In this document: piece after piece, positions 1-45,270 of the stretch
How positions within the stretch are numbered: the first letter of the stretch is position 1
Layout: each line of letters starts with the position of its first letter
DNA from: Protofrankia sp. CiT1
Lineage (GTDB): Bacteria; Actinomycetota; Actinomycetes; Frankiales; Frankiaceae
Direction: 5' to 3'
NCBI RefSeq assembly: GCF_917627385.1
Contig: NZ_CAKJTL010000107.1
Location: 1 to 45,270, forward strand
DNA length: 45,270 bases
Translations under genes and position numbers: made by a program
The notes under the pieces: model-generated
Databases searched by the model: none
What the model was told of the DNA's origin: nothing
What the model saw: only the letters and a program-made list of their open reading frames with translations

Positions 1-85
1 GGGTAAGAACGCAGCCCCATCCACCCGGACGCCACTCCCTGATCCAAGGCCCTCTTGCCGCAGCCTCTTATCCGCCATGTCAGCC

Positions 86-117
86 AGACATGCTGTCAGA
101 GCTAGACATGCTGTCAG
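86..117. repeat. Two near-tandem 14-bp direct repeats at the 3' end of the acyltransferase gene
   Basis: The sequence AGACATGCTGTCAG occurs at 86-99 and again at 104-117, an 18-bp period. The second copy contains the stop codon of the leftward acyltransferase gene. No function is evident. Confidence 0.6.
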
Positions 118-1055
118 CCAGACGTGATGTTTTTAACATTCTTCGGAGCTTTCCACGGAGACCCCGTCGTGTCGCGTCCGACGGGCTCGGTTGACTGCCA
201 GACCCGGCGCCAGTGAGCGGTCCGCGCACTCCGAGCGGGCGGGTTCGGGCTGGCGGGCGTGGCGCGTAGCGACTCCCACCATGACGTGGCGTCCTCGGCC
301 AGCAGCCGGGAGACCTCACCGAAGATCCGGTCGGTGAAGAAACGAAGGTCATCACTGGCTGGCCACAGAGGCCGGCCAAAACGCACGGACACCGCCGGCC
401 GGCCAGGCAGCGTCCACCCGCGTCCGCGTGGCATCGCGGCGAAACTGCCACGGATGGCGACCGGCACCACCGGAACCCCACAGGTGATCGCCAGATGTGC
501 CGCGCCGAACCGGAAACGGGTGAGCTGGCCGTCCCTCGACCTCGTCCCCTCCGGGAAGATCACAAGATTCCAGCCGTCCGCGAGCAGATCCGCGGGCGCG
601 GTCGAGGGGGCGCCCCCGCGGCGCTCGATCGGTACGGTCGCGAACAGGAAGGCCGTGCCCAGCCCCCGCCACCAGCTACCGAAGAAGTAGTCGGCGGCGG
701 CGGCCACGGCCGTGTGGTCGCGCACCTGCCGCGGCAGCGCGCACAACAGCAGTGGCGCGTCCAGATGGCTCGCGTGGTTCGACACGAAGAGCGCGGGCGC
801 TCGAAGCCCGTCGATGGCGTCCAGTCCTGTCACCGACAGCGACAGATTCGCGTCCAGGAGCGGGCGCATCCCGACCTCGAGAGCCGCGACCCGGGCCGCC
901 CGCATCGCCGGTGTGCGCGCCCAGGCCGTGGGGAACTCTCTGGCCACCGCCGGTAGCTGGTGTGGCTCAGCTGAACGCGGTACCGGTGGCCTGGCCCCCC
1001 AGCGCCAGCCGCGGGCCACCTCACGCAGCCCGGCCCCGGCCGGGCGGGGCGCCAT
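114..1055 (-). CDS. PlsC-family acyltransferase (1-acylglycerol-3-phosphate acyltransferase-like)
   Basis: A 313-residue protein with both hallmarks of the PlsC/LPLAT family: the catalytic NHxxxxD box (NHASHLD, residues 93-99) and the phosphate-binding box FPEGTRS (167-173). The family transfers an acyl chain from acyl-CoA or acyl-ACP to a hydroxyl, usually of a lyso-phospholipid, at the inner membrane face. The N-terminal 50 residues and the last 50 look like poorly conserved extensions. The start ATG overlaps the stop of the upstream larA-like gene by one base (TGATG), so translation is coupled and the gene is the last of a leftward operon. Being grouped with an acyl reductase-HAD fusion suggests a special lipid rather than bulk phospholipid synthesis; that is inference. 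The true substrate cannot be read from the sequence. Confidence 0.88.
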   Translation of the reverse strand: MAPRPAGAGLREVARGWRWGARPPVPRSAEPHQLPAVAREFPTAWARTPAMRAARVAALEVGMRPLLDANLSLSVTGLDAIDGLRAPALFVSNHASHLDAPLLLCALPRQVRDHTAVAAAADYFFGSWWRGLGTAFLFATVPIERRGGAPSTAPADLLADGWNLVIFPEGTRSRDGQLTRFRFGAAHLAITCGVPVVPVAIRGSFAAMPRGRGWTLPGRPAVSVRFGRPLWPASDDLRFFTDRIFGEVSRLLAEDATSWWESLRATPASPNPPARSARTAHWRRVWQSTEPVGRDTTGSPWKAPKNVKNITSG

Positions 1056-2629
1056 CAGCGCACGTCCGCGATGACGTGCGGCGGGGAGTGCAGGTAGGTC
1101 ATGGACGGATCGCGGCCGACCGTGCCCGACACCATCTCCAACGCGTCCGCCAGGGTGGACGCGGCCCGAAAGCCCATCCGCGCGCAGGCGGCCCGGTCAC
1201 CACCGACCCACACCACATCCCCCAGGTGATCCATGGCATGCGCACCCCAGTACCACATATAGAACGGGTGCACGCCGTGGTAGGCATGCGACGTGCGGTA
1301 CAGGTGGGTGTACCAGGGGTCGGTCGCGTACTGCTTCTCGAACGTGGTCTCGATCGTCGCCGGGTCGGTGGACTCGGCGAGAACCTCCTCGAAGAAATCC
1401 ACATACGACGGATGATGGAGCTGAGAGAACTCCGGCGTCACCGGATGGTAGAGGATCATCGCCCCGCCGCGGCGGACCAGGGGCCGCCCTCGGTACATGT
1501 TGAAGAAGTACCCGAGCCCGAGGCACATCGCGAGGATCGGGTTGAGCACCGAGTTCACGTTGTACGGCCCCAGGTAGGGCAGGCCCACGACCAGCACGTC
1601 GCTTTGCCCGTTCACCTCGACAAGCTGCTGGCGGTGCACGTTCGCGAGCGTCTTGGCGTGCACGGCCTCGGTCTCGCCCGCGTGCACGCCGGTCACCCCG
1701 TACCCGGCGACAAGATCCTGGAAGAGCTTGCGGCGAGGACGGACCGGCATGGCCGCGAGCCCCCTCGACATCCCGAACGCCATCGCCTGGTCACGGATGG
1801 ACCACTCCCATTCCCGCTTCATCAGAAAGGCGTAGCGGGACGGGAAGGAGGCGTTGTTCACGGTCGTCTCCACCGTGAATATCTTCAGGTGATCGGCCAG
1901 CAGCCGGCCCATCCGCCACGCCGAGGAGTGCATGGCCGAACGGGTGTGGTCCATGAACGAACGCGAATGGATCATTGTATGACTGTTGTGATGGTGGCGC
2001 AGGCTGTTGTAGGACGCGAGCCCGATCGGCACCGACTTGTGGCCACCGTCCATCGCCACCATGTTGACATTGACATAGACCAGCAGGTCCGATTCGGCGG
2101 CCCGTCGGTTGATTTCGACGTCCTCACCGTTCTCGGTCAGGCCGATATGCGTCAGATTGTCCCTGTCCTCCGCGTCATGGTTGTAGAGGCTGTCCGGCCA
2201 GAACGAGCGGAACACCCGTTCCCCGACAGTCCGCTCGATCTCGGCGGCGGTCATCCGGCGGTGCAGCGCGTTCGCCACGATAAGCACCACGTCGTCCACG
2301 CCGGCCTCGGCCGCGATCGTGAGCACCTGCTCGATCACCCGCTGGCGGATGTCGGGCCGGCGCATCGGCGGCAGCGGAATCGACAGGTCGTCGAAGGCGA
2401 TCGTGAGGCGCATCCCCGGCCGCAGCAGCGCCCGCAACGGCTCGCTGTTCTCCGGCTCGGCCAGCGCCCGGCCGATCGCCGCGTCGACGTCAGCCAGCTC
2501 CGGCAGCGACTCCGGCGGGTAGACGACCCGCGTGCCGAGCGGGAAACGCTCCAGCCCGAACCCCTCACCCTGGTGTACGAGCAGCGGAGGAGTCCGCTCA
2601 TCGACCTCGAGCACGAACCCCGGTCTCAC
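1055..2629 (-). CDS. LarA-family (nickel-pincer racemase/epimerase superfamily) protein
   Basis: A 524-residue protein of the DUF2088/LarA type. Recognisable elements are the N-terminal substrate-binding stretch around FDDLSIPLPPM (residues 79-89), a conserved histidine in ANALHRRMT (His123) and the GGHK motif whose lysine (Lys198) matches the lysine that holds the nickel-pincer nucleotide in lactate racemase, followed by a His-rich segment at 212-214. The second catalytic histidine, expected about ten residues before that lysine, is not seen (valine/asparagine there), so the substrate is probably not lactate. LarA proteins racemise or epimerise 2-hydroxy acids and need LarB, LarC and LarE to make the cofactor; none is in this window. 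The start is GTG at 2629, with a GAGGGG ribosome site about 9 bases upstream. A 128-bp gap separates it from the dehydrogenase gene. Confidence 0.8.
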   Translation of the reverse strand: MRPGFVLEVDERTPPLLVHQGEGFGLERFPLGTRVVYPPESLPELADVDAAIGRALAEPENSEPLRALLRPGMRLTIAFDDLSIPLPPMRRPDIRQRVIEQVLTIAAEAGVDDVVLIVANALHRRMTAAEIERTVGERVFRSFWPDSLYNHDAEDRDNLTHIGLTENGEDVEINRRAAESDLLVYVNVNMVAMDGGHKSVPIGLASYNSLRHHHNSHTMIHSRSFMDHTRSAMHSSAWRMGRLLADHLKIFTVETTVNNASFPSRYAFLMKREWEWSIRDQAMAFGMSRGLAAMPVRPRRKLFQDLVAGYGVTGVHAGETEAVHAKTLANVHRQQLVEVNGQSDVLVVGLPYLGPYNVNSVLNPILAMCLGLGYFFNMYRGRPLVRRGGAMILYHPVTPEFSQLHHPSYVDFFEEVLAESTDPATIETTFEKQYATDPWYTHLYRTSHAYHGVHPFYMWYWGAHAMDHLGDVVWVGGDRAACARMGFRAASTLADALEMVSGTVGRDPSMTYLHSPPHVIADVR

Positions 2630-2757
2630 CTGTGCGATCCCCTCACGCGCGAGTCCGGCTGAGCGGCGCTTCCGCCGCCAGCCGCCATCCAGTAAGCGTC
2701 CCAGTGAATGTTGTAGTCCTTACGAACAGATTGCACACTCGCCTCATCAGGGCGCCA

Positions 2758-4008
2758 TCAGGTCGCCATCAGGTCGAAGGCGACTTTGACCGCGCCAAGC
2801 CGGCCCGCGCCGAGCGCGTGGTCCAACGCGTCCCGCCAACGGTCCAACGGGTAGGCCGCCGACACAACCCCGTCCAACGGGGCAGTTGCCGCAAGCTCCA
2901 GCGCTCGGACGAAGTCCGCCGGCGCCACCGCCGCACCCGCCGCCCCGTCTGCTGGCAGCCCCCGACCGGCGCTGGACGCGTAGGTGCCCACCAGCTCCAG
3001 CTCACGGAACCACAGCGGCGTCAGATCGACCGGCCCGGTGGGAACACCGGACAGCACCACCCGCCCACCGGCGCGGGTGACGCGCAGCGCCGTCGACAGC
3101 GAGGATGCGCTGCCGGCGCAGTCGATCGCGATGTCCACGCCGCCGAGCAGATACGGCGGTCCGGCCTCCGGTTCCAGTTTGAGCGCACGGGTGGCACGGC
3201 GCACCCCGCCGACCGCGGACGCCGGTGAAATGATCTCGTCCGCCCCGAACAGCCGCGCGCGTTCCACCTGGTGACGGTGCTTGGCTACCACCGTCACCAG
3301 GCCGGCCTTGGTGTAGGCGCGCAGCGCCAGCAACGTGAACAGCCCGACCGAGCCGGCACCGATGATCAAAATCCGGTCGCCGTCCCCGGCCCGTGCCCGC
3401 AACGCGGTATGTACCGCGCACGCAAGCGGCTCCACCAGCACCGCCCGCTCGTCGGGCAGGTCCGCCGGCACGGGATACAACTGCGAGCGGTGGGCAACCA
3501 GGGACCGGCTCCACCCGCCACCGGTCCGCGCGCAGAACCCGGTCTGCAGACCGGGGGACAGATGACCCACAGTGATATTGTCACAGCGGCTGGTGTGCCC
3601 GGCGGCACAACCAGCACATGCGGGCAGGCCCCGGGCGGCGCAACCGAGAACCGGATCGAGCACCACCCTGCTGCCGGCCGGCAGCTCAGTGCCATCGGTG
3701 AGGGTGACGCTGGTCTGGGTGTCGGCCACGATCTCATGCCCGGGGACGAAGGGCATGGACACCAGCGACGTGAAGTAGAGCGACAGCTGCCCGGTGACGG
3801 TGGCCAGGTCCGACCCGCAGATCCCCGACAGCCGCGGGCGGATCGGAACCCACCCCTCGCCCGGCACGGCCGGCGCCGGCCCGTCGGTCAGCCGCAGCGG
3901 CGCTGTCATCCCGGCCGCGGCGCCGGCCAGGGCCGGCAGCCGGCCCGACAGCGTCCGGGTGGCCAGGTAGCGGGGCATCGACCGGTACAGCTCCAGCGCG
4001 CGGCTCAC
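2758..4008 (-). CDS. Zinc-dependent medium-chain alcohol/polyol dehydrogenase
   Basis: A 416-residue MDR-superfamily dehydrogenase. It shows GICGSD with the catalytic zinc cysteine (Cys64), PGHE (His91-Glu92), four cysteines for the structural zinc (Cys122, 130, 133, 141) and a GAGSVG Rossmann loop near residue 217, so it should be an active NAD(P)-dependent oxidoreductase of an alcohol or polyol. The N-terminal 40 residues are longer than usual. Its start overlaps the stop of the reductase-HAD gene by four bases (ATGA), so the two are translationally coupled and probably work in one pathway. It could interconvert the alcohol/aldehyde made by the neighbouring reductase or a polyol head group; the substrate is unknown. 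Confidence 0.9.
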   Translation of the reverse strand: MSRALELYRSMPRYLATRTLSGRLPALAGAAAGMTAPLRLTDGPAPAVPGEGWVPIRPRLSGICGSDLATVTGQLSLYFTSLVSMPFVPGHEIVADTQTSVTLTDGTELPAGSRVVLDPVLGCAARGLPACAGCAAGHTSRCDNITVGHLSPGLQTGFCARTGGGWSRSLVAHRSQLYPVPADLPDERAVLVEPLACAVHTALRARAGDGDRILIIGAGSVGLFTLLALRAYTKAGLVTVVAKHRHQVERARLFGADEIISPASAVGGVRRATRALKLEPEAGPPYLLGGVDIAIDCAGSASSLSTALRVTRAGGRVVLSGVPTGPVDLTPLWFRELELVGTYASSAGRGLPADGAAGAAVAPADFVRALELAATAPLDGVVSAAYPLDRWRDALDHALGAGRLGAVKVAFDLMAT

Positions 4009-6368
4009 CGATCGACACCCGGCCGTGATGTCCGGACGCGGCCGCCCGGAGACAGGGCTGCGGCCCCACCGCCGAAAAGATCCCGAGCCCGGGCGGCGGC
4101 ATGGATCGTGCGTTCATGCCGGCTGCCGACCACGGCGCGTGGCTCACCACGGGTCGAGGCCCACTGCTCGATCGGCCAGCCGGAGCGGCGGGCCACCCGG
4201 TACAGCGGCAGGTCCGGGTTGACCGCGACCGGATTGCCGACCGCCCGCAACATCGGCAGATCCGACTGGCTGTCCGCGTATGCCCACGACGCCGCCAGAT
4301 CCGCGCCCACCCGCTTGGCATAGTGATCCAGCCAGGCGGCGCGGGAGTCACCGACCAGCGGTGCCGATACCAGGCGCCCGGTGCAGCGCCCGTCCGCCCC
4401 GACCGCGAGCCGGGTGGCGACGACCTCGTCGAACAGCGGCGCCAGCGGACGGGTGAGAACCTCGACCGCCCCGGTGAGCAGGACGGTCCGGTGCCCGGCG
4501 TCGCGGTGCTCGCGGATCCGGCGGATCGCCCCCGCCTTCACCCGGCGCAGCAGGATGTCACCGGCTACCTCGTCGACGAGGCGGGCGAGCTCGCCGGGAT
4601 CGGCACCGGCGTAGCGCGTGTACACCGCCCGGATGAGATGCCCCCGGTCGCGCCGCTCCGCCCGCACGTACCCGGGCAGCGCGCGGGCAAGCTGCGCAAG
4701 CTCACGCCCGCGCGCCGCGAACGTCTGGTCGGTCAGCCGCAGCCACAGGTAGGACTCAACCACGGTCGAGGACACCAGCGTCCCATCCAGGTCGAACACC
4801 GCGAGCGTGTCCGGACCGCCGGCGAGGGCGTGCGACGCCCGCCGGGGCGGCGCCGGGGGCTTGTCCGGGCCGCGGAAGGTCGAGGTGACGCTCGGAAAAT
4901 GGATCTCCTGCAGGTAGGTACGCCAGTCATAGCAGGCCGGGTCAAACCCGAACCGCTCGGCGTCACCCGCATCGAGTGCCTGGTGGAGCCTGCGGGTCGC
5001 GTCATCAACGTAGACCAGCTCCGCCTTGGTGTAGGAACGGTAGAGGTCCTGGTAACGCCGCAGGAACGACAGCCGCTCATCGAACTGCTCCAGGTCACGG
5101 GCGGCCTGGCGGACCCGGTCGGAGCGTGGGGCGTACCCGAGCGCCCTTCCCGCGATCTCCGCGAAACGCTCGCCACGGCGCAGCTGGCCCTCGACCGTGG
5201 CGGCCCCGGCGAACCGCCAGTGCGCGGCCGCGACAGCGCCACGGCCGGGCTTGGACAGCGGATGGCGCTCGAAGTACTCCCGGACGTTCTCGTAAAGATC
5301 GCGAAACAGCAGCGGGTTACGAAAACCGGAACACACCGTGTAGTACGCCGGGGCCGATGCCGGCGGCGGGGCCGCGGCCGCGGCCAGGATCGCGTTGACC
5401 ACCAGGTCGACAGGGATGATGTCGATGATCCCGTCCGGGGACGCGGGGAAGTCCGGCAGCTCCCCGCGGCCGTAGGCGAGGATCAGCGGCTCGGCCATCT
5501 TGAAGCCCTCGATCCAGCCCGGGAACGGGCGGGCCAACGCGCTTTCGATGATGGACGGCCGCATGATGGTCAACGGCAGACCATCACGTTCGGTCTCCAG
5601 GTAGCGCTCGGCAAGCGCTTTGGTGAACGTGTAGCAGTCCGTCCAGCCGAGCACACGGGCCCGTTCGCCGCCCGCGTCGACGAGCCGGCGCTCCACCCAC
5701 CTGCGCCGACGCCGTTCAGCCTCTCGCGAGACCGTCTGCGCCCCAGCCCGGATGTGCTCGCCTTCAGCCTCGGCCCGGAACCCGCGCAGCGTCTCCGGGG
5801 CCCGGGACGCGTCCTCCGCCGCACGCCGTGCCCGCTGTGCGGCGGCCTGCTCGGCCCGCCAGTCGACGGTGTGCGCAAGGCGCCCCTCGGCCACGTGGCC
5901 CGACCGCAGGCCCGCCACGTACGCCGTGGAGATATGCACCACATGAGGGCGTGCGCCGCTGTCGCGGATGGCCCGCAGCAGCTCCTGGACACCCCCGAGA
6001 TTGGTGGCGAAACCCGTGTCGATCGGCGGGTCGAACGACACCTCGCCGGCACAGTGGACGACAGTGTCCACATCCGCCGGAATGGCCGGAATCCGTTCGA
6101 GATCGCCTTCAAGGACCGTGACCCGCTCCCGCAGCACCTGTTCAACGCCGTCGGCGCCAAGGCGTTCGCGCCACGGCGCGAACGCCGGCTTGGCCACGAG
6201 ACCGGCAAGACGGGCCTGCCCGCTCCTGCCCGCGCGGGGACGGATGAGCACGACCACCCCGGTGCCGGGCAGGTCGGAAAGCAGCCGTTCCAGCAGTGCC
6301 TCGCCCACGAAGCCGGTCGCCCCCGTGACGAGGACACGCTTGCCCGCGAGCCGCTCGGCCAGCCCCAC
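4005..6368 (-). CDS. Fatty acyl-CoA reductase-like SDR fused to a HAD-IB phosphatase
   Basis: A 787-residue two-domain protein. Residues 10-480 form an extended SDR of the male-sterility/fatty acyl-CoA reductase type, with TGATGFVG (15-22) for NAD(P) binding and the YxxxK pair Tyr246/Lys250; this family reduces acyl thioesters to aldehydes or alcohols. Residues 520-740 form a SerB-like HAD-IB phosphatase with FDLDGT (nucleophile Asp526, Asp528), a TGA motif II and a final DSQSD motif. In Mycobacterium the HAD-IB domain is instead fused to PlsC, so the same functional partners occur here in another arrangement. It is the first gene of the leftward operon. The start is GTG 6368 behind a strong purine-rich site (GAGAGGTGAG). 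The chemical link between reduction and dephosphorylation is not known. Confidence 0.88.
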   Translation of the reverse strand: MGLAERLAGKRVLVTGATGFVGEALLERLLSDLPGTGVVVLIRPRAGRSGQARLAGLVAKPAFAPWRERLGADGVEQVLRERVTVLEGDLERIPAIPADVDTVVHCAGEVSFDPPIDTGFATNLGGVQELLRAIRDSGARPHVVHISTAYVAGLRSGHVAEGRLAHTVDWRAEQAAAQRARRAAEDASRAPETLRGFRAEAEGEHIRAGAQTVSREAERRRRRWVERRLVDAGGERARVLGWTDCYTFTKALAERYLETERDGLPLTIMRPSIIESALARPFPGWIEGFKMAEPLILAYGRGELPDFPASPDGIIDIIPVDLVVNAILAAAAAPPPASAPAYYTVCSGFRNPLLFRDLYENVREYFERHPLSKPGRGAVAAAHWRFAGAATVEGQLRRGERFAEIAGRALGYAPRSDRVRQAARDLEQFDERLSFLRRYQDLYRSYTKAELVYVDDATRRLHQALDAGDAERFGFDPACYDWRTYLQEIHFPSVTSTFRGPDKPPAPPRRASHALAGGPDTLAVFDLDGTLVSSTVVESYLWLRLTDQTFAARGRELAQLARALPGYVRAERRDRGHLIRAVYTRYAGADPGELARLVDEVAGDILLRRVKAGAIRRIREHRDAGHRTVLLTGAVEVLTRPLAPLFDEVVATRLAVGADGRCTGRLVSAPLVGDSRAAWLDHYAKRVGADLAASWAYADSQSDLPMLRAVGNPVAVNPDLPLYRVARRSGWPIEQWASTRGEPRAVVGSRHERTIHAAARARDLFGGGAAALSPGGRVRTSRPGVDR

Positions 6369-6641
6369 GCCTCACCTCTCCCGTTCTTTCGTTCTTTCGT
6401 GATGGACACCGGTGGGCCACAGTAGGGGACAACGGTGTCCGGAACCGAAACCGCCTCCTGCCCACGTGGTTGCATCCAACCAGGGACCACCGATGGTTAC
6501 AGTCCGTCTCCCTTGGTTTTCGCAACGGCTTCGTGCCACCGGCAGCCTGGGCCATCCACATCGATCCAGATCCATCGGCGGACCGTGGCCGGACCAGGGC
6601 GGCATGCATCGATCACCGGTGATCTGCGTACGCTTCTGATC
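6369..6641. promoter_or_regulatory. Divergent control region with two inverted repeats
   Basis: This 273-bp gap separates the leftward lipid-type operon from the rightward Lrp/AsnC gene. It holds a perfect palindrome TGGTTG-CATC-CAACCA (6467-6482), a near neighbour ACCA-CCGA-TGGT (about 6486-6497), and an 8-bp inverted repeat GGACACCG/CGGTGTCC (6404-6411 and 6433-6440). Two GAAAGAAC units in tandem on the minus strand precede the reductase ribosome site. Lrp-family regulators often control the divergent gene, so these are good operator candidates; this is inference. Confidence 0.5.
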
Positions 6642-7085
6642 GTGCTGGAAGACCTTGACCGCGAGATCGTCCGCCTGCTGTGCCGGGACGGCAGGATGAG
6701 CTACACCGATCTCGGCCGAGCCACCGGCCTGTCCGTATCCGCGGTTCACCAGCGGGTCCGGCGCCTTGAACAGCGAGGCGTGATCACCTCCTACGCGGCT
6801 GTGATCGACGTCGCCCAGGTCGGGCTCCCGCTCACCGCCTTCGTGTCCATCAAACCGATCGACCCGAGCCAGCCCGACGACGCGCCGGACCGCCTGCGCG
6901 GCCTCGACGCGATCGAGGCCTGCCACAGCGTCGCCGGCGAGGAGAGCTACCTGCTCAAGGTCCGGGTCGCGGGTCCGAGCAACCTGGAAAGCCTGCTCCA
7001 GGAGATCCGCGCCGCGGCGAACGTCTCCACCCGCACCATGGTCGTCCTCTCCACTCCATACGAGGCCCGGCCGCCCGCGCTGTAG
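6642..7085 (+). CDS. Lrp/AsnC-family transcriptional regulator
   Basis: A 147-residue protein with the usual Lrp layout: N-terminal winged helix-turn-helix (SYTDLGRATGLSVSAVHQR, about residues 20-40) and C-terminal RAM domain that binds small ligands such as amino acids. The frame is open far upstream, but GTG 6642 gives the family's normal length and begins just before the conserved LDREIVRLL helix. No Shine-Dalgarno precedes it, and TACGCT about 8 bases upstream could be a -10 box of a leaderless mRNA. It is transcribed away from the reductase-HAD/dehydrogenase/LarA/PlsC operon, which it most likely controls. Confidence 0.88.
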   Translation: MLEDLDREIVRLLCRDGRMSYTDLGRATGLSVSAVHQRVRRLEQRGVITSYAAVIDVAQVGLPLTAFVSIKPIDPSQPDDAPDRLRGLDAIEACHSVAGEESYLLKVRVAGPSNLESLLQEIRAAANVSTRTMVVLSTPYEARPPAL

Positions 7086-7215
7086 CCGTAACCGCGCGGG
7101 CGGCCGCCAACCGATGCCAACCAGCGGCACCCAGCCGGCGGCACGACAGCGACCGACGGCAGCGCCACACGCCGCCAAGCGCCGCACCGCGGCCGCGGCA
7201 GGCAGACTGGCAGCT

Positions 7216-8850
7216 GTGACGGACATACCGCCGGGCCCGGGAGCCAGCCCGGGAGCCCGGGGCGCTCGCGTCCTCTACCGCGGCGGCCGTGTGCACAGCC
7301 CGGCCTCGCCGTTCGCGACCGCGATGCTGATCGACCACGACACGGTCGCCTGGGTCGGCTCGGCCGCGGCCAGCGACGCGATGAGTGCCGACGAGATCGT
7401 GGACCTCGACGACGCCCTGGTCACCCCCGCCTTCGTGGACGCCCACGTGCATGTGACCGCGACCGGGCTCGCGCTCGGTGGTCTCGACCTGGCGCCGGCA
7501 CGCTCCCTGCTGGCCGCGCTGGACCAGCTCGCCGACCATGCCAGGCGCCACCCCGCGACCACGGTGCTCGGTACCGGCTGGGACGACACGGCCTGGCCGG
7601 AAGACCGGCCGCCCAGCATCGCCGAGCTCGACCGGGCAGCCGGGGGAGCACCGGTCTACCTCGCCCGTGTCGACGGTCACTGCGCCGTCGTGTCCTCAGC
7701 GCTCGCGGACCGCAGCGGCGCCCGCGGCGCGGCGGGCTGGCTGGGCGACGGCCGTTGCCAGGGCGACGCCCACCACATCGCCCGCGCGGCCGCGTACGGC
7801 AGTGTTTCCGCTCATCAGCGGCGGGCCGCCCAGCGGCGCGTCCGCTCCCATGCCGCCGCCCTGGGTATCGCGGCGCTGCACGAGATGGCGGGGCCCGCGG
7901 TTTCCAGCGCCGACGACCTCAGCGATCTGCTCGCCCTCGCCGCCGCCGAGGCAGGCCCCGACGTCCACGGCTACTGGGCCGGGGACGTCGAGACCGCGCT
8001 GGCACTGGGCGCCGGGCTCGGCGGCGACCTGTTCGTCGACGGCTCACTGGGATCGCGCACCGCGGCGTTGCGGGTGCCGTACGCGGACGCACCCGATAAT
8101 CATGGAATCGCGCGGCTGGACGCGGACGCGGTGTGCGAGCTGATCGTCCAGGCTGGCGAGGTGAGCCTGCAGGCAGGCTTCCACGCTATCGGCGACGCGG
8201 CCCTCGACATCGTCCTGGACGGCTGCGAGCGGGCAGCCGCAAAGATCGGCCTGCCCAGGATGCTGGCCGCGCGCCACCGCGTCGAACACTGCGAACTGGC
8301 CGATACCGCCCAGATCGCCCGGATGGCCCGCCTGGGCCTGCTGGCCTGCGTGCAGCCAGCGTTCGACGCCCGTTGGGGAGGCCCGGAGGGGATGTACGCC
8401 CGCCGGCTGGGAAGCGGCCGCGCGCAGGCGATGAACCCGTTGGCGGCCATGGCCGCCGCCGGTGTCGTCCTCGCGCTGTCCTCGGATGCGCCGGTGACCC
8501 CGATGGACCCATGGGGCGGTGTGCGTGCCGCGGTCACGCACCACACGCGGGCGTCGGCGCTCACCGCCCGGGCGGCGTTCTCGGCCGCGACGAGAGGCGG
8601 CTGGCGGGCAGCCCGCGCGGACGATGACGGCAGCGGGGTCCTCGTACCCGGCGCGCCAGCGACGTTCGCCGTCTGGCGGGTACCGGGGGAGCTGGTCGTC
8701 CAAGTGCCCGACGCCCGGGTCGCGGCATGGTCCACCGACCCACGAGCGGGCATAGCCGGGCTCCCCGACCTCGACGGCCCCGACCCGGCATGCGTCCGCA
8801 CGGTCATCCGCGGCACAGTCATCCACGATCTGATGGCCCAGCCGCAATGA
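7216..8850 (+). CDS. Amidohydrolase (YtcJ-like, amidohydrolase_3 family)
   Basis: A 544-residue metal-dependent hydrolase of the amidohydrolase superfamily. The first metal ligands appear as DAHVHV near residue 76, then a long insert typical of YtcJ-like proteins, HRVEHCEL with metal-ligand histidines in the centre, and LSSDAPVTPMDPWGG with the final catalytic aspartate. There is no signal peptide, so it acts in the cytoplasm on an unknown amide or carbamate bond. The open frame reaches back to 7114, but GTG 7216 is preferred: CAGACT seven bases upstream fits a leaderless promoter and the upstream residues are low-complexity Ala/Arg. A hairpin at 8916-8956 ends the unit. Confidence 0.85.
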   Translation: MTDIPPGPGASPGARGARVLYRGGRVHSPASPFATAMLIDHDTVAWVGSAAASDAMSADEIVDLDDALVTPAFVDAHVHVTATGLALGGLDLAPARSLLAALDQLADHARRHPATTVLGTGWDDTAWPEDRPPSIAELDRAAGGAPVYLARVDGHCAVVSSALADRSGARGAAGWLGDGRCQGDAHHIARAAAYGSVSAHQRRAAQRRVRSHAAALGIAALHEMAGPAVSSADDLSDLLALAAAEAGPDVHGYWAGDVETALALGAGLGGDLFVDGSLGSRTAALRVPYADAPDNHGIARLDADAVCELIVQAGEVSLQAGFHAIGDAALDIVLDGCERAAAKIGLPRMLAARHRVEHCELADTAQIARMARLGLLACVQPAFDARWGGPEGMYARRLGSGRAQAMNPLAAMAAAGVVLALSSDAPVTPMDPWGGVRAAVTHHTRASALTARAAFSAATRGGWRAARADDDGSGVLVPGAPATFAVWRVPGELVVQVPDARVAAWSTDPRAGIAGLPDLDGPDPACVRTVIRGTVIHDLMAQPQ

Positions 8851-8915
8851 CCCCGCAACGGGGGACCCCCGAGCAGTAGCGAGGACGTCCAAGGGCCCCG
8901 GACCGTCCTTCGAAC

Positions 8916-8956
8916 CGATCCCCGGCCTGCCGGATGCGGGCAGGGGATCGTTGTCT
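8916..8956 (+). terminator. Probable terminator of the amidohydrolase gene
   Basis: CGATCCC (8916-8922) pairs with GGGATCG (8944-8950), with further pairing of CTGCC to GGCAG inside. The stem is followed by TTGTCT, giving a partly U-rich tail. Confidence 0.55.
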
Positions 8957-9568
8957 AGGGGACGACCGGAACCCTTCGGACTGCCTTCGTGCGGCTCCCT
9001 CTCCGTCGGCGGTGACGAACCTCCTGTCCGGCCCCAGCGCCGACCGGGCCTGGCCTCGGGTAGCCGCGGATGCGCGAGCGCCCCACGGCCACCGGCCGGT
9101 CTGCCGACGGGGAAGGCGCTGACGCAGCCGCCTCACGAGTGGACGACATGGACCGTACCGGCCCTGGCTCCGCTTGTGTCAACAGGGCGTTCCAGCTGCG
9201 TCTATTTCCTGTTTCCCGGATCAAGGACACCGTCGCCGCGAACCAGCGGCGCACCGATCCCATGGAGCGGCCGGACCTGCCGTGACCTGGATGCACGACC
9301 CGCGCATCAGCGGATGAACATATCCACAACCAATTAACTACTGGACGCAACAAAAACATTTCCCCGCCGCCAGTCGCTCAGTATTCTCAATCATTCTCAA
9401 TATTTCATCACGGCACTCCGTCATGACGCCCCATTGCGACGCCTTAGAGCGCCCCTCGCCCGCCCTCGCCCAGGCGCGGCCGCCGCGCATGAAACACGAA
9501 GACACGCAGAGCATTCATTCGTGCGCAGCGCGTAGTAGTGTTCAGTCACTGTCCCAGCCGGACCCAAG
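8957..9568. other. Non-coding stretch upstream of the SMR transporter gene
   Basis: No convincing gene was seen: open frames here are short and have the arginine/proline/serine bias of shadow frames. The part at about 9300-9420 is strikingly AT-rich for this genome and carries ATTCTCAAT twice (9383-9391 and 9393-9401), exactly one helical turn apart. It probably contains the promoter and a regulator site for the SMR gene. Confidence 0.5.
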
Positions 9569-9625
9569 CCGCGGGACAACGCTTTCCCGCGGATCGACGG
9601 ATTCCACCAGCCCGAATCCTCGATC
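9569..9625 (+). promoter_or_regulatory. Two strong back-to-back hairpins in the SMR leader
   Basis: Hairpin 1 has an 8-bp perfect stem CCGCGGGA/TCCCGCGG (9569-9576 with 9585-9592) and the loop CAACGCTT. Hairpin 2 has 12 paired bases, GATCGA plus GGATTC with GAATCC plus TCGATC, one bulged C (9598) and a 9-base loop (9605-9613). The two share G9592, so they may compete slightly. They end 30 bases before the start codon. SMR exporters are often under guanidine riboswitches; no clear match to those consensus cores could be made by eye. Confidence 0.5.
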
Positions 9626-9654
9626 ACCTCACGTAAGGACTCCTGGGAACAGCC

Positions 9655-10134
9655 ATGACCATCACCGACATCGCCCCTGGCGCCCGCCCCGAGAAAAAAC
9701 GCGATCACACCCCAAGGACACTGATGACCTGGCTGGCACTGTTGGCCGCGATAGCCTGCGACGTGGCCGCCACGTATGCCCTCGCGGCCTCCCACGGATT
9801 TCGCAACCCGCTGCCCACGATGCTCGCCGTGGTCGGATTCCTCCTGGCCACCTACCTCTTCGCGGTCGCCCTCACCGGACTGAGCCCGAGCATCTCCTAT
9901 GCCGCTTTCGGCGCGCTCGGCACCGCGGCGGTCGCTGTCATCGGCATCCTCATCGGCGCGGAGACCACGAACTGGATCAAAATCGGATCCCTCACCTTGA
10001 TTATCATCGGCGTGGTGATGCTGCCTCTTGCCGACCGCCAGCACGGTGGCCGCCAGCACGGTGACCACCGGGAAGCCAGCCACGGCGAGACAGGCCTCGG
10101 GCGATCCGCGGGCGATCCGGTCCCGCACTCATAG
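9655..10134 (+). CDS. Small multidrug resistance (SMR)-family transporter with Asp in place of the key Glu
   Basis: A 159-residue protein with four membrane segments (about residues 25-46, 54-76, 82-103, 108-126), the SMR plan, plus an N-terminal hydrophilic 24 residues and a histidine-rich C-terminal tail. SMR dimers exchange protons for cationic drugs or guanidinium through a conserved glutamate in the first helix. Here the matching place, in ACDVAATYAL, is Asp36. GGGAA six bases before ATG 9655 supports the start. The gene appears monocistronic: a structured leader precedes it and a 17-bp inverted repeat follows. Alternatives are an SMR-like protein with altered substrate or a DMT-superfamily relative. 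Confidence 0.8.
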   Translation: MTITDIAPGARPEKKRDHTPRTLMTWLALLAAIACDVAATYALAASHGFRNPLPTMLAVVGFLLATYLFAVALTGLSPSISYAAFGALGTAAVAVIGILIGAETTNWIKIGSLTLIIIGVVMLPLADRQHGGRQHGDHREASHGETGLGRSAGDPVPHS

Positions 10135-10165
10135 GCAACGCCCATCCTCATAGGCAACGCCCATC
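10128..10165. repeat. Perfect tandem duplication of 19 bp
   Basis: CTCATAGGCAACGCCCATC occurs at 10128-10146 and again directly at 10147-10165. The first copy contains the TAG stop of the SMR gene; the second runs into the following inverted repeat. It looks like a recent slippage duplication. Confidence 0.8.
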
Positions 10166-10201
10166 CACAGTCATGCCCAGCTGACATGACTGTGGATGGG
10201 C
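10159..10201. terminator. 17-bp perfect inverted repeat between SMR and lnt-ppm genes
   Basis: Arms 10159-10175 and 10185-10201 are perfectly complementary, with a 9-base loop CCCAGCTGA. There is no T-tract, as is common for actinobacterial terminators. An upstream possible ATG of the lnt-ppm gene lies within the 3' arm, an argument for the later GTG start. Confidence 0.65.
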
Positions 10202-10252
10202 AATCCGCCGACCCCGTCGATTCCCCGCGCGGCGGTGGCCGACACTGGGACT

Positions 10253-12826
10253 GTGACAACCCAGGACACGCTGACCGTGGGTCGCAGTGCCGGCGCATCG
10301 CAACCAGGCGATCCAGCCGATGCGGTCCGCCCTGGCGGGGATTCCCGGGCGGCCCGCCAGGCCGGCGCCCGGGCCCGTCGACTGACTCGGCCGTTGCTCG
10401 CCGTCACAGCCGGAATCGCGTTGTACCTGGCATTCCCTCCGGTGGGGATCTGGCCGTTGGCCCCGGTTTCGGTAGCCGTCATCACCCTGCTGGCGCGCGG
10501 CGTGCCACTGCGGCGCTCGGCCGGTCTGGGCATGCTGTTCAGCCTCGCCTTCATGCTGTCCATGCTGCGCTTTGTCATGTTCGTCGGCCTGGACGGCTGG
10601 ATAGTCCTCTCGATCGGGGAAGCCGCCCTGCTCGCCCTGATAGCGCCCGCGACCACGCTGGTCATGCGGGTGCGTGGCTGGCCGTTGTGGGTCGCCGCGG
10701 TGTGGGTCGGCCAGGAGGCACTACGCGGACGCGTGCCGTTCGGCGGCTTCCCGTGGGGGAAGCTGGCCTTCACTCAGGCGGACACACCACTGACACCGCT
10801 GGCGGCGCTGGGGGGCTCCCCGCTGGTGACCGCCGCTGTCGCGGGCTCCGGCGCGCTGCTCGCCGCCGCGGTCCTCGCACTGAGCCCGGTGGGCGCGCTG
10901 GGCTCACCGGGCACGGGTACGCCCGCCGCCGGCCGCGGGCGTACCCGTCGGGCCGCGGCCCTGGCCTGGCCGCTGGGTGCCGCCGTGGCCATGACGGCGG
11001 CCGGTCTCGCCGTGCCGCTGCCGACCTCCGCGCAGGCCGGCAGCGCACAGGTGGCGGCGATCCAGGGCAACGTGCCACGGGCCGGTGGCCTGGAGGCGCT
11101 CGGGCGCATGTTCCAGGTGACCGCCAACCACATGACGGCGACCGAACGCCTCGGCACGGACGTTACCGCGGGACGCGTTCCGCATCCGGACCTCGTTCTG
11201 TGGCCGGAGAACTCCTCGGACGTCGACCCGTTCGTGGATCCCCGCGCCGCCGCCATGCTCGACCGCGCGGCGCGGGCAGTGGGCGCCCCCCTCCTCGTCG
11301 GCGCGGTACTTGACGGGCCGGGCACGGGGAAGGTGCGCAACGCGGGTCTGGGCTGGAGCGGCGATGGCTGGACCGGCCAGATCTACGTCAAGCAGCATCC
11401 GGTGCCGTTCGCGGAGTACCTGCCGGGCCGGGCCGTCCTGGAGAAGCTCGTCAAGCGGTTCGCCACCGAACTGCCGGATGACTTTGTGCACGGCAGCAAC
11501 GTCGGGAGTCTCCACATCGGCACAGTCACGATCGGTGACGTCATCTGCTTCGAAGTAGCATATGACGGTCTTGTCCGCGATACCGTCAACGCGGGCGCGC
11601 AGCTGTTGGTGGTACAGACCAACAACGCCTCATTCGGGCGCAAAGGCGAAAGCGAGCAACAACTGGCAATGACCCGGATGCGAGCGGTAGAGCATGGACG
11701 AGCGGCGGTCCAGGTATCCACCAGCGGCCAGAGCGCGCTCATCGAGCCCGACGGCCGGGTCATCGCACAGTCCGGCCTGTACGAGACCGCTGTCCTGACC
11801 GCATCGCTCCCGCTACGCACCAGCCGAACGCTCGCGGACCGCGTCGGCGCGGCCCCGGAGATTCTACTAGTGATTCTTGGACTACTCGCTGTAACGTTCG
11901 GCCTGCGGGCAGGGAAGTCCTCCCGCGAGCGGGGCGGGGCAGGCCGCGAGACCGCCGGCGAGGCCGCCGGCGACACTGAAAGGAGCCGCGTGGACGACGA
12001 GCGCGTTCTCGTGTGTGTTCCGACCTACAACGAGCGCGAGAACCTTCACAACACGGTCATCCGGCTGCGCGCGGCCAACCCGGACGTGGACCTGCTGGTC
12101 ATCGACGACGCGAGCCCGGACGGCACCGGGGAGATCGCCGATGGGATCGCGGCGAGCGATCCGCGCGTCCACGTTCTGCACCGGGCCGCCAAAAACGGCC
12201 TCGGCACCGCCTACGTGGCCGGTTTCGACTGGGGTCTTCGACAGGGCTACGACATTCTGGTCGAGATGGACGCCGACGGCTCCCATCAGCCCGAGGAACT
12301 CCCACGCCTGCTCGCGGCCCTGCGTGACGCCGATCTGGTGATCGGCTCCCGCTGGGTGACCGGGGGAGAGGTACGCAACTGGCCACGGTCACGCCTGCTG
12401 CTCTCACGCGGGGCGAACGCGTACGTGCGGGCCGCCCTCGGCATGCCGCTTGCGGACGCCACCGCTGGTTTCCGGGCCTACCGGGCGCGTGTCCTGAAAA
12501 GCCGTGACCTGCAGCAGGTGGCGTCACAGGGATACTGCTTCCAGGTAGATCTCACCTGGCAGGCGTGGCGGTCAGGCTTCCGGGTCCTGGAGATCCCGAT
12601 CACTTTTGTCGAACGCGAACACGGACGATCGAAGATGAGCCGCGCGATCGTGGCGGAAGCCCTGTGGCGGGTCACCTGGTGGGCACTGACAACCCGTCAC
12701 GATCGGCAGGCCACACCCGGCGGCGGCCACCTAGCCACCGGGGGGCACATCGGCAAGGAAGGCGGGTACGTTCCCCTGGCCCGCGCAGAGGCCGCGGACC
12801 GGTCCGCGACGGGCGTGTCCCCGTGA
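10253..12826 (+). CDS. Apolipoprotein N-acyltransferase fused to polyprenol monophosphomannose synthase (Lnt-Ppm)
   Basis: An 857-residue bifunctional protein. The N-terminal part (to about residue 550) is Lnt: several membrane helices, then a nitrilase domain with the catalytic triad Glu319 (WPENSSD), Lys380 (YVKQHPVPF) and Cys432 (VICFE); it adds the third acyl chain to lipoproteins. The C-terminal part (about 580-857) is a GT-A glycosyltransferase of the Ppm/dolichol-phosphate-mannose synthase type (VPTYNERENL, VIDDASPDGTG, EMDADGSHQPEE), which makes mannosyl-phospho-polyprenol for lipoglycans and protein mannosylation. M. tuberculosis Ppm1 has the same fusion. GTG 10253 is chosen as start because the alternative ATG lies in a hairpin. 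GTG 11990, preceded by AAAGGAG, could start a separate 278-residue Ppm. Confidence 0.93.
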   Translation: MTTQDTLTVGRSAGASQPGDPADAVRPGGDSRAARQAGARARRLTRPLLAVTAGIALYLAFPPVGIWPLAPVSVAVITLLARGVPLRRSAGLGMLFSLAFMLSMLRFVMFVGLDGWIVLSIGEAALLALIAPATTLVMRVRGWPLWVAAVWVGQEALRGRVPFGGFPWGKLAFTQADTPLTPLAALGGSPLVTAAVAGSGALLAAAVLALSPVGALGSPGTGTPAAGRGRTRRAAALAWPLGAAVAMTAAGLAVPLPTSAQAGSAQVAAIQGNVPRAGGLEALGRMFQVTANHMTATERLGTDVTAGRVPHPDLVLWPENSSDVDPFVDPRAAAMLDRAARAVGAPLLVGAVLDGPGTGKVRNAGLGWSGDGWTGQIYVKQHPVPFAEYLPGRAVLEKLVKRFATELPDDFVHGSNVGSLHIGTVTIGDVICFEVAYDGLVRDTVNAGAQLLVVQTNNASFGRKGESEQQLAMTRMRAVEHGRAAVQVSTSGQSALIEPDGRVIAQSGLYETAVLTASLPLRTSRTLADRVGAAPEILLVILGLLAVTFGLRAGKSSRERGGAGRETAGEAAGDTERSRVDDERVLVCVPTYNERENLHNTVIRLRAANPDVDLLVIDDASPDGTGEIADGIAASDPRVHVLHRAAKNGLGTAYVAGFDWGLRQGYDILVEMDADGSHQPEELPRLLAALRDADLVIGSRWVTGGEVRNWPRSRLLLSRGANAYVRAALGMPLADATAGFRAYRARVLKSRDLQQVASQGYCFQVDLTWQAWRSGFRVLEIPITFVEREHGRSKMSRAIVAEALWRVTWWALTTRHDRQATPGGGHLATGGHIGKEGGYVPLARAEAADRSATGVSP

Positions 12827-12856
12827 GCCGATTTCTCGTGAGCCGGTGAACATGCG

Positions 12857-12889
12857 TGTGGCCGACCGGATCCACCCCGGTCGGCCACA
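12857..12889. terminator. Bidirectional terminator between lnt-ppm and rbpA
   Basis: A perfect 13-bp stem, TGTGGCCGACCGG (12857-12869) with CCGGTCGGCCACA (12877-12889), and a 7-base loop. It sits between two convergent genes. Confidence 0.75.
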
Positions 12890-12939
12890 TCGTCCGCACA
12901 CTGCTGCCGGCCGCCGCCGCCACGAAGACGAAACTCGCG

Positions 12940-13290
12940 TCAGGCGGAGCGGCGATCCTGACCGGTGCCCCGCAGAACCGCAAGCCGCTCGGCCAGAACC
13001 TCCTCGAGATCATCGGTGGTACGCCGCTCCATGAGCATGTCCCAATGGGTACGTGGGGGCTTGCTCTTCTTCGGCTCCGGGACCTCGCCGTTGACGATGA
13101 CCGACCCGGCACCACACACACGGCACTCCCAGACCGCCGGGACCTCGGCCTCGGCAGCGAAGGGCATAGTGAACTGGTGGCCGTTCGGGCAGTCGTAGGA
13201 CGCGGTCTGGCGTGGCGCGAGTTCGGTGCTGCGATCCGTCTCGTAGGACACTGCACCTAGCCGGCTGCCTCGCAGGATGCGCTCGCCCAT
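12940..13290 (-). CDS. rbpA: RNA polymerase-binding protein RbpA
   Basis: A 116-residue protein matching RbpA along its length. After a variable N-terminus come the zinc-site elements CPNGH and CRVCG (about residues 34-60), the basic linker PEPKKSKPPRTHWDML and the sigma-interacting C-terminal segment rich in ERRTTDDLEEVLAERL. RbpA binds core polymerase and principal sigma factors and stabilises open complexes; it also affects rifampicin tolerance. GGGAGGG six bases before the ATG is a clear ribosome site. A sigma-R-like promoter lies about 50 bases upstream of the start, in keeping with known control of rbpA by disulfide stress in Streptomyces. Confidence 0.96.
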   Translation of the reverse strand: MGERILRGSRLGAVSYETDRSTELAPRQTASYDCPNGHQFTMPFAAEAEVPAVWECRVCGAGSVIVNGEVPEPKKSKPPRTHWDMLMERRTTDDLEEVLAERLAVLRGTGQDRRSA

Positions 13291-13337
13291 AAAAAACCCT
13301 CCCGAGCGTCGGTACCAGTGAGGAACTCAGAATCACC

Positions 13338-13364
13338 AACGCACAGGCTCTGTTGGACGTTCCC
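13338..13364 (-). promoter_or_regulatory. Sigma-R-type promoter of rbpA
   Basis: On the minus strand GGGAAC (13364-13359) is followed after exactly 18 bases by GTT (13340-13338). This matches the Streptomyces sigma-R pattern GGGAAY-N18-GTT. rbpA is a known sigma-R target in S. coelicolor, so the placement is convincing. Confidence 0.75.
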
Positions 13365-13390
13365 ATGAGGACAAGGCTGGTAACGAGATC

Positions 13391-13846
13391 GTGCTCACAC
13401 TATGTAGAAGAACGATCGCCATAACACCCATTTCCGCCACGCACAGTCTGCGCGTCGGTCTGATCGGTGTCACCAGATGCGCAATCAGTGTCGGTTTGCT
13501 GACACATCCAGCCGGATTCGCCCGGATCACCGGGATAGACCGGGTAACCGCCGGACGGACTGCGTGGATAACCCGCGTGGCGGCTGTCCGTGAACTGGCT
13601 CTCAGCGCCGGGCTGCTGACCGCGTTCACCCGGCGGGAAGCCAACCAGGTTCGGGGCTGGCTATGGGTGGGAATGCTCGTCGACGCGGCCGACGCGGCGA
13701 TATTGATCACTTCCGGGGCTCGCCGCGAGATCGCTCCGCTGCCAGCGGCGGTGGCGGTGGCGACAGCGGTGTGTGGCCTTGCCGGCGCAGCCCCGGTTGC
13801 CGTGCCGGTGCGCTGGAACAAAGCCGAAACATCAGACGTCACATAG
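13391..13846 (+). CDS. Small hydrophobic membrane protein of unknown function
   Basis: A 151-residue protein with three or four hydrophobic stretches; the second half (GWLWVGMLVDAADAAILI and the later alanine/valine-rich stretch) is the clearest membrane part. The pattern of arginine-rich entries and a D-x-x-D in a helix resembles small membrane proteins of the DUF4267 sort, but the family is not certain. The start is GTG 13391 without a clear ribosome site. The frame opposite (13333-14034, minus) runs into msrB and has shadow-type composition. It lies between rbpA and msrB, diverging from rbpA, and may be cotranscribed with msrB (72-bp gap). Confidence 0.55.
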   Translation: MLTLCRRTIAITPISATHSLRVGLIGVTRCAISVGLLTHPAGFARITGIDRVTAGRTAWITRVAAVRELALSAGLLTAFTRREANQVRGWLWVGMLVDAADAAILITSGARREIAPLPAAVAVATAVCGLAGAAPVAVPVRWNKAETSDVT

Positions 13847-13918
13847 CGGAGAACAGCGTGCGCGAAGACCCCGACGCGCCGGCCGGCGAGGTCCGGCACT
13901 AATAGCAGGGAGAGCATC

Positions 13919-14323
13919 GTGACAGCGGAGCAGGTCGTGAAGAGTGACGAGGAGTGGCGCAGGGAGCTTGCGCCGGAGCGGTACGCGGTACTGCGTGACG
14001 CAGCGACCGAACCGCCCTTCACCGGTGCATACACCTACAGCAAGGAAACGGGAATCTACCGGTGCGGCGCCTGTGGCAACGCGCTGTTCGACTCAGCCAC
14101 GAAGTACGACTCCGGCTCGGGGTGGCCGAGTTTCTTCCAGCCCGCCGTGGCCGAGGCGGTAGAGCTGGTGGAGGACACGTCACATGGCATGATCCGGACA
14201 GAAGTCCGATGCCGGCGCTGTGGGTCACATCTCGGGCATGTGTTCGACGACGGTCCGGAACCGACCGGCCAACGGTACTGCATGAACTCACTCGCACTTG
14301 ACCTTGACCCATCGGCCCGGTAG
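13919..14323 (+). CDS. msrB: Peptide-methionine (R)-S-oxide reductase MsrB
   Basis: A 134-residue complete MsrB. The zinc cysteines are CGAC (Cys49, Cys52) and CRRC (Cys98, Cys101), and the catalytic cysteine is Cys121 in RYCMNS. The enzyme reduces methionine-R-sulfoxide in proteins in the cytoplasm, using thioredoxin. GTG 13919 is preceded by GGGAGAG. The nearby sigma-R-type rbpA promoter makes this a small oxidative-stress neighbourhood, though no sigma-R motif was found directly before msrB. Confidence 0.96.
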   Translation: MTAEQVVKSDEEWRRELAPERYAVLRDAATEPPFTGAYTYSKETGIYRCGACGNALFDSATKYDSGSGWPSFFQPAVAEAVELVEDTSHGMIRTEVRCRRCGSHLGHVFDDGPEPTGQRYCMNSLALDLDPSAR

Positions 14324-14698
14324 CCCAACGGCCAGCGGATCCACGTAAGCCGGACGCGGGCCGAGCCCTCCCCCGGCGGGTATCCCAAGCGCCGATAATT
14401 CACATTATGTCAAGTAGAACTCGGGAGGGCACACCGGCACCCGCCCGCCGGCCTGGCGGCCACCCGGCTGTTGGGAGCCCGACCTAGATGAGCTGTATCG
14501 GTTTGGCCGACTCCGCAATATGGGGGCTCGGCGTGGATGGCCAGACTGACGCAGCCATCAAATGATCATCTTGGGCTTGTCAACGTGTCCGGCGCTGGGT
14601 TCCGCTCATGTGCCGTCCGCCTCTCCCTCCCCCAGCGTCTCCCCCGCCATCTACGGCACCGCCCATGGCGCTCCGGCCGGCGGGCTCTTTCCGTTTCC

Positions 14699-14736
14699 GT
14701 GCGTCGGTCGACCGACGGTCGGGTCGACCGACGCAC
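14699..14736. terminator. 15-bp perfect hairpin in the msrB-ligase gap
   Basis: Arms 14699-14713 and 14722-14736 are perfectly complementary, with an 8-base loop GACGGTCG. It is 375 bp past msrB, so it may be a terminator of a longer transcript or a structured element of its own. Confidence 0.5.
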
Positions 14737-15141
14737 CGGGGCACCCGCGCATCGCGCGGCGCCGCGCTGGGCCGATCGTCCCGTGTCCGGCAGAAACCGT
14801 CTAAACGCGGAGAAACAACCCTAAGAGCGCCCGGCGACCGACAACAACGCCGCGAGCTACGTGGCCCAGCCTCGTGACACCGCCCCCCTATTGCCGGTCG
14901 CTCTAAGTAGTCGCCGCCGGAAATTCGCCCAGGGCCTGCCGGTGCCAGGCGGCGTCTCGCGACGCATCAGCCTGGCATCCGACAACCCCCGAAGGACTTC
15001 CAGCGCCGGCCACTAAGCTTCCGTTCACGCTCCAATGCCGACCGGGCGCGAAAAAGGATGTGAGAAAAATCGCTCCCCGCGGGTGAAAGCGCACCTGTGT
15101 GACCCGTGACACCCAACGTACTGGTTCATCGTACGCACCAC

Positions 15142-15185
15142 AACTGATATAGCAATTGATTACAGGAATCTAGAACTGATATAGC
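15142..15185. repeat. Direct repeat pair AACTGATATAGC upstream of the ligase gene
   Basis: The 12-mer occurs at 15142-15153 and 15174-15185, 32 bp apart, about three helical turns. AT-rich sites on one DNA face suggest binding of a regulator. The second copy is 160 bp before the ligase start. Confidence 0.5.
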
Positions 15186-15346
15186 GATCCAGCAGGCTGC
15201 CGGCCATGCGACCATGGCTCTTTTCGTGTGACTGGCGGCTCATGCCTACGGAACGCCTGGCCAGGACAGCTCCCCCGAACGGCACAATAATCCTCAGACC
15301 GCGGGGCGGAGGAATCCCCGATACCGGAGAACTCATTTGCTGAACG

Positions 15347-16855
15347 TTGACAACGGTGGTGAACGTGACATCGGTGACCGAGTGGTTGTGCGTACACGCT
15401 CGCGAACAACCGGACCAGGTGTACCTCAGGGAGGCTCACGGCAACCGCTCTATCACATACGGCGAGATGCTGTCCCTTGTCCGCTGTTGGCAGGCTGATC
15501 TGGACGAACGCGGCCCACAGGCCGGGCGGCGGATCGCTATCGGTGTCTCCGACCCGCTCGACTTCGCGGTCGTCTTCCTGGCGGCAGTCACCGGCGGCCG
15601 GCAGGCTGTACCGCTTGATCCGGACTCGCCACCCGCGGAACTGGAGCGAGCGCTGCGGCACGTGCGGCCCGATCTGGTGGTGACCGACCGGCCGCTGCCG
15701 ATGCCGGCCGGGATTCGCCAGATCAGTCCACGCCTGACGGGCAAAGGACCGGCCGATGTCCATCGGCGAACCACTGCCGCTGATCCTGCTGATGAGCCGC
15801 GGGGCGGTGTCCTGCTGGTGGGTTCGGGAGCGGCGGGGCCGTTCACCGAGATCTTTCTCGCCATCGACCAGCTCGCTCATGTCGCCGCGACCATCAGCCG
15901 CCATCACCAGTTCAGCCACACCGACATCGGCTACAGCCCGTTGCCGCTGGTGCATGTCAACACACAGGTGGTGGGACTACTCGCCAGCCTGTGCGGCGGT
16001 GCGACCCTCGTGCTTGACCGGCGGTTTCGCCGTCGCGGCTTCTGGACGATGATCGCCAGACACCGGATGACCTGGATCAATGCCGTGCCGGCGATGCTGG
16101 CACTGCTGGCAAGAGATCCTCAGACCGCGCAGGCTCATGACTGCCGCGTCAGGTTCGTGCGGTCCGCCGCGGCTCCCCTGCCTGTCGAGGTATTACGGGC
16201 GTTCGAAGCGGCAACCGGTATTCCTGTGCTGGAAACGTACGGCACGATCGAGACCGGAGGTCTGATAACGGCCAATCCGCCGCATGGAACCCGTAAACCA
16301 GGATCGGTGGGCGTACCGGTCGGCAGCGAGGTCCGCGTCGTCGACCATAGCGGTACCCCGTGCTCGCCCGGTGTAGTCGGAAACATACAGGTCCGCGGCC
16401 CCGGGGTGATCCGTGCCCACACCGACAGCACCGGCCACGACAGATTCACTCACGATGGCTGGCTTGACACCGGTGACATCGGTTGCCTCGACTCGGACGG
16501 CTATCTCTTCCTGTCCGGCCGTACCGACGACGTGATCAACCGTGGTGGCGAGAAAGTGTACCCCCGTGAGGTCGAGGAGGTGCTGCTCTCCGATCCACGG
16601 GTGCGCCATGCCGCGGTCGTGAGCCGCCCGGACGCCGTTCTCGGCGAGGTGCCCGTCGCACTTGTCGTACCCGTGGACGTCCCGGATACCATGCTGCGCT
16701 ACGACTTGGCGGAACGGTGCGAGACAGGTCTTGCCAAATTCAAGCGGCCAACCAGCATCGAGATCGTCTCGGACCTTCCGGTCAGGCCGACCGACATGAT
16801 CCGGCTGGAGCGCCCGGCCGAGCCGGCCATCGGGCATACCCACGCGGCCGCGTAG
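15347..16855 (+). CDS. Degenerate AMP-binding (acyl-CoA synthetase-like) protein
   Basis: A 502-residue member of the ANL (acyl-CoA synthetase/NRPS adenylation) family. Several core motifs are intact: ETYGTIETGG (A5), GWLDTGDIGCLDSDGYLFLSGRTDD (A7-A8, here about residues 370-395) and RGGEKVYPREVEEVL. Two functional sites are not: the phosphate loop reads GSGAAGPFTE instead of TSGTTGxPK, and the C-terminal A10 lysine is replaced (LPVRPTDM where LPxTxTGK is usual). Adenylate formation is therefore doubtful; it may be a pseudoenzyme or use a preformed adenylate. The start is TTG 15347 or GTG 15356, with GGAGAA upstream. It may be cotranscribed with fchA-folD, but a hairpin at its stop argues against that. 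Confidence 0.8.
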   Translation: MTTVVNVTSVTEWLCVHAREQPDQVYLREAHGNRSITYGEMLSLVRCWQADLDERGPQAGRRIAIGVSDPLDFAVVFLAAVTGGRQAVPLDPDSPPAELERALRHVRPDLVVTDRPLPMPAGIRQISPRLTGKGPADVHRRTTAADPADEPRGGVLLVGSGAAGPFTEIFLAIDQLAHVAATISRHHQFSHTDIGYSPLPLVHVNTQVVGLLASLCGGATLVLDRRFRRRGFWTMIARHRMTWINAVPAMLALLARDPQTAQAHDCRVRFVRSAAAPLPVEVLRAFEAATGIPVLETYGTIETGGLITANPPHGTRKPGSVGVPVGSEVRVVDHSGTPCSPGVVGNIQVRGPGVIRAHTDSTGHDRFTHDGWLDTGDIGCLDSDGYLFLSGRTDDVINRGGEKVYPREVEEVLLSDPRVRHAAVVSRPDAVLGEVPVALVVPVDVPDTMLRYDLAERCETGLAKFKRPTSIEIVSDLPVRPTDMIRLERPAEPAIGHTHAAA

Positions 16856-16873
16856 GGCATGCCCGATGGCCGG
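16823..16873. terminator. 15-bp inverted repeat overlapping the ligase stop codon
   Basis: Arms 16823-16837 and 16859-16873 are perfectly complementary. The 21-base loop contains the TAG stop at 16853-16855, so the 5' arm encodes part of the ligase C-terminus. Confidence 0.65.
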
Positions 16874-17025
16874 TAGCCGATGTGGACGATGATCCAGACC
16901 GCGTCGTCACCAAATACCGATCATCGCTGTTGCGTCATCGGCTTCCCGGCAACTTGCTACGGTGCAGTCCAGCTGGCCATATGGACCAGCCGTATCACCG
17001 ACAGGCAACAGGCAAAGAAGGTGCT

Positions 17026-17649
17026 GTGGACGACGAGACACTCGCGGGATTCCTCGCCGAGCTGGCTTCACCCGCGCCGGCACCCGGCGGCGGCGCTGCC
17101 GCTGCTCTCCAGGCCGCGCTGGGCGCGGCGCTGGTGAGCATGGTCTGCAACCTCACGATCGGAAAACCCCGGTACGCCGCGCACGAGGCGACGATGCTTA
17201 CCGCCCGGGCCCAGGCCGACAAAGCGCGGACCGAGGCGCTGCTGCTCGCCGACGCCGACGCTCGGGCGTTCGCCGCAGTCAGCGACGCTTACAGGTTGCC
17301 CAAAGACACCGACGGCGAGCGCGCCGAACGCAGCCGGGCGATTCAGGCCGCGCTGGTCGGCGCCGCCGAAGTACCGCTGCGCACGGCGGCGGTGGCAGCG
17401 GGTGTGGTGGGGCTGTGCGCGGCAGTCATCGACGGCGCGAACGTCAACGTCCTCAGCGACGTGGGGGTGGCGGCCGCGAGCGCGCGCGCCGCGCTCGACA
17501 GCGCCGCGATCAATGTACGGGTGAACATCGCGGCCATGACGGACACGGCCAACCGCGACCGTGCCGCCGCTGTCCTCACCGGCCATCTGGCGTCTGTGGC
17601 TGAAGCCGACGCAATCGTACGTACCGTCGGAGAACGGATCGGATCATGA
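17026..17649 (+). CDS. FchA-type methenyltetrahydrofolate cyclohydrolase / cyclodeaminase
   Basis: A 207-residue all-helical FTCD_C-family protein, with the N-terminal glycine-rich signature [12 protein letters not shown] and [12 protein letters not shown]. Members either release ammonia from formimino-THF (cyclodeaminase) or hydrolyse methenyl-THF to 10-formyl-THF (FchA). Stand-alone proteins next to folate genes are usually the latter. The frame is open upstream, but GTG 17026 with AAGAAGG five bases before it gives the normal length. Its stop overlaps the folD start by four bases (ATGA), so both are translationally coupled. The partner FolD lacks its cyclohydrolase lysine, so this protein probably supplies that step. 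Confidence 0.88.
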
Positions 17650-18473
17650 AGCTGCTGGATGGACGGTCCATGGCCGCCGAGATCGGGCGGGGCGTCGTCG
17701 AGAGCACCGAGCGGCTGCGCCAGAACGGAATCGTACCGACGCTGGCGGTGGTGCTGCCGACGACCGACGCGGCGGCCCGGTCCTACGTGGGGGTCATCGA
17801 GCGCGGCGCGGCCAAGGTGGGGGTGCGCTGTGTGGTCCATGAGCGCTCAGGCGATCCCGCTGAGCTCCTCGATACAGTCGACCAGCTCGCCGCCGACGAC
17901 GGGGTGCACGGCCTGATAGTGCAGACTCCCCTGCCGTCCGGGCTGTCCGCCAGCGAGATCGGTACCCGCATCCCGCCGCACAAGGATGTGGACGGGATGA
18001 ACCCGTTGAGCCTGGGTCGGCTGGCCCTGGGCCTGCCCTGCTTTGCCCCGGCCACCGCGGCCGCGGTCCTGGAGATCCTGCACCGCGGCGACATCAAGCT
18101 GGCGGGCACCCGGGTGGCGGTGATCGGGCGCAGTCCGGTGGTCGGCAAGCCTGCTTCTCTCCTGCTGTTGGCCGAGGACGCAACCGTGACGGTATGCCAT
18201 TCCCGGACAACCGATCTTATCTCGATCGTGCATGAGGCTGACGTCGTGGTGGCCGCTGTCGGCAGACCCAAAATGATCAATAAGGGATTCATCCGGCCTG
18301 GCGCCACGGTGATCGACGTCGGCACGAACGTCACGGAATCGGGCCTGGTCGGCGATGTCGATGCCGATGCGGTGGCATCGGTGGCCGGTGCTCTCACCCC
18401 CGTCCCCGGTGGTGTGGGACCAGTGACGACGATGCTGCTGCTACGGAACACCACCAGCGCGGCCACGCTGTAG
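17646..18473 (+). CDS. folD: FolD-family methylenetetrahydrofolate dehydrogenase lacking the cyclohydrolase lysine
   Basis: A 275-residue FolD homologue. It keeps the folate-site tyrosine (Tyr47), VQTPLP, KDVDG, the NADP-binding [16 protein letters not shown] and [11 protein letters not shown]. The catalytic lysine four residues after the tyrosine (YVxxK in E. coli FolD) is isoleucine (Ile51); the alignment across this stretch needs no gap. In the human enzyme this lysine is essential for cyclohydrolase but not for dehydrogenase activity. The PCTPxG segment is also altered (APATAAA). It should therefore oxidise methylene-THF to methenyl-THF only and hand over to the coupled FchA. Whether the genome has a second, canonical folD is not visible here. 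Confidence 0.9.
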
Positions 18474-18532
18474 CACGGCAGTAGCGGGACCGGCGATGGC
18501 CCCGGCCCGCGTGACACGCGCCGCAGGCTCGG

Positions 18533-18580
18533 GGTCCCGACCGTCCGTACCGTGGTCAGGCGGTACGGACGGTCGGGACC
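18533..18580. terminator. 20-bp perfect inverted repeat between convergent folD and GGDEF genes
   Basis: Arms 18533-18552 and 18561-18580 pair perfectly around the 8-base loop TGGTCAGG. The stop codon of the leftward GGDEF gene lies in the loop and its last residues are encoded in the stem. It should end transcription from both sides. Confidence 0.8.
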
Positions 18581-20049
18581 TGCGCCGCGAGACGGACGCG
18601 GTTACGTCCGTCGGCCTTGGCTCGGTAAAGTGCCGCGTCGGCGGTTTCCAGCAGGACGGGCAGGTCCACACTCGGGCCGTTGGCGGTGGCCACACCGACC
18701 GAGACGGTCACCGACACGATGACCGCTCCCGCGGACCTGGCATCCACCCGGCAACGCATCCCCGCCACCTGCCGTCGGATCCGTTCCGCGGCATGGGCGG
18801 CGTTGTCCAGGTCGACCTCGCAGAGCAGGACGACGAACTCCTCACCGCCGAACCGGCCGACCAGGTCACGGGGCCGGGTGGCCGCCCGCAGGGCATCGGC
18901 GACCGAAGCGAGGACGACGTCGCCGGTCAAGTGCCCGAACTGGTCGTTGACCCGTTTGAAGTGGTCGATGTCAACGATGAGTACGGACATCGGACGACCT
19001 GCGCGCCGGATGCGGACAGCCTCGCGTTCGGCCACCTCACGCCAGTAGGCCGGGCTGGCGAGCCTGGTCTTGGCGTCGGTGCGCGCGGCCGCCAGTAGCT
19101 CCGCGTGCAGCAGGCCACGCTGGAGCAGCAGCGCCGGCGGGGTTGCCACCAGCATGAGCAGCGGATGCGCGGTCCACAGCACCGCGATGACGATCGCGGA
19201 ACACATCGCCGTGGCGTCGACGGTGAGCATCTCGTGGCCGCCGCCCCCGAACGGACGGCGCACCGCGGCTGGCTGCAGGCGCAGCGGCACACCGTGCCGA
19301 AGAATTCGATTGAGCACCGTATAGGTGAGCACGGCGAGAAACAACGCGCCGATGCGCCCGGCGGAGCCGACCAGCGTGTCAATTCGGTATGCTCCCTGCG
19401 TTGGAGCAAGTGCTAGGTGCGTGATGGATGCGCAGAATCCGGACACGCCGAGCGCCGCCGCGTTGAAAACCTGTTTGTACCGTGGCCGCGAATCGGTCCC
19501 CGCTCGGAACAGGCAGTGGAGAGGCAGGTGCAGCACGGCCGCGTAGAGCGGTGGGAGGAGAAGCGCGACCGGCAGTGTCCAGGTCGACAGCAGGTCTCGG
19601 TATGGCTCGTCATTTCGATGGCCCGGCGCACCGAGATATCGCGATGTCTCGGTGGCCAACCGGCCCAGGAGGACAAAAGTGCCGAACGTGAGTAGATCCG
19701 CGAATCGCGGGGAAACTTCGGCAAGGCCGGCCAGCACAACCGCCACGTACAGCAGGTCGACGCCGAGAACATAACGGACCAGCCAAGGCGAAAGAGACCA
19801 GAGCGTGAAATCCGCCGTCTGGCCGACCAGCCATTCCCGGGCGCGCTGGACCACCCGGCCCCCGCGCCGGCCGGACTGGGATGCCGAGCGGCATTCCCGC
19901 CGATCGACGGATGCGGATGCGGAACCGATCGTTCCGGCTGGATCGACTGGAGCAACCGTTCCGGTCGGAACAGTTGCTCCGCACGAGTCAGCCGTTCCAG
20001 CGCAATGCACCATTTTCGCCTGCGGAGGTGACGCAATGCGTAACATCAT
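18556..20049 (-). CDS. Membrane-bound GGDEF diguanylate cyclase
   Basis: A 497-residue protein with a hydrophilic N-terminus, six to eight membrane segments in the middle (about residues 75-320) and a C-terminal GGDEF domain. The signature is GGEEF, an active form, and RPRD ends exactly five residues earlier, matching the RxxD inhibitory site that binds c-di-GMP. It should make c-di-GMP at the membrane with product inhibition. No EAL domain is present. In streptomycetes c-di-GMP controls development through BldD. The frame is open to 20163, but ATG 20049 (or the next ATG, 20046) is preferred, with GAGGAAGG upstream. Start position is uncertain. Confidence 0.9.
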   Translation of the reverse strand: MMLRIASPPQAKMVHCAGTADSCGATVPTGTVAPVDPAGTIGSASASVDRRECRSASQSGRRGGRVVQRAREWLVGQTADFTLWSLSPWLVRYVLGVDLLYVAVVLAGLAEVSPRFADLLTFGTFVLLGRLATETSRYLGAPGHRNDEPYRDLLSTWTLPVALLLPPLYAAVLHLPLHCLFRAGTDSRPRYKQVFNAAALGVSGFCASITHLALAPTQGAYRIDTLVGSAGRIGALFLAVLTYTVLNRILRHGVPLRLQPAAVRRPFGGGGHEMLTVDATAMCSAIVIAVLWTAHPLLMLVATPPALLLQRGLLHAELLAAARTDAKTRLASPAYWREVAEREAVRIRRAGRPMSVLIVDIDHFKRVNDQFGHLTGDVVLASVADALRAATRPRDLVGRFGGEEFVVLLCEVDLDNAAHAAERIRRQVAGMRCRVDARSAGAVIVSVTVSVGVATANGPSVDLPVLLETADAALYRAKADGRNRVRLAAQVPTVRTA

Positions 20050-20632
20050 TTGAGGTTGACCTTCCTCGATCGCTCCGTCCCGGTTCGACCCGTCCCGGCC
20101 TATTACTGACAGTGCGCCCTTGGAAACAAAGAGTACGAAGGATCGGCCGGCAACCGCAACCACTTTTGGTGATGTCCCGACATGGATGCCCTCGGGCGAT
20201 GTGCTGGCGCGTACCGATCCACCCCGCGCCCCTCTCCGCCAGGGCGCTGTCCGGGCAGGTCAGCGCCCTGGATGGACGAGCCGGTCAACCGGTTGCGCAG
20301 GCGATCGGCCCTGAGCATCGCCGTGGTCGCCGCGGACACGGCAGGACACATCGGGAGGCGGTGCGGCATCGTGCCGCGTCCGGCCAGCACGCCAGAGCGA
20401 TGTCGTGACGTCGTGACGTCGTGACGTCACCGCGATACTCACGTCGACGGCAGGCGGCCTTGTTCGCTCCGGCTGCCGCTCCCCCGCGTCACCGTAACGA
20501 CCCGATCGTCATCCGGCCGCTCCCGCTTGACAGCACCGCGTGCCCGCAGCTGGGAGCGGTAGCGTTTATAAAGGTCAATATCCGGAAAGACCTTCAACGG
20601 CAGCGGTATCGGTCTCGATCGGGAAGGTCGTC
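20050..20632. other. Non-coding gap between GGDEF and GlsB-like genes
   Basis: No gene with credible codon pattern was seen. It must hold the leftward promoter of the GGDEF gene and the rightward promoter of the GlsB-like gene. A tandem octamer GTCGTGAC is repeated three times at 20402-20425 and followed by GTCAC, leaving a central TGACGTCA palindrome. The last 80 bp are AT-rich. Confidence 0.5.
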
Positions 20633-20896
20633 GTGTTTCAACTGATCTGGATCTTGATCGCCGGTCTCGTCATCGGCCTGCTGGCCCGCCTCGTCGTCCG
20701 GGGGCCACAGAAGATCCCCCTATGGCTGACAGTAGTTATCGGCATTATCGGTGCGCTGGTTGGCAATATAGTCGCGGGAGCCATCGGCGTCGGCCACACC
20801 AGTGGCGTCGACTGGATACGACATGTCCTGCAGGTCGGTGTCGCGGCCGGGCTCGTCGTCCTCGTGACGCCCGTGTGGATGAATCGACGATCTTAG
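20633..20896 (+). CDS. GlsB/YeaQ/YmgE-family small membrane protein
   Basis: An 87-residue protein with three membrane helices and the glycine-rich pattern of the transglycosylase-associated (GlsB/YeaQ/YmgE) family: LIAGLVIGLLARLV, then PLWLTVVIGIIGALVGNIV, then a last hydrophobic helix ending VTPVWMNRRS. The function is not settled; members are commonly general-stress proteins. The frame is open to 20540, but GTG 20633 is preceded at five bases by GGGAAGG and starts right at the first helix. Confidence 0.85.
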   Translation: MFQLIWILIAGLVIGLLARLVVRGPQKIPLWLTVVIGIIGALVGNIVAGAIGVGHTSGVDWIRHVLQVGVAAGLVVLVTPVWMNRRS

Positions 20897-21055
20897 CGGT
20901 CGGCGCTGGACGTTCATCCAGGGCCTGCCGGCGTTGTCGTGGCGGGCCGGCCATCCGCCCATACGATCATAAAATTTCCGGCGGCTACCGGGCCGGGGAC
21001 CCCACAGCCCGGATGCGGTGGCGGGGCCGCTGGGAACCGGGGGCAGGATGTGTGT

Positions 21056-21898
21056 GTGGTCCTGCCAATTCACGACATCAACCCACTGCGCCGCAAGCCT
21101 GTCATAACCTGGCTGCTGATAGCGGTGAACGTCGCCGTCTTCGTGCTCTTCGAACCGGTCGTGACCTCAGTTGCCGGGGTCAGCACGTCGGTATCGCGGA
21201 ACGTGTGCGAACAACAGCGCTTCTTCGACCAGTGGGGCGCGATTCCCGTGGAGATGCTGGCGAACCGGCCACTTGACCAGGTCCCGAGCGGCCGTTCGCC
21301 AGGTCTGAACGCCCGCGGTGAGGTACTGTGCCAGCTGGAGTCACCGCCGTCGTTTGTCAAGTCGCCCGTGCTCTCGGTGCTGACATCGATGTTCCTGCAC
21401 GGAAGCTGGCTGCACTTGCTTGGGAACATGTTGTTTCTCGGTGTTTTCGGCAACAACATCGAGGACCGCATGGGACGGTTCCTGTATCTCATCTTCTACC
21501 TGGTGTGCGGATACACGGCCGCGTACGGGTTCGCGCTGTTCGAACCAGCCTCGACCACCACACTCATCGGCGCCTCCGGCGCGATCGCCGGCGTTCTCGG
21601 CGCCTACCTCGTGGTCTTCCCGCGGGCGCGGGTCATCGGCCTTGTCACGTTCCTGCTCTTCCTGCCGTTCTGGTTGCCGGCATGGATCGTGCTGGGCTTC
21701 TGGTTCCTGCTGCAGTACGTGTACTTCACCGGGATGGGTGTCGCCGACGGCGGCAGCGTGGCCTACGGGGCGCACGTGGTCGGGTTCGTGTTCGGCGCGC
21801 TGGCGGTCATCCCGTTTGTCCGTGAGCTGCGAGCCGCGGGACCCCCTCGCCGCCACGCGCCCGACCACCGGTGGGTCCGCCAGACTCCCTGGTCCTAG
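21056..21898 (+). CDS. Rhomboid-family intramembrane serine protease
   Basis: A 280-residue protein with six or more membrane helices. It has the rhomboid marks: HLLGNMLFLGVFG in helix 2, the nucleophile serine in GASGAIAG (about Ser174) and the general-base histidine in YGAHVVGF (about His240), so it should be active. Rhomboids cut transmembrane helices of substrate proteins within the membrane. A loop of about 60 residues between helices 1 and 2 carries two cysteines and may be extracellular. GTG 21056 has AGGA seven bases before it; GTG 21050 is an alternative. Substrate unknown. Confidence 0.9.
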   Translation: MVLPIHDINPLRRKPVITWLLIAVNVAVFVLFEPVVTSVAGVSTSVSRNVCEQQRFFDQWGAIPVEMLANRPLDQVPSGRSPGLNARGEVLCQLESPPSFVKSPVLSVLTSMFLHGSWLHLLGNMLFLGVFGNNIEDRMGRFLYLIFYLVCGYTAAYGFALFEPASTTTLIGASGAIAGVLGAYLVVFPRARVIGLVTFLLFLPFWLPAWIVLGFWFLLQYVYFTGMGVADGGSVAYGAHVVGFVFGALAVIPFVRELRAAGPPRRHAPDHRWVRQTPWS

Positions 21899-21964
21899 GC
21901 GGCTTCCTGGTCGAACGACGACTTCCGGAACACGCCGCAAGAGCACCCGGCAGGCCGGCGGTCC

Positions 21965-22012
21965 CGACGGTCGACGGCCGCGCGGTCATGCGTTGTGCGT
22001 GCCCGACCGTCG
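21965..22012. terminator. Hairpin between rhomboid and the convergent unknown gene
   Basis: CGACGGTCG (21965-21973) pairs with CGACCGTCG (22004-22012) over a 30-base loop. The position between convergent genes suggests termination. Confidence 0.4.
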
Positions 22013-22021
22013 ACCAAACGG

Positions 22022-22483
22022 CTACCCAACAGAAACGGGCTCCGGCCGGCGCGGTCCACGACGCCGCTTCTTCTCGGCCTTCTCAGTGGGCTCGGCGGTC
22101 CGGGTTGGCGAAGGCAGCGCAACCTCGATGGCGACCGTCCGCCAGCCCTCGAAGACCTCCGCGGTCCCGAAACCATGTGCGGCCAAGGCGCTGGCCGCGC
22201 CGATGAGTTGTTCATACGTCCGCTGGTCGTCGACTTCGTCCGGGCCACCGGCCGCGGTGGAGTGCCGTACCACCGTGCAGCCGACCTGGAGCGACCCATC
22301 CGCGGGTGCTGTCGGTGACAGCGGCGCGCCCACACCGGTGCGCGTGAGCGTCCAGGTCCGGACGAACGTGAACGGCTCGTCCAGGCCGGCCGCCGGAAGA
22401 CCGCCGACGTACTCTTCCAAGATCTTGACAACCCGCTCGACGGGTGCCGGACCTGAATCCGCACCGCCCCTACCTATCCGCAT
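22022..22483 (-). CDS. Conserved-looking protein of unknown function with a basic tail
   Basis: A 153-residue soluble protein I do not recognise. Residues 12-130 have a mixed alpha/beta pattern (a helix VERVVKILEEYV, strands around FTFVRTWTLTRTG and LQVGCTVVRH, a helix YEQLIGAASALAAHGF). The last 25 residues are rich in Lys/Arg/Pro and could bind nucleic acid or be disordered. ATG 22483 is chosen because GAGGGAGG lies eight bases upstream; the frame is open further (to 22621) but that part is arginine-rich and unlike protein. It faces the rhomboid gene tail to tail. Confidence 0.7.
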   Translation of the reverse strand: MRIGRGGADSGPAPVERVVKILEEYVGGLPAAGLDEPFTFVRTWTLTRTGVGAPLSPTAPADGSLQVGCTVVRHSTAAGGPDEVDDQRTYEQLIGAASALAAHGFGTAEVFEGWRTVAIEVALPSPTRTAEPTEKAEKKRRRGPRRPEPVSVG

Positions 22484-22634
22484 GGCGACGTCCTCCCTCA
22501 CATGTGAACGATCTCTGGACTGTGGCTGCCGCGAGTGACTCGCGAGAATCCGGTAGCGCATCTTCCCTGATGGCCTGGTTGCTTCCCGCACCGGGGTGTT
22601 CACGAGACATTGGCGACACATCGGTTCATCAGGC

Positions 22635-22658
22635 GTTTTAATGCTCAGACGAGGGTAA
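22635..22658 (+). promoter_or_regulatory. Sigma-B/F-type promoter upstream of a 58-residue membrane protein
   Basis: GTTT (22635-22638) is followed after 14 bases by GGGTAA (22653-22658). This fits the general-stress sigma-B/sigma-F pattern (GTTT-N14-16-GGGTAT). The next gene in that direction starts at 22774. Confidence 0.5.
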
Positions 22659-22773
22659 AAAACCCGTTAACCGTTCTGATCGGAGAGGTACCCGACGTGG
22701 GGTGCCGGAGCTGACGCCCTCGCAGGCCCACGGAACCTCGCTATGGACCGAAACCCGCCCAGAAAGGACCACC

Positions 22774-22950
22774 ATGCGTACCCGCGTACAGGTTCCCATC
22801 GTCGCCCTGCTCTGGTTCGTTGTAGGCATCATCGTTGCGCTCAGCAAGAGTTACGAGGTTCACAACACTTCTCAGCTGGTCACCTTTGTCCTGACAGTGG
22901 CCCTCTGGCCGATTCCGGTACTCGGCGGGACCCTGACCGTCCAGTTCTGA
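22774..22950 (+). CDS. 58-residue two-helix membrane protein
   Basis: A very small protein with two hydrophobic helices (VPIVALLWFVVGIIVALS and a second one ending in PIPVLGG) joined by a short polar loop. GAAAGGA five bases before ATG 22774 is a good ribosome site. The sigma-B-like promoter 115 bp upstream suggests stress expression. It resembles small hydrophobic actinobacterial proteins with no assigned role. It lies alone, 260 bp before the response regulator gene. Confidence 0.75.
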   Translation: MRTRVQVPIVALLWFVVGIIVALSKSYEVHNTSQLVTFVLTVALWPIPVLGGTLTVQF

Positions 22951-23210
22951 GACCCGCCAGATGCCAGGCTTGCCAACGGCAACGGACTGTCAGGTGACCA
23001 GGTCGCCCTAGTCACCCGGTGGGGAGCGCAGCGGATGGGATCGACGGCGAGGCGACCGGGGTGAGAGCCGCGGCACGCGGTGCGCGCCGATGGGAGCGGG
23101 CAGCTGCCGATTACCCGGGAGCGGGGGCCGGGCGATACCAACTCGATTAGAATCTTGCTGTGTAATGTTACTTTTAGCGACAGACAACCCGGGGTCAGGC
23201 GGAGAATACG

Positions 23211-23903
23211 GTGTCGGAGAAATCTGCGAACGTGGCCGGGCCTACTGGGATCACACCGGACGCGATGCCGATCCGGGTGTTCCTGTTGGATGACCATGAG
23301 TTGGTCCGTCGCGGACTACGCGATCTTCTTGCCGGGGAACGCGGGATCGCCGTCATCGGCGAAGCCGATCGAGCTGACGGTGCGGATCAGGCGATCCTCG
23401 CCATGCGGCCCAACGTCGCTGTCCTCGACGCGCGTCTGCCGGACGGCAGCGGCATCGAGGTGTGCCGACAGGTCCGCTCACAGGACCCCGCAATCGCCTG
23501 TCTGATCCTCACCTCGTTCGACGACGAGGACGCTCTGTTCACTGCGATCATGGCCGGAGCCGCTGGATACGTGCTCAAGCAGATCCGTGGCACCGCGCTC
23601 GTGGACGCCGTGCGGCGGGTCGCGGCCGGTCAGTCGCTGCTGGACCCCACGGTCACACCGCGTGTACTGTGCCGCCTGCGGCAGGACTCCGACCAGGGCG
23701 GACGACTCGCCGGCCTGACCGACCAGGAGCGCCGCATTCTCGTGCTCATCGCTGAGGGGCTCACCAACCGGCAGATCGCCACCCGCATGTTCCTGGCGGA
23801 GAAGACGGTGAAGAACTACGTGTCCAGCCTGCTGTCCAAACTCGGCCTGGAGAGCCGGACCCAGGCCGCGGTGTTCGCCACCAGGCTCGGCAGCGACCAC
23901 TAG
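23211..23903 (+). CDS. NarL/DosR-type response regulator without an adjacent kinase
   Basis: A 230-residue protein with a receiver domain (acidic DD pocket at 27-28, phosphorylated Asp73 in VLDARLPDG, Thr101, Lys123) and a C-terminal LuxR-type helix-turn-helix (LTDQERRILVLIAEGLTNRQ to the end). Overall it resembles DevR/DosR, which controls hypoxia response in mycobacteria. No histidine kinase gene is in the window. GTG 23211 is preceded by AGGCGGAGA at a good distance. DosR-type 20-bp boxes were looked for near its neighbours and not found. Confidence 0.92.
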   Translation: MSEKSANVAGPTGITPDAMPIRVFLLDDHELVRRGLRDLLAGERGIAVIGEADRADGADQAILAMRPNVAVLDARLPDGSGIEVCRQVRSQDPAIACLILTSFDDEDALFTAIMAGAAGYVLKQIRGTALVDAVRRVAAGQSLLDPTVTPRVLCRLRQDSDQGGRLAGLTDQERRILVLIAEGLTNRQIATRMFLAEKTVKNYVSSLLSKLGLESRTQAAVFATRLGSDH

Positions 23904-23985
23904 GGCGGTCGCCGTCTGTCGACGGCGTTGCCCGGCTGGAACAATAACAGCACCTGCCCGAAAACACTGCGACAATTCGTCGGGG

Positions 23986-24014
23986 TTGACGGCCGTCCGG
24001 GGTCGACCTGATAC
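23986..24014 (+). promoter_or_regulatory. Probable promoter of the pyruvate carboxylase gene
   Basis: TTGACG (23986-23991) and TGATAC (24009-24014) are separated by 17 bases, a near-ideal housekeeping promoter. It predicts a leader of about 220 bases before the pyc start at 24243. Confidence 0.55.
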
Positions 24015-24143
24015 GCCGACGGATGCGCGATCATGACCCCTGTCGCGTACCGGAGGCCCTGAGGAAATCCAGTAGGCCAAACGGTATGCGGTCAGGCGGC
24101 TCCTCCCAGGAACGGCCTGGTCACGAACGAGATGAAGAATGAT

Positions 24144-24177
24144 CCAACAGCTACGGGATCGCGAAACGATCTGTTGG
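24144..24177 (+). promoter_or_regulatory. Nested hairpin in the pyruvate carboxylase leader
   Basis: CCAACAG (24144-24150) pairs with CTGTTGG (24171-24177), and GATCG (24157-24161) pairs with CGATC (24167-24171) inside it; the two stems share one base. It lies 65 bases before the start codon and may modulate translation or transcription. Confidence 0.4.
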
Positions 24178-24242
24178 GCCCGTCTCTTCGCATACCCGCA
24201 GGCCCCAGGGGACGCTAGTCCGCGTCGTGGAGGGGTGCCACT

Positions 24243-27200
24243 TTGATCACCAAGGTCCTGGTCGCGAACCGCAGCGAGATTGCTGTTCGTGTCTTCCGAG
24301 CCGCGAACGAACTGGGCCTACGCACCGTCGCCGTCTATACGCCCGAAGACGTGGGCTCGTTGCACCGGATAAAAGCGGATGAAGCCTATGAACTGGGCGA
24401 ACCGGGGCATCCCGTTCGGGGATACCTGGACGTGGACGCTCTGCTGGCCGTGGCGAAACGGGTGGGCGCGGACGCGTTGCACCCGGGCTATGGTTTCCTC
24501 TCGGAGAGCGAGGCGCTGGCCGAGGCGTGTGTGCTGGCCGGCGTCACCTTTGTCGGTCCCCCGCCAGAGGTGCTGCGCCTGACCGGGGACAAGGTCGCCG
24601 CCCGCGAGGCGGCGGTGGCCGCGGGCCTGCCGGTGCTGCGGGCCTCAGCTCCGCTGACGGACGCGGCGGCCGCCGCCGAAGCCGCCGAGGCGGTGGGCTT
24701 CCCCCTGTTCGTGAAGGCCTCGGCCGGTGGTGGCGGCCGGGGGCTGCGCCGGGTGCACCGATCCGAGGATCTCGCCGAGGCTGCGGCAAGCGCGATCCGG
24801 GAGGCCGCGGCGGCCTTCGGCGATGGGACAATTTTCCTTGAGCAGGCGGTGGACCGGCCCCGGCACGTCGAGGTACAGGTACTGGGCGACACGACCGGGA
24901 ACGTCGTCCATCTCTACGAGCGGGACTGTTCAGTCCAGCGTCGCCATCAGAAGGTCGTCGAGGTGGCACCCGCACCGCGGCTTGATCCGGCTGTACGCGA
25001 GCGGCTGTGCGCGGACGCGCTCGCGTTCGCCCGGCATGTCGGCTATGTCAACGCCGGCACGGTCGAGTTCCTGGTCGCGGCCGACGGGGCGCACACCTTC
25101 ATGGAGATGAACCCGCGCATCCAGGTGGAGCACACCGTGACCGAAGAGGTCACCGGCGTCGATCTGGTCGCGGCACAGCTGCGCATCGCCGCTGGCGCGA
25201 GCCTGGCCGGCCTGGGCCTCACCCAGGAGTCCATCACGATCCGCGGGGCCGCGGTGCAGTGCCGGGTGACCACCGAGGACCCGGCGGACGGCTTCCGCCC
25301 GGACACCGGAAAGATCACCCGCTACCAGTCCCCCGGCGGCCCGGGGGTCCGGCTGGACGGCGCGACCTACGAAGGTGCGGTGGTCACCCCGTATTTCGAC
25401 TCCCTGCTGGTGAAGGTGACGACCCGGGGCACCACCTTCGAGCAGGCCACCGAACGCGCCCGCCGGGCGCTGGCTGAGTTCCGGGTGCGCGGTGTGCGCA
25501 CGAACCTGAAGTTCCTGCGCCGGCTGTTGGCCGAGCCCGACTTCCTGGCGGGACACGTGACCACGTCCTTCCTGGACGAACGGCCCGCCCTGTCGGTCGG
25601 TGACAGCGGCGCCGACCGGACCAGCCGGCTGTTGGACCGGCTCGCGCACAGCACCGTCAACGGGCACCGGCGGCCGGCCACCGCCCTGGTCGACCCGGCG
25701 AGCCTGCTGCCTTCTCTGCCTCCTGGCATGGCGCCGGCCGGATCCCGCCAGTTGCTCACCGAGCTCGGACCGCGGGAGTGGGCGGCGAGGCTGCGGGCAG
25801 CCGAGCGGCTCGCGGTCACCGACACGACGTTGCGTGACGCCCATCAGTCGCTGCTCGCCACCCGGCTGCGGACCGCCGAGATTCTCGCGGCGGCGCCCGC
25901 CTACTCCAGGCTCACCCCTGGCCTGCTGAGCCTGGAGTGCTGGGGCGGGGCAACCTACGATGTCGCGCTGCGGTTCCTGGCGGAGGACCCGTGGGAACGG
26001 CTTGCCGCCATTCGCGAACGCGTGCCGAACATCTGCCTGCAGATGCTGCTACGCGGACGCAACGCGGTCGGCTATACCCCCTACCCTGACGATGTGGTCC
26101 GGGCGTTCGTCGCGGAGGCGGCCGCAACTGGTATCGACATCTTCCGTGTGTTCGACGCGCTGAACGACATCGAACAGATGCGGCCAGCGATCGACGCGGT
26201 CGTCGAGGCCGGGGCGGTCGCCGAGGGCACGCTGTGTTACACCGGTGACCTCGCGGATCCGGCGGAACCGATCTACACCCTTGACTACTACCTCCGGCTG
26301 GCCGACGAGCTCGTCGCCGCGGGAGCGCACGTACTGGCGGTCAAGGACATGGCCGGGCTGCTGCGCCCAGCCGCGGCGCGCATCCTGGTGACGGCGCTGC
26401 GGGCAAACTTCGACCTGCCCGTTCACGTGCACACCCACGACACCGCCGGTGGTCAGCTCGCCACGCTGCTCGCGGCGGCCGACGCCGGTGCCGACGCCGT
26501 CGACGCCGCGGCCGCGCCGCTGTCCGGCGGGACCAGCCAACCGAACATGTCCGCGCTGGTCGCCGCTACCGACCACACCCCACGCGCGACCGGGATCGAC
26601 CTTGCCGCCTTGTCCGCCATGGAACCGTACTGGGAGGCGGCGCGTGACCTCTACGCGCCTTTCGAGGCTGGTCTGCGGGCGCCGACCGGTGCCGTGTACC
26701 GCCATGAGATCCCCGGCGGGCAACTGACGAACCTGCGGCAGCAGGCGATCGCGCTCGGGCTGGGCGCGAAATGGTCACAGGTGCAGGAGTGCTACGCCCT
26801 GGCCAACGACCTGCTCGGTAAACCCATCAAAGTCACTCCGACCAGCAAGGTCGTCGGCGACCTGGCGCTGTTCATCGCGAGCGGCGACATCGACATCGCT
26901 GTCCTGCGGGAGCATCCACAACGCTACGACCTGCCCGCGAGCGTCCTGGGTTACCTGGCGGGCGAACTCGGTACCCCACCCGCGGGCTTTGCCGAGCCGT
27001 TCCGCGAGCGGGCCCTTGCCGGCCGGCGCCCGGCCGCGCCAGCGGCCGAGCTCAGCGCCACAGACGCCGCCGCGCTCCGCGGCGCCGGCCGGCGTGAGAC
27101 GCTGTCCCGGCTGCTGTTCCCGGGTCCGTGGCGGGACTACGCCGCGGCGTTGGCCGCATACGGCAACAGTTCGGCGATCCCCACCGAGGAGTTCTTCTAC

Positions 27201-27632
27201 GGTCTCACGCCGGGCAAGCCAGTGGTTGTCACGGTTGAACCGGGTGTCGAAACCATCGTCGAACTACACGACATCGGTGGGCCGGACGACGCGGGCATGC
27301 GCACCCTCTATCTGCGGGTCAACGGACAGCCACGGCCTGTGTCGGTACGGGACAACTCGATCGCACCGGCGTCCACGGCCGCTCGGCGTGCTGATCCGGG
27401 TGATCCGGCGCAGATTCCCGCCGGGCTGCCCGGCCTGGTCACCTACACAGTCACTGTTGGTGATCATGTTGGCCAAGGTGATCGGCTCGCGACCATCGAG
27501 GCCATGAAGATGGAGGCCGCCGTCACCAGCCCGCATCCGGGAACCGTCGTCGAGCTGCTCCGTTCGTCCGGCGTCTCGGTCGAGGTCGGTGACCTTCTGC
27601 TCGTCGTCACCCCGGACCCGGCCACCGGCTGA
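24243..27632 (+). CDS. pyc: Pyruvate carboxylase
   Basis: A full-length 1129-residue single-chain pyruvate carboxylase. The biotin carboxylase part (1 to about 450) has the glycine-rich ATP loop SAGGGGRGLR, EMNPRIQVEHTVTEE and a typical start KVLVANRSEIAVRVFRAA. The carboxyltransferase part begins near Asp527 (DTTLRDAHQSLLATR) and contains ECWGGATYDVALRFL and the HTHDTAG metal site. The C-terminal biotin carrier has EAMKMEA with the biotinylated Lys1089. It makes oxaloacetate from pyruvate and bicarbonate, refilling the TCA cycle. The TTG start 24243 has GGAGGGG upstream. Monocistronic, with a long leader and a hairpin after the stop. Confidence 0.96.
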   Translation: MITKVLVANRSEIAVRVFRAANELGLRTVAVYTPEDVGSLHRIKADEAYELGEPGHPVRGYLDVDALLAVAKRVGADALHPGYGFLSESEALAEACVLAGVTFVGPPPEVLRLTGDKVAAREAAVAAGLPVLRASAPLTDAAAAAEAAEAVGFPLFVKASAGGGGRGLRRVHRSEDLAEAAASAIREAAAAFGDGTIFLEQAVDRPRHVEVQVLGDTTGNVVHLYERDCSVQRRHQKVVEVAPAPRLDPAVRERLCADALAFARHVGYVNAGTVEFLVAADGAHTFMEMNPRIQVEHTVTEEVTGVDLVAAQLRIAAGASLAGLGLTQESITIRGAAVQCRVTTEDPADGFRPDTGKITRYQSPGGPGVRLDGATYEGAVVTPYFDSLLVKVTTRGTTFEQATERARRALAEFRVRGVRTNLKFLRRLLAEPDFLAGHVTTSFLDERPALSVGDSGADRTSRLLDRLAHSTVNGHRRPATALVDPASLLPSLPPGMAPAGSRQLLTELGPREWAARLRAAERLAVTDTTLRDAHQSLLATRLRTAEILAAAPAYSRLTPGLLSLECWGGATYDVALRFLAEDPWERLAAIRERVPNICLQMLLRGRNAVGYTPYPDDVVRAFVAEAAATGIDIFRVFDALNDIEQMRPAIDAVVEAGAVAEGTLCYTGDLADPAEPIYTLDYYLRLADELVAAGAHVLAVKDMAGLLRPAAARILVTALRANFDLPVHVHTHDTAGGQLATLLAAADAGADAVDAAAAPLSGGTSQPNMSALVAATDHTPRATGIDLAALSAMEPYWEAARDLYAPFEAGLRAPTGAVYRHEIPGGQLTNLRQQAIALGLGAKWSQVQECYALANDLLGKPIKVTPTSKVVGDLALFIASGDIDIAVLREHPQRYDLPASVLGYLAGELGTPPAGFAEPFRERALAGRRPAAPAAELSATDAAALRGAGRRETLSRLLFPGPWRDYAAALAAYGNSSAIPTEEFFYGLTPGKPVVVTVEPGVETIVELHDIGGPDDAGMRTLYLRVNGQPRPVSVRDNSIAPASTAARRADPGDPAQIPAGLPGLVTYTVTVGDHVGQGDRLATIEAMKMEAAVTSPHPGTVVELLRSSGVSVEVGDLLLVVTPDPATG

Positions 27633-27643
27633 CCGGGGAGCCC

Positions 27644-27701
27644 GGCCCTGGGCCCGGCCGTGGCCCCGATCGTCCACGCGGCCGCGGTCAGGCCCAGGGC
27701 C
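27644..27701. terminator. Long hairpin between convergent pyc and M20 peptidase genes
   Basis: GGCCCTGGGCC (27644-27654) pairs with GGCCCAGGGCC (27691-27701), and GC-rich sequence between them can pair further. It starts 12 bases after the pyc stop. Confidence 0.6.
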
Positions 27702-27805
27702 GTGGCGGACCGTCGGCAAGCCCGATGGGCGTTGGGGTGTCGTTGTGATGATGCCGAGAACGCCCGTCCGGCGATGGTGAGGCGACCGTACGCGGTTATA
27801 CGCGG

Positions 27806-29179
27806 TTACGAGGCGGCGAGGAAGCGGTCGAGGACGCGGACGCCGAAACGCAGCGACTCGACCGGCACCCGCTCATCCACGCCGTGGAACATCCCGGCGA
27901 AGTCCAGGCCCGCGGGCAGCAGCAGTGGGGAGAAACCGAAGCAGCGGATTCCGAGCCGAGAGAAGGACTTGGCGTCCGTGCCGCCCGAGAGCATGTAGGG
28001 GACGGCTCGGGCGGCCGGGTCCTCGGCCCGCAGCGCGCTGGCCATGGCGTCCACCAGCGGTCCGTCAAACCCGGTCTCCAGCGCCTGGTCGTAGACGACC
28101 CAGTCACGGCGGACCGCCGGGCCGATCAGTTCATCGATCTGGCGGAGGAACTCCTCCTCCTGGCCGGGCAGGAAACGGCCGTCGACATAGGCGGTGGCCT
28201 CCCCCGGGATGACGTTGACCTTCTCACCGGCGTCGAGCTGCGTCGGGTTCACCGTGTTGCGGATCGTGGCTCCGATCATCCGGGCGATCGGCCCCAGTTT
28301 GGCGATTGTGGTCTCCAGGTCCTCGGCGTGTACGTCGATGCCGAGTGCGTCGCCGACGGAGTCGAGGAACATCCGGACGGTCGGGGTCAAGACGATCGGG
28401 AACCGGTGGCGGCCCAGCCGCACGATCGCCTCGCACAGCGCGGTGACCGCGTTGTCATCGTTGATCATTGATCCGTGCCCGGCCCGGCCGGCAACGGTGA
28501 GCTTCATCCAGGCGATGCCCTTCTGGGCCGTTTCGATGGGGTAAAGGCGCAGGTCGTCGGAGATCGTGTAGGAGAAGCCACCGACCTCGCTGATGGCCTC
28601 GGTGCAGTCCGCGAACAGGTACGGATGATTGTCGACCAGCCAACGGGCGCCCAGGACTCCGCCAGCCTCCTCGTCGGCCACAAAGGCGAGAACCAGGTCA
28701 CGCGGTGGGCGGCGGCCGGACCGGACAAGATCACGAATGACCGCGAGGGTCATTGCGTCCATGTCCTTCATGTCGACGGCGCCCCGGCCCCACAGGCAGC
28801 CGTCGAGGATCTCGCCCGCGAAGGGATGCACCCGCCAGTCCGCCGGATCCGCCGGTACCACGTCGAGATGACCGTGGATGAGCAGCGGCGCCCGGCTCGG
28901 GTCAGCCCCTTCGACCCTGGCGATGACGCTGGCACGGCCCGGCTCGGATTCCAGCACGGTCGCATCAAGGCCGACCTCGGTGAGCTTGGCGGCAACATAC
29001 TCGGCGATGGCCCGCTCGTTGCCGTCACCGCTCCCCCGGTTCACCGAGTCGATCCGCAGCAGGTCCCGGCAGATCTCCACAACCTCATCCTGCGCGGTTA
29101 CGTCAGGTAGCGAAAGGTGATCAGATGCGACGGATGTGGGTGTTGTTGTGTCATTGACGGTTGGGTTGTTGCTTACCAT
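27806..29179 (-). CDS. M20/M28-type metallopeptidase (ArgE/DapE/carboxypeptidase-like)
   Basis: A 457-residue zinc-dependent peptidase of family M20. Seen are HGHLDVVP (first metal site), GRGAVDMKD (bridging Asp), VADEEAGG (general base and metal Glu), the dimerisation-domain HGSM, and a late histidine in MFHGVDERV. It is cytoplasmic and may remove acyl groups or C-terminal residues from small peptides. A start at ATG 29179 is preferred, because the matching promoter (TTGACG-N17-TAATCT) lies at 29205-29233 and would place the alternative upstream start (29233) outside the transcript. No Shine-Dalgarno is evident. The promoter carries a palindrome shared with the peroxiredoxin gene. Confidence 0.9.
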   Translation of the reverse strand: MVSNNPTVNDTTTPTSVASDHLSLPDVTAQDEVVEICRDLLRIDSVNRGSGDGNERAIAEYVAAKLTEVGLDATVLESEPGRASVIARVEGADPSRAPLLIHGHLDVVPADPADWRVHPFAGEILDGCLWGRGAVDMKDMDAMTLAVIRDLVRSGRRPPRDLVLAFVADEEAGGVLGARWLVDNHPYLFADCTEAISEVGGFSYTISDDLRLYPIETAQKGIAWMKLTVAGRAGHGSMINDDNAVTALCEAIVRLGRHRFPIVLTPTVRMFLDSVGDALGIDVHAEDLETTIAKLGPIARMIGATIRNTVNPTQLDAGEKVNVIPGEATAYVDGRFLPGQEEEFLRQIDELIGPAVRRDWVVYDQALETGFDGPLVDAMASALRAEDPAARAVPYMLSGGTDAKSFSRLGIRCFGFSPLLLPAGLDFAGMFHGVDERVPVESLRFGVRVLDRFLAAS

Positions 29180-29204
29180 GGGGTTAGTTTGCCAGTGTGT
29201 TGCA

Positions 29205-29243
29205 AGATTATTTTTAGCACGAGGCATCGTCAACAGCGTTGAC
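29205..29243 (-). promoter_or_regulatory. Promoter with overlapping palindromic operator, M20 peptidase
   Basis: On the minus strand TTGACG (29233-29228), 17 bases, then TAATCT (29210-29205). The palindrome GTCAAC-AGC-GTTGAC (29229-29243) covers the -35 box. A copy identical in 18 of 19 bases precedes the peroxiredoxin gene in the same arrangement. Confidence 0.7.
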
Positions 29244-29513
29244 TAACGTAGTACAAGGCCGCCAGGCCAGGCTGTCCTCCCAGCACCCTCGGGCAGCCCG
29301 CGGCACGCCCTCCCGGGGATACTCGCGTGCGGAACCAGACAGAAATACCCCGAGTAAACAAAGATGCCTGTTTTTCCTGTCACATCAGGCCAGTGCGTAC
29401 CTGTTGTTCATCAGCCCGGAATACGGATTTTGCAACCCCGCCCTAATCTCACCGACGGACTTCGGGCCCGCCACCGGCAGGCCCGGTATCGCGACCCAGG
29501 GACAAGGCGGAGA

Positions 29514-30509
29514 ATGACACGCACACGCCAGCCGGTCAGCCGGCGGGCATTTTTCCCGGCGTCCGGTCGAACAGCAGCCGGCGTGACCGGCGCAGCCAGG
29601 GGCCGCCGCGTCGCGGCGCTCATGCTGACATCGATGATAACGGTAATCCTGCTTGGTCAATCCACCCCGGCGCAAGCGGCCGACTCCACTCAGTACGGTG
29701 GCGACACCTCTCGCGGCCTGGGTGTCGCCATTCCGTTCAGTGGTTTCACCGACCGCAACGGACGGCCGGCTACGATCTCGGGTGCGGTGGGCGCGGACCT
29801 CGTCCTCGGCTCAACCGCCCAGCCATATCTACCGTGCCAGAACTTCAATCCTCAGACCGGTACCGGTGACACCTTTGTGAATGCCTGCGAGGTGCGCGGG
29901 AGCTACGCCACCTACACGCGTTTCGCGGCCGGCAACGGAATCCTCTTCCCGCACGGCTACTTCATGCCCGACACACAGCCCGACCTGGTCAACGGCGGTT
30001 CGCTGCGGACGGGCTGGGGGGCGCGCACGGCCGGGCTCTCGCTGGAGTTCTACCCTGACGTCACCCGTGACCAGGAGTACGTGCACTCCCGTTTCTACGT
30101 CGACCGGTTCAACCACCGGGCGAACGGCTGGACCTACTCCGCCTACGTGGGGACCATCAGGCTCGCCACCCTGGCGGACCCGGGCACCGCCCAGATCACC
30201 GGAAACGTGACCAGGGGCGGGGCCACACCCGCCAAGAACGAGATCAAGTTCACGGTCTTCGGCGGCGACGCCCGTTCGTCCGCGGGATACCCGATCTCCT
30301 CATTCGCGGTCACCTACAGCTCTGGTGCCCCCGGCTGGACCACCGGAGCGATGTACGCCGGGGCGCAGCGCGTCACCGTTGACGACACCGCCACCGGCCA
30401 CCAGTGCATCTATGATCTTCAGCGCATCACCGGTGCGAACAACCGGGTGGACTTCGACGTCGCCCAGCCCGGCTTCGGTCGCGGCGGCGGTCGGTGCAAC
30501 TTCGGGTGA
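29514..30509 (+). CDS. Secreted protein of unknown function
   Basis: A 331-residue exported protein. The N-terminus is long and arginine-rich (SRRAFF at 9-14, reminiscent of a twin-arginine motif), followed by a hydrophobic core (33-48) and a cleavage site after AQA (about residue 55). The mature part is rich in Gly, Thr and aromatic residues in a beta-strand pattern and has four cysteines, which could make two disulfides. No known domain was recognised. ATG 29514 is chosen for its strong ribosome site (AAGGCGGAGA) and the good signal peptide. It is a single gene; the short gap before it carries the peptidase operator. Confidence 0.8.
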   Translation: MTRTRQPVSRRAFFPASGRTAAGVTGAARGRRVAALMLTSMITVILLGQSTPAQAADSTQYGGDTSRGLGVAIPFSGFTDRNGRPATISGAVGADLVLGSTAQPYLPCQNFNPQTGTGDTFVNACEVRGSYATYTRFAAGNGILFPHGYFMPDTQPDLVNGGSLRTGWGARTAGLSLEFYPDVTRDQEYVHSRFYVDRFNHRANGWTYSAYVGTIRLATLADPGTAQITGNVTRGGATPAKNEIKFTVFGGDARSSAGYPISSFAVTYSSGAPGWTTGAMYAGAQRVTVDDTATGHQCIYDLQRITGANNRVDFDVAQPGFGRGGGRCNFG

Positions 30510-30626
30510 GGCAGCCACCCCATACGGCCGGGCACGCGAACGGACGATCATAAGGTGACGGAGCACGAAGGATGCCAGTCGTGTTAATTACCACGGCTGG
30601 CGCCGGTGACCGCCTAGTTTGGTGGG

Positions 30627-31907
30627 GTGCGACGAATTGCTGCGGGATCACGTGATAGAAGGCCGCCCGCACGCCGTGGATACGGGCGGCCGGCCATAGC
30701 CATGGCCGGCCTGTGCATCGGAATCACGGTCATGCTCCTCGCCTGCGACGCCCGGAACGCATCGACCGGACCAGCCGCGGCCGTTGACTGCCGGGAACCC
30801 GGAGTAACCAGGGACCAGATCAAGCTGGGACTACTGTATCCCGATACCGGAAACGTGGCGTCGCTCTTCCTCCCTTTCCGCGCGGGTGTTGACGCCCGCC
30901 TGGGCGTCGTGAACAGCGCTGGTGGCATAAATGGCCGAAAGATAACGTACACCTGGCGCGACGACGAATCACAAACCGCTGCCAACCTTGCCGCGGCCCG
31001 TGCCCTGGTCGACACCGACGACGTCTTCGGAATCATCGAATCGACCTCGGTGGCGAGCGGTTCAGCCGCATTTCTGCACGACCGCGGGATACCGGTCACC
31101 GGTACATCCCTGGAAACAGTATGGACAATTTACGACAACATGTTCAGCTACTCCAACCTGATCGCCAACAACGCGTCCATCACAACCTGGGGTGACTTTG
31201 TCGCCGCGCATGGCGGCCACAGCGCCGTCGTGGCGCAGGCGGCCTTCTCCGCCACGTCGCTCAGCTTCGCCGACGAACTGACCGCGAGCCTGCGGTCAGC
31301 GGGTGTCCGAGTCGTCGGCAACCTCGACGTGACAGGCCCCATCGATGCCGCCGACGTCGGTCGACGTATCAAGGCCAGCGGAGCGGACGTCCTCGTCGGG
31401 GCCGTGACCGCCATCTCCTTCGGCCAGGTCGTCGCGGCCGCCCGGGCCGCCCGGGCCGGATTACGGATCATTCTCTCACCAACCGGCTACGACCAGAACA
31501 TTCTGCGCACCTTCGGCGACGCCCTCGCCGGTGTCTACATCTTCGTCGACTACACCCCCTTTGAAACCGGCACACCCGCGCATCAGGAATTCCTCCGAGC
31601 CGTGCCCTCTTACGCGCCGCAACTGCAGCCACCGAATCAACAGGCCGCGCTCTCCGGCTGGATCTCGGCCGACATGTTCCTGCGCGGGCTCGCCGACGCC
31701 GGGTACTGCCCGACCCGCCAGCGCTTCATCACCGCGCTGCGGGGGGTGCACGACTACAACGCGCACGGCTTGCTGCCCGCTCCGGTGGACTTCGCCACCG
31801 GCTTCGGTCAGCTCAACCGTTGCTACACGTTTCTACAGGTCAGCCCGGACGGCAGCCGCTTCCAGCCCGTCCCGCCCACGCCGCTGTGCGGCTCACGCCT
31901 TGGCTGA
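30627..31907 (+). CDS. ABC-type branched-chain amino acid/amide-binding lipoprotein
   Basis: A 426-residue periplasmic-binding protein (Peripla_BP_6 type). It has a lipobox ending in Cys40 (VMLLAC), then IKLGLLYPDTG and VVNSAGGINGRKI, the usual opening of Leu/Ile/Val-binding proteins, and the two-lobe pattern to the end. It would be lipid-anchored outside the cell and bind an amino acid, amide or small organic acid. No permease or ATPase genes are adjacent, so it is an orphan. GTG 30627 has TAGTTT seven bases before it and no Shine-Dalgarno, consistent with a leaderless mRNA. Confidence 0.88.
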   Translation: MRRIAAGSRDRRPPARRGYGRPAIAMAGLCIGITVMLLACDARNASTGPAAAVDCREPGVTRDQIKLGLLYPDTGNVASLFLPFRAGVDARLGVVNSAGGINGRKITYTWRDDESQTAANLAAARALVDTDDVFGIIESTSVASGSAAFLHDRGIPVTGTSLETVWTIYDNMFSYSNLIANNASITTWGDFVAAHGGHSAVVAQAAFSATSLSFADELTASLRSAGVRVVGNLDVTGPIDAADVGRRIKASGADVLVGAVTAISFGQVVAAARAARAGLRIILSPTGYDQNILRTFGDALAGVYIFVDYTPFETGTPAHQEFLRAVPSYAPQLQPPNQQAALSGWISADMFLRGLADAGYCPTRQRFITALRGVHDYNAHGLLPAPVDFATGFGQLNRCYTFLQVSPDGSRFQPVPPTPLCGSRLG

Positions 31908-31925
31908 CCGCGGGTCTCGGCGACG

Positions 31926-32474
31926 CTACTGCGGGCCGAAGACCAGCGTGACGCTCTGGGCACCGGCGGCAGCGTCCGAGGAGATCCTGACGTTCTGATT
32001 GTATCCCGTGAAGATCAGTTCCATCGAGCTGTCGGACTTGATCTGCTGCTGGAAGGTATAGCCGGCGGCGGGCATCGCCTGCCGGTAGTACCGGATCGCC
32101 GCGTCCCCGGTCACACCGCTCAACGCGAGGGTCACTCCGGTGCCCTCGGAGGCAAGGACCGTCGGCGTCGCGCCCTTGGGAAACGGGAAGTGCTTGGGGA
32201 CGGCTGTTCCCTGCAGCGCGGCGAGCCCCGTCTTCGCGCTGGCCGCCGCGCTTGCCGTCGCCGTCGGGACCGCCGGCCGGGCCACATCAAGATCGGTGGG
32301 CAGATCGGTCGGCAGATCGGCGGGCAGGGCCGCGACGGAGGAGGCGCCAGCCGCTGACACCGACGGCGGGGGCACGGCAGGCGTGGAGCCGCCGCATCCA
32401 CCGAGCAGGAACAGCAGACCGAGCGTGGCACCGGTCGTCACGGTCCGAGTCCGTCGCCGCTCGTCGCGACCCAT
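31926..32474 (-). CDS. Lipoprotein of unknown function
   Basis: A 182-residue protein with a signal peptide and lipobox (LLFLLGGC, Cys27), then a low-complexity Pro/Ala/Ser/Asp region containing repeated LPTDLPTDL, and a C-terminal domain of about 100 residues (PKHFPFPKGATPTV to the end). The C-terminal fold looks like a small alpha/beta domain with RYYRQAMPAAGY. No family was assigned. ATG 32474 has GGGAGG four bases before it. It converges with the binding-protein gene, the stops being only 18 bp apart. Confidence 0.75.
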   Translation of the reverse strand: MGRDERRRTRTVTTGATLGLLFLLGGCGGSTPAVPPPSVSAAGASSVAALPADLPTDLPTDLDVARPAVPTATASAAASAKTGLAALQGTAVPKHFPFPKGATPTVLASEGTGVTLALSGVTGDAAIRYYRQAMPAAGYTFQQQIKSDSSMELIFTGYNQNVRISSDAAAGAQSVTLVFGPQ

Positions 32475-32813
32475 CGAGCCTCCCGTTACGGACACGCTGC
32501 CCATCTATCTCCCATCCAGTGCGCTGACCCGTGCCCATGGTGACCGGTCGAAAAACGAAAAGTCCATAAAAGCCGAATCCGGGCGGGCCCGCACCGACGG
32601 CCCGAAGTACCTGGAAGGTACCGCCGGCATCACTAAAGTACCGGCTACCGGACGCCCGGCCTCACGACCCCTTGCCTGACCAAAAGAAGCGGCATGGTGA
32701 CCTTTGGTAGGCATACCCCCGGCTGATCCCACCGAATAATTACCGAGAGTAGTTTTCCCACCGTGGACGCGCCCGGACTAGTCACCACATGACCCCGACG
32801 TGCCATGCCCGAA

Positions 32814-32849
32814 TTGCCCTCGAAGGAAGAACCGTGTGTATATTACACA
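32814..32849 (+). promoter_or_regulatory. bldC promoter with a palindrome over the -10 box
   Basis: TATATT (32839-32844) is a near-perfect -10 box and TTGCCC (32814-32819), 19 bases upstream, a possible -35. The palindrome TGTGTA-TAT-TACACA (32835-32849) covers the -10 box, so a repressor or autoregulator could block the promoter. The rest of 32475-32813 has no gene. Confidence 0.55.
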
Positions 32850-32874
32850 TCGACGTTCTGTGATGGGAGGCTGT

Positions 32875-33084
32875 GTGGCAACGACACGAACACCACAATC
32901 CGCTCCGCTGCTGACACCTGCCGAGGTGGCCACCATGTTCCGAGTGGACCCCAAGACGGTGACCCGGTGGGCCAAAGCTGGGAAACTGACCTCGATCCGT
33001 ACCCTCGGCGGCCACCGCCGCTATCAGGAAGCCGAGGTCCGCGCGCTCCTTGCGGGCATCGCACCCGGGGATGATCTGGTCTAG
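32875..33084 (+). CDS. bldC: Developmental regulator BldC
   Basis: A 69-residue MerR-like helix-turn-helix protein. LLTPAEVATMFRVDPKTVTR and the following WAKAGKLTSIRTLGGHRR match Streptomyces BldC almost residue for residue from memory. BldC binds DNA as head-to-tail multimers on direct repeats and delays entry into development in Streptomyces. A start at GTG 32875 gives the known length and has GGGAGG four bases upstream; the open frame to 32800 would run into the promoter. Single gene, ended by a hairpin shared with the opposite gene. Confidence 0.95.
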   Translation: MATTRTPQSAPLLTPAEVATMFRVDPKTVTRWAKAGKLTSIRTLGGHRRYQEAEVRALLAGIAPGDDLV

Positions 33085-33183
33085 TCCCGACAGAGTCGAC
33101 CCCCCGTGGGGATCCCTGGCCAGGTCAGGCTGGCGGGGGTCCTCACGGGAGCCCCGCCGCGCGGGTCGTCAGGCAGGCAGGCT

Positions 33184-33251
33184 CTCAGAGCGCGTGTGCG
33201 ATCGTCATTCCGGCTCACTGATCGAGAGCCCGATCTCACACACGCTCTCAG
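33184..33251. terminator. Imperfect 18-21-bp hairpin between convergent bldC and SQR genes
   Basis: The arms 33184-33204 and 33231-33251 match with about three mispairs and enclose a 26-base loop. The 3' arm includes the stop codon of the SQR gene. Confidence 0.65.
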
Positions 33252-34456
33252 GCGAGGCCTTTGAGCAGCAGGTTCCAGTACATCAGCGGCAGGCCATAGC
33301 GCTTGAGGTACCACATGTCGCGACGTTCCTTCTGCGCGTTGACCAGGCGCGGCGGGAAGGTCGGATGGGGCCGCATGCTGTAGTCGAACTCCGCGAGCAG
33401 CATCTTGTTCCGCGCGGTGGTCAGCGGACACGAAGCATAACCGTCGTACTGTCGCGCGGCGGGCTGACCGGTCATGACCGACAGGAGGTTCGCGACCACG
33501 ACAGGAGCCTGCTTGCGGACCGCGGCTCCGGTCTTGGCGTTCGGCGAGCCGCTGGAGTCCCCGAGGGAAAACACGTTGGGGTAACGCGTGTGTTGCATCG
33601 TGTGCTTGTCCACGCAGACGTACCCAGCTGGATCAGTCGGGTCCGCCAACGGGCTTTTCTTGATCCAGTCTGGCGCGCTCTGCGGCGGGACGAGGTGCAT
33701 CAGGTCGTAACCGATGTCGTCGGTGGCGCCAGTGACACGGTCGATGACGACAGCACGGCGCGCATCCGGGTCGACCTCGATGAGCTCGCTGCTGACCCGG
33801 ACCTCGATGCGATAGCGGGCCGCGACCTTCGCCAGCACGTCCGCGAACTCCCGGATACCAAACAGGCTGGGGGTGGGCAGCACGAGCACGACCCGGATGT
33901 CGTCGAGAACACCCTGCTGACGCCAGTAGTCACAGGCCAGATAAGCGATCTTCTGGGGCGCGCCGCCGCACTTGATCGGCCCGGCGGGCATGGTGAACAC
34001 AGCGGTGCCCGAACGCAGTGAGCGGATTATCTCCCAGGTCTTCGGCGCGAGCTCATAGGTGTAGTTGCTTGACACCCACGGGGTGGTGACCGCCTCCCCC
34101 ATGCCGGGGATCGCCGTCCAGTCGAGCTGGATTCCCGGGCAGACGACAAGATATTCATAGCCGATCCGGGTACCGCCAGCAGTGGTCACGACCTGGTTGT
34201 CGGTGTCAATCGTCTCGGCGCGGTCCCGGACCCATGCGACGCCAGCGGGCATGACGCAGGCCTGGGGGCGGACGCTGCTCGCGAGGGGCGCGCACCCACC
34301 CCCGACGAGCGTCCACAGTGGCTGGTAGCAGTGGGTGTCGGCTGGCTCGACAAGACCGACGTCGGTGATACCGGCACGCCGTAGTCGAGCCGCCACGGAA
34401 ACCCCGGCGCTGCCACCGCCGATGATGAGCGTCGTGTGGTGGGTGGTCGCGACCAT
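33248..34456 (-). CDS. Sulfide:quinone oxidoreductase-like flavoprotein (type II)
   Basis: A 402-residue two-dinucleotide-binding flavoprotein. The FAD-binding start is LIIGGGSAGVSVAARL (10-25). The redox cysteines of type II SQR are in place: Cys163 in PIKCGGAPQK and Cys343 in DGYASCPLTT, the two that form the active-site trisulfide in the eukaryotic-type enzymes. NVFSLGDSSG (about 294-303) completes the FAD site, and a C-terminal amphipathic stretch could hold it to the membrane. It oxidises sulfide and passes electrons to quinone, giving persulfide or polysulfide; it may serve detoxification. ATG 34456 has GGAGG six bases before it. No persulfide dioxygenase or rhodanese is adjacent. Confidence 0.88.
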   Translation of the reverse strand: MVATTHHTTLIIGGGSAGVSVAARLRRAGITDVGLVEPADTHCYQPLWTLVGGGCAPLASSVRPQACVMPAGVAWVRDRAETIDTDNQVVTTAGGTRIGYEYLVVCPGIQLDWTAIPGMGEAVTTPWVSSNYTYELAPKTWEIIRSLRSGTAVFTMPAGPIKCGGAPQKIAYLACDYWRQQGVLDDIRVVLVLPTPSLFGIREFADVLAKVAARYRIEVRVSSELIEVDPDARRAVVIDRVTGATDDIGYDLMHLVPPQSAPDWIKKSPLADPTDPAGYVCVDKHTMQHTRYPNVFSLGDSSGSPNAKTGAAVRKQAPVVVANLLSVMTGQPAARQYDGYASCPLTTARNKMLLAEFDYSMRPHPTFPPRLVNAQKERRDMWYLKRYGLPLMYWNLLLKGLA

Positions 34457-34823
34457 GACAAGCCTCCATGTGCACCGATGGGTGGATTCCGGCCGGACCA
34501 GCGGTGCTGGACGGGTGGTGCTGGACGGGTGAGCCGACGGTCAGGCGGGTGCCACTAGAACCGCTCTCCGTTACTCATCCGTTACCGAAACACCATGATG
34601 ATCATATCAACGCGGCCCGCGCCACCGGGGCCGATCACCAGAATTTGATCAAAGACACTTTTGATCAAGAAACCCTCAGCGGCGCCCCCTATGGTAAAGT
34701 TGTATACAGCAACAAATTTTTCACGCACCGCGGTCGCCTCATCACCTGGATGACAGATACTCACGAGGCATCGCCCGCGCGACGCCCGCAGGCGTCTCAC
34801 CTCTACCGGGAGGTCAGCATTCC
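34457..34823. promoter_or_regulatory. Divergent control region, SQR and EmrB-type exporter
   Basis: It is AT-rich for this genome. TTTGATCAA occurs twice (34644-34652 and 34660-34668), each centred on TTGATCAA, with centres 16 bp apart, typical of MarR- or TetR-type dimer sites. The palindrome TGTATACA lies at 34701-34708. A 25-codon frame from ATG 34750 ends at 34827 and overlaps the TTG start of the exporter; it could be a leader peptide but has no clear ribosome site. Which promoter the sites govern cannot be decided. Confidence 0.5.
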
Positions 34824-36347
34824 TTGACTGCCACCACCATCGAGACGCCGTCCCCGCAATCCGCCCCGGCACCGGACGAGGCCGTCGCCGCGTACTCGCA
34901 CCGGCAGATCATGACCATCATGTCCGGGCTGATGCTCGGCATGCTGCTCGCGGTCCTCGACCAGACAATCATCTCCACGGCGCTGACCCGGATCAGCGAG
35001 GACTTCCACCGCCCCGACCTCTACAGCTGGGTGGTGACCTCCTACCTGCTGACCTCGACGGCGAGCACTCCGCTCTACGGCAAGCTGGGCGATCTTTACG
35101 GCAGAAAAAAAATCTTTCAGATCGCCATCGTCATCTTCCTGCTGGGATCAGCGCTGGCCGGGCTCAGCCAGAGCATGATCCAGCTAATCATCTTCCGAGG
35201 CGTGCAGGGCCTGGGGGCCGGCGGTCTGATCTCACTGGCGCTCGCCATCGTCGGCGACGTCATCTCCCCCCGCGAGCGAGGCCGCTACCAGGGTTATTTC
35301 GGAGCGATGTTCGCCGCCTCCAGCATCCTCGGCCCGCTGATCGGCGGCTTCCTCGTCGACCAGGCCTCCTGGCGGTGGGTGTTCTACGTCAACATCCCCG
35401 TCGGCATCGTTGCGCTCATCGTCATACGCAGAGTGCTGACAATCGACTATGCGCGGCGCACGGCCCGCCTGGACATTTTCGGCGCCCTCCTGCTCGTCGG
35501 CGGAGTATCGCTGTTTCTCATCGCCGTGCAGGATGCCGGCCAACAGGCTCGGATAACACAAACAATCTTCATTGTGGCCATCGCCGGGCTTGCCCTCATC
35601 GTCGGGTTCGCCGGTTGGGAGAAGCGGGCCGCTGAGCCGATACTGCCGCCGCGGCTGTTCGGCAACGCGGTTTTCCGCGTGACCAGCACGCTGTCCCTCA
35701 TCACCGGCGCGATCATGTTCGGCGCGATCATCTTCATGCCGCAGTACCTGCAGCTGGTGCGCGGCAGCAGCCCCACCCTGTCGGGCCTGCGGCTACTGCC
35801 GCTGCTCGCCGGGATGCTCATCACCTCGGTCGGTTCCGGGCGGCTGGTCACAAAGCTGGGCCGTTACAAGATCTTCATCATCGCCGGCACCGGGGTCATG
35901 ACGGCGGGCATGGCCCTACTCACGCTCATCCGCGTCGGCACCAACGGCTGGCTCCTGTCCGCGATGCTGTTCGTCGTCGGCTTCGGCCTGGGCCTGTTCA
36001 TCCAGAACACCGTCCTGGCGACGCAGAACAGTGTCGACATCGCGGACCTCGGCACCGCCACCTCAGCCGTTACGTTTCTGCGGACGCTCGGCGGCGCGGT
36101 GGGCGCCTCCAGCCTCGGCGCGATCATCATCGCCTACCAGCGCTCGCACGTGGCCGGCGACATCGAACGCTACGGTCCCCATGCGGGACCGCTCGTCACG
36201 TTCACCCATGGCATGGACCACGCCTACCTCTGGACGGTCCCGATCGGGCTTGCCGCCTTCGTGCTCTCCTTCTTCATGCGGGAACTGAACCTACGCACCA
36301 CAGCCGCCACCAGCGCCCGTACCGCCACCGCTGAGCCCGCAGCTTGA
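34824..36347 (+). CDS. EmrB/QacA-family (DHA2) drug exporter
   Basis: A 507-residue major facilitator with 14 predicted membrane helices, the DHA2 plan. Helix 1 has LAVLDQTIISTAL, with the aspartate typical of the family, and the loop 2-3 motif GKLGDLYGRKKIF is motif A; RGVQGLGAGGLISLALAIV and SWRWVFYVNIPVG are also diagnostic. It exports drugs or metabolites in exchange for protons. The start is TTG 34824, with GGGAGG ten bases upstream. It probably stands alone; the end is three bases from the convergent peroxiredoxin stop. Substrate unknown; a MarR/TetR-type operator candidate lies upstream. Confidence 0.93.
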   Translation: MTATTIETPSPQSAPAPDEAVAAYSHRQIMTIMSGLMLGMLLAVLDQTIISTALTRISEDFHRPDLYSWVVTSYLLTSTASTPLYGKLGDLYGRKKIFQIAIVIFLLGSALAGLSQSMIQLIIFRGVQGLGAGGLISLALAIVGDVISPRERGRYQGYFGAMFAASSILGPLIGGFLVDQASWRWVFYVNIPVGIVALIVIRRVLTIDYARRTARLDIFGALLLVGGVSLFLIAVQDAGQQARITQTIFIVAIAGLALIVGFAGWEKRAAEPILPPRLFGNAVFRVTSTLSLITGAIMFGAIIFMPQYLQLVRGSSPTLSGLRLLPLLAGMLITSVGSGRLVTKLGRYKIFIIAGTGVMTAGMALLTLIRVGTNGWLLSAMLFVVGFGLGLFIQNTVLATQNSVDIADLGTATSAVTFLRTLGGAVGASSLGAIIIAYQRSHVAGDIERYGPHAGPLVTFTHGMDHAYLWTVPIGLAAFVLSFFMRELNLRTTAATSARTATAEPAA

Positions 36348-36350
36348 AAG

Positions 36351-36800
36351 CTACGCGGTGTCGGCACGCAGCGCATCCAGAGCGGCATCGGCATGCCGGT
36401 TCATGGACAGCTCGGAGCCGATGCGCGCAAGCACCGTGCCGTCCGCCCGCAGGACGAAGGTGACGCGCTTGTTCGGCCCTGCCCTGCGCTGGACACCGAA
36501 TGCCCGCGCAAGTGCGCGGCTGGTGTCGGCGACCAGCGGGAAACCGAGAGAATGCTTCGCGCTGAACGCGGCCTGCCGGGTGACATCGTCGGCACTGATC
36601 CCGATGACAGCGGCGCCCAACGCGGCGAACTCGTCCGCCAGATCGCGAAAATGGCAGCTTTCCCTGGTACAGCCGTAGCTCATCGCCGCCGGATAGAAAA
36701 AGACGACCAACCGGCCCTTGGCCAGCAGGTCCGCCAGGCGCAGCACCGCACCTGTCTCGTCGGTCCCCGACAGATCCCCAACCCGATCTCCAACATCCAT
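36351..36800 (-). CDS. Bcp/PrxQ-type thiol peroxiredoxin
   Basis: A 149-residue peroxiredoxin. The active site reads YPAAMSYGCTRESCHFRDL: peroxidatic Cys44 and resolving Cys49, five residues apart as in PrxQ. The usual TPGC is SYGC, so the conserved threonine is a serine (Ser41) and the proline is missing. It reduces peroxides with thioredoxin or mycothiol-dependent partners. ATG 36800 is chosen because GAGAGGA precedes it at seven bases; the frame is open to 36929, but that would start upstream of the promoter. The promoter (36898-36926) carries the same palindrome as the M20 peptidase. Confidence 0.9.
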   Translation of the reverse strand: MDVGDRVGDLSGTDETGAVLRLADLLAKGRLVVFFYPAAMSYGCTRESCHFRDLADEFAALGAAVIGISADDVTRQAAFSAKHSLGFPLVADTSRALARAFGVQRRAGPNKRVTFVLRADGTVLARIGSELSMNRHADAALDALRADTA

Positions 36801-36897
36801 ACGGCGATCCTCTCGCATCGTGGGACAAGGCATGCTCCAGGTACGGCGTTCGATCTCCCAGGATGATGGGTATATCACTGCCGGCCGGTCAGAATAA

Positions 36898-36936
36898 AGA
36901 TCAAATAGCACGCCCAACGCCGTCAACACCGTTGAC
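36898..36936 (-). promoter_or_regulatory. Promoter with overlapping palindromic operator, peroxiredoxin
   Basis: On the minus strand TTGACG (36926-36921), 17 bases, then TGATCT (36903-36898). The palindrome GTCAAC-ACC-GTTGAC (36922-36936) covers the -35 box. Flanks match the site at 29228-29246 in 18 of 19 bases. A leader of about 90 bases is predicted. Confidence 0.65.
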
Positions 36937-36965
36937 TAAAATGAGCCACACCCATGCCGGGCGAG

Positions 36966-37886
36966 TCAGTCCTCAAGTGGCGCTGTCGTGGGATGCGAGC
37001 CCGCGCCGGATCGCAGGTACCGGTACCAGACAAGCGCGGCGGGACGGGCTTGCGGGTCGCCGGAGACGCTGGCCCGCAGCAGGTCGACGCCGGTCCGGTC
37101 CAGCACACCGCCGGCGGCGGCCACGGCGTCATCGGCGGTGACCATTCGGCCGGGCACGAGGGCACGGACGATGAACAGGCCGAGCTTGAACAGATCGGAA
37201 CTGATCGACTGGGGCTCATGCGCCGCGGGGGGAAAGAAGTCCGGCGTGTGCCCCTGATCGACGACCGGCGCGTTGCCGACCTTTCGCACCGCGTCACAGT
37301 CCACCAGAAGCACGTCCGGAGTCGGCCACAGGCGGTACAGGACGTTACGGGCGGAGATATCACCGAAAACAATGCCCTGATTGTGCAGAAACGCCACGAG
37401 ATAAGCCAGCCGCAGACACAGCCACCAGCGCTGCGCGCGGCTCGGGAGCGGCAGGCCGATAGATCGTAGCCGGGCGGGGTCGACGAACAGCGATCGCGCC
37501 TCGTTCGGCTGGCGCTCCGGCCGCCCCGCCGGTGTCGGGAACAGCTGGAAGAACGCATCGGGTATGAGCCGCATCACAACCCCGGCCACCCTCGCCCGGG
37601 CGGGGACATCACCGTTGTCGACGACGATGCGAAGCGGCCAGGTCAGATGCGTGTCAAACCACAGACGCTGTTCCGCCGGCAAAGCCAGCCGCAATGCGAT
37701 GATGTTGGCCATGCCCTGGGGCGGCACCCGCCCCAGGGCGGAATGATATTCCTTGTAGACGAGTGGCACAGCCACCCCAGGGAGATCAAAATCGGGCAGC
37801 CGGTAAATGCGCGCCTGGCCGCCGCGGCCCAGTGGCTCGACCCGGCCGAGTTGTTGCCGCGCAACAGCGGCATCCTGCCATCTCAT
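36966..37886 (-). CDS. Soluble protein-kinase-like protein of the TerY-P type cluster
   Basis: A 306-residue protein with a divergent kinase fold: glycine loop LGRGGQARIY (19-28), the ATP lysine in VYKEY (Lys45), the catalytic loop GDISARNVLY (Asp176, Asn181) and DCD (196-198) in place of DFG. All key catalytic residues are present, so it may phosphorylate proteins, but HRD is GD-type and the activation segment is short (HTPDFFPPAAHE). No membrane helix. Its ATG follows the stop of the vWA gene by nine bases, so it is last in the leftward cluster. It differs from the membrane-anchored kinase of the same cluster. Confidence 0.82.
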   Translation of the reverse strand: MRWQDAAVARQQLGRVEPLGRGGQARIYRLPDFDLPGVAVPLVYKEYHSALGRVPPQGMANIIALRLALPAEQRLWFDTHLTWPLRIVVDNGDVPARARVAGVVMRLIPDAFFQLFPTPAGRPERQPNEARSLFVDPARLRSIGLPLPSRAQRWWLCLRLAYLVAFLHNQGIVFGDISARNVLYRLWPTPDVLLVDCDAVRKVGNAPVVDQGHTPDFFPPAAHEPQSISSDLFKLGLFIVRALVPGRMVTADDAVAAAGGVLDRTGVDLLRASVSGDPQARPAALVWYRYLRSGAGSHPTTAPLED

Positions 37887-37895
37887 GCCGCCCGC

Positions 37896-38606
37896 TCAGT
37901 ACCGGCTGTCCGGATCGATCCAGGACTCGGGTGGATCGACGATAACCGTGTCAAGGGCATGGACGTCCGTCTCATCAATCACAACCATCTCCTGGTGGCC
38001 CGAAGCCACGACGCTCCGTACGATGATCTCAGTCAGGTTCTTTATCGCGCTTTCCGGACTGGCTGACCGGCTCTGTATGAACAACGGCACCGTCGGTGCC
38101 GGATGAGCCAGCGCCCGCATGATTTCTGGATTCGAGTCGGCGACGGCACAGGGAATGACGTTCGGTGTGCTCTGGCACTCCCTGAGCAGCGCCGCAAATG
38201 CCGCCTCCCAGGCGCCGGGGGGATCGTCGAAGGGCTCGCCGTCGCTGAGGAAGAACACCCCGGGCCGGCCCACGGCAAAACCGTCGGCCTCCAGCTGACG
38301 GCGGTCGCGGTCGACGGTGGCTCGCAGCAGGTTGAACGCGGGCGCATACCGGGTGCCGTCATCACGGCATGCCAGGCGCGGGAGCGTCGCCGTGTCGAGC
38401 AGGTCGCAGAGCGGAAGTACCGTGCGGCTGCCACCGGCAAAATCAATCACACCAACCCGGACCCGCGCCGCGGCGACCGGATCGTGCGCCAGCGCCTCCC
38501 CGATCCGCCGCAGAATGAGGTTCGCCGTGTCCAGGCGCGGCCCGTCCATCGACTGCGAGACATCCACCACGAGGTAGAAGGGAATCAAGGTGGTTCGACC
38601 GTACAC
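37896..38606 (-). CDS. von Willebrand factor A (TerY-like) protein, second copy
   Basis: A 236-residue single vWA domain. The metal-ion-dependent adhesion site is intact: DVSQSM (Asp15, Ser17, Ser19), the threonine in DGTRYAPAF and the aspartate in FFLSDGEPFDD. No signal peptide. Such proteins act as adaptors in kinase-phosphatase assemblies. The last 40 residues hold acidic motifs (VIDETDVHALDTVIVDPPESW) that may be a binding tail. Its stop is nine bases before the soluble kinase start. It has a 112-bp gap from the upstream kinase gene, so a second promoter is possible. Confidence 0.85.
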   Translation of the reverse strand: MYGRTTLIPFYLVVDVSQSMDGPRLDTANLILRRIGEALAHDPVAAARVRVGVIDFAGGSRTVLPLCDLLDTATLPRLACRDDGTRYAPAFNLLRATVDRDRRQLEADGFAVGRPGVFFLSDGEPFDDPPGAWEAAFAALLRECQSTPNVIPCAVADSNPEIMRALAHPAPTVPLFIQSRSASPESAIKNLTEIIVRSVVASGHQEMVVIDETDVHALDTVIVDPPESWIDPDSRY

Positions 38607-38718
38607 AGCTACTTCCTTCTGCCGATCTCATCGGAACGCGCCCACCGGCCCGCCGGCGCGCTGTCGGCCAAATGCCGTCGAACAGCCGCTATCGAGTGGA
38701 CTGCCATCAGGCGGGCCG

Positions 38719-39852
38719 CTATCGGGCCGCGAGGAGCAGGATTACCAGCACGGCGATCAGCAGAGCCCCGACCACGAGAAAAACATTGGCGGCCTTCGTC
38801 CTGGACGTACCGGACGCGTCCACAACGCTGTCCGTCAACAGCGGAAAGGGGTCGAACTGGCCCGCTTCGGCCCGCCCGCACCACGGGCATTCCGCCAGAT
38901 GCCCGCTGTAGGTGTGCTCCGGCCGGGCGTCACAGCTTTTCACATCAGCCCAGGCGAGATCGAGCGCTTCGGCCCATTCCTGCGCGGCGGGGCGCGTCCC
39001 GGCCACGGCGTGGCCGGCCCCGAACGCCTGCCTGGCCAGCTCCGCGACCCGCGGCGGGAGCACGCTGGGCGCAATCGCCTCGGCCGGGACCTCGACCTCG
39101 CTCGGCGCCGTCAGGACGGTGATGCCGTACTGGATGTTCGTCTCCGGCGACGGGTCGACATCCAGCGGCCGAGCCGGAATACCGTGAAACGGATGGTCCC
39201 CGCACAGCAGCAGCTGGCACACCAGCACGGCGAGGGTAAACCTGTCCGTTGCGACGCTCTTGGGCCCCGCCAGCTCGGGCAGCAGTTCAGGTGCGGCGTA
39301 TTCCGGGGTAACGGTATGGCATGAGAACACCTCGCCGGCATGGGAGAACTGCAGCGAGTCACAGTCAAGAAAGCTGATCAGGCCGTCCGCCCGGACATGG
39401 ATGTTGGATGGCGCGAGATCACCCACGACAATCTCCTGGTCATGCAGGATCGCGACCAGCTGAGCCAGGTTGCTGGCCACCCCCAGCAGGAATCTCCAGT
39501 CCTTGTCCGGGAATACTGTCAGGCGGGTGAGGTGCTCCAGGAGCGTGCTCAGCGGATGATCGTTGGAACGGCGCATGACGTACCCGAGCACCGCCCCGGC
39601 GGAATCGCGGGCCAGTTCCTGCGGCCATACCAGTCCCGGATGGCCGGATCCAGGCTCGACGAACTGCGACGCGGTGAAAGCCCGGAGCATGTACTCAAGC
39701 CGGCGGCCGCGCTCGGCGTCGGGCTCCCGGTAGATCTTCACGGCCTGCCGGGAATCAGCATCCACGGCGTAGACAATCGACTCGGTTCCGCTGCCGAGGA
39801 CAGTGGAACAGGTCAGCCTGCGTCCGTCCACAAAAATCTCGGTCACCGACAC
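38719..39852 (-). CDS. Membrane-anchored protein kinase-like protein
   Basis: A 377-residue kinase-like protein with glycine loop VLGSGTESIVY (18-28), Lys39 in AVKIY, catalytic GDLAPSNIHV (Asp145, Asn150), DCD (163-165) instead of DFG and an intact APE (187-189). After the kinase domain comes a short CPWC pair that could hold metal and a single C-terminal membrane helix (about 352-375). The catalytic residues predict an active kinase facing the cytoplasm. Its GTG start overlaps the PP2C stop by ten bases, so the two are coupled as a kinase-phosphatase pair. Confidence 0.88.
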   Translation of the reverse strand: MSVTEIFVDGRRLTCSTVLGSGTESIVYAVDADSRQAVKIYREPDAERGRRLEYMLRAFTASQFVEPGSGHPGLVWPQELARDSAGAVLGYVMRRSNDHPLSTLLEHLTRLTVFPDKDWRFLLGVASNLAQLVAILHDQEIVVGDLAPSNIHVRADGLISFLDCDSLQFSHAGEVFSCHTVTPEYAAPELLPELAGPKSVATDRFTLAVLVCQLLLCGDHPFHGIPARPLDVDPSPETNIQYGITVLTAPSEVEVPAEAIAPSVLPPRVAELARQAFGAGHAVAGTRPAAQEWAEALDLAWADVKSCDARPEHTYSGHLAECPWCGRAEAGQFDPFPLLTDSVVDASGTSRTKAANVFLVVGALLIAVLVILLLAAR

Positions 39853-40706
39853 AGGACCGCCACCAGCAGCGTCGTGTCGTCCTGGGTCACTTCCGTGACC
39901 GCTTCCCGCAGCAGCAGCTGGACGAGCCCGGAGGCATCAAAATGATCATCGTCGAGTAATCCGAGCACGGTGTCGATCACCGGCTCGGTAGCCACCGCCA
40001 GCCGGCCCTCCGGGTCACGTCGCAGTGTGACGGGGATCAGACCGTCGGTCGACATGAACACACCGGTGATCCACGGGTCGTAGACCGCGTTCACCCGGGC
40101 AGCCCGGCTCGTGTCCGAGGTCAGGAAGACCGTCTGGCTGGCGTGCTCGGGGTCAGCGCTCCCGGCGTCGAGCAGATGCAGGTTGGTCTGTCCCCCCTCA
40201 CCGGTGCGGACGACGATGAAGCCGTCTCCGATGCTCAGATAACCGATCAGGGGATAGGCAAGCACGACAACCGTCAGTGTCGTCGCGAACTCGCCGATGT
40301 GCTCCCGCCCGGCGACCGCGGTGACAACTCGACGAAACTCCGTGACGATTTCCTCATGCGCGGCTGCCAACAGCTGGCGCAGGTCAGGCGCGGTCGCGGG
40401 CCGGCCGCTGGGGTGGATCCGGTCGCGCACCAGCCGGGTGGCCATCGCGACCGCGAGCCGGGATCCCTCGGCTGACCGCGGGGCGGATCCGGCGCCGTCG
40501 GCCACCGCCAGCACGTGGACGTCGGGCAGGGATCCCCGCTCGTACAGTGAAAGGTGCGCGAACGAATCCTCGCACCATTTCCCTTCCCGCACGTGTGAAT
40601 AGCCCTGGACGCTGGCCCCCCGGATACGCCAACGGTAGGGCCGGACGCCGCCCGCGCTTCTTCCCGTGGGCGCGGGCTGCCGGGCGGGCTGCCGGCCGGA
40701 GGTCAC
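39843..40706 (-). CDS. PP2C-family serine/threonine phosphatase
   Basis: A 287-residue PP2C_2-type phosphatase. Metal-binding residues are seen in CEDSF (Glu46, Asp47), VADGAGSA (Asp70, Gly71), the central STDG and the final QDDTTLL. It should remove phosphate from Ser/Thr on proteins, probably substrates of the neighbouring kinases. No membrane helix. The GTG start overlaps the vWA stop by four bases (GTGA) and the stop overlaps the kinase start, so three genes are translationally coupled: vWA, phosphatase, kinase. Confidence 0.92.
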   Translation of the reverse strand: MTSGRQPARQPAPTGRSAGGVRPYRWRIRGASVQGYSHVREGKWCEDSFAHLSLYERGSLPDVHVLAVADGAGSAPRSAEGSRLAVAMATRLVRDRIHPSGRPATAPDLRQLLAAAHEEIVTEFRRVVTAVAGREHIGEFATTLTVVVLAYPLIGYLSIGDGFIVVRTGEGGQTNLHLLDAGSADPEHASQTVFLTSDTSRAARVNAVYDPWITGVFMSTDGLIPVTLRRDPEGRLAVATEPVIDTVLGLLDDDHFDASGLVQLLLREAVTEVTQDDTTLLVAVLCR

Positions 40707-41446
40707 GCCTGCCTCGGCTGGTAACCGCGCAGCTTGTAGTTGGGATCCTCCACGCTGCGGTCCAGTTGCAGCAGGATGTCACTGAAATCGAACCGGCCGT
40801 ATACCATGTTTCGTTCCGGCGCGAACGCACGCAGGGTTTCCTGGCCCAGATCGTCGATGGGTGGGATGCCGATCGCGAAGAGGGCAAGCTTCTGAGCAGC
40901 CTCCAGGCCGCGAATCTCTCCTGCCAGCGGGTGCCAGTCCGACGCCGGCTTCCCCTCGTCGTCGGTCGGCCTGCCATCGGTGACAAGCCAGACGAGCGGC
41001 CGCTTCCAAGTCACCTTTTCCTGGGCCAGCTGCCGCTTACGTGCTTCGATAACCGAGATACTGAGCCGAATCGCCTCGACCAACGGTGTCACGCCGTCAG
41101 CGCTCAGCTTCGGTGGCCGAAAGCTATGGGCCGGGACGAACGGAGTCCGGTCGCTGCGCGGATCGAAACTCTCGTCCCCACGCCACTTGCGCACTCCCCC
41201 GGCGCCAAACGTTATGAGCGCGAACTCGGTGGTCGCCGCCATCTTCTCGCCCGCGTGCATGCTTCGCGCCCAGCTGGCGAGCGCGTCGTTGAGCTTGTCG
41301 ATCGCCTCGCCGCGCATGGAATAGGAGGTGTCCATGCAGAGGACCACGAGCACGCGATGACTGGGCCGGGGAATGGGGATGTTCCCAATAACGTCCCGTG
41401 GCTGACGGCGGTCCGTTGCCCGGTCGGGGCTGTTACGAGGTGCCAT
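40703..41446 (-). CDS. von Willebrand factor A (TerY-like) protein, first copy
   Basis: A 247-residue vWA protein with intact adhesion site DTSYSM (Asp39, Ser41, Ser43), the threonine in DGVTPLVEAI and the aspartate in WLVTDGRPTDD. It resembles TerY of the TerY-P triads (vWA, PP2C, kinase) linked to tellurite-type stress systems. Its C-terminus (FDFSDILLQLDRSV) is the usual end of the family. Coupled to the PP2C gene and 86 bp downstream of the membrane-protein gene. Confidence 0.88.
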   Translation of the reverse strand: MAPRNSPDRATDRRQPRDVIGNIPIPRPSHRVLVVLCMDTSYSMRGEAIDKLNDALASWARSMHAGEKMAATTEFALITFGAGGVRKWRGDESFDPRSDRTPFVPAHSFRPPKLSADGVTPLVEAIRLSISVIEARKRQLAQEKVTWKRPLVWLVTDGRPTDDEGKPASDWHPLAGEIRGLEAAQKLALFAIGIPPIDDLGQETLRAFAPERNMVYGRFDFSDILLQLDRSVEDPNYKLRGYQPRQA

Positions 41447-41532
41447 GGTGTGATCTGTCCCCGTTCCCAGTTCCAGTAGGCCGAAAAAACACGATCATGG
41501 GCTCCGAACCGCGCCGGATGTCTCAGCGCACG

Positions 41533-42726
41533 CTATGGACGAGGCCCGGAGCGGCCTTGCGCCAGCCACGCCTGCAACCCATCCACCTCGTGCGTCCTCA
41601 ACACCACCTGGCTGCCGACGCGGGGCCGAGGCGCGTCGGGACCCCCCATCCATCGGGCCCGGTAGAGCCCCCCGTCGACCGCGACATAACCCTGCGGGCC
41701 AAAAGCGGAATGCACCGTGCCGAGCTGGCTGACGGCTATGTTTGGCGGCGCGACAGGTGACACTGGCCGTGATTGGGCCCGCCCCCCGTCCATGCTGTCC
41801 GCGTCACTGGCGGGCTCCTCCCCGGCATGGTCCCCGCGCCGGCGGCCGATGGCGAAGCCAAGCACGAGCATCACGCCCGCAACCAGCACATAGGCCAGCG
41901 TCGACAGTATCGATGACAGTACCGAATGGGGCTGAGCCGGCGGGGACCCCGGCGGGGTCACGGGTGATTGCGCCGTCGGGAAAGGGCTGGCGGACGGCTG
42001 GGCCGGATCGGCCAGGCTACCCAGCGTCTCCACCTGTGACACCCGCCCAAGGACGACAGCCAGGAAAAAGGAATCACCGCTGGTCGTGTACATGCCCGCG
42101 GTCCGTTCCGCCGGGGTGCCCGCCACCTGCTCCTGACATTCCTTCACGCAGGACAGCGCCAGCCCGTGGTTATGGGACAGCGCGCCGCGGGCCTGGTCCC
42201 AGTCAGCGAACCGGTGGTCGGCAATCGCCAGCAGCAGCGAGCCAGCCGTCCCGAGATCCGCTGGACCGCCTGTCGCGGGCCCAGCCAGCGACACGGCCTG
42301 AGACGACACGGCCTGAACGGCGAGCACCGCACGACGACGGAAGATCGAGTCCAGATCGGTCAGCGTGGTGGGGTCATTGGCCAGCGTGGCGGCGCGGGCC
42401 ACCCGCACCACAACGGCTCCGCCAGTTTCCGGTATGCCTTTGAGCAGGGTGTTCAGATTTCCCAGAACGCTTCGGTCGACCTTCTCCGGCAGCTCAACGA
42501 CACGGATCGCAAAGGCGGTGTCACCCGCAGCTCCCAGTGGGGCAAACGCGGATACCGGCGGCACCCCCCAACGGAGGATGAACGACCCCAGGGCAAGTGT
42601 CAGGAGCAGGCCTACGACGCTGACGGCCGCCCCGGCCGCGGGCAACAACGCCCATAATCGGGCCGGGCCTCGCCCGGCAACGCCCGTTTCACCCACTGTG
42701 CGGCAATAATGGCCTCTTCGCAGCAA
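41533..42726 (-). CDS. Two-pass membrane protein with extracellular domain and NfeD/OB-like tail
   Basis: A 397-residue protein. Helix 1 (24-50) and helix 2 (270-294) flank an extracellular part of about 220 residues with two cysteines (Cys193, Cys197) and a Pro/Ser-rich stalk. The C-terminal 330-392 is cytoplasmic and has the strand pattern of an NfeD-type OB domain (SQLGTVHSAFGPQGYVAV, then RVGSQVVLRTHEVDG). No known domain was recognised in the extracellular part. It is the first gene of the signalling cluster, hence a candidate sensor. The start is TTG 42726 after a G-rich stretch; GTG 42696 (residue 11, with TATTGC upstream) is an alternative. Confidence 0.75.
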   Translation of the reverse strand: MLRRGHYCRTVGETGVAGRGPARLWALLPAAGAAVSVVGLLLTLALGSFILRWGVPPVSAFAPLGAAGDTAFAIRVVELPEKVDRSVLGNLNTLLKGIPETGGAVVVRVARAATLANDPTTLTDLDSIFRRRAVLAVQAVSSQAVSLAGPATGGPADLGTAGSLLLAIADHRFADWDQARGALSHNHGLALSCVKECQEQVAGTPAERTAGMYTTSGDSFFLAVVLGRVSQVETLGSLADPAQPSASPFPTAQSPVTPPGSPPAQPHSVLSSILSTLAYVLVAGVMLVLGFAIGRRRGDHAGEEPASDADSMDGGRAQSRPVSPVAPPNIAVSQLGTVHSAFGPQGYVAVDGGLYRARWMGGPDAPRPRVGSQVVLRTHEVDGLQAWLAQGRSGPRP

Positions 42727-42813
42727 CTAAGCCCCCCCTGAATGTCTGCTGCTGTTTGTGACAGTACAGGCCATCATGGTGATCAGAGAAGAGCATAGGC
42801 CCCAAGCCGGCAG

Positions 42814-42843
42814 GCACCCCCAGCGGCGGCCCGCTGGGGGTGC
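42814..42843. terminator. 13-bp perfect hairpin with a CGGC tetraloop
   Basis: GCACCCCCAGCGG (42814-42826) and CCGCTGGGGGTGC (42831-42843) pair fully. It lies between the CsbD-like gene and the membrane-protein gene and probably ends the former. The remainder of 42727-43022 holds no gene. Confidence 0.75.
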
Positions 42844-43022
42844 TCTGTGTATCCGGTCCGCACACGCCGACGCTATGATCGCGGTCTGGGCGCGGCATCC
42901 GCCGCCGTCCGCGCCCGTGATGTCGCGCTGGTCCACACGTGCCACCCGAGCGACGCCGGGAGGCTGTGCGCGCCCGGCAACAGGGCGCTTGTGCCCTGGC
43001 CGGGATCAGCCGTGGACTGTTC

Positions 43023-43412
43023 TCAAACGGATTGTTCCCGATCAGAATCCGCCTGTTGCTCCGGCCCGCCGAACGCCTGCCGGGACCCGCCGAGGGGCTC
43101 GGCCTGCTCGTCGCCAGTGGCGTCGGCGCCCGGCTGCTCGGCTTCGGCGCCCGCTGGCCCGGCCTCGCCGCCGGCCTGTGCCGCCTGGCCGGTGCCCGCC
43201 GTGACACCGACCAGTTCGCGTAGGCGTGCCTCGATGTACGGCTCGGTATAGTGCGATCTGTCCGCGATCCGCCGAACGAGGTCGTTGACGCTGGAGACGG
43301 CTTCGAGGTCCGCGGTGCTCACCTGGACGAACTGGTCAAGTATCTGATACCGGATCTCCCGCCAGTTCTGCCGTAGATACTGCTCAACTTGCTGCGCCTG
43401 CTGCTGCTCCAT
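43023..43412 (-). CDS. CsbD-like small protein with an acidic low-complexity tail
   Basis: A 129-residue protein. Residues 1-68 resemble the CsbD family: NWREIRYQILDQF, STADLEAVSSVNDLVRRIADRS and IEARLRELV form the expected three-helix pattern. CsbD-like proteins are general-stress proteins without a defined activity. The rest is Gly/Ala/Glu/Gln-rich and probably disordered. GGAGG seven bases before the ATG is a clear ribosome site. A distant GGGTAT on the same strand (43755-43750) lacks a proper -35 partner. The hairpin at 42814 separates it from the signalling cluster. Confidence 0.7.
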   Translation of the reverse strand: MEQQQAQQVEQYLRQNWREIRYQILDQFVQVSTADLEAVSSVNDLVRRIADRSHYTEPYIEARLRELVGVTAGTGQAAQAGGEAGPAGAEAEQPGADATGDEQAEPLGGSRQAFGGPEQQADSDREQSV

Positions 43413-43855
43413 TCGATCGCCTCCACCACGAGTCGTCGTTTTTCAGCCATGAGAGGCTCCGGCAGCAGAGCGTTCGATCAGGCAGCGGCGTCCGGGTGGA
43501 TGGATCGCGAGGCCGCGGAAGGATGCGCCCTGGCATTGGGCGTGGACCGACGACAACGACGCGAGGCGCCGCCCGGGCGGCGCGAGCCGGACAGTCCTGT
43601 TGCCGGAGCCTCTCAATCTACGACACCCGAACCAGGAGTCAACCGGAAATCACGAGCGCCCGGCAACAGGGGCACAGATATCCATATCCTCCGTTGCGGA
43701 TTTTCTGCGGAAAACCGCGCTTTGCCGCGAGCTGTATATGCCCAGCGTGATACCCATGCGCAGGGATAACGCCGGAGGCGGCGACCGGGGTGCCGGGGTG
43801 CCCGTGCGTCGCCGCCTCCCCTCTTGTCGACCGCTCAACGAGCGCTCAACGACCA
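43413..43855. other. Non-coding gap before the CsbD-like gene
   Basis: It should carry the leftward promoter of the CsbD-like gene and the 3' end of the transglycosylase transcript. Short frames here have shadow composition. Apart from the hairpin at 43774-43819 no structure stands out. Confidence 0.45.
43774..43819. terminator. Terminator-like hairpin after the transglycosylase gene
   Basis: GGAGGCGGCGAC (43774-43785) pairs perfectly with GTCGCCGCCTCC (43808-43819). It lies 37 bases downstream of the leftward stop codon at 43856. Confidence 0.7.
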
Positions 43856-44740
43856 CTAAGCGGCGGAATGGAACAGCGCGGCGCGGGTCCGCGGACCGAC
43901 AACGCCGTCGGCCACCAGCCCGTGCCGGCGCTGGTAGGCCTTTACTGTTCCGGTGGTGCGCGGCCCGAAATTCCCGTCCACCGCGACCGGGTAGCCGTAC
44001 CCGGCCAACCGCCGCTGAATCTGACGAACACCAGGACGCAGGCGGGAACTGTAACGAACCACCTGCGTGCGGGGAGCCGGCGCGTCCGGTCGTGCCATTG
44101 CCACACCGGGCGCGCCGGCCTGGGCAGAAGTGTTGACAGGGCCGCTGGGAACGGCCAGGTAAGCGCTTGCTCCGCTGTCACCGCCCGCGCCGACAGCGGC
44201 GGCAGCCGCCGCGCCCCGCCCGAGGTACCGGCGGTAGGAGCCGTTGGTGTACGTACTCCATGCTCCGATGCCCTGCACGTCGCATACCCGCCTGGCGGCC
44301 TGTGCGTTGACGGCTGGATCGAACAGATCCGCCCCGCCGACCCAGCTCGCATGCGCCCGCATATTGATCTGCCATAGTCCGCGGGAATCCTCGCCGCTGG
44401 AATTGTGCGCGTCCGGGTTGCCGCCGGACTCGGCCAGTGCGACCGCGACCCAGGTTCCCAGCGGTATCCCGGCGCAGCCAGCCAGCCCCGCGTTCCTGCC
44501 AGCACCGGCGATGGCAGCGTCAGAAACAATTCCTGGAGCGACAGCGCTCGTGCTGGGCGGAGCCACGGGGCTCGCGCTCGCCGGACTCGCGGTCAGCATC
44601 ATGCCCGCCGTCGCGCCGATGACACCGGCGGCGGCAGCCACCGCGCCGTGGTTGCGTTCGGGCTGCTTCCGGTGGCTTTTTCCTCGCATTTTCCGGTGAC
44701 TTCTTCGGTGTGTTCCGCTGGATAGTTTTCCACTGGACAT
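43856..44740 (-). CDS. Secreted lytic transglycosylase-like protein with peptidoglycan-binding domain
   Basis: A 294-residue exported protein. A basic N-terminus and hydrophobic stretch (about 20-55, ending ASPASASP) form a signal peptide. Residues 85-165 match the SLT/lysozyme-like fold with the catalytic glutamate in VALAESGGN and GLWQIN. After an Ala/Gly linker, the last 75 residues are a PG_binding_1 domain (RQIQRRLAGYGYPVAVDGNFGP and GLVADGVVGPRTRAALF). It should cut or bind peptidoglycan outside the cell. ATG 44740 is preferred over GTG 44755, since GAGGTGAA lies upstream. It follows an NlpC/P60 gene on the same strand at 82 bp. Confidence 0.85.
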   Translation of the reverse strand: MSSGKLSSGTHRRSHRKMRGKSHRKQPERNHGAVAAAAGVIGATAGMMLTASPASASPVAPPSTSAVAPGIVSDAAIAGAGRNAGLAGCAGIPLGTWVAVALAESGGNPDAHNSSGEDSRGLWQINMRAHASWVGGADLFDPAVNAQAARRVCDVQGIGAWSTYTNGSYRRYLGRGAAAAAAVGAGGDSGASAYLAVPSGPVNTSAQAGAPGVAMARPDAPAPRTQVVRYSSRLRPGVRQIQRRLAGYGYPVAVDGNFGPRTTGTVKAYQRRHGLVADGVVGPRTRAALFHSAA

Positions 44741-44755
44741 GAGCAGCCAGTTCAC

Positions 44756-44791
44756 CTCAGTATCGTTGATCGGCTCAGTAACGTTGATCGG
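44756..44791. repeat. Two tandem 18-bp repeats upstream of the transglycosylase gene
   Basis: CTCAGTATCGTTGATCGG (44756-44773) and CTCAGTAACGTTGATCGG (44774-44791) differ at one base. They lie directly before the start codon on the leftward strand and could be a regulator site. Confidence 0.65.
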
Positions 44792-44822
44792 CGCGTACCC
44801 GCCTGGCGGTCCGGCCCGGTCA

Positions 44823-45270
44823 TCACCCCAGCCGGCCGACCAGATAACTCGCGGAATAAATCTTCTGCAGTCGAACGACGGTGCCGCTGTGGGGCGCGGC
44901 CCACATCATTTCGTTCCCGGCGTAGATTCCCACATGATAGATGTTTCCGGGCTGACCGAAGAAAATGAGATCGCCGGGCTGCTTGGCATCCTGCGATATC
45001 TTCCGCGACGCCGCGTACTGGGCGTCGGTCACCCGCGGCACACTGCGGCCGAGCTGTTTGTAAATGTACTGGACAAGACCAGAGCAGTCGAAGGAGTTCG
45101 GGCCCTGCGCGCCCCACGCATACGGTTTACCCGCCTGCTTCGATGCCAGGTAGACAACCTTCTCGCCGAGGCTTCCGGCGGACACCGACGCGCTGTCCTG
45201 CTGCGTTGACGCGCTGTTCTGGTCCTGCTGCCCCGCCAGCCCACGTGCCGGTTCCTCCGCCCCCGTGGCC
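44823..45270 (-). CDS. NlpC/P60 cell-wall endopeptidase, 5' end cut by the window edge
   Basis: The frame ends at 44823 and stays open to the right edge, so the N-terminus is missing. The last 120 residues are an NlpC/P60 catalytic domain: Cys in FDCSGLVQYIY, His in YHVGIYAG and the third residue in AAPHSG, all present. The part before (QQDQNSASTQQDSASVSAG) is a polar Gln/Ser/Ala linker typical of secreted actinobacterial peptidases with a coiled-coil or signal part upstream. The enzyme cleaves peptide bonds in peptidoglycan. GTG 45185 is an internal codon, not a likely start. Confidence 0.88.
   Translation of the reverse strand, partial: ATGAEEPARGLAGQQDQNSASTQQDSASVSAGSLGEKVVYLASKQAGKPYAWGAQGPNSFDCSGLVQYIYKQLGRSVPRVTDAQYAASRKISQDAKQPGDLIFFGQPGNIYHVGIYAGNEMMWAAPHSGTVVRLQKIYSASYLVGRLG

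Follow-up and report, generated by a model that had tools for sequence, protein, structure and literature searches.

TerY-P triads are widespread in bacteria, and we know of none for which either the input or the cellular location has been established. A cluster of six genes in the plant-root-nodule bacterium Protofrankia sp. CiT1 raises the question of whether one branch of these triads is held at the membrane by a partner of its own, and thereby directs attention to a membrane-linked switch of protein phosphorylation that has been little studied. The cluster lies in a stretch of 45,270 nucleotides, hereafter the window.

Gene content and junctions of the cluster

All six leftward genes listed in the initial annotation were recovered in place as intact ORFs on the minus strand, spanning 36966-42726 (Table 1). 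The vWA1 and PP2C genes overlap by 4 bases (GTGA), the PP2C and kinase1 genes overlap by 10, and 9 bases separate vWA2 from kinase2, exactly as had been described. The remaining gaps are wider, with 86 bases between the membrane protein gene and vWA1 and 112 bases between kinase1 and vWA2. The gene overlaps suggest that the cluster is coupled in one transcription unit, in line with the tight coupling originally proposed.

Table 1. The six genes of the Protofrankia sp. CiT1 cluster, in the direction of reading.
Gene	Position	Strand	Features
Membrane protein gene (gene 1)	41533..42726	-	397 aa, TTG start, G-rich ribosome-binding stretch
vWA1 (gene 2)	40703..41446	-	TerY-like; Pfam VWA/VWA_2 just above cut-off
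PP2C-type phosphatase (gene 3)	39843..40706	-	Pfam PP2C_2 E 2.4e-31
Kinase1 (gene 4)	38719..39852	-	Pfam Pkinase E 3e-11; zinc ribbon; C-terminal TM
vWA2 (gene 5)	37896..38606	-	Pfam VWA_2 E 2e-11
Kinase2 (gene 6)	36966..37886	-	Divergent kinase; Pfam Pkinase sub-threshold, 9e-4

The triad and its putative NfeD-like membrane partner

Genes 2-4 have the hallmarks of the TerY-P triad (Anantharaman, Iyer and Aravind 2012), which the CoCoNuTs paper (PMC11090510) describes as a TerY-type vWA, a PP2C and a kinase that carries a zinc ribbon at its C terminus, encoded by adjacent and overlapping genes and not requiring Ter genes. The vWA1 protein is similar to Klebsiella plasmid proteins annotated as "TerY-C" (E 2e-13) and has a complete MIDAS motif (D39-S41-S43...T120...D157), whose residues occur in 20/20 relatives. 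The adjacent PP2C retains its metal-binding, catalytic Asp residues (D47, D70, D221, D277 etc., 20/20 relatives). Kinase1 has a Ser/Thr kinase fold with K39, D145, N150 and D163, again in all 20 relatives, followed by a zinc ribbon, C307-H313-C322-C325, whose putative metal ligands are invariant in the same number. The triad proposed initially is thus fully represented, and so is its membrane anchoring, as kinase1 ends in a TM segment (357-375; a hydrophobic tail in 19 of the 20 relatives) and gene 1 encodes a membrane protein. This anchor, together with a constant NfeD-like membrane partner and, in Protofrankia, a second vWA-kinase pair, sets the locus apart from the published triad.

The layout of the membrane protein was derived from hydropathy, two alignments (A3 and A6), an AlphaFold2 model and Foldseek. 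A hydrophobic N-terminal segment (33-51), either a signal peptide or an anchor, precedes an extracellular alpha/beta domain (about 72-230) with the Cys pair C193 and C197, after which come a TM segment (273-291), an acidic linker and a cytoplasmic tail (335-388). The protein had been called two-pass; its membrane location stands, and the number of passes is uncertain, since the N-terminal stretch resembles a signal peptide in relatives, making a single-pass type I topology just as likely. The tail strands are modeled as a five-stranded OB fold like that of solved NfeD C-domains. The model, built from 13 sequences, has an overall pLDDT of 66 and about 84-90 in the tail; an earlier one from five sequences was too weak (pLDDT 47). 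The top Foldseek match was the NfeD C-terminal domain 3wwv (E 6e-4, TM 0.71), followed by 3cp0 (TM 0.69) and 2exd, all assigned to the tail by their length and strand content. Pfam NfeD matches were sub-threshold in six out of ten tails (best E 0.0029), with 15 bits for the tail encoded in the window against a curated cut-off of 29, and the tail found no match in a PDB profile search. Gene 1 is accordingly predicted, from AlphaFold and Foldseek and with weak Pfam support, to end in a cytoplasmic NfeD-like OB domain. NfeD and stomatin operon partner proteins likewise carry a C-terminal five-stranded OB domain on a membrane protein; here, by contrast, no stomatin gene was recognised nearby and the extracellular part had no confident fold match in Foldseek. 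In the literature, which we covered incompletely, we found no earlier description of an NfeD-like partner of TerY-P.

The part of gene 1 that is conserved comprises the transmembrane helix and the cytoplasmic tail, and some streptomycete relatives lack the extracellular domain altogether. Extracellular sensing is therefore uncertain and, given also that this domain has no confident fold match, sensing may not be the role of the protein; of the "membrane sensor" named in the initial annotation, it is the membrane that holds.

Conservation of the module and origin of the second pair

The argument for the cluster had been made dependent on its genes staying together in related genomes, and within the genus Protofrankia they do: the six-gene order is kept in four of the five genomes searched, i.e. 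in this window and at three other loci. The 10-base PP2C/kinase1 overlap is present in all three of these, the 4-base vWA1/PP2C overlap in both where it could be measured, and the vWA2/kinase2 gap is 9 bases in two and 18 in the third. The flanks show no DNA similarity, and those in the window are unlike those of the other loci, so that substrates cannot be guessed from neighbors. The cluster is not a chance grouping. In Protofrankia comparisons, dN/dS was 0.08-0.26 for five of the genes, while the membrane gene evolves fast (0.51-0.60). Membrane proteins resembling oxidase subunits, recognised by eye, neighbor the cluster in two Protofrankia.

Genes 1-4, i.e. the membrane protein, vWA, PP2C and zinc-ribbon kinase with its C-terminal membrane anchor, are one module. 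This four-gene module also occurs in another Frankiaceae genus (G007) and at 16/16 Streptomycetaceae loci examined; at each of these 16 the OB-tail membrane gene lies directly upstream of vWA1, and every vWA1-clade member examined retains it. In the trees, the vWA proteins of the module form a group (SH-aLRT 95), as do its kinases (SH-aLRT 97). Judging from these trees, genes 1-4 are a membrane-tethered branch of the TerY-P triad. A search with P0002 found no second TerY-P in the genome. About five streptomycete loci have flanking gene families in common, which suggests vertical inheritance, and PEP carboxykinase-like neighbors were recognised by eye in some streptomycetes.

The cluster had also been described as duplicated, and this we had to revise. 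Both the two vWA proteins and the two kinases fall into separate, strongly supported families, so local duplication was rejected and the locus consists of a full triad and half of a second one. The family of vWA2 and kinase2, whose kinase distribution was covered in Frankiaceae plus one further locus (L094), is accompanied by an adjacent PP2C of its own at each locus whose neighborhood was readable (L041, L042, L043 and L094); in Protofrankia this phosphatase is missing. Kinase2 is soluble in Protofrankia, while a TM tail is found in most of its distant relatives. Nonetheless, the MIDAS of vWA2 is complete (D15-S17-S19...T85...D122, 7/7 relatives), and kinase2 matches PDB kinases (E 3e-4) and has K45, D176, N181 and D196, as do 8/8 relatives. 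Type III-A CoCoNuTs (PMC11090510) similarly have two vWA genes per operon, with a duplicated TerY-like VWA, but their second vWA lacks the MIDAS threonine, whereas both motifs are complete here.

A candidate phosphorylation switch and its alternatives

We lean, with some reservation, towards reading the locus as a membrane-tethered or scaffolded phosphorylation switch in which one PP2C probably opposes two kinases. The single-pass (or two-pass) membrane protein would present its NfeD-like OB domain to the cytoplasm, and this domain and the TM tail of kinase1 would keep the triad of vWA1, PP2C and zinc-ribbon kinase1 against the cytoplasmic side of the membrane. The vWA proteins may act as scaffolds, as initially proposed. 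The Protofrankia unit would have gained vWA2 and the soluble kinase2 as well, with its single PP2C probably opposing both kinases. A stimulus, whether envelope, redox or metal, might be received at the extracellular Cys pair, at the zinc ribbon or at the metal-binding MIDAS sites and tip the balance between kinase and phosphatase acting on substrates whose genes lie elsewhere. The protein contacts, the nature of the signal and its direction are what we infer in this model.

A plain TerY-P triad for stress or metal response, with the membrane gene and vWA2-kinase2 as passengers of separate function, would also explain the TerY-like vWA1 and the defining zinc ribbon of kinase1; the published TerY-P hypothesis is indeed that of a metal-sensing phosphorylation switch, and the 112-base gap before vWA2 could divide transcription units. 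We find it unlikely, as the supposed passengers are kept, the membrane gene throughout the vWA1 clade and vWA2-kinase2 in all four Protofrankia copies despite differing window flanks. Nor was any Ter gene recognised among the identified neighbors, in agreement with the initial annotation, and a Ter operon was rejected; the nine TerD-domain matches and one TerC gene of this genome are all on other contigs. Such an absence is not unusual, because TerY-P triads in CoCoNuT loci have been published (PMC11090510), and the membrane-tethered branch detaches the triad from its association with tellurite. It is very improbable that the vWA2-kinase2 pair is an inactive remnant of a second triad whose phosphatase was lost: the missing PP2C, the missing TM tail and the sub-threshold Pkinase match fit this, but catalytic and MIDAS positions do not vary, and both comparisons within Protofrankia give the pair a dN/dS of about 0.09-0.26. 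Catalytic residues are intact in kinase1 as well.

A defence or toxin-antitoxin module of KKP/TerY-P type, whose kinases become toxic once an invader inhibits PP2C and thus halt the infected cell, has precedents. KKP (PMC11341870) is a tripartite toxin-antitoxin that blocks phages and is composed, like the set here, of two kinases and a PP2C, and stand-alone antiphage systems of TerY-P-like make-up have been reported (PMC11090510). Patchy distribution and weak matches of kinase1 and kinase2 to the defence kinases MkoA and PD-T4-6 also count in its favor. However, the best PADLOC matches reflect generic kinase-domain similarity (E no better than 2e-11), and none of the PADLOC models matches the vWA, PP2C or membrane genes. 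KKP is prophage-borne, and its abstract mentions neither a vWA nor a membrane protein. A phage search gave two weak, unannotated matches. Pfam revealed no CoCoNuT/McrBC genes (CnuB/McrB GTPase, CnuH helicase, CnuE) among those window genes to which it was applied. The other window genes examined are mostly metabolic, and these, the neighbors recognised by eye and the flanking families common to the streptomycete loci argue against defence, which we consider improbable.

The three activities, with zinc-ribbon or TM kinases, also occur in actinobacterial GAP1-N2 GTPase systems (Kaur et al. 2020, PMC7159879). The kinases of three loci resembling this theme by sequence appearance (L090, L092 and L093) fall in a clade separate from those of the module, and no GAP1-N2 protein or adjacent GTPase was noticed among the inspected neighbors of the window or of the module's relatives.

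The membrane-tethered switch may be taken further, tentatively, to a distinct actinobacterial transmembrane signalling system, with the NfeD-like OB membrane protein as a receptor or scaffold directly controlling a membrane-bound vWA-PP2C-zinc-ribbon-kinase complex to which lineages add different second kinases. With its constant membrane partner and anchored kinase, the branch is a concrete place to seek the TerY-P input. In Streptomycetaceae, the module is accompanied by a Hanks-type kinase and a YbjN-like protein, in the way that vWA2-kinase2 accompanies it in Protofrankia, which suggests that a second, independent kinase was attached at least twice.

The six-gene block in Protofrankia

All six open reading frames described in the initial annotation were confirmed on the minus strand, together with their overlaps. 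At 0.671, the G+C content of the cluster hardly differs from the 0.678 of the remainder of the window, and there is therefore no compositional sign of recent import.

Genes of the cluster, from the most upstream to the most downstream
Gene	Position	Strand	Pfam match
1, membrane protein	41533-42726	minus	no full-length match
2, vWA1	40703-41446	minus	VWA
3, PP2C	39843-40706	minus	PP2C_2, 2.4e-31
4, kinase1	38719-39852	minus	Pkinase, 3.4e-11
5, vWA2	37896-38606	minus	VWA
6, kinase2 (divergent kinase)	36966-37886	minus	Pkinase, 9e-4, under cut-off

By scanning genome contigs, we found close relatives of kinase2 only in Protofrankia/Frankia cluster-2 genomes, i.e. in organisms that nodulate plant roots. 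The expectation that the genes keep together in related genomes held within the genus, as the identical six-gene order was present in four out of five same-genus genomes searched (the window and the loci L009, L010 and L011); the fifth genome (92% complete) gave no match to kinase2 or kinase1. All three relatives retain the 10-base overlap of PP2C and kinase1. The 4-base overlap is present in both of those where it was measurable, and two of the three have the 9-base gap. Outside the six genes, the DNA of the window has no similarity to these loci; some flanking genes are common to L009 and L010. Since the flanks of the window are unlike those of the three relatives, the block behaves as a unit. 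The dN/dS of the membrane gene was 0.51-0.60; PP2C and both kinases gave 0.23-0.26, and the two vWA genes 0.08-0.12.

Judged by sequence, the motif residues of vWA1, PP2C, kinase1, vWA2 and kinase2 are intact. Among 20 relatives of the four-gene module (genes 1-4), the MIDAS residues of vWA1 and the aspartates of PP2C do not vary. Kinase1 keeps its Lys, its catalytic and metal Asp and its Asn in all of them, as well as its putative zinc ligands (C307, H313, C322 and C325). The C-terminal hydrophobic tail of kinase1 is present in 19 of the 20, the exception being L009, where the sequence contains an ambiguous base and the frame is probably shifted. Motif residues are likewise retained in seven relatives of vWA2 and eight of kinase2.

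The membrane protein and its tail

Hydropathy analysis placed segments at 33-51 and 273-291 of the membrane protein. In the relatives, A-x-A-like sites come after the first of these, which could be a cleaved signal peptide. The extracellular alpha/beta region contains a Cys pair. Some streptomycete members consist of a TM segment and the tail only, so that of the membrane sensor proposed initially the membrane protein stands, while its sensing role was overstated.

An AlphaFold model built with 13 sequences shows a five-stranded domain at 335-388 (local pLDDT ~84-90, overall 66). In Foldseek it matched best to 3wwv (E 6e-4, probability 1.0, TM 0.71 by target), a C-terminal domain from a stomatin operon partner protein, and the lower-ranked 3cp0 and 2exd are also of the NfeD type. 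Pfam NfeD, almost the sole family matched, was hit by six of ten tails (best E 0.0029), and because the scores seen were under the cut-off, we name the tail NfeD-like rather than a confirmed NfeD domain.

Two families and their relatives

In the vWA tree, vWA1 clusters (SH-aLRT 95) with 20 sequences taken from loci of the same type and vWA2 belongs to a distinct group of eight (100), and in the kinase tree, kinase1 is placed in a group of 22 (97) and kinase2 in a distinct group of nine (99); both trees come from a quick search and have several long branches, making the two-family split usable and the fine branching order unreliable. As both trees separate the copies into different families, the duplication claimed earlier was not upheld, and a local duplication of the vWA and kinase genes was rejected. 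The kinase1 group includes a streptomycete locus, L087, where no membrane gene with an NfeD-like tail (OB-tail gene) was seen.

A like membrane gene lies upstream of vWA1, PP2C and kinase1 in the Frankiaceae genome G007 (L045) and also in family f18, which we infer to be the Streptomycetaceae, judging by how many genera it has, its genome size and the look of its sequences. In f18, 22 out of 298 genomes searched had a strong match to the vWA1 profile, and the OB-tail gene was immediately upstream in all 16 loci of the vWA1 group. Across a class-wide sample of 395 genomes, strong vWA1 matches were confined to Frankiaceae and f18. At 14 of the 16 Streptomycetaceae loci (L081 4630-6238; L131-L144) the membrane gene is preceded by two extra genes. 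One encodes a canonical Hanks-type kinase (Pkinase 1e-39 in L081), the other a product of ~150 residues that weakly resembles DUF5998 or YbjN. No description of this six-gene streptomycete version was found in the literature. A second kinase appears to have joined the module in two different ways, one in Protofrankia and one in Streptomycetaceae.

In other Frankiaceae, kinase2 relatives adjoin a vWA2 relative, with a neighboring PP2C in L041, L042 and L043 (L044, on a short contig, was left out of this comparison), and vWA2, PP2C and kinase2 also occur together in another family (L094). Most kinase2 relatives carry a TM tail, which is missing from the Protofrankia kinase2. The simplest reading is that Protofrankia holds the vWA2-kinase2 half without a phosphatase of its own; the PP2C of the first module would then serve this half. 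A single gene run in L041 (8187-16490) encodes band-7-like, large repeat or NTPase-like, and cyclase-like proteins, followed by vWA2, kinase2 and PP2C (domains assigned by eye), and in L042 (7822-15065) vWA2, kinase2, PP2C and the large protein recur. Pfam gave nothing convincing for the band-7-like protein or the large one.

Known systems and other loci

By definition, the TerY-P triad combines a TerY-like vWA and a PP2C-like phosphatase with a kinase that carries a zinc ribbon at its C-terminus; it was proposed to be a metal-sensing phosphorylation switch, and was reported outside ter operons, in CoCoNuT loci (PMC11090510). Kaur et al. 2020 described GAP1-N2 systems of actinobacteria in which PP2C and vWA stand next to kinases that bear a zinc ribbon or TM helices (PMC7159879). 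Given these descriptions, the triad and TM-bearing kinases are already known. Within the literature searched, most of it openly readable, neither the NfeD-like membrane partner nor the composite locus was described. The initial interpretation survives in outline, without its duplication and with a sensing function that was put too confidently. The six-gene locus is likely to work as a membrane-scaffolded kinase/phosphatase switch; a defence module resembling the kinase-kinase-phosphatase (KKP) type and a plain stress-response module are both less likely.

Before a different TerY-P triad, L046 (3833-4216) encodes a 127-residue protein with weak similarity to BOF (bacterial OB fold) and one TM segment, which suggests that such triads are repeatedly accompanied by OB-plus-TM partners. 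Further triads, of another clade and without an OB-tail gene, are found in L083 (674-4475; same genus, G026) and L084 (5969-9452), both with a restriction-endonuclease-like gene upstream, as judged by eye. On contig C167 of the window's own genome (L001, L151, L152), away from the window, TerD-domain and TerC-family matches are adjacent, the latter split into two parts of a single 415-aa frame; this is probably the genome's own ter locus. Within the window itself, a fatty acyl-CoA reductase-like domain (NAD_binding_4) is fused to a HAD hydrolase-like domain at 4005-6368, and an apolipoprotein N-acyltransferase-like part to a family 2 glycosyltransferase at 10196-12826, a fusion resembling the Lnt-Ppm1 fusions of actinobacteria.
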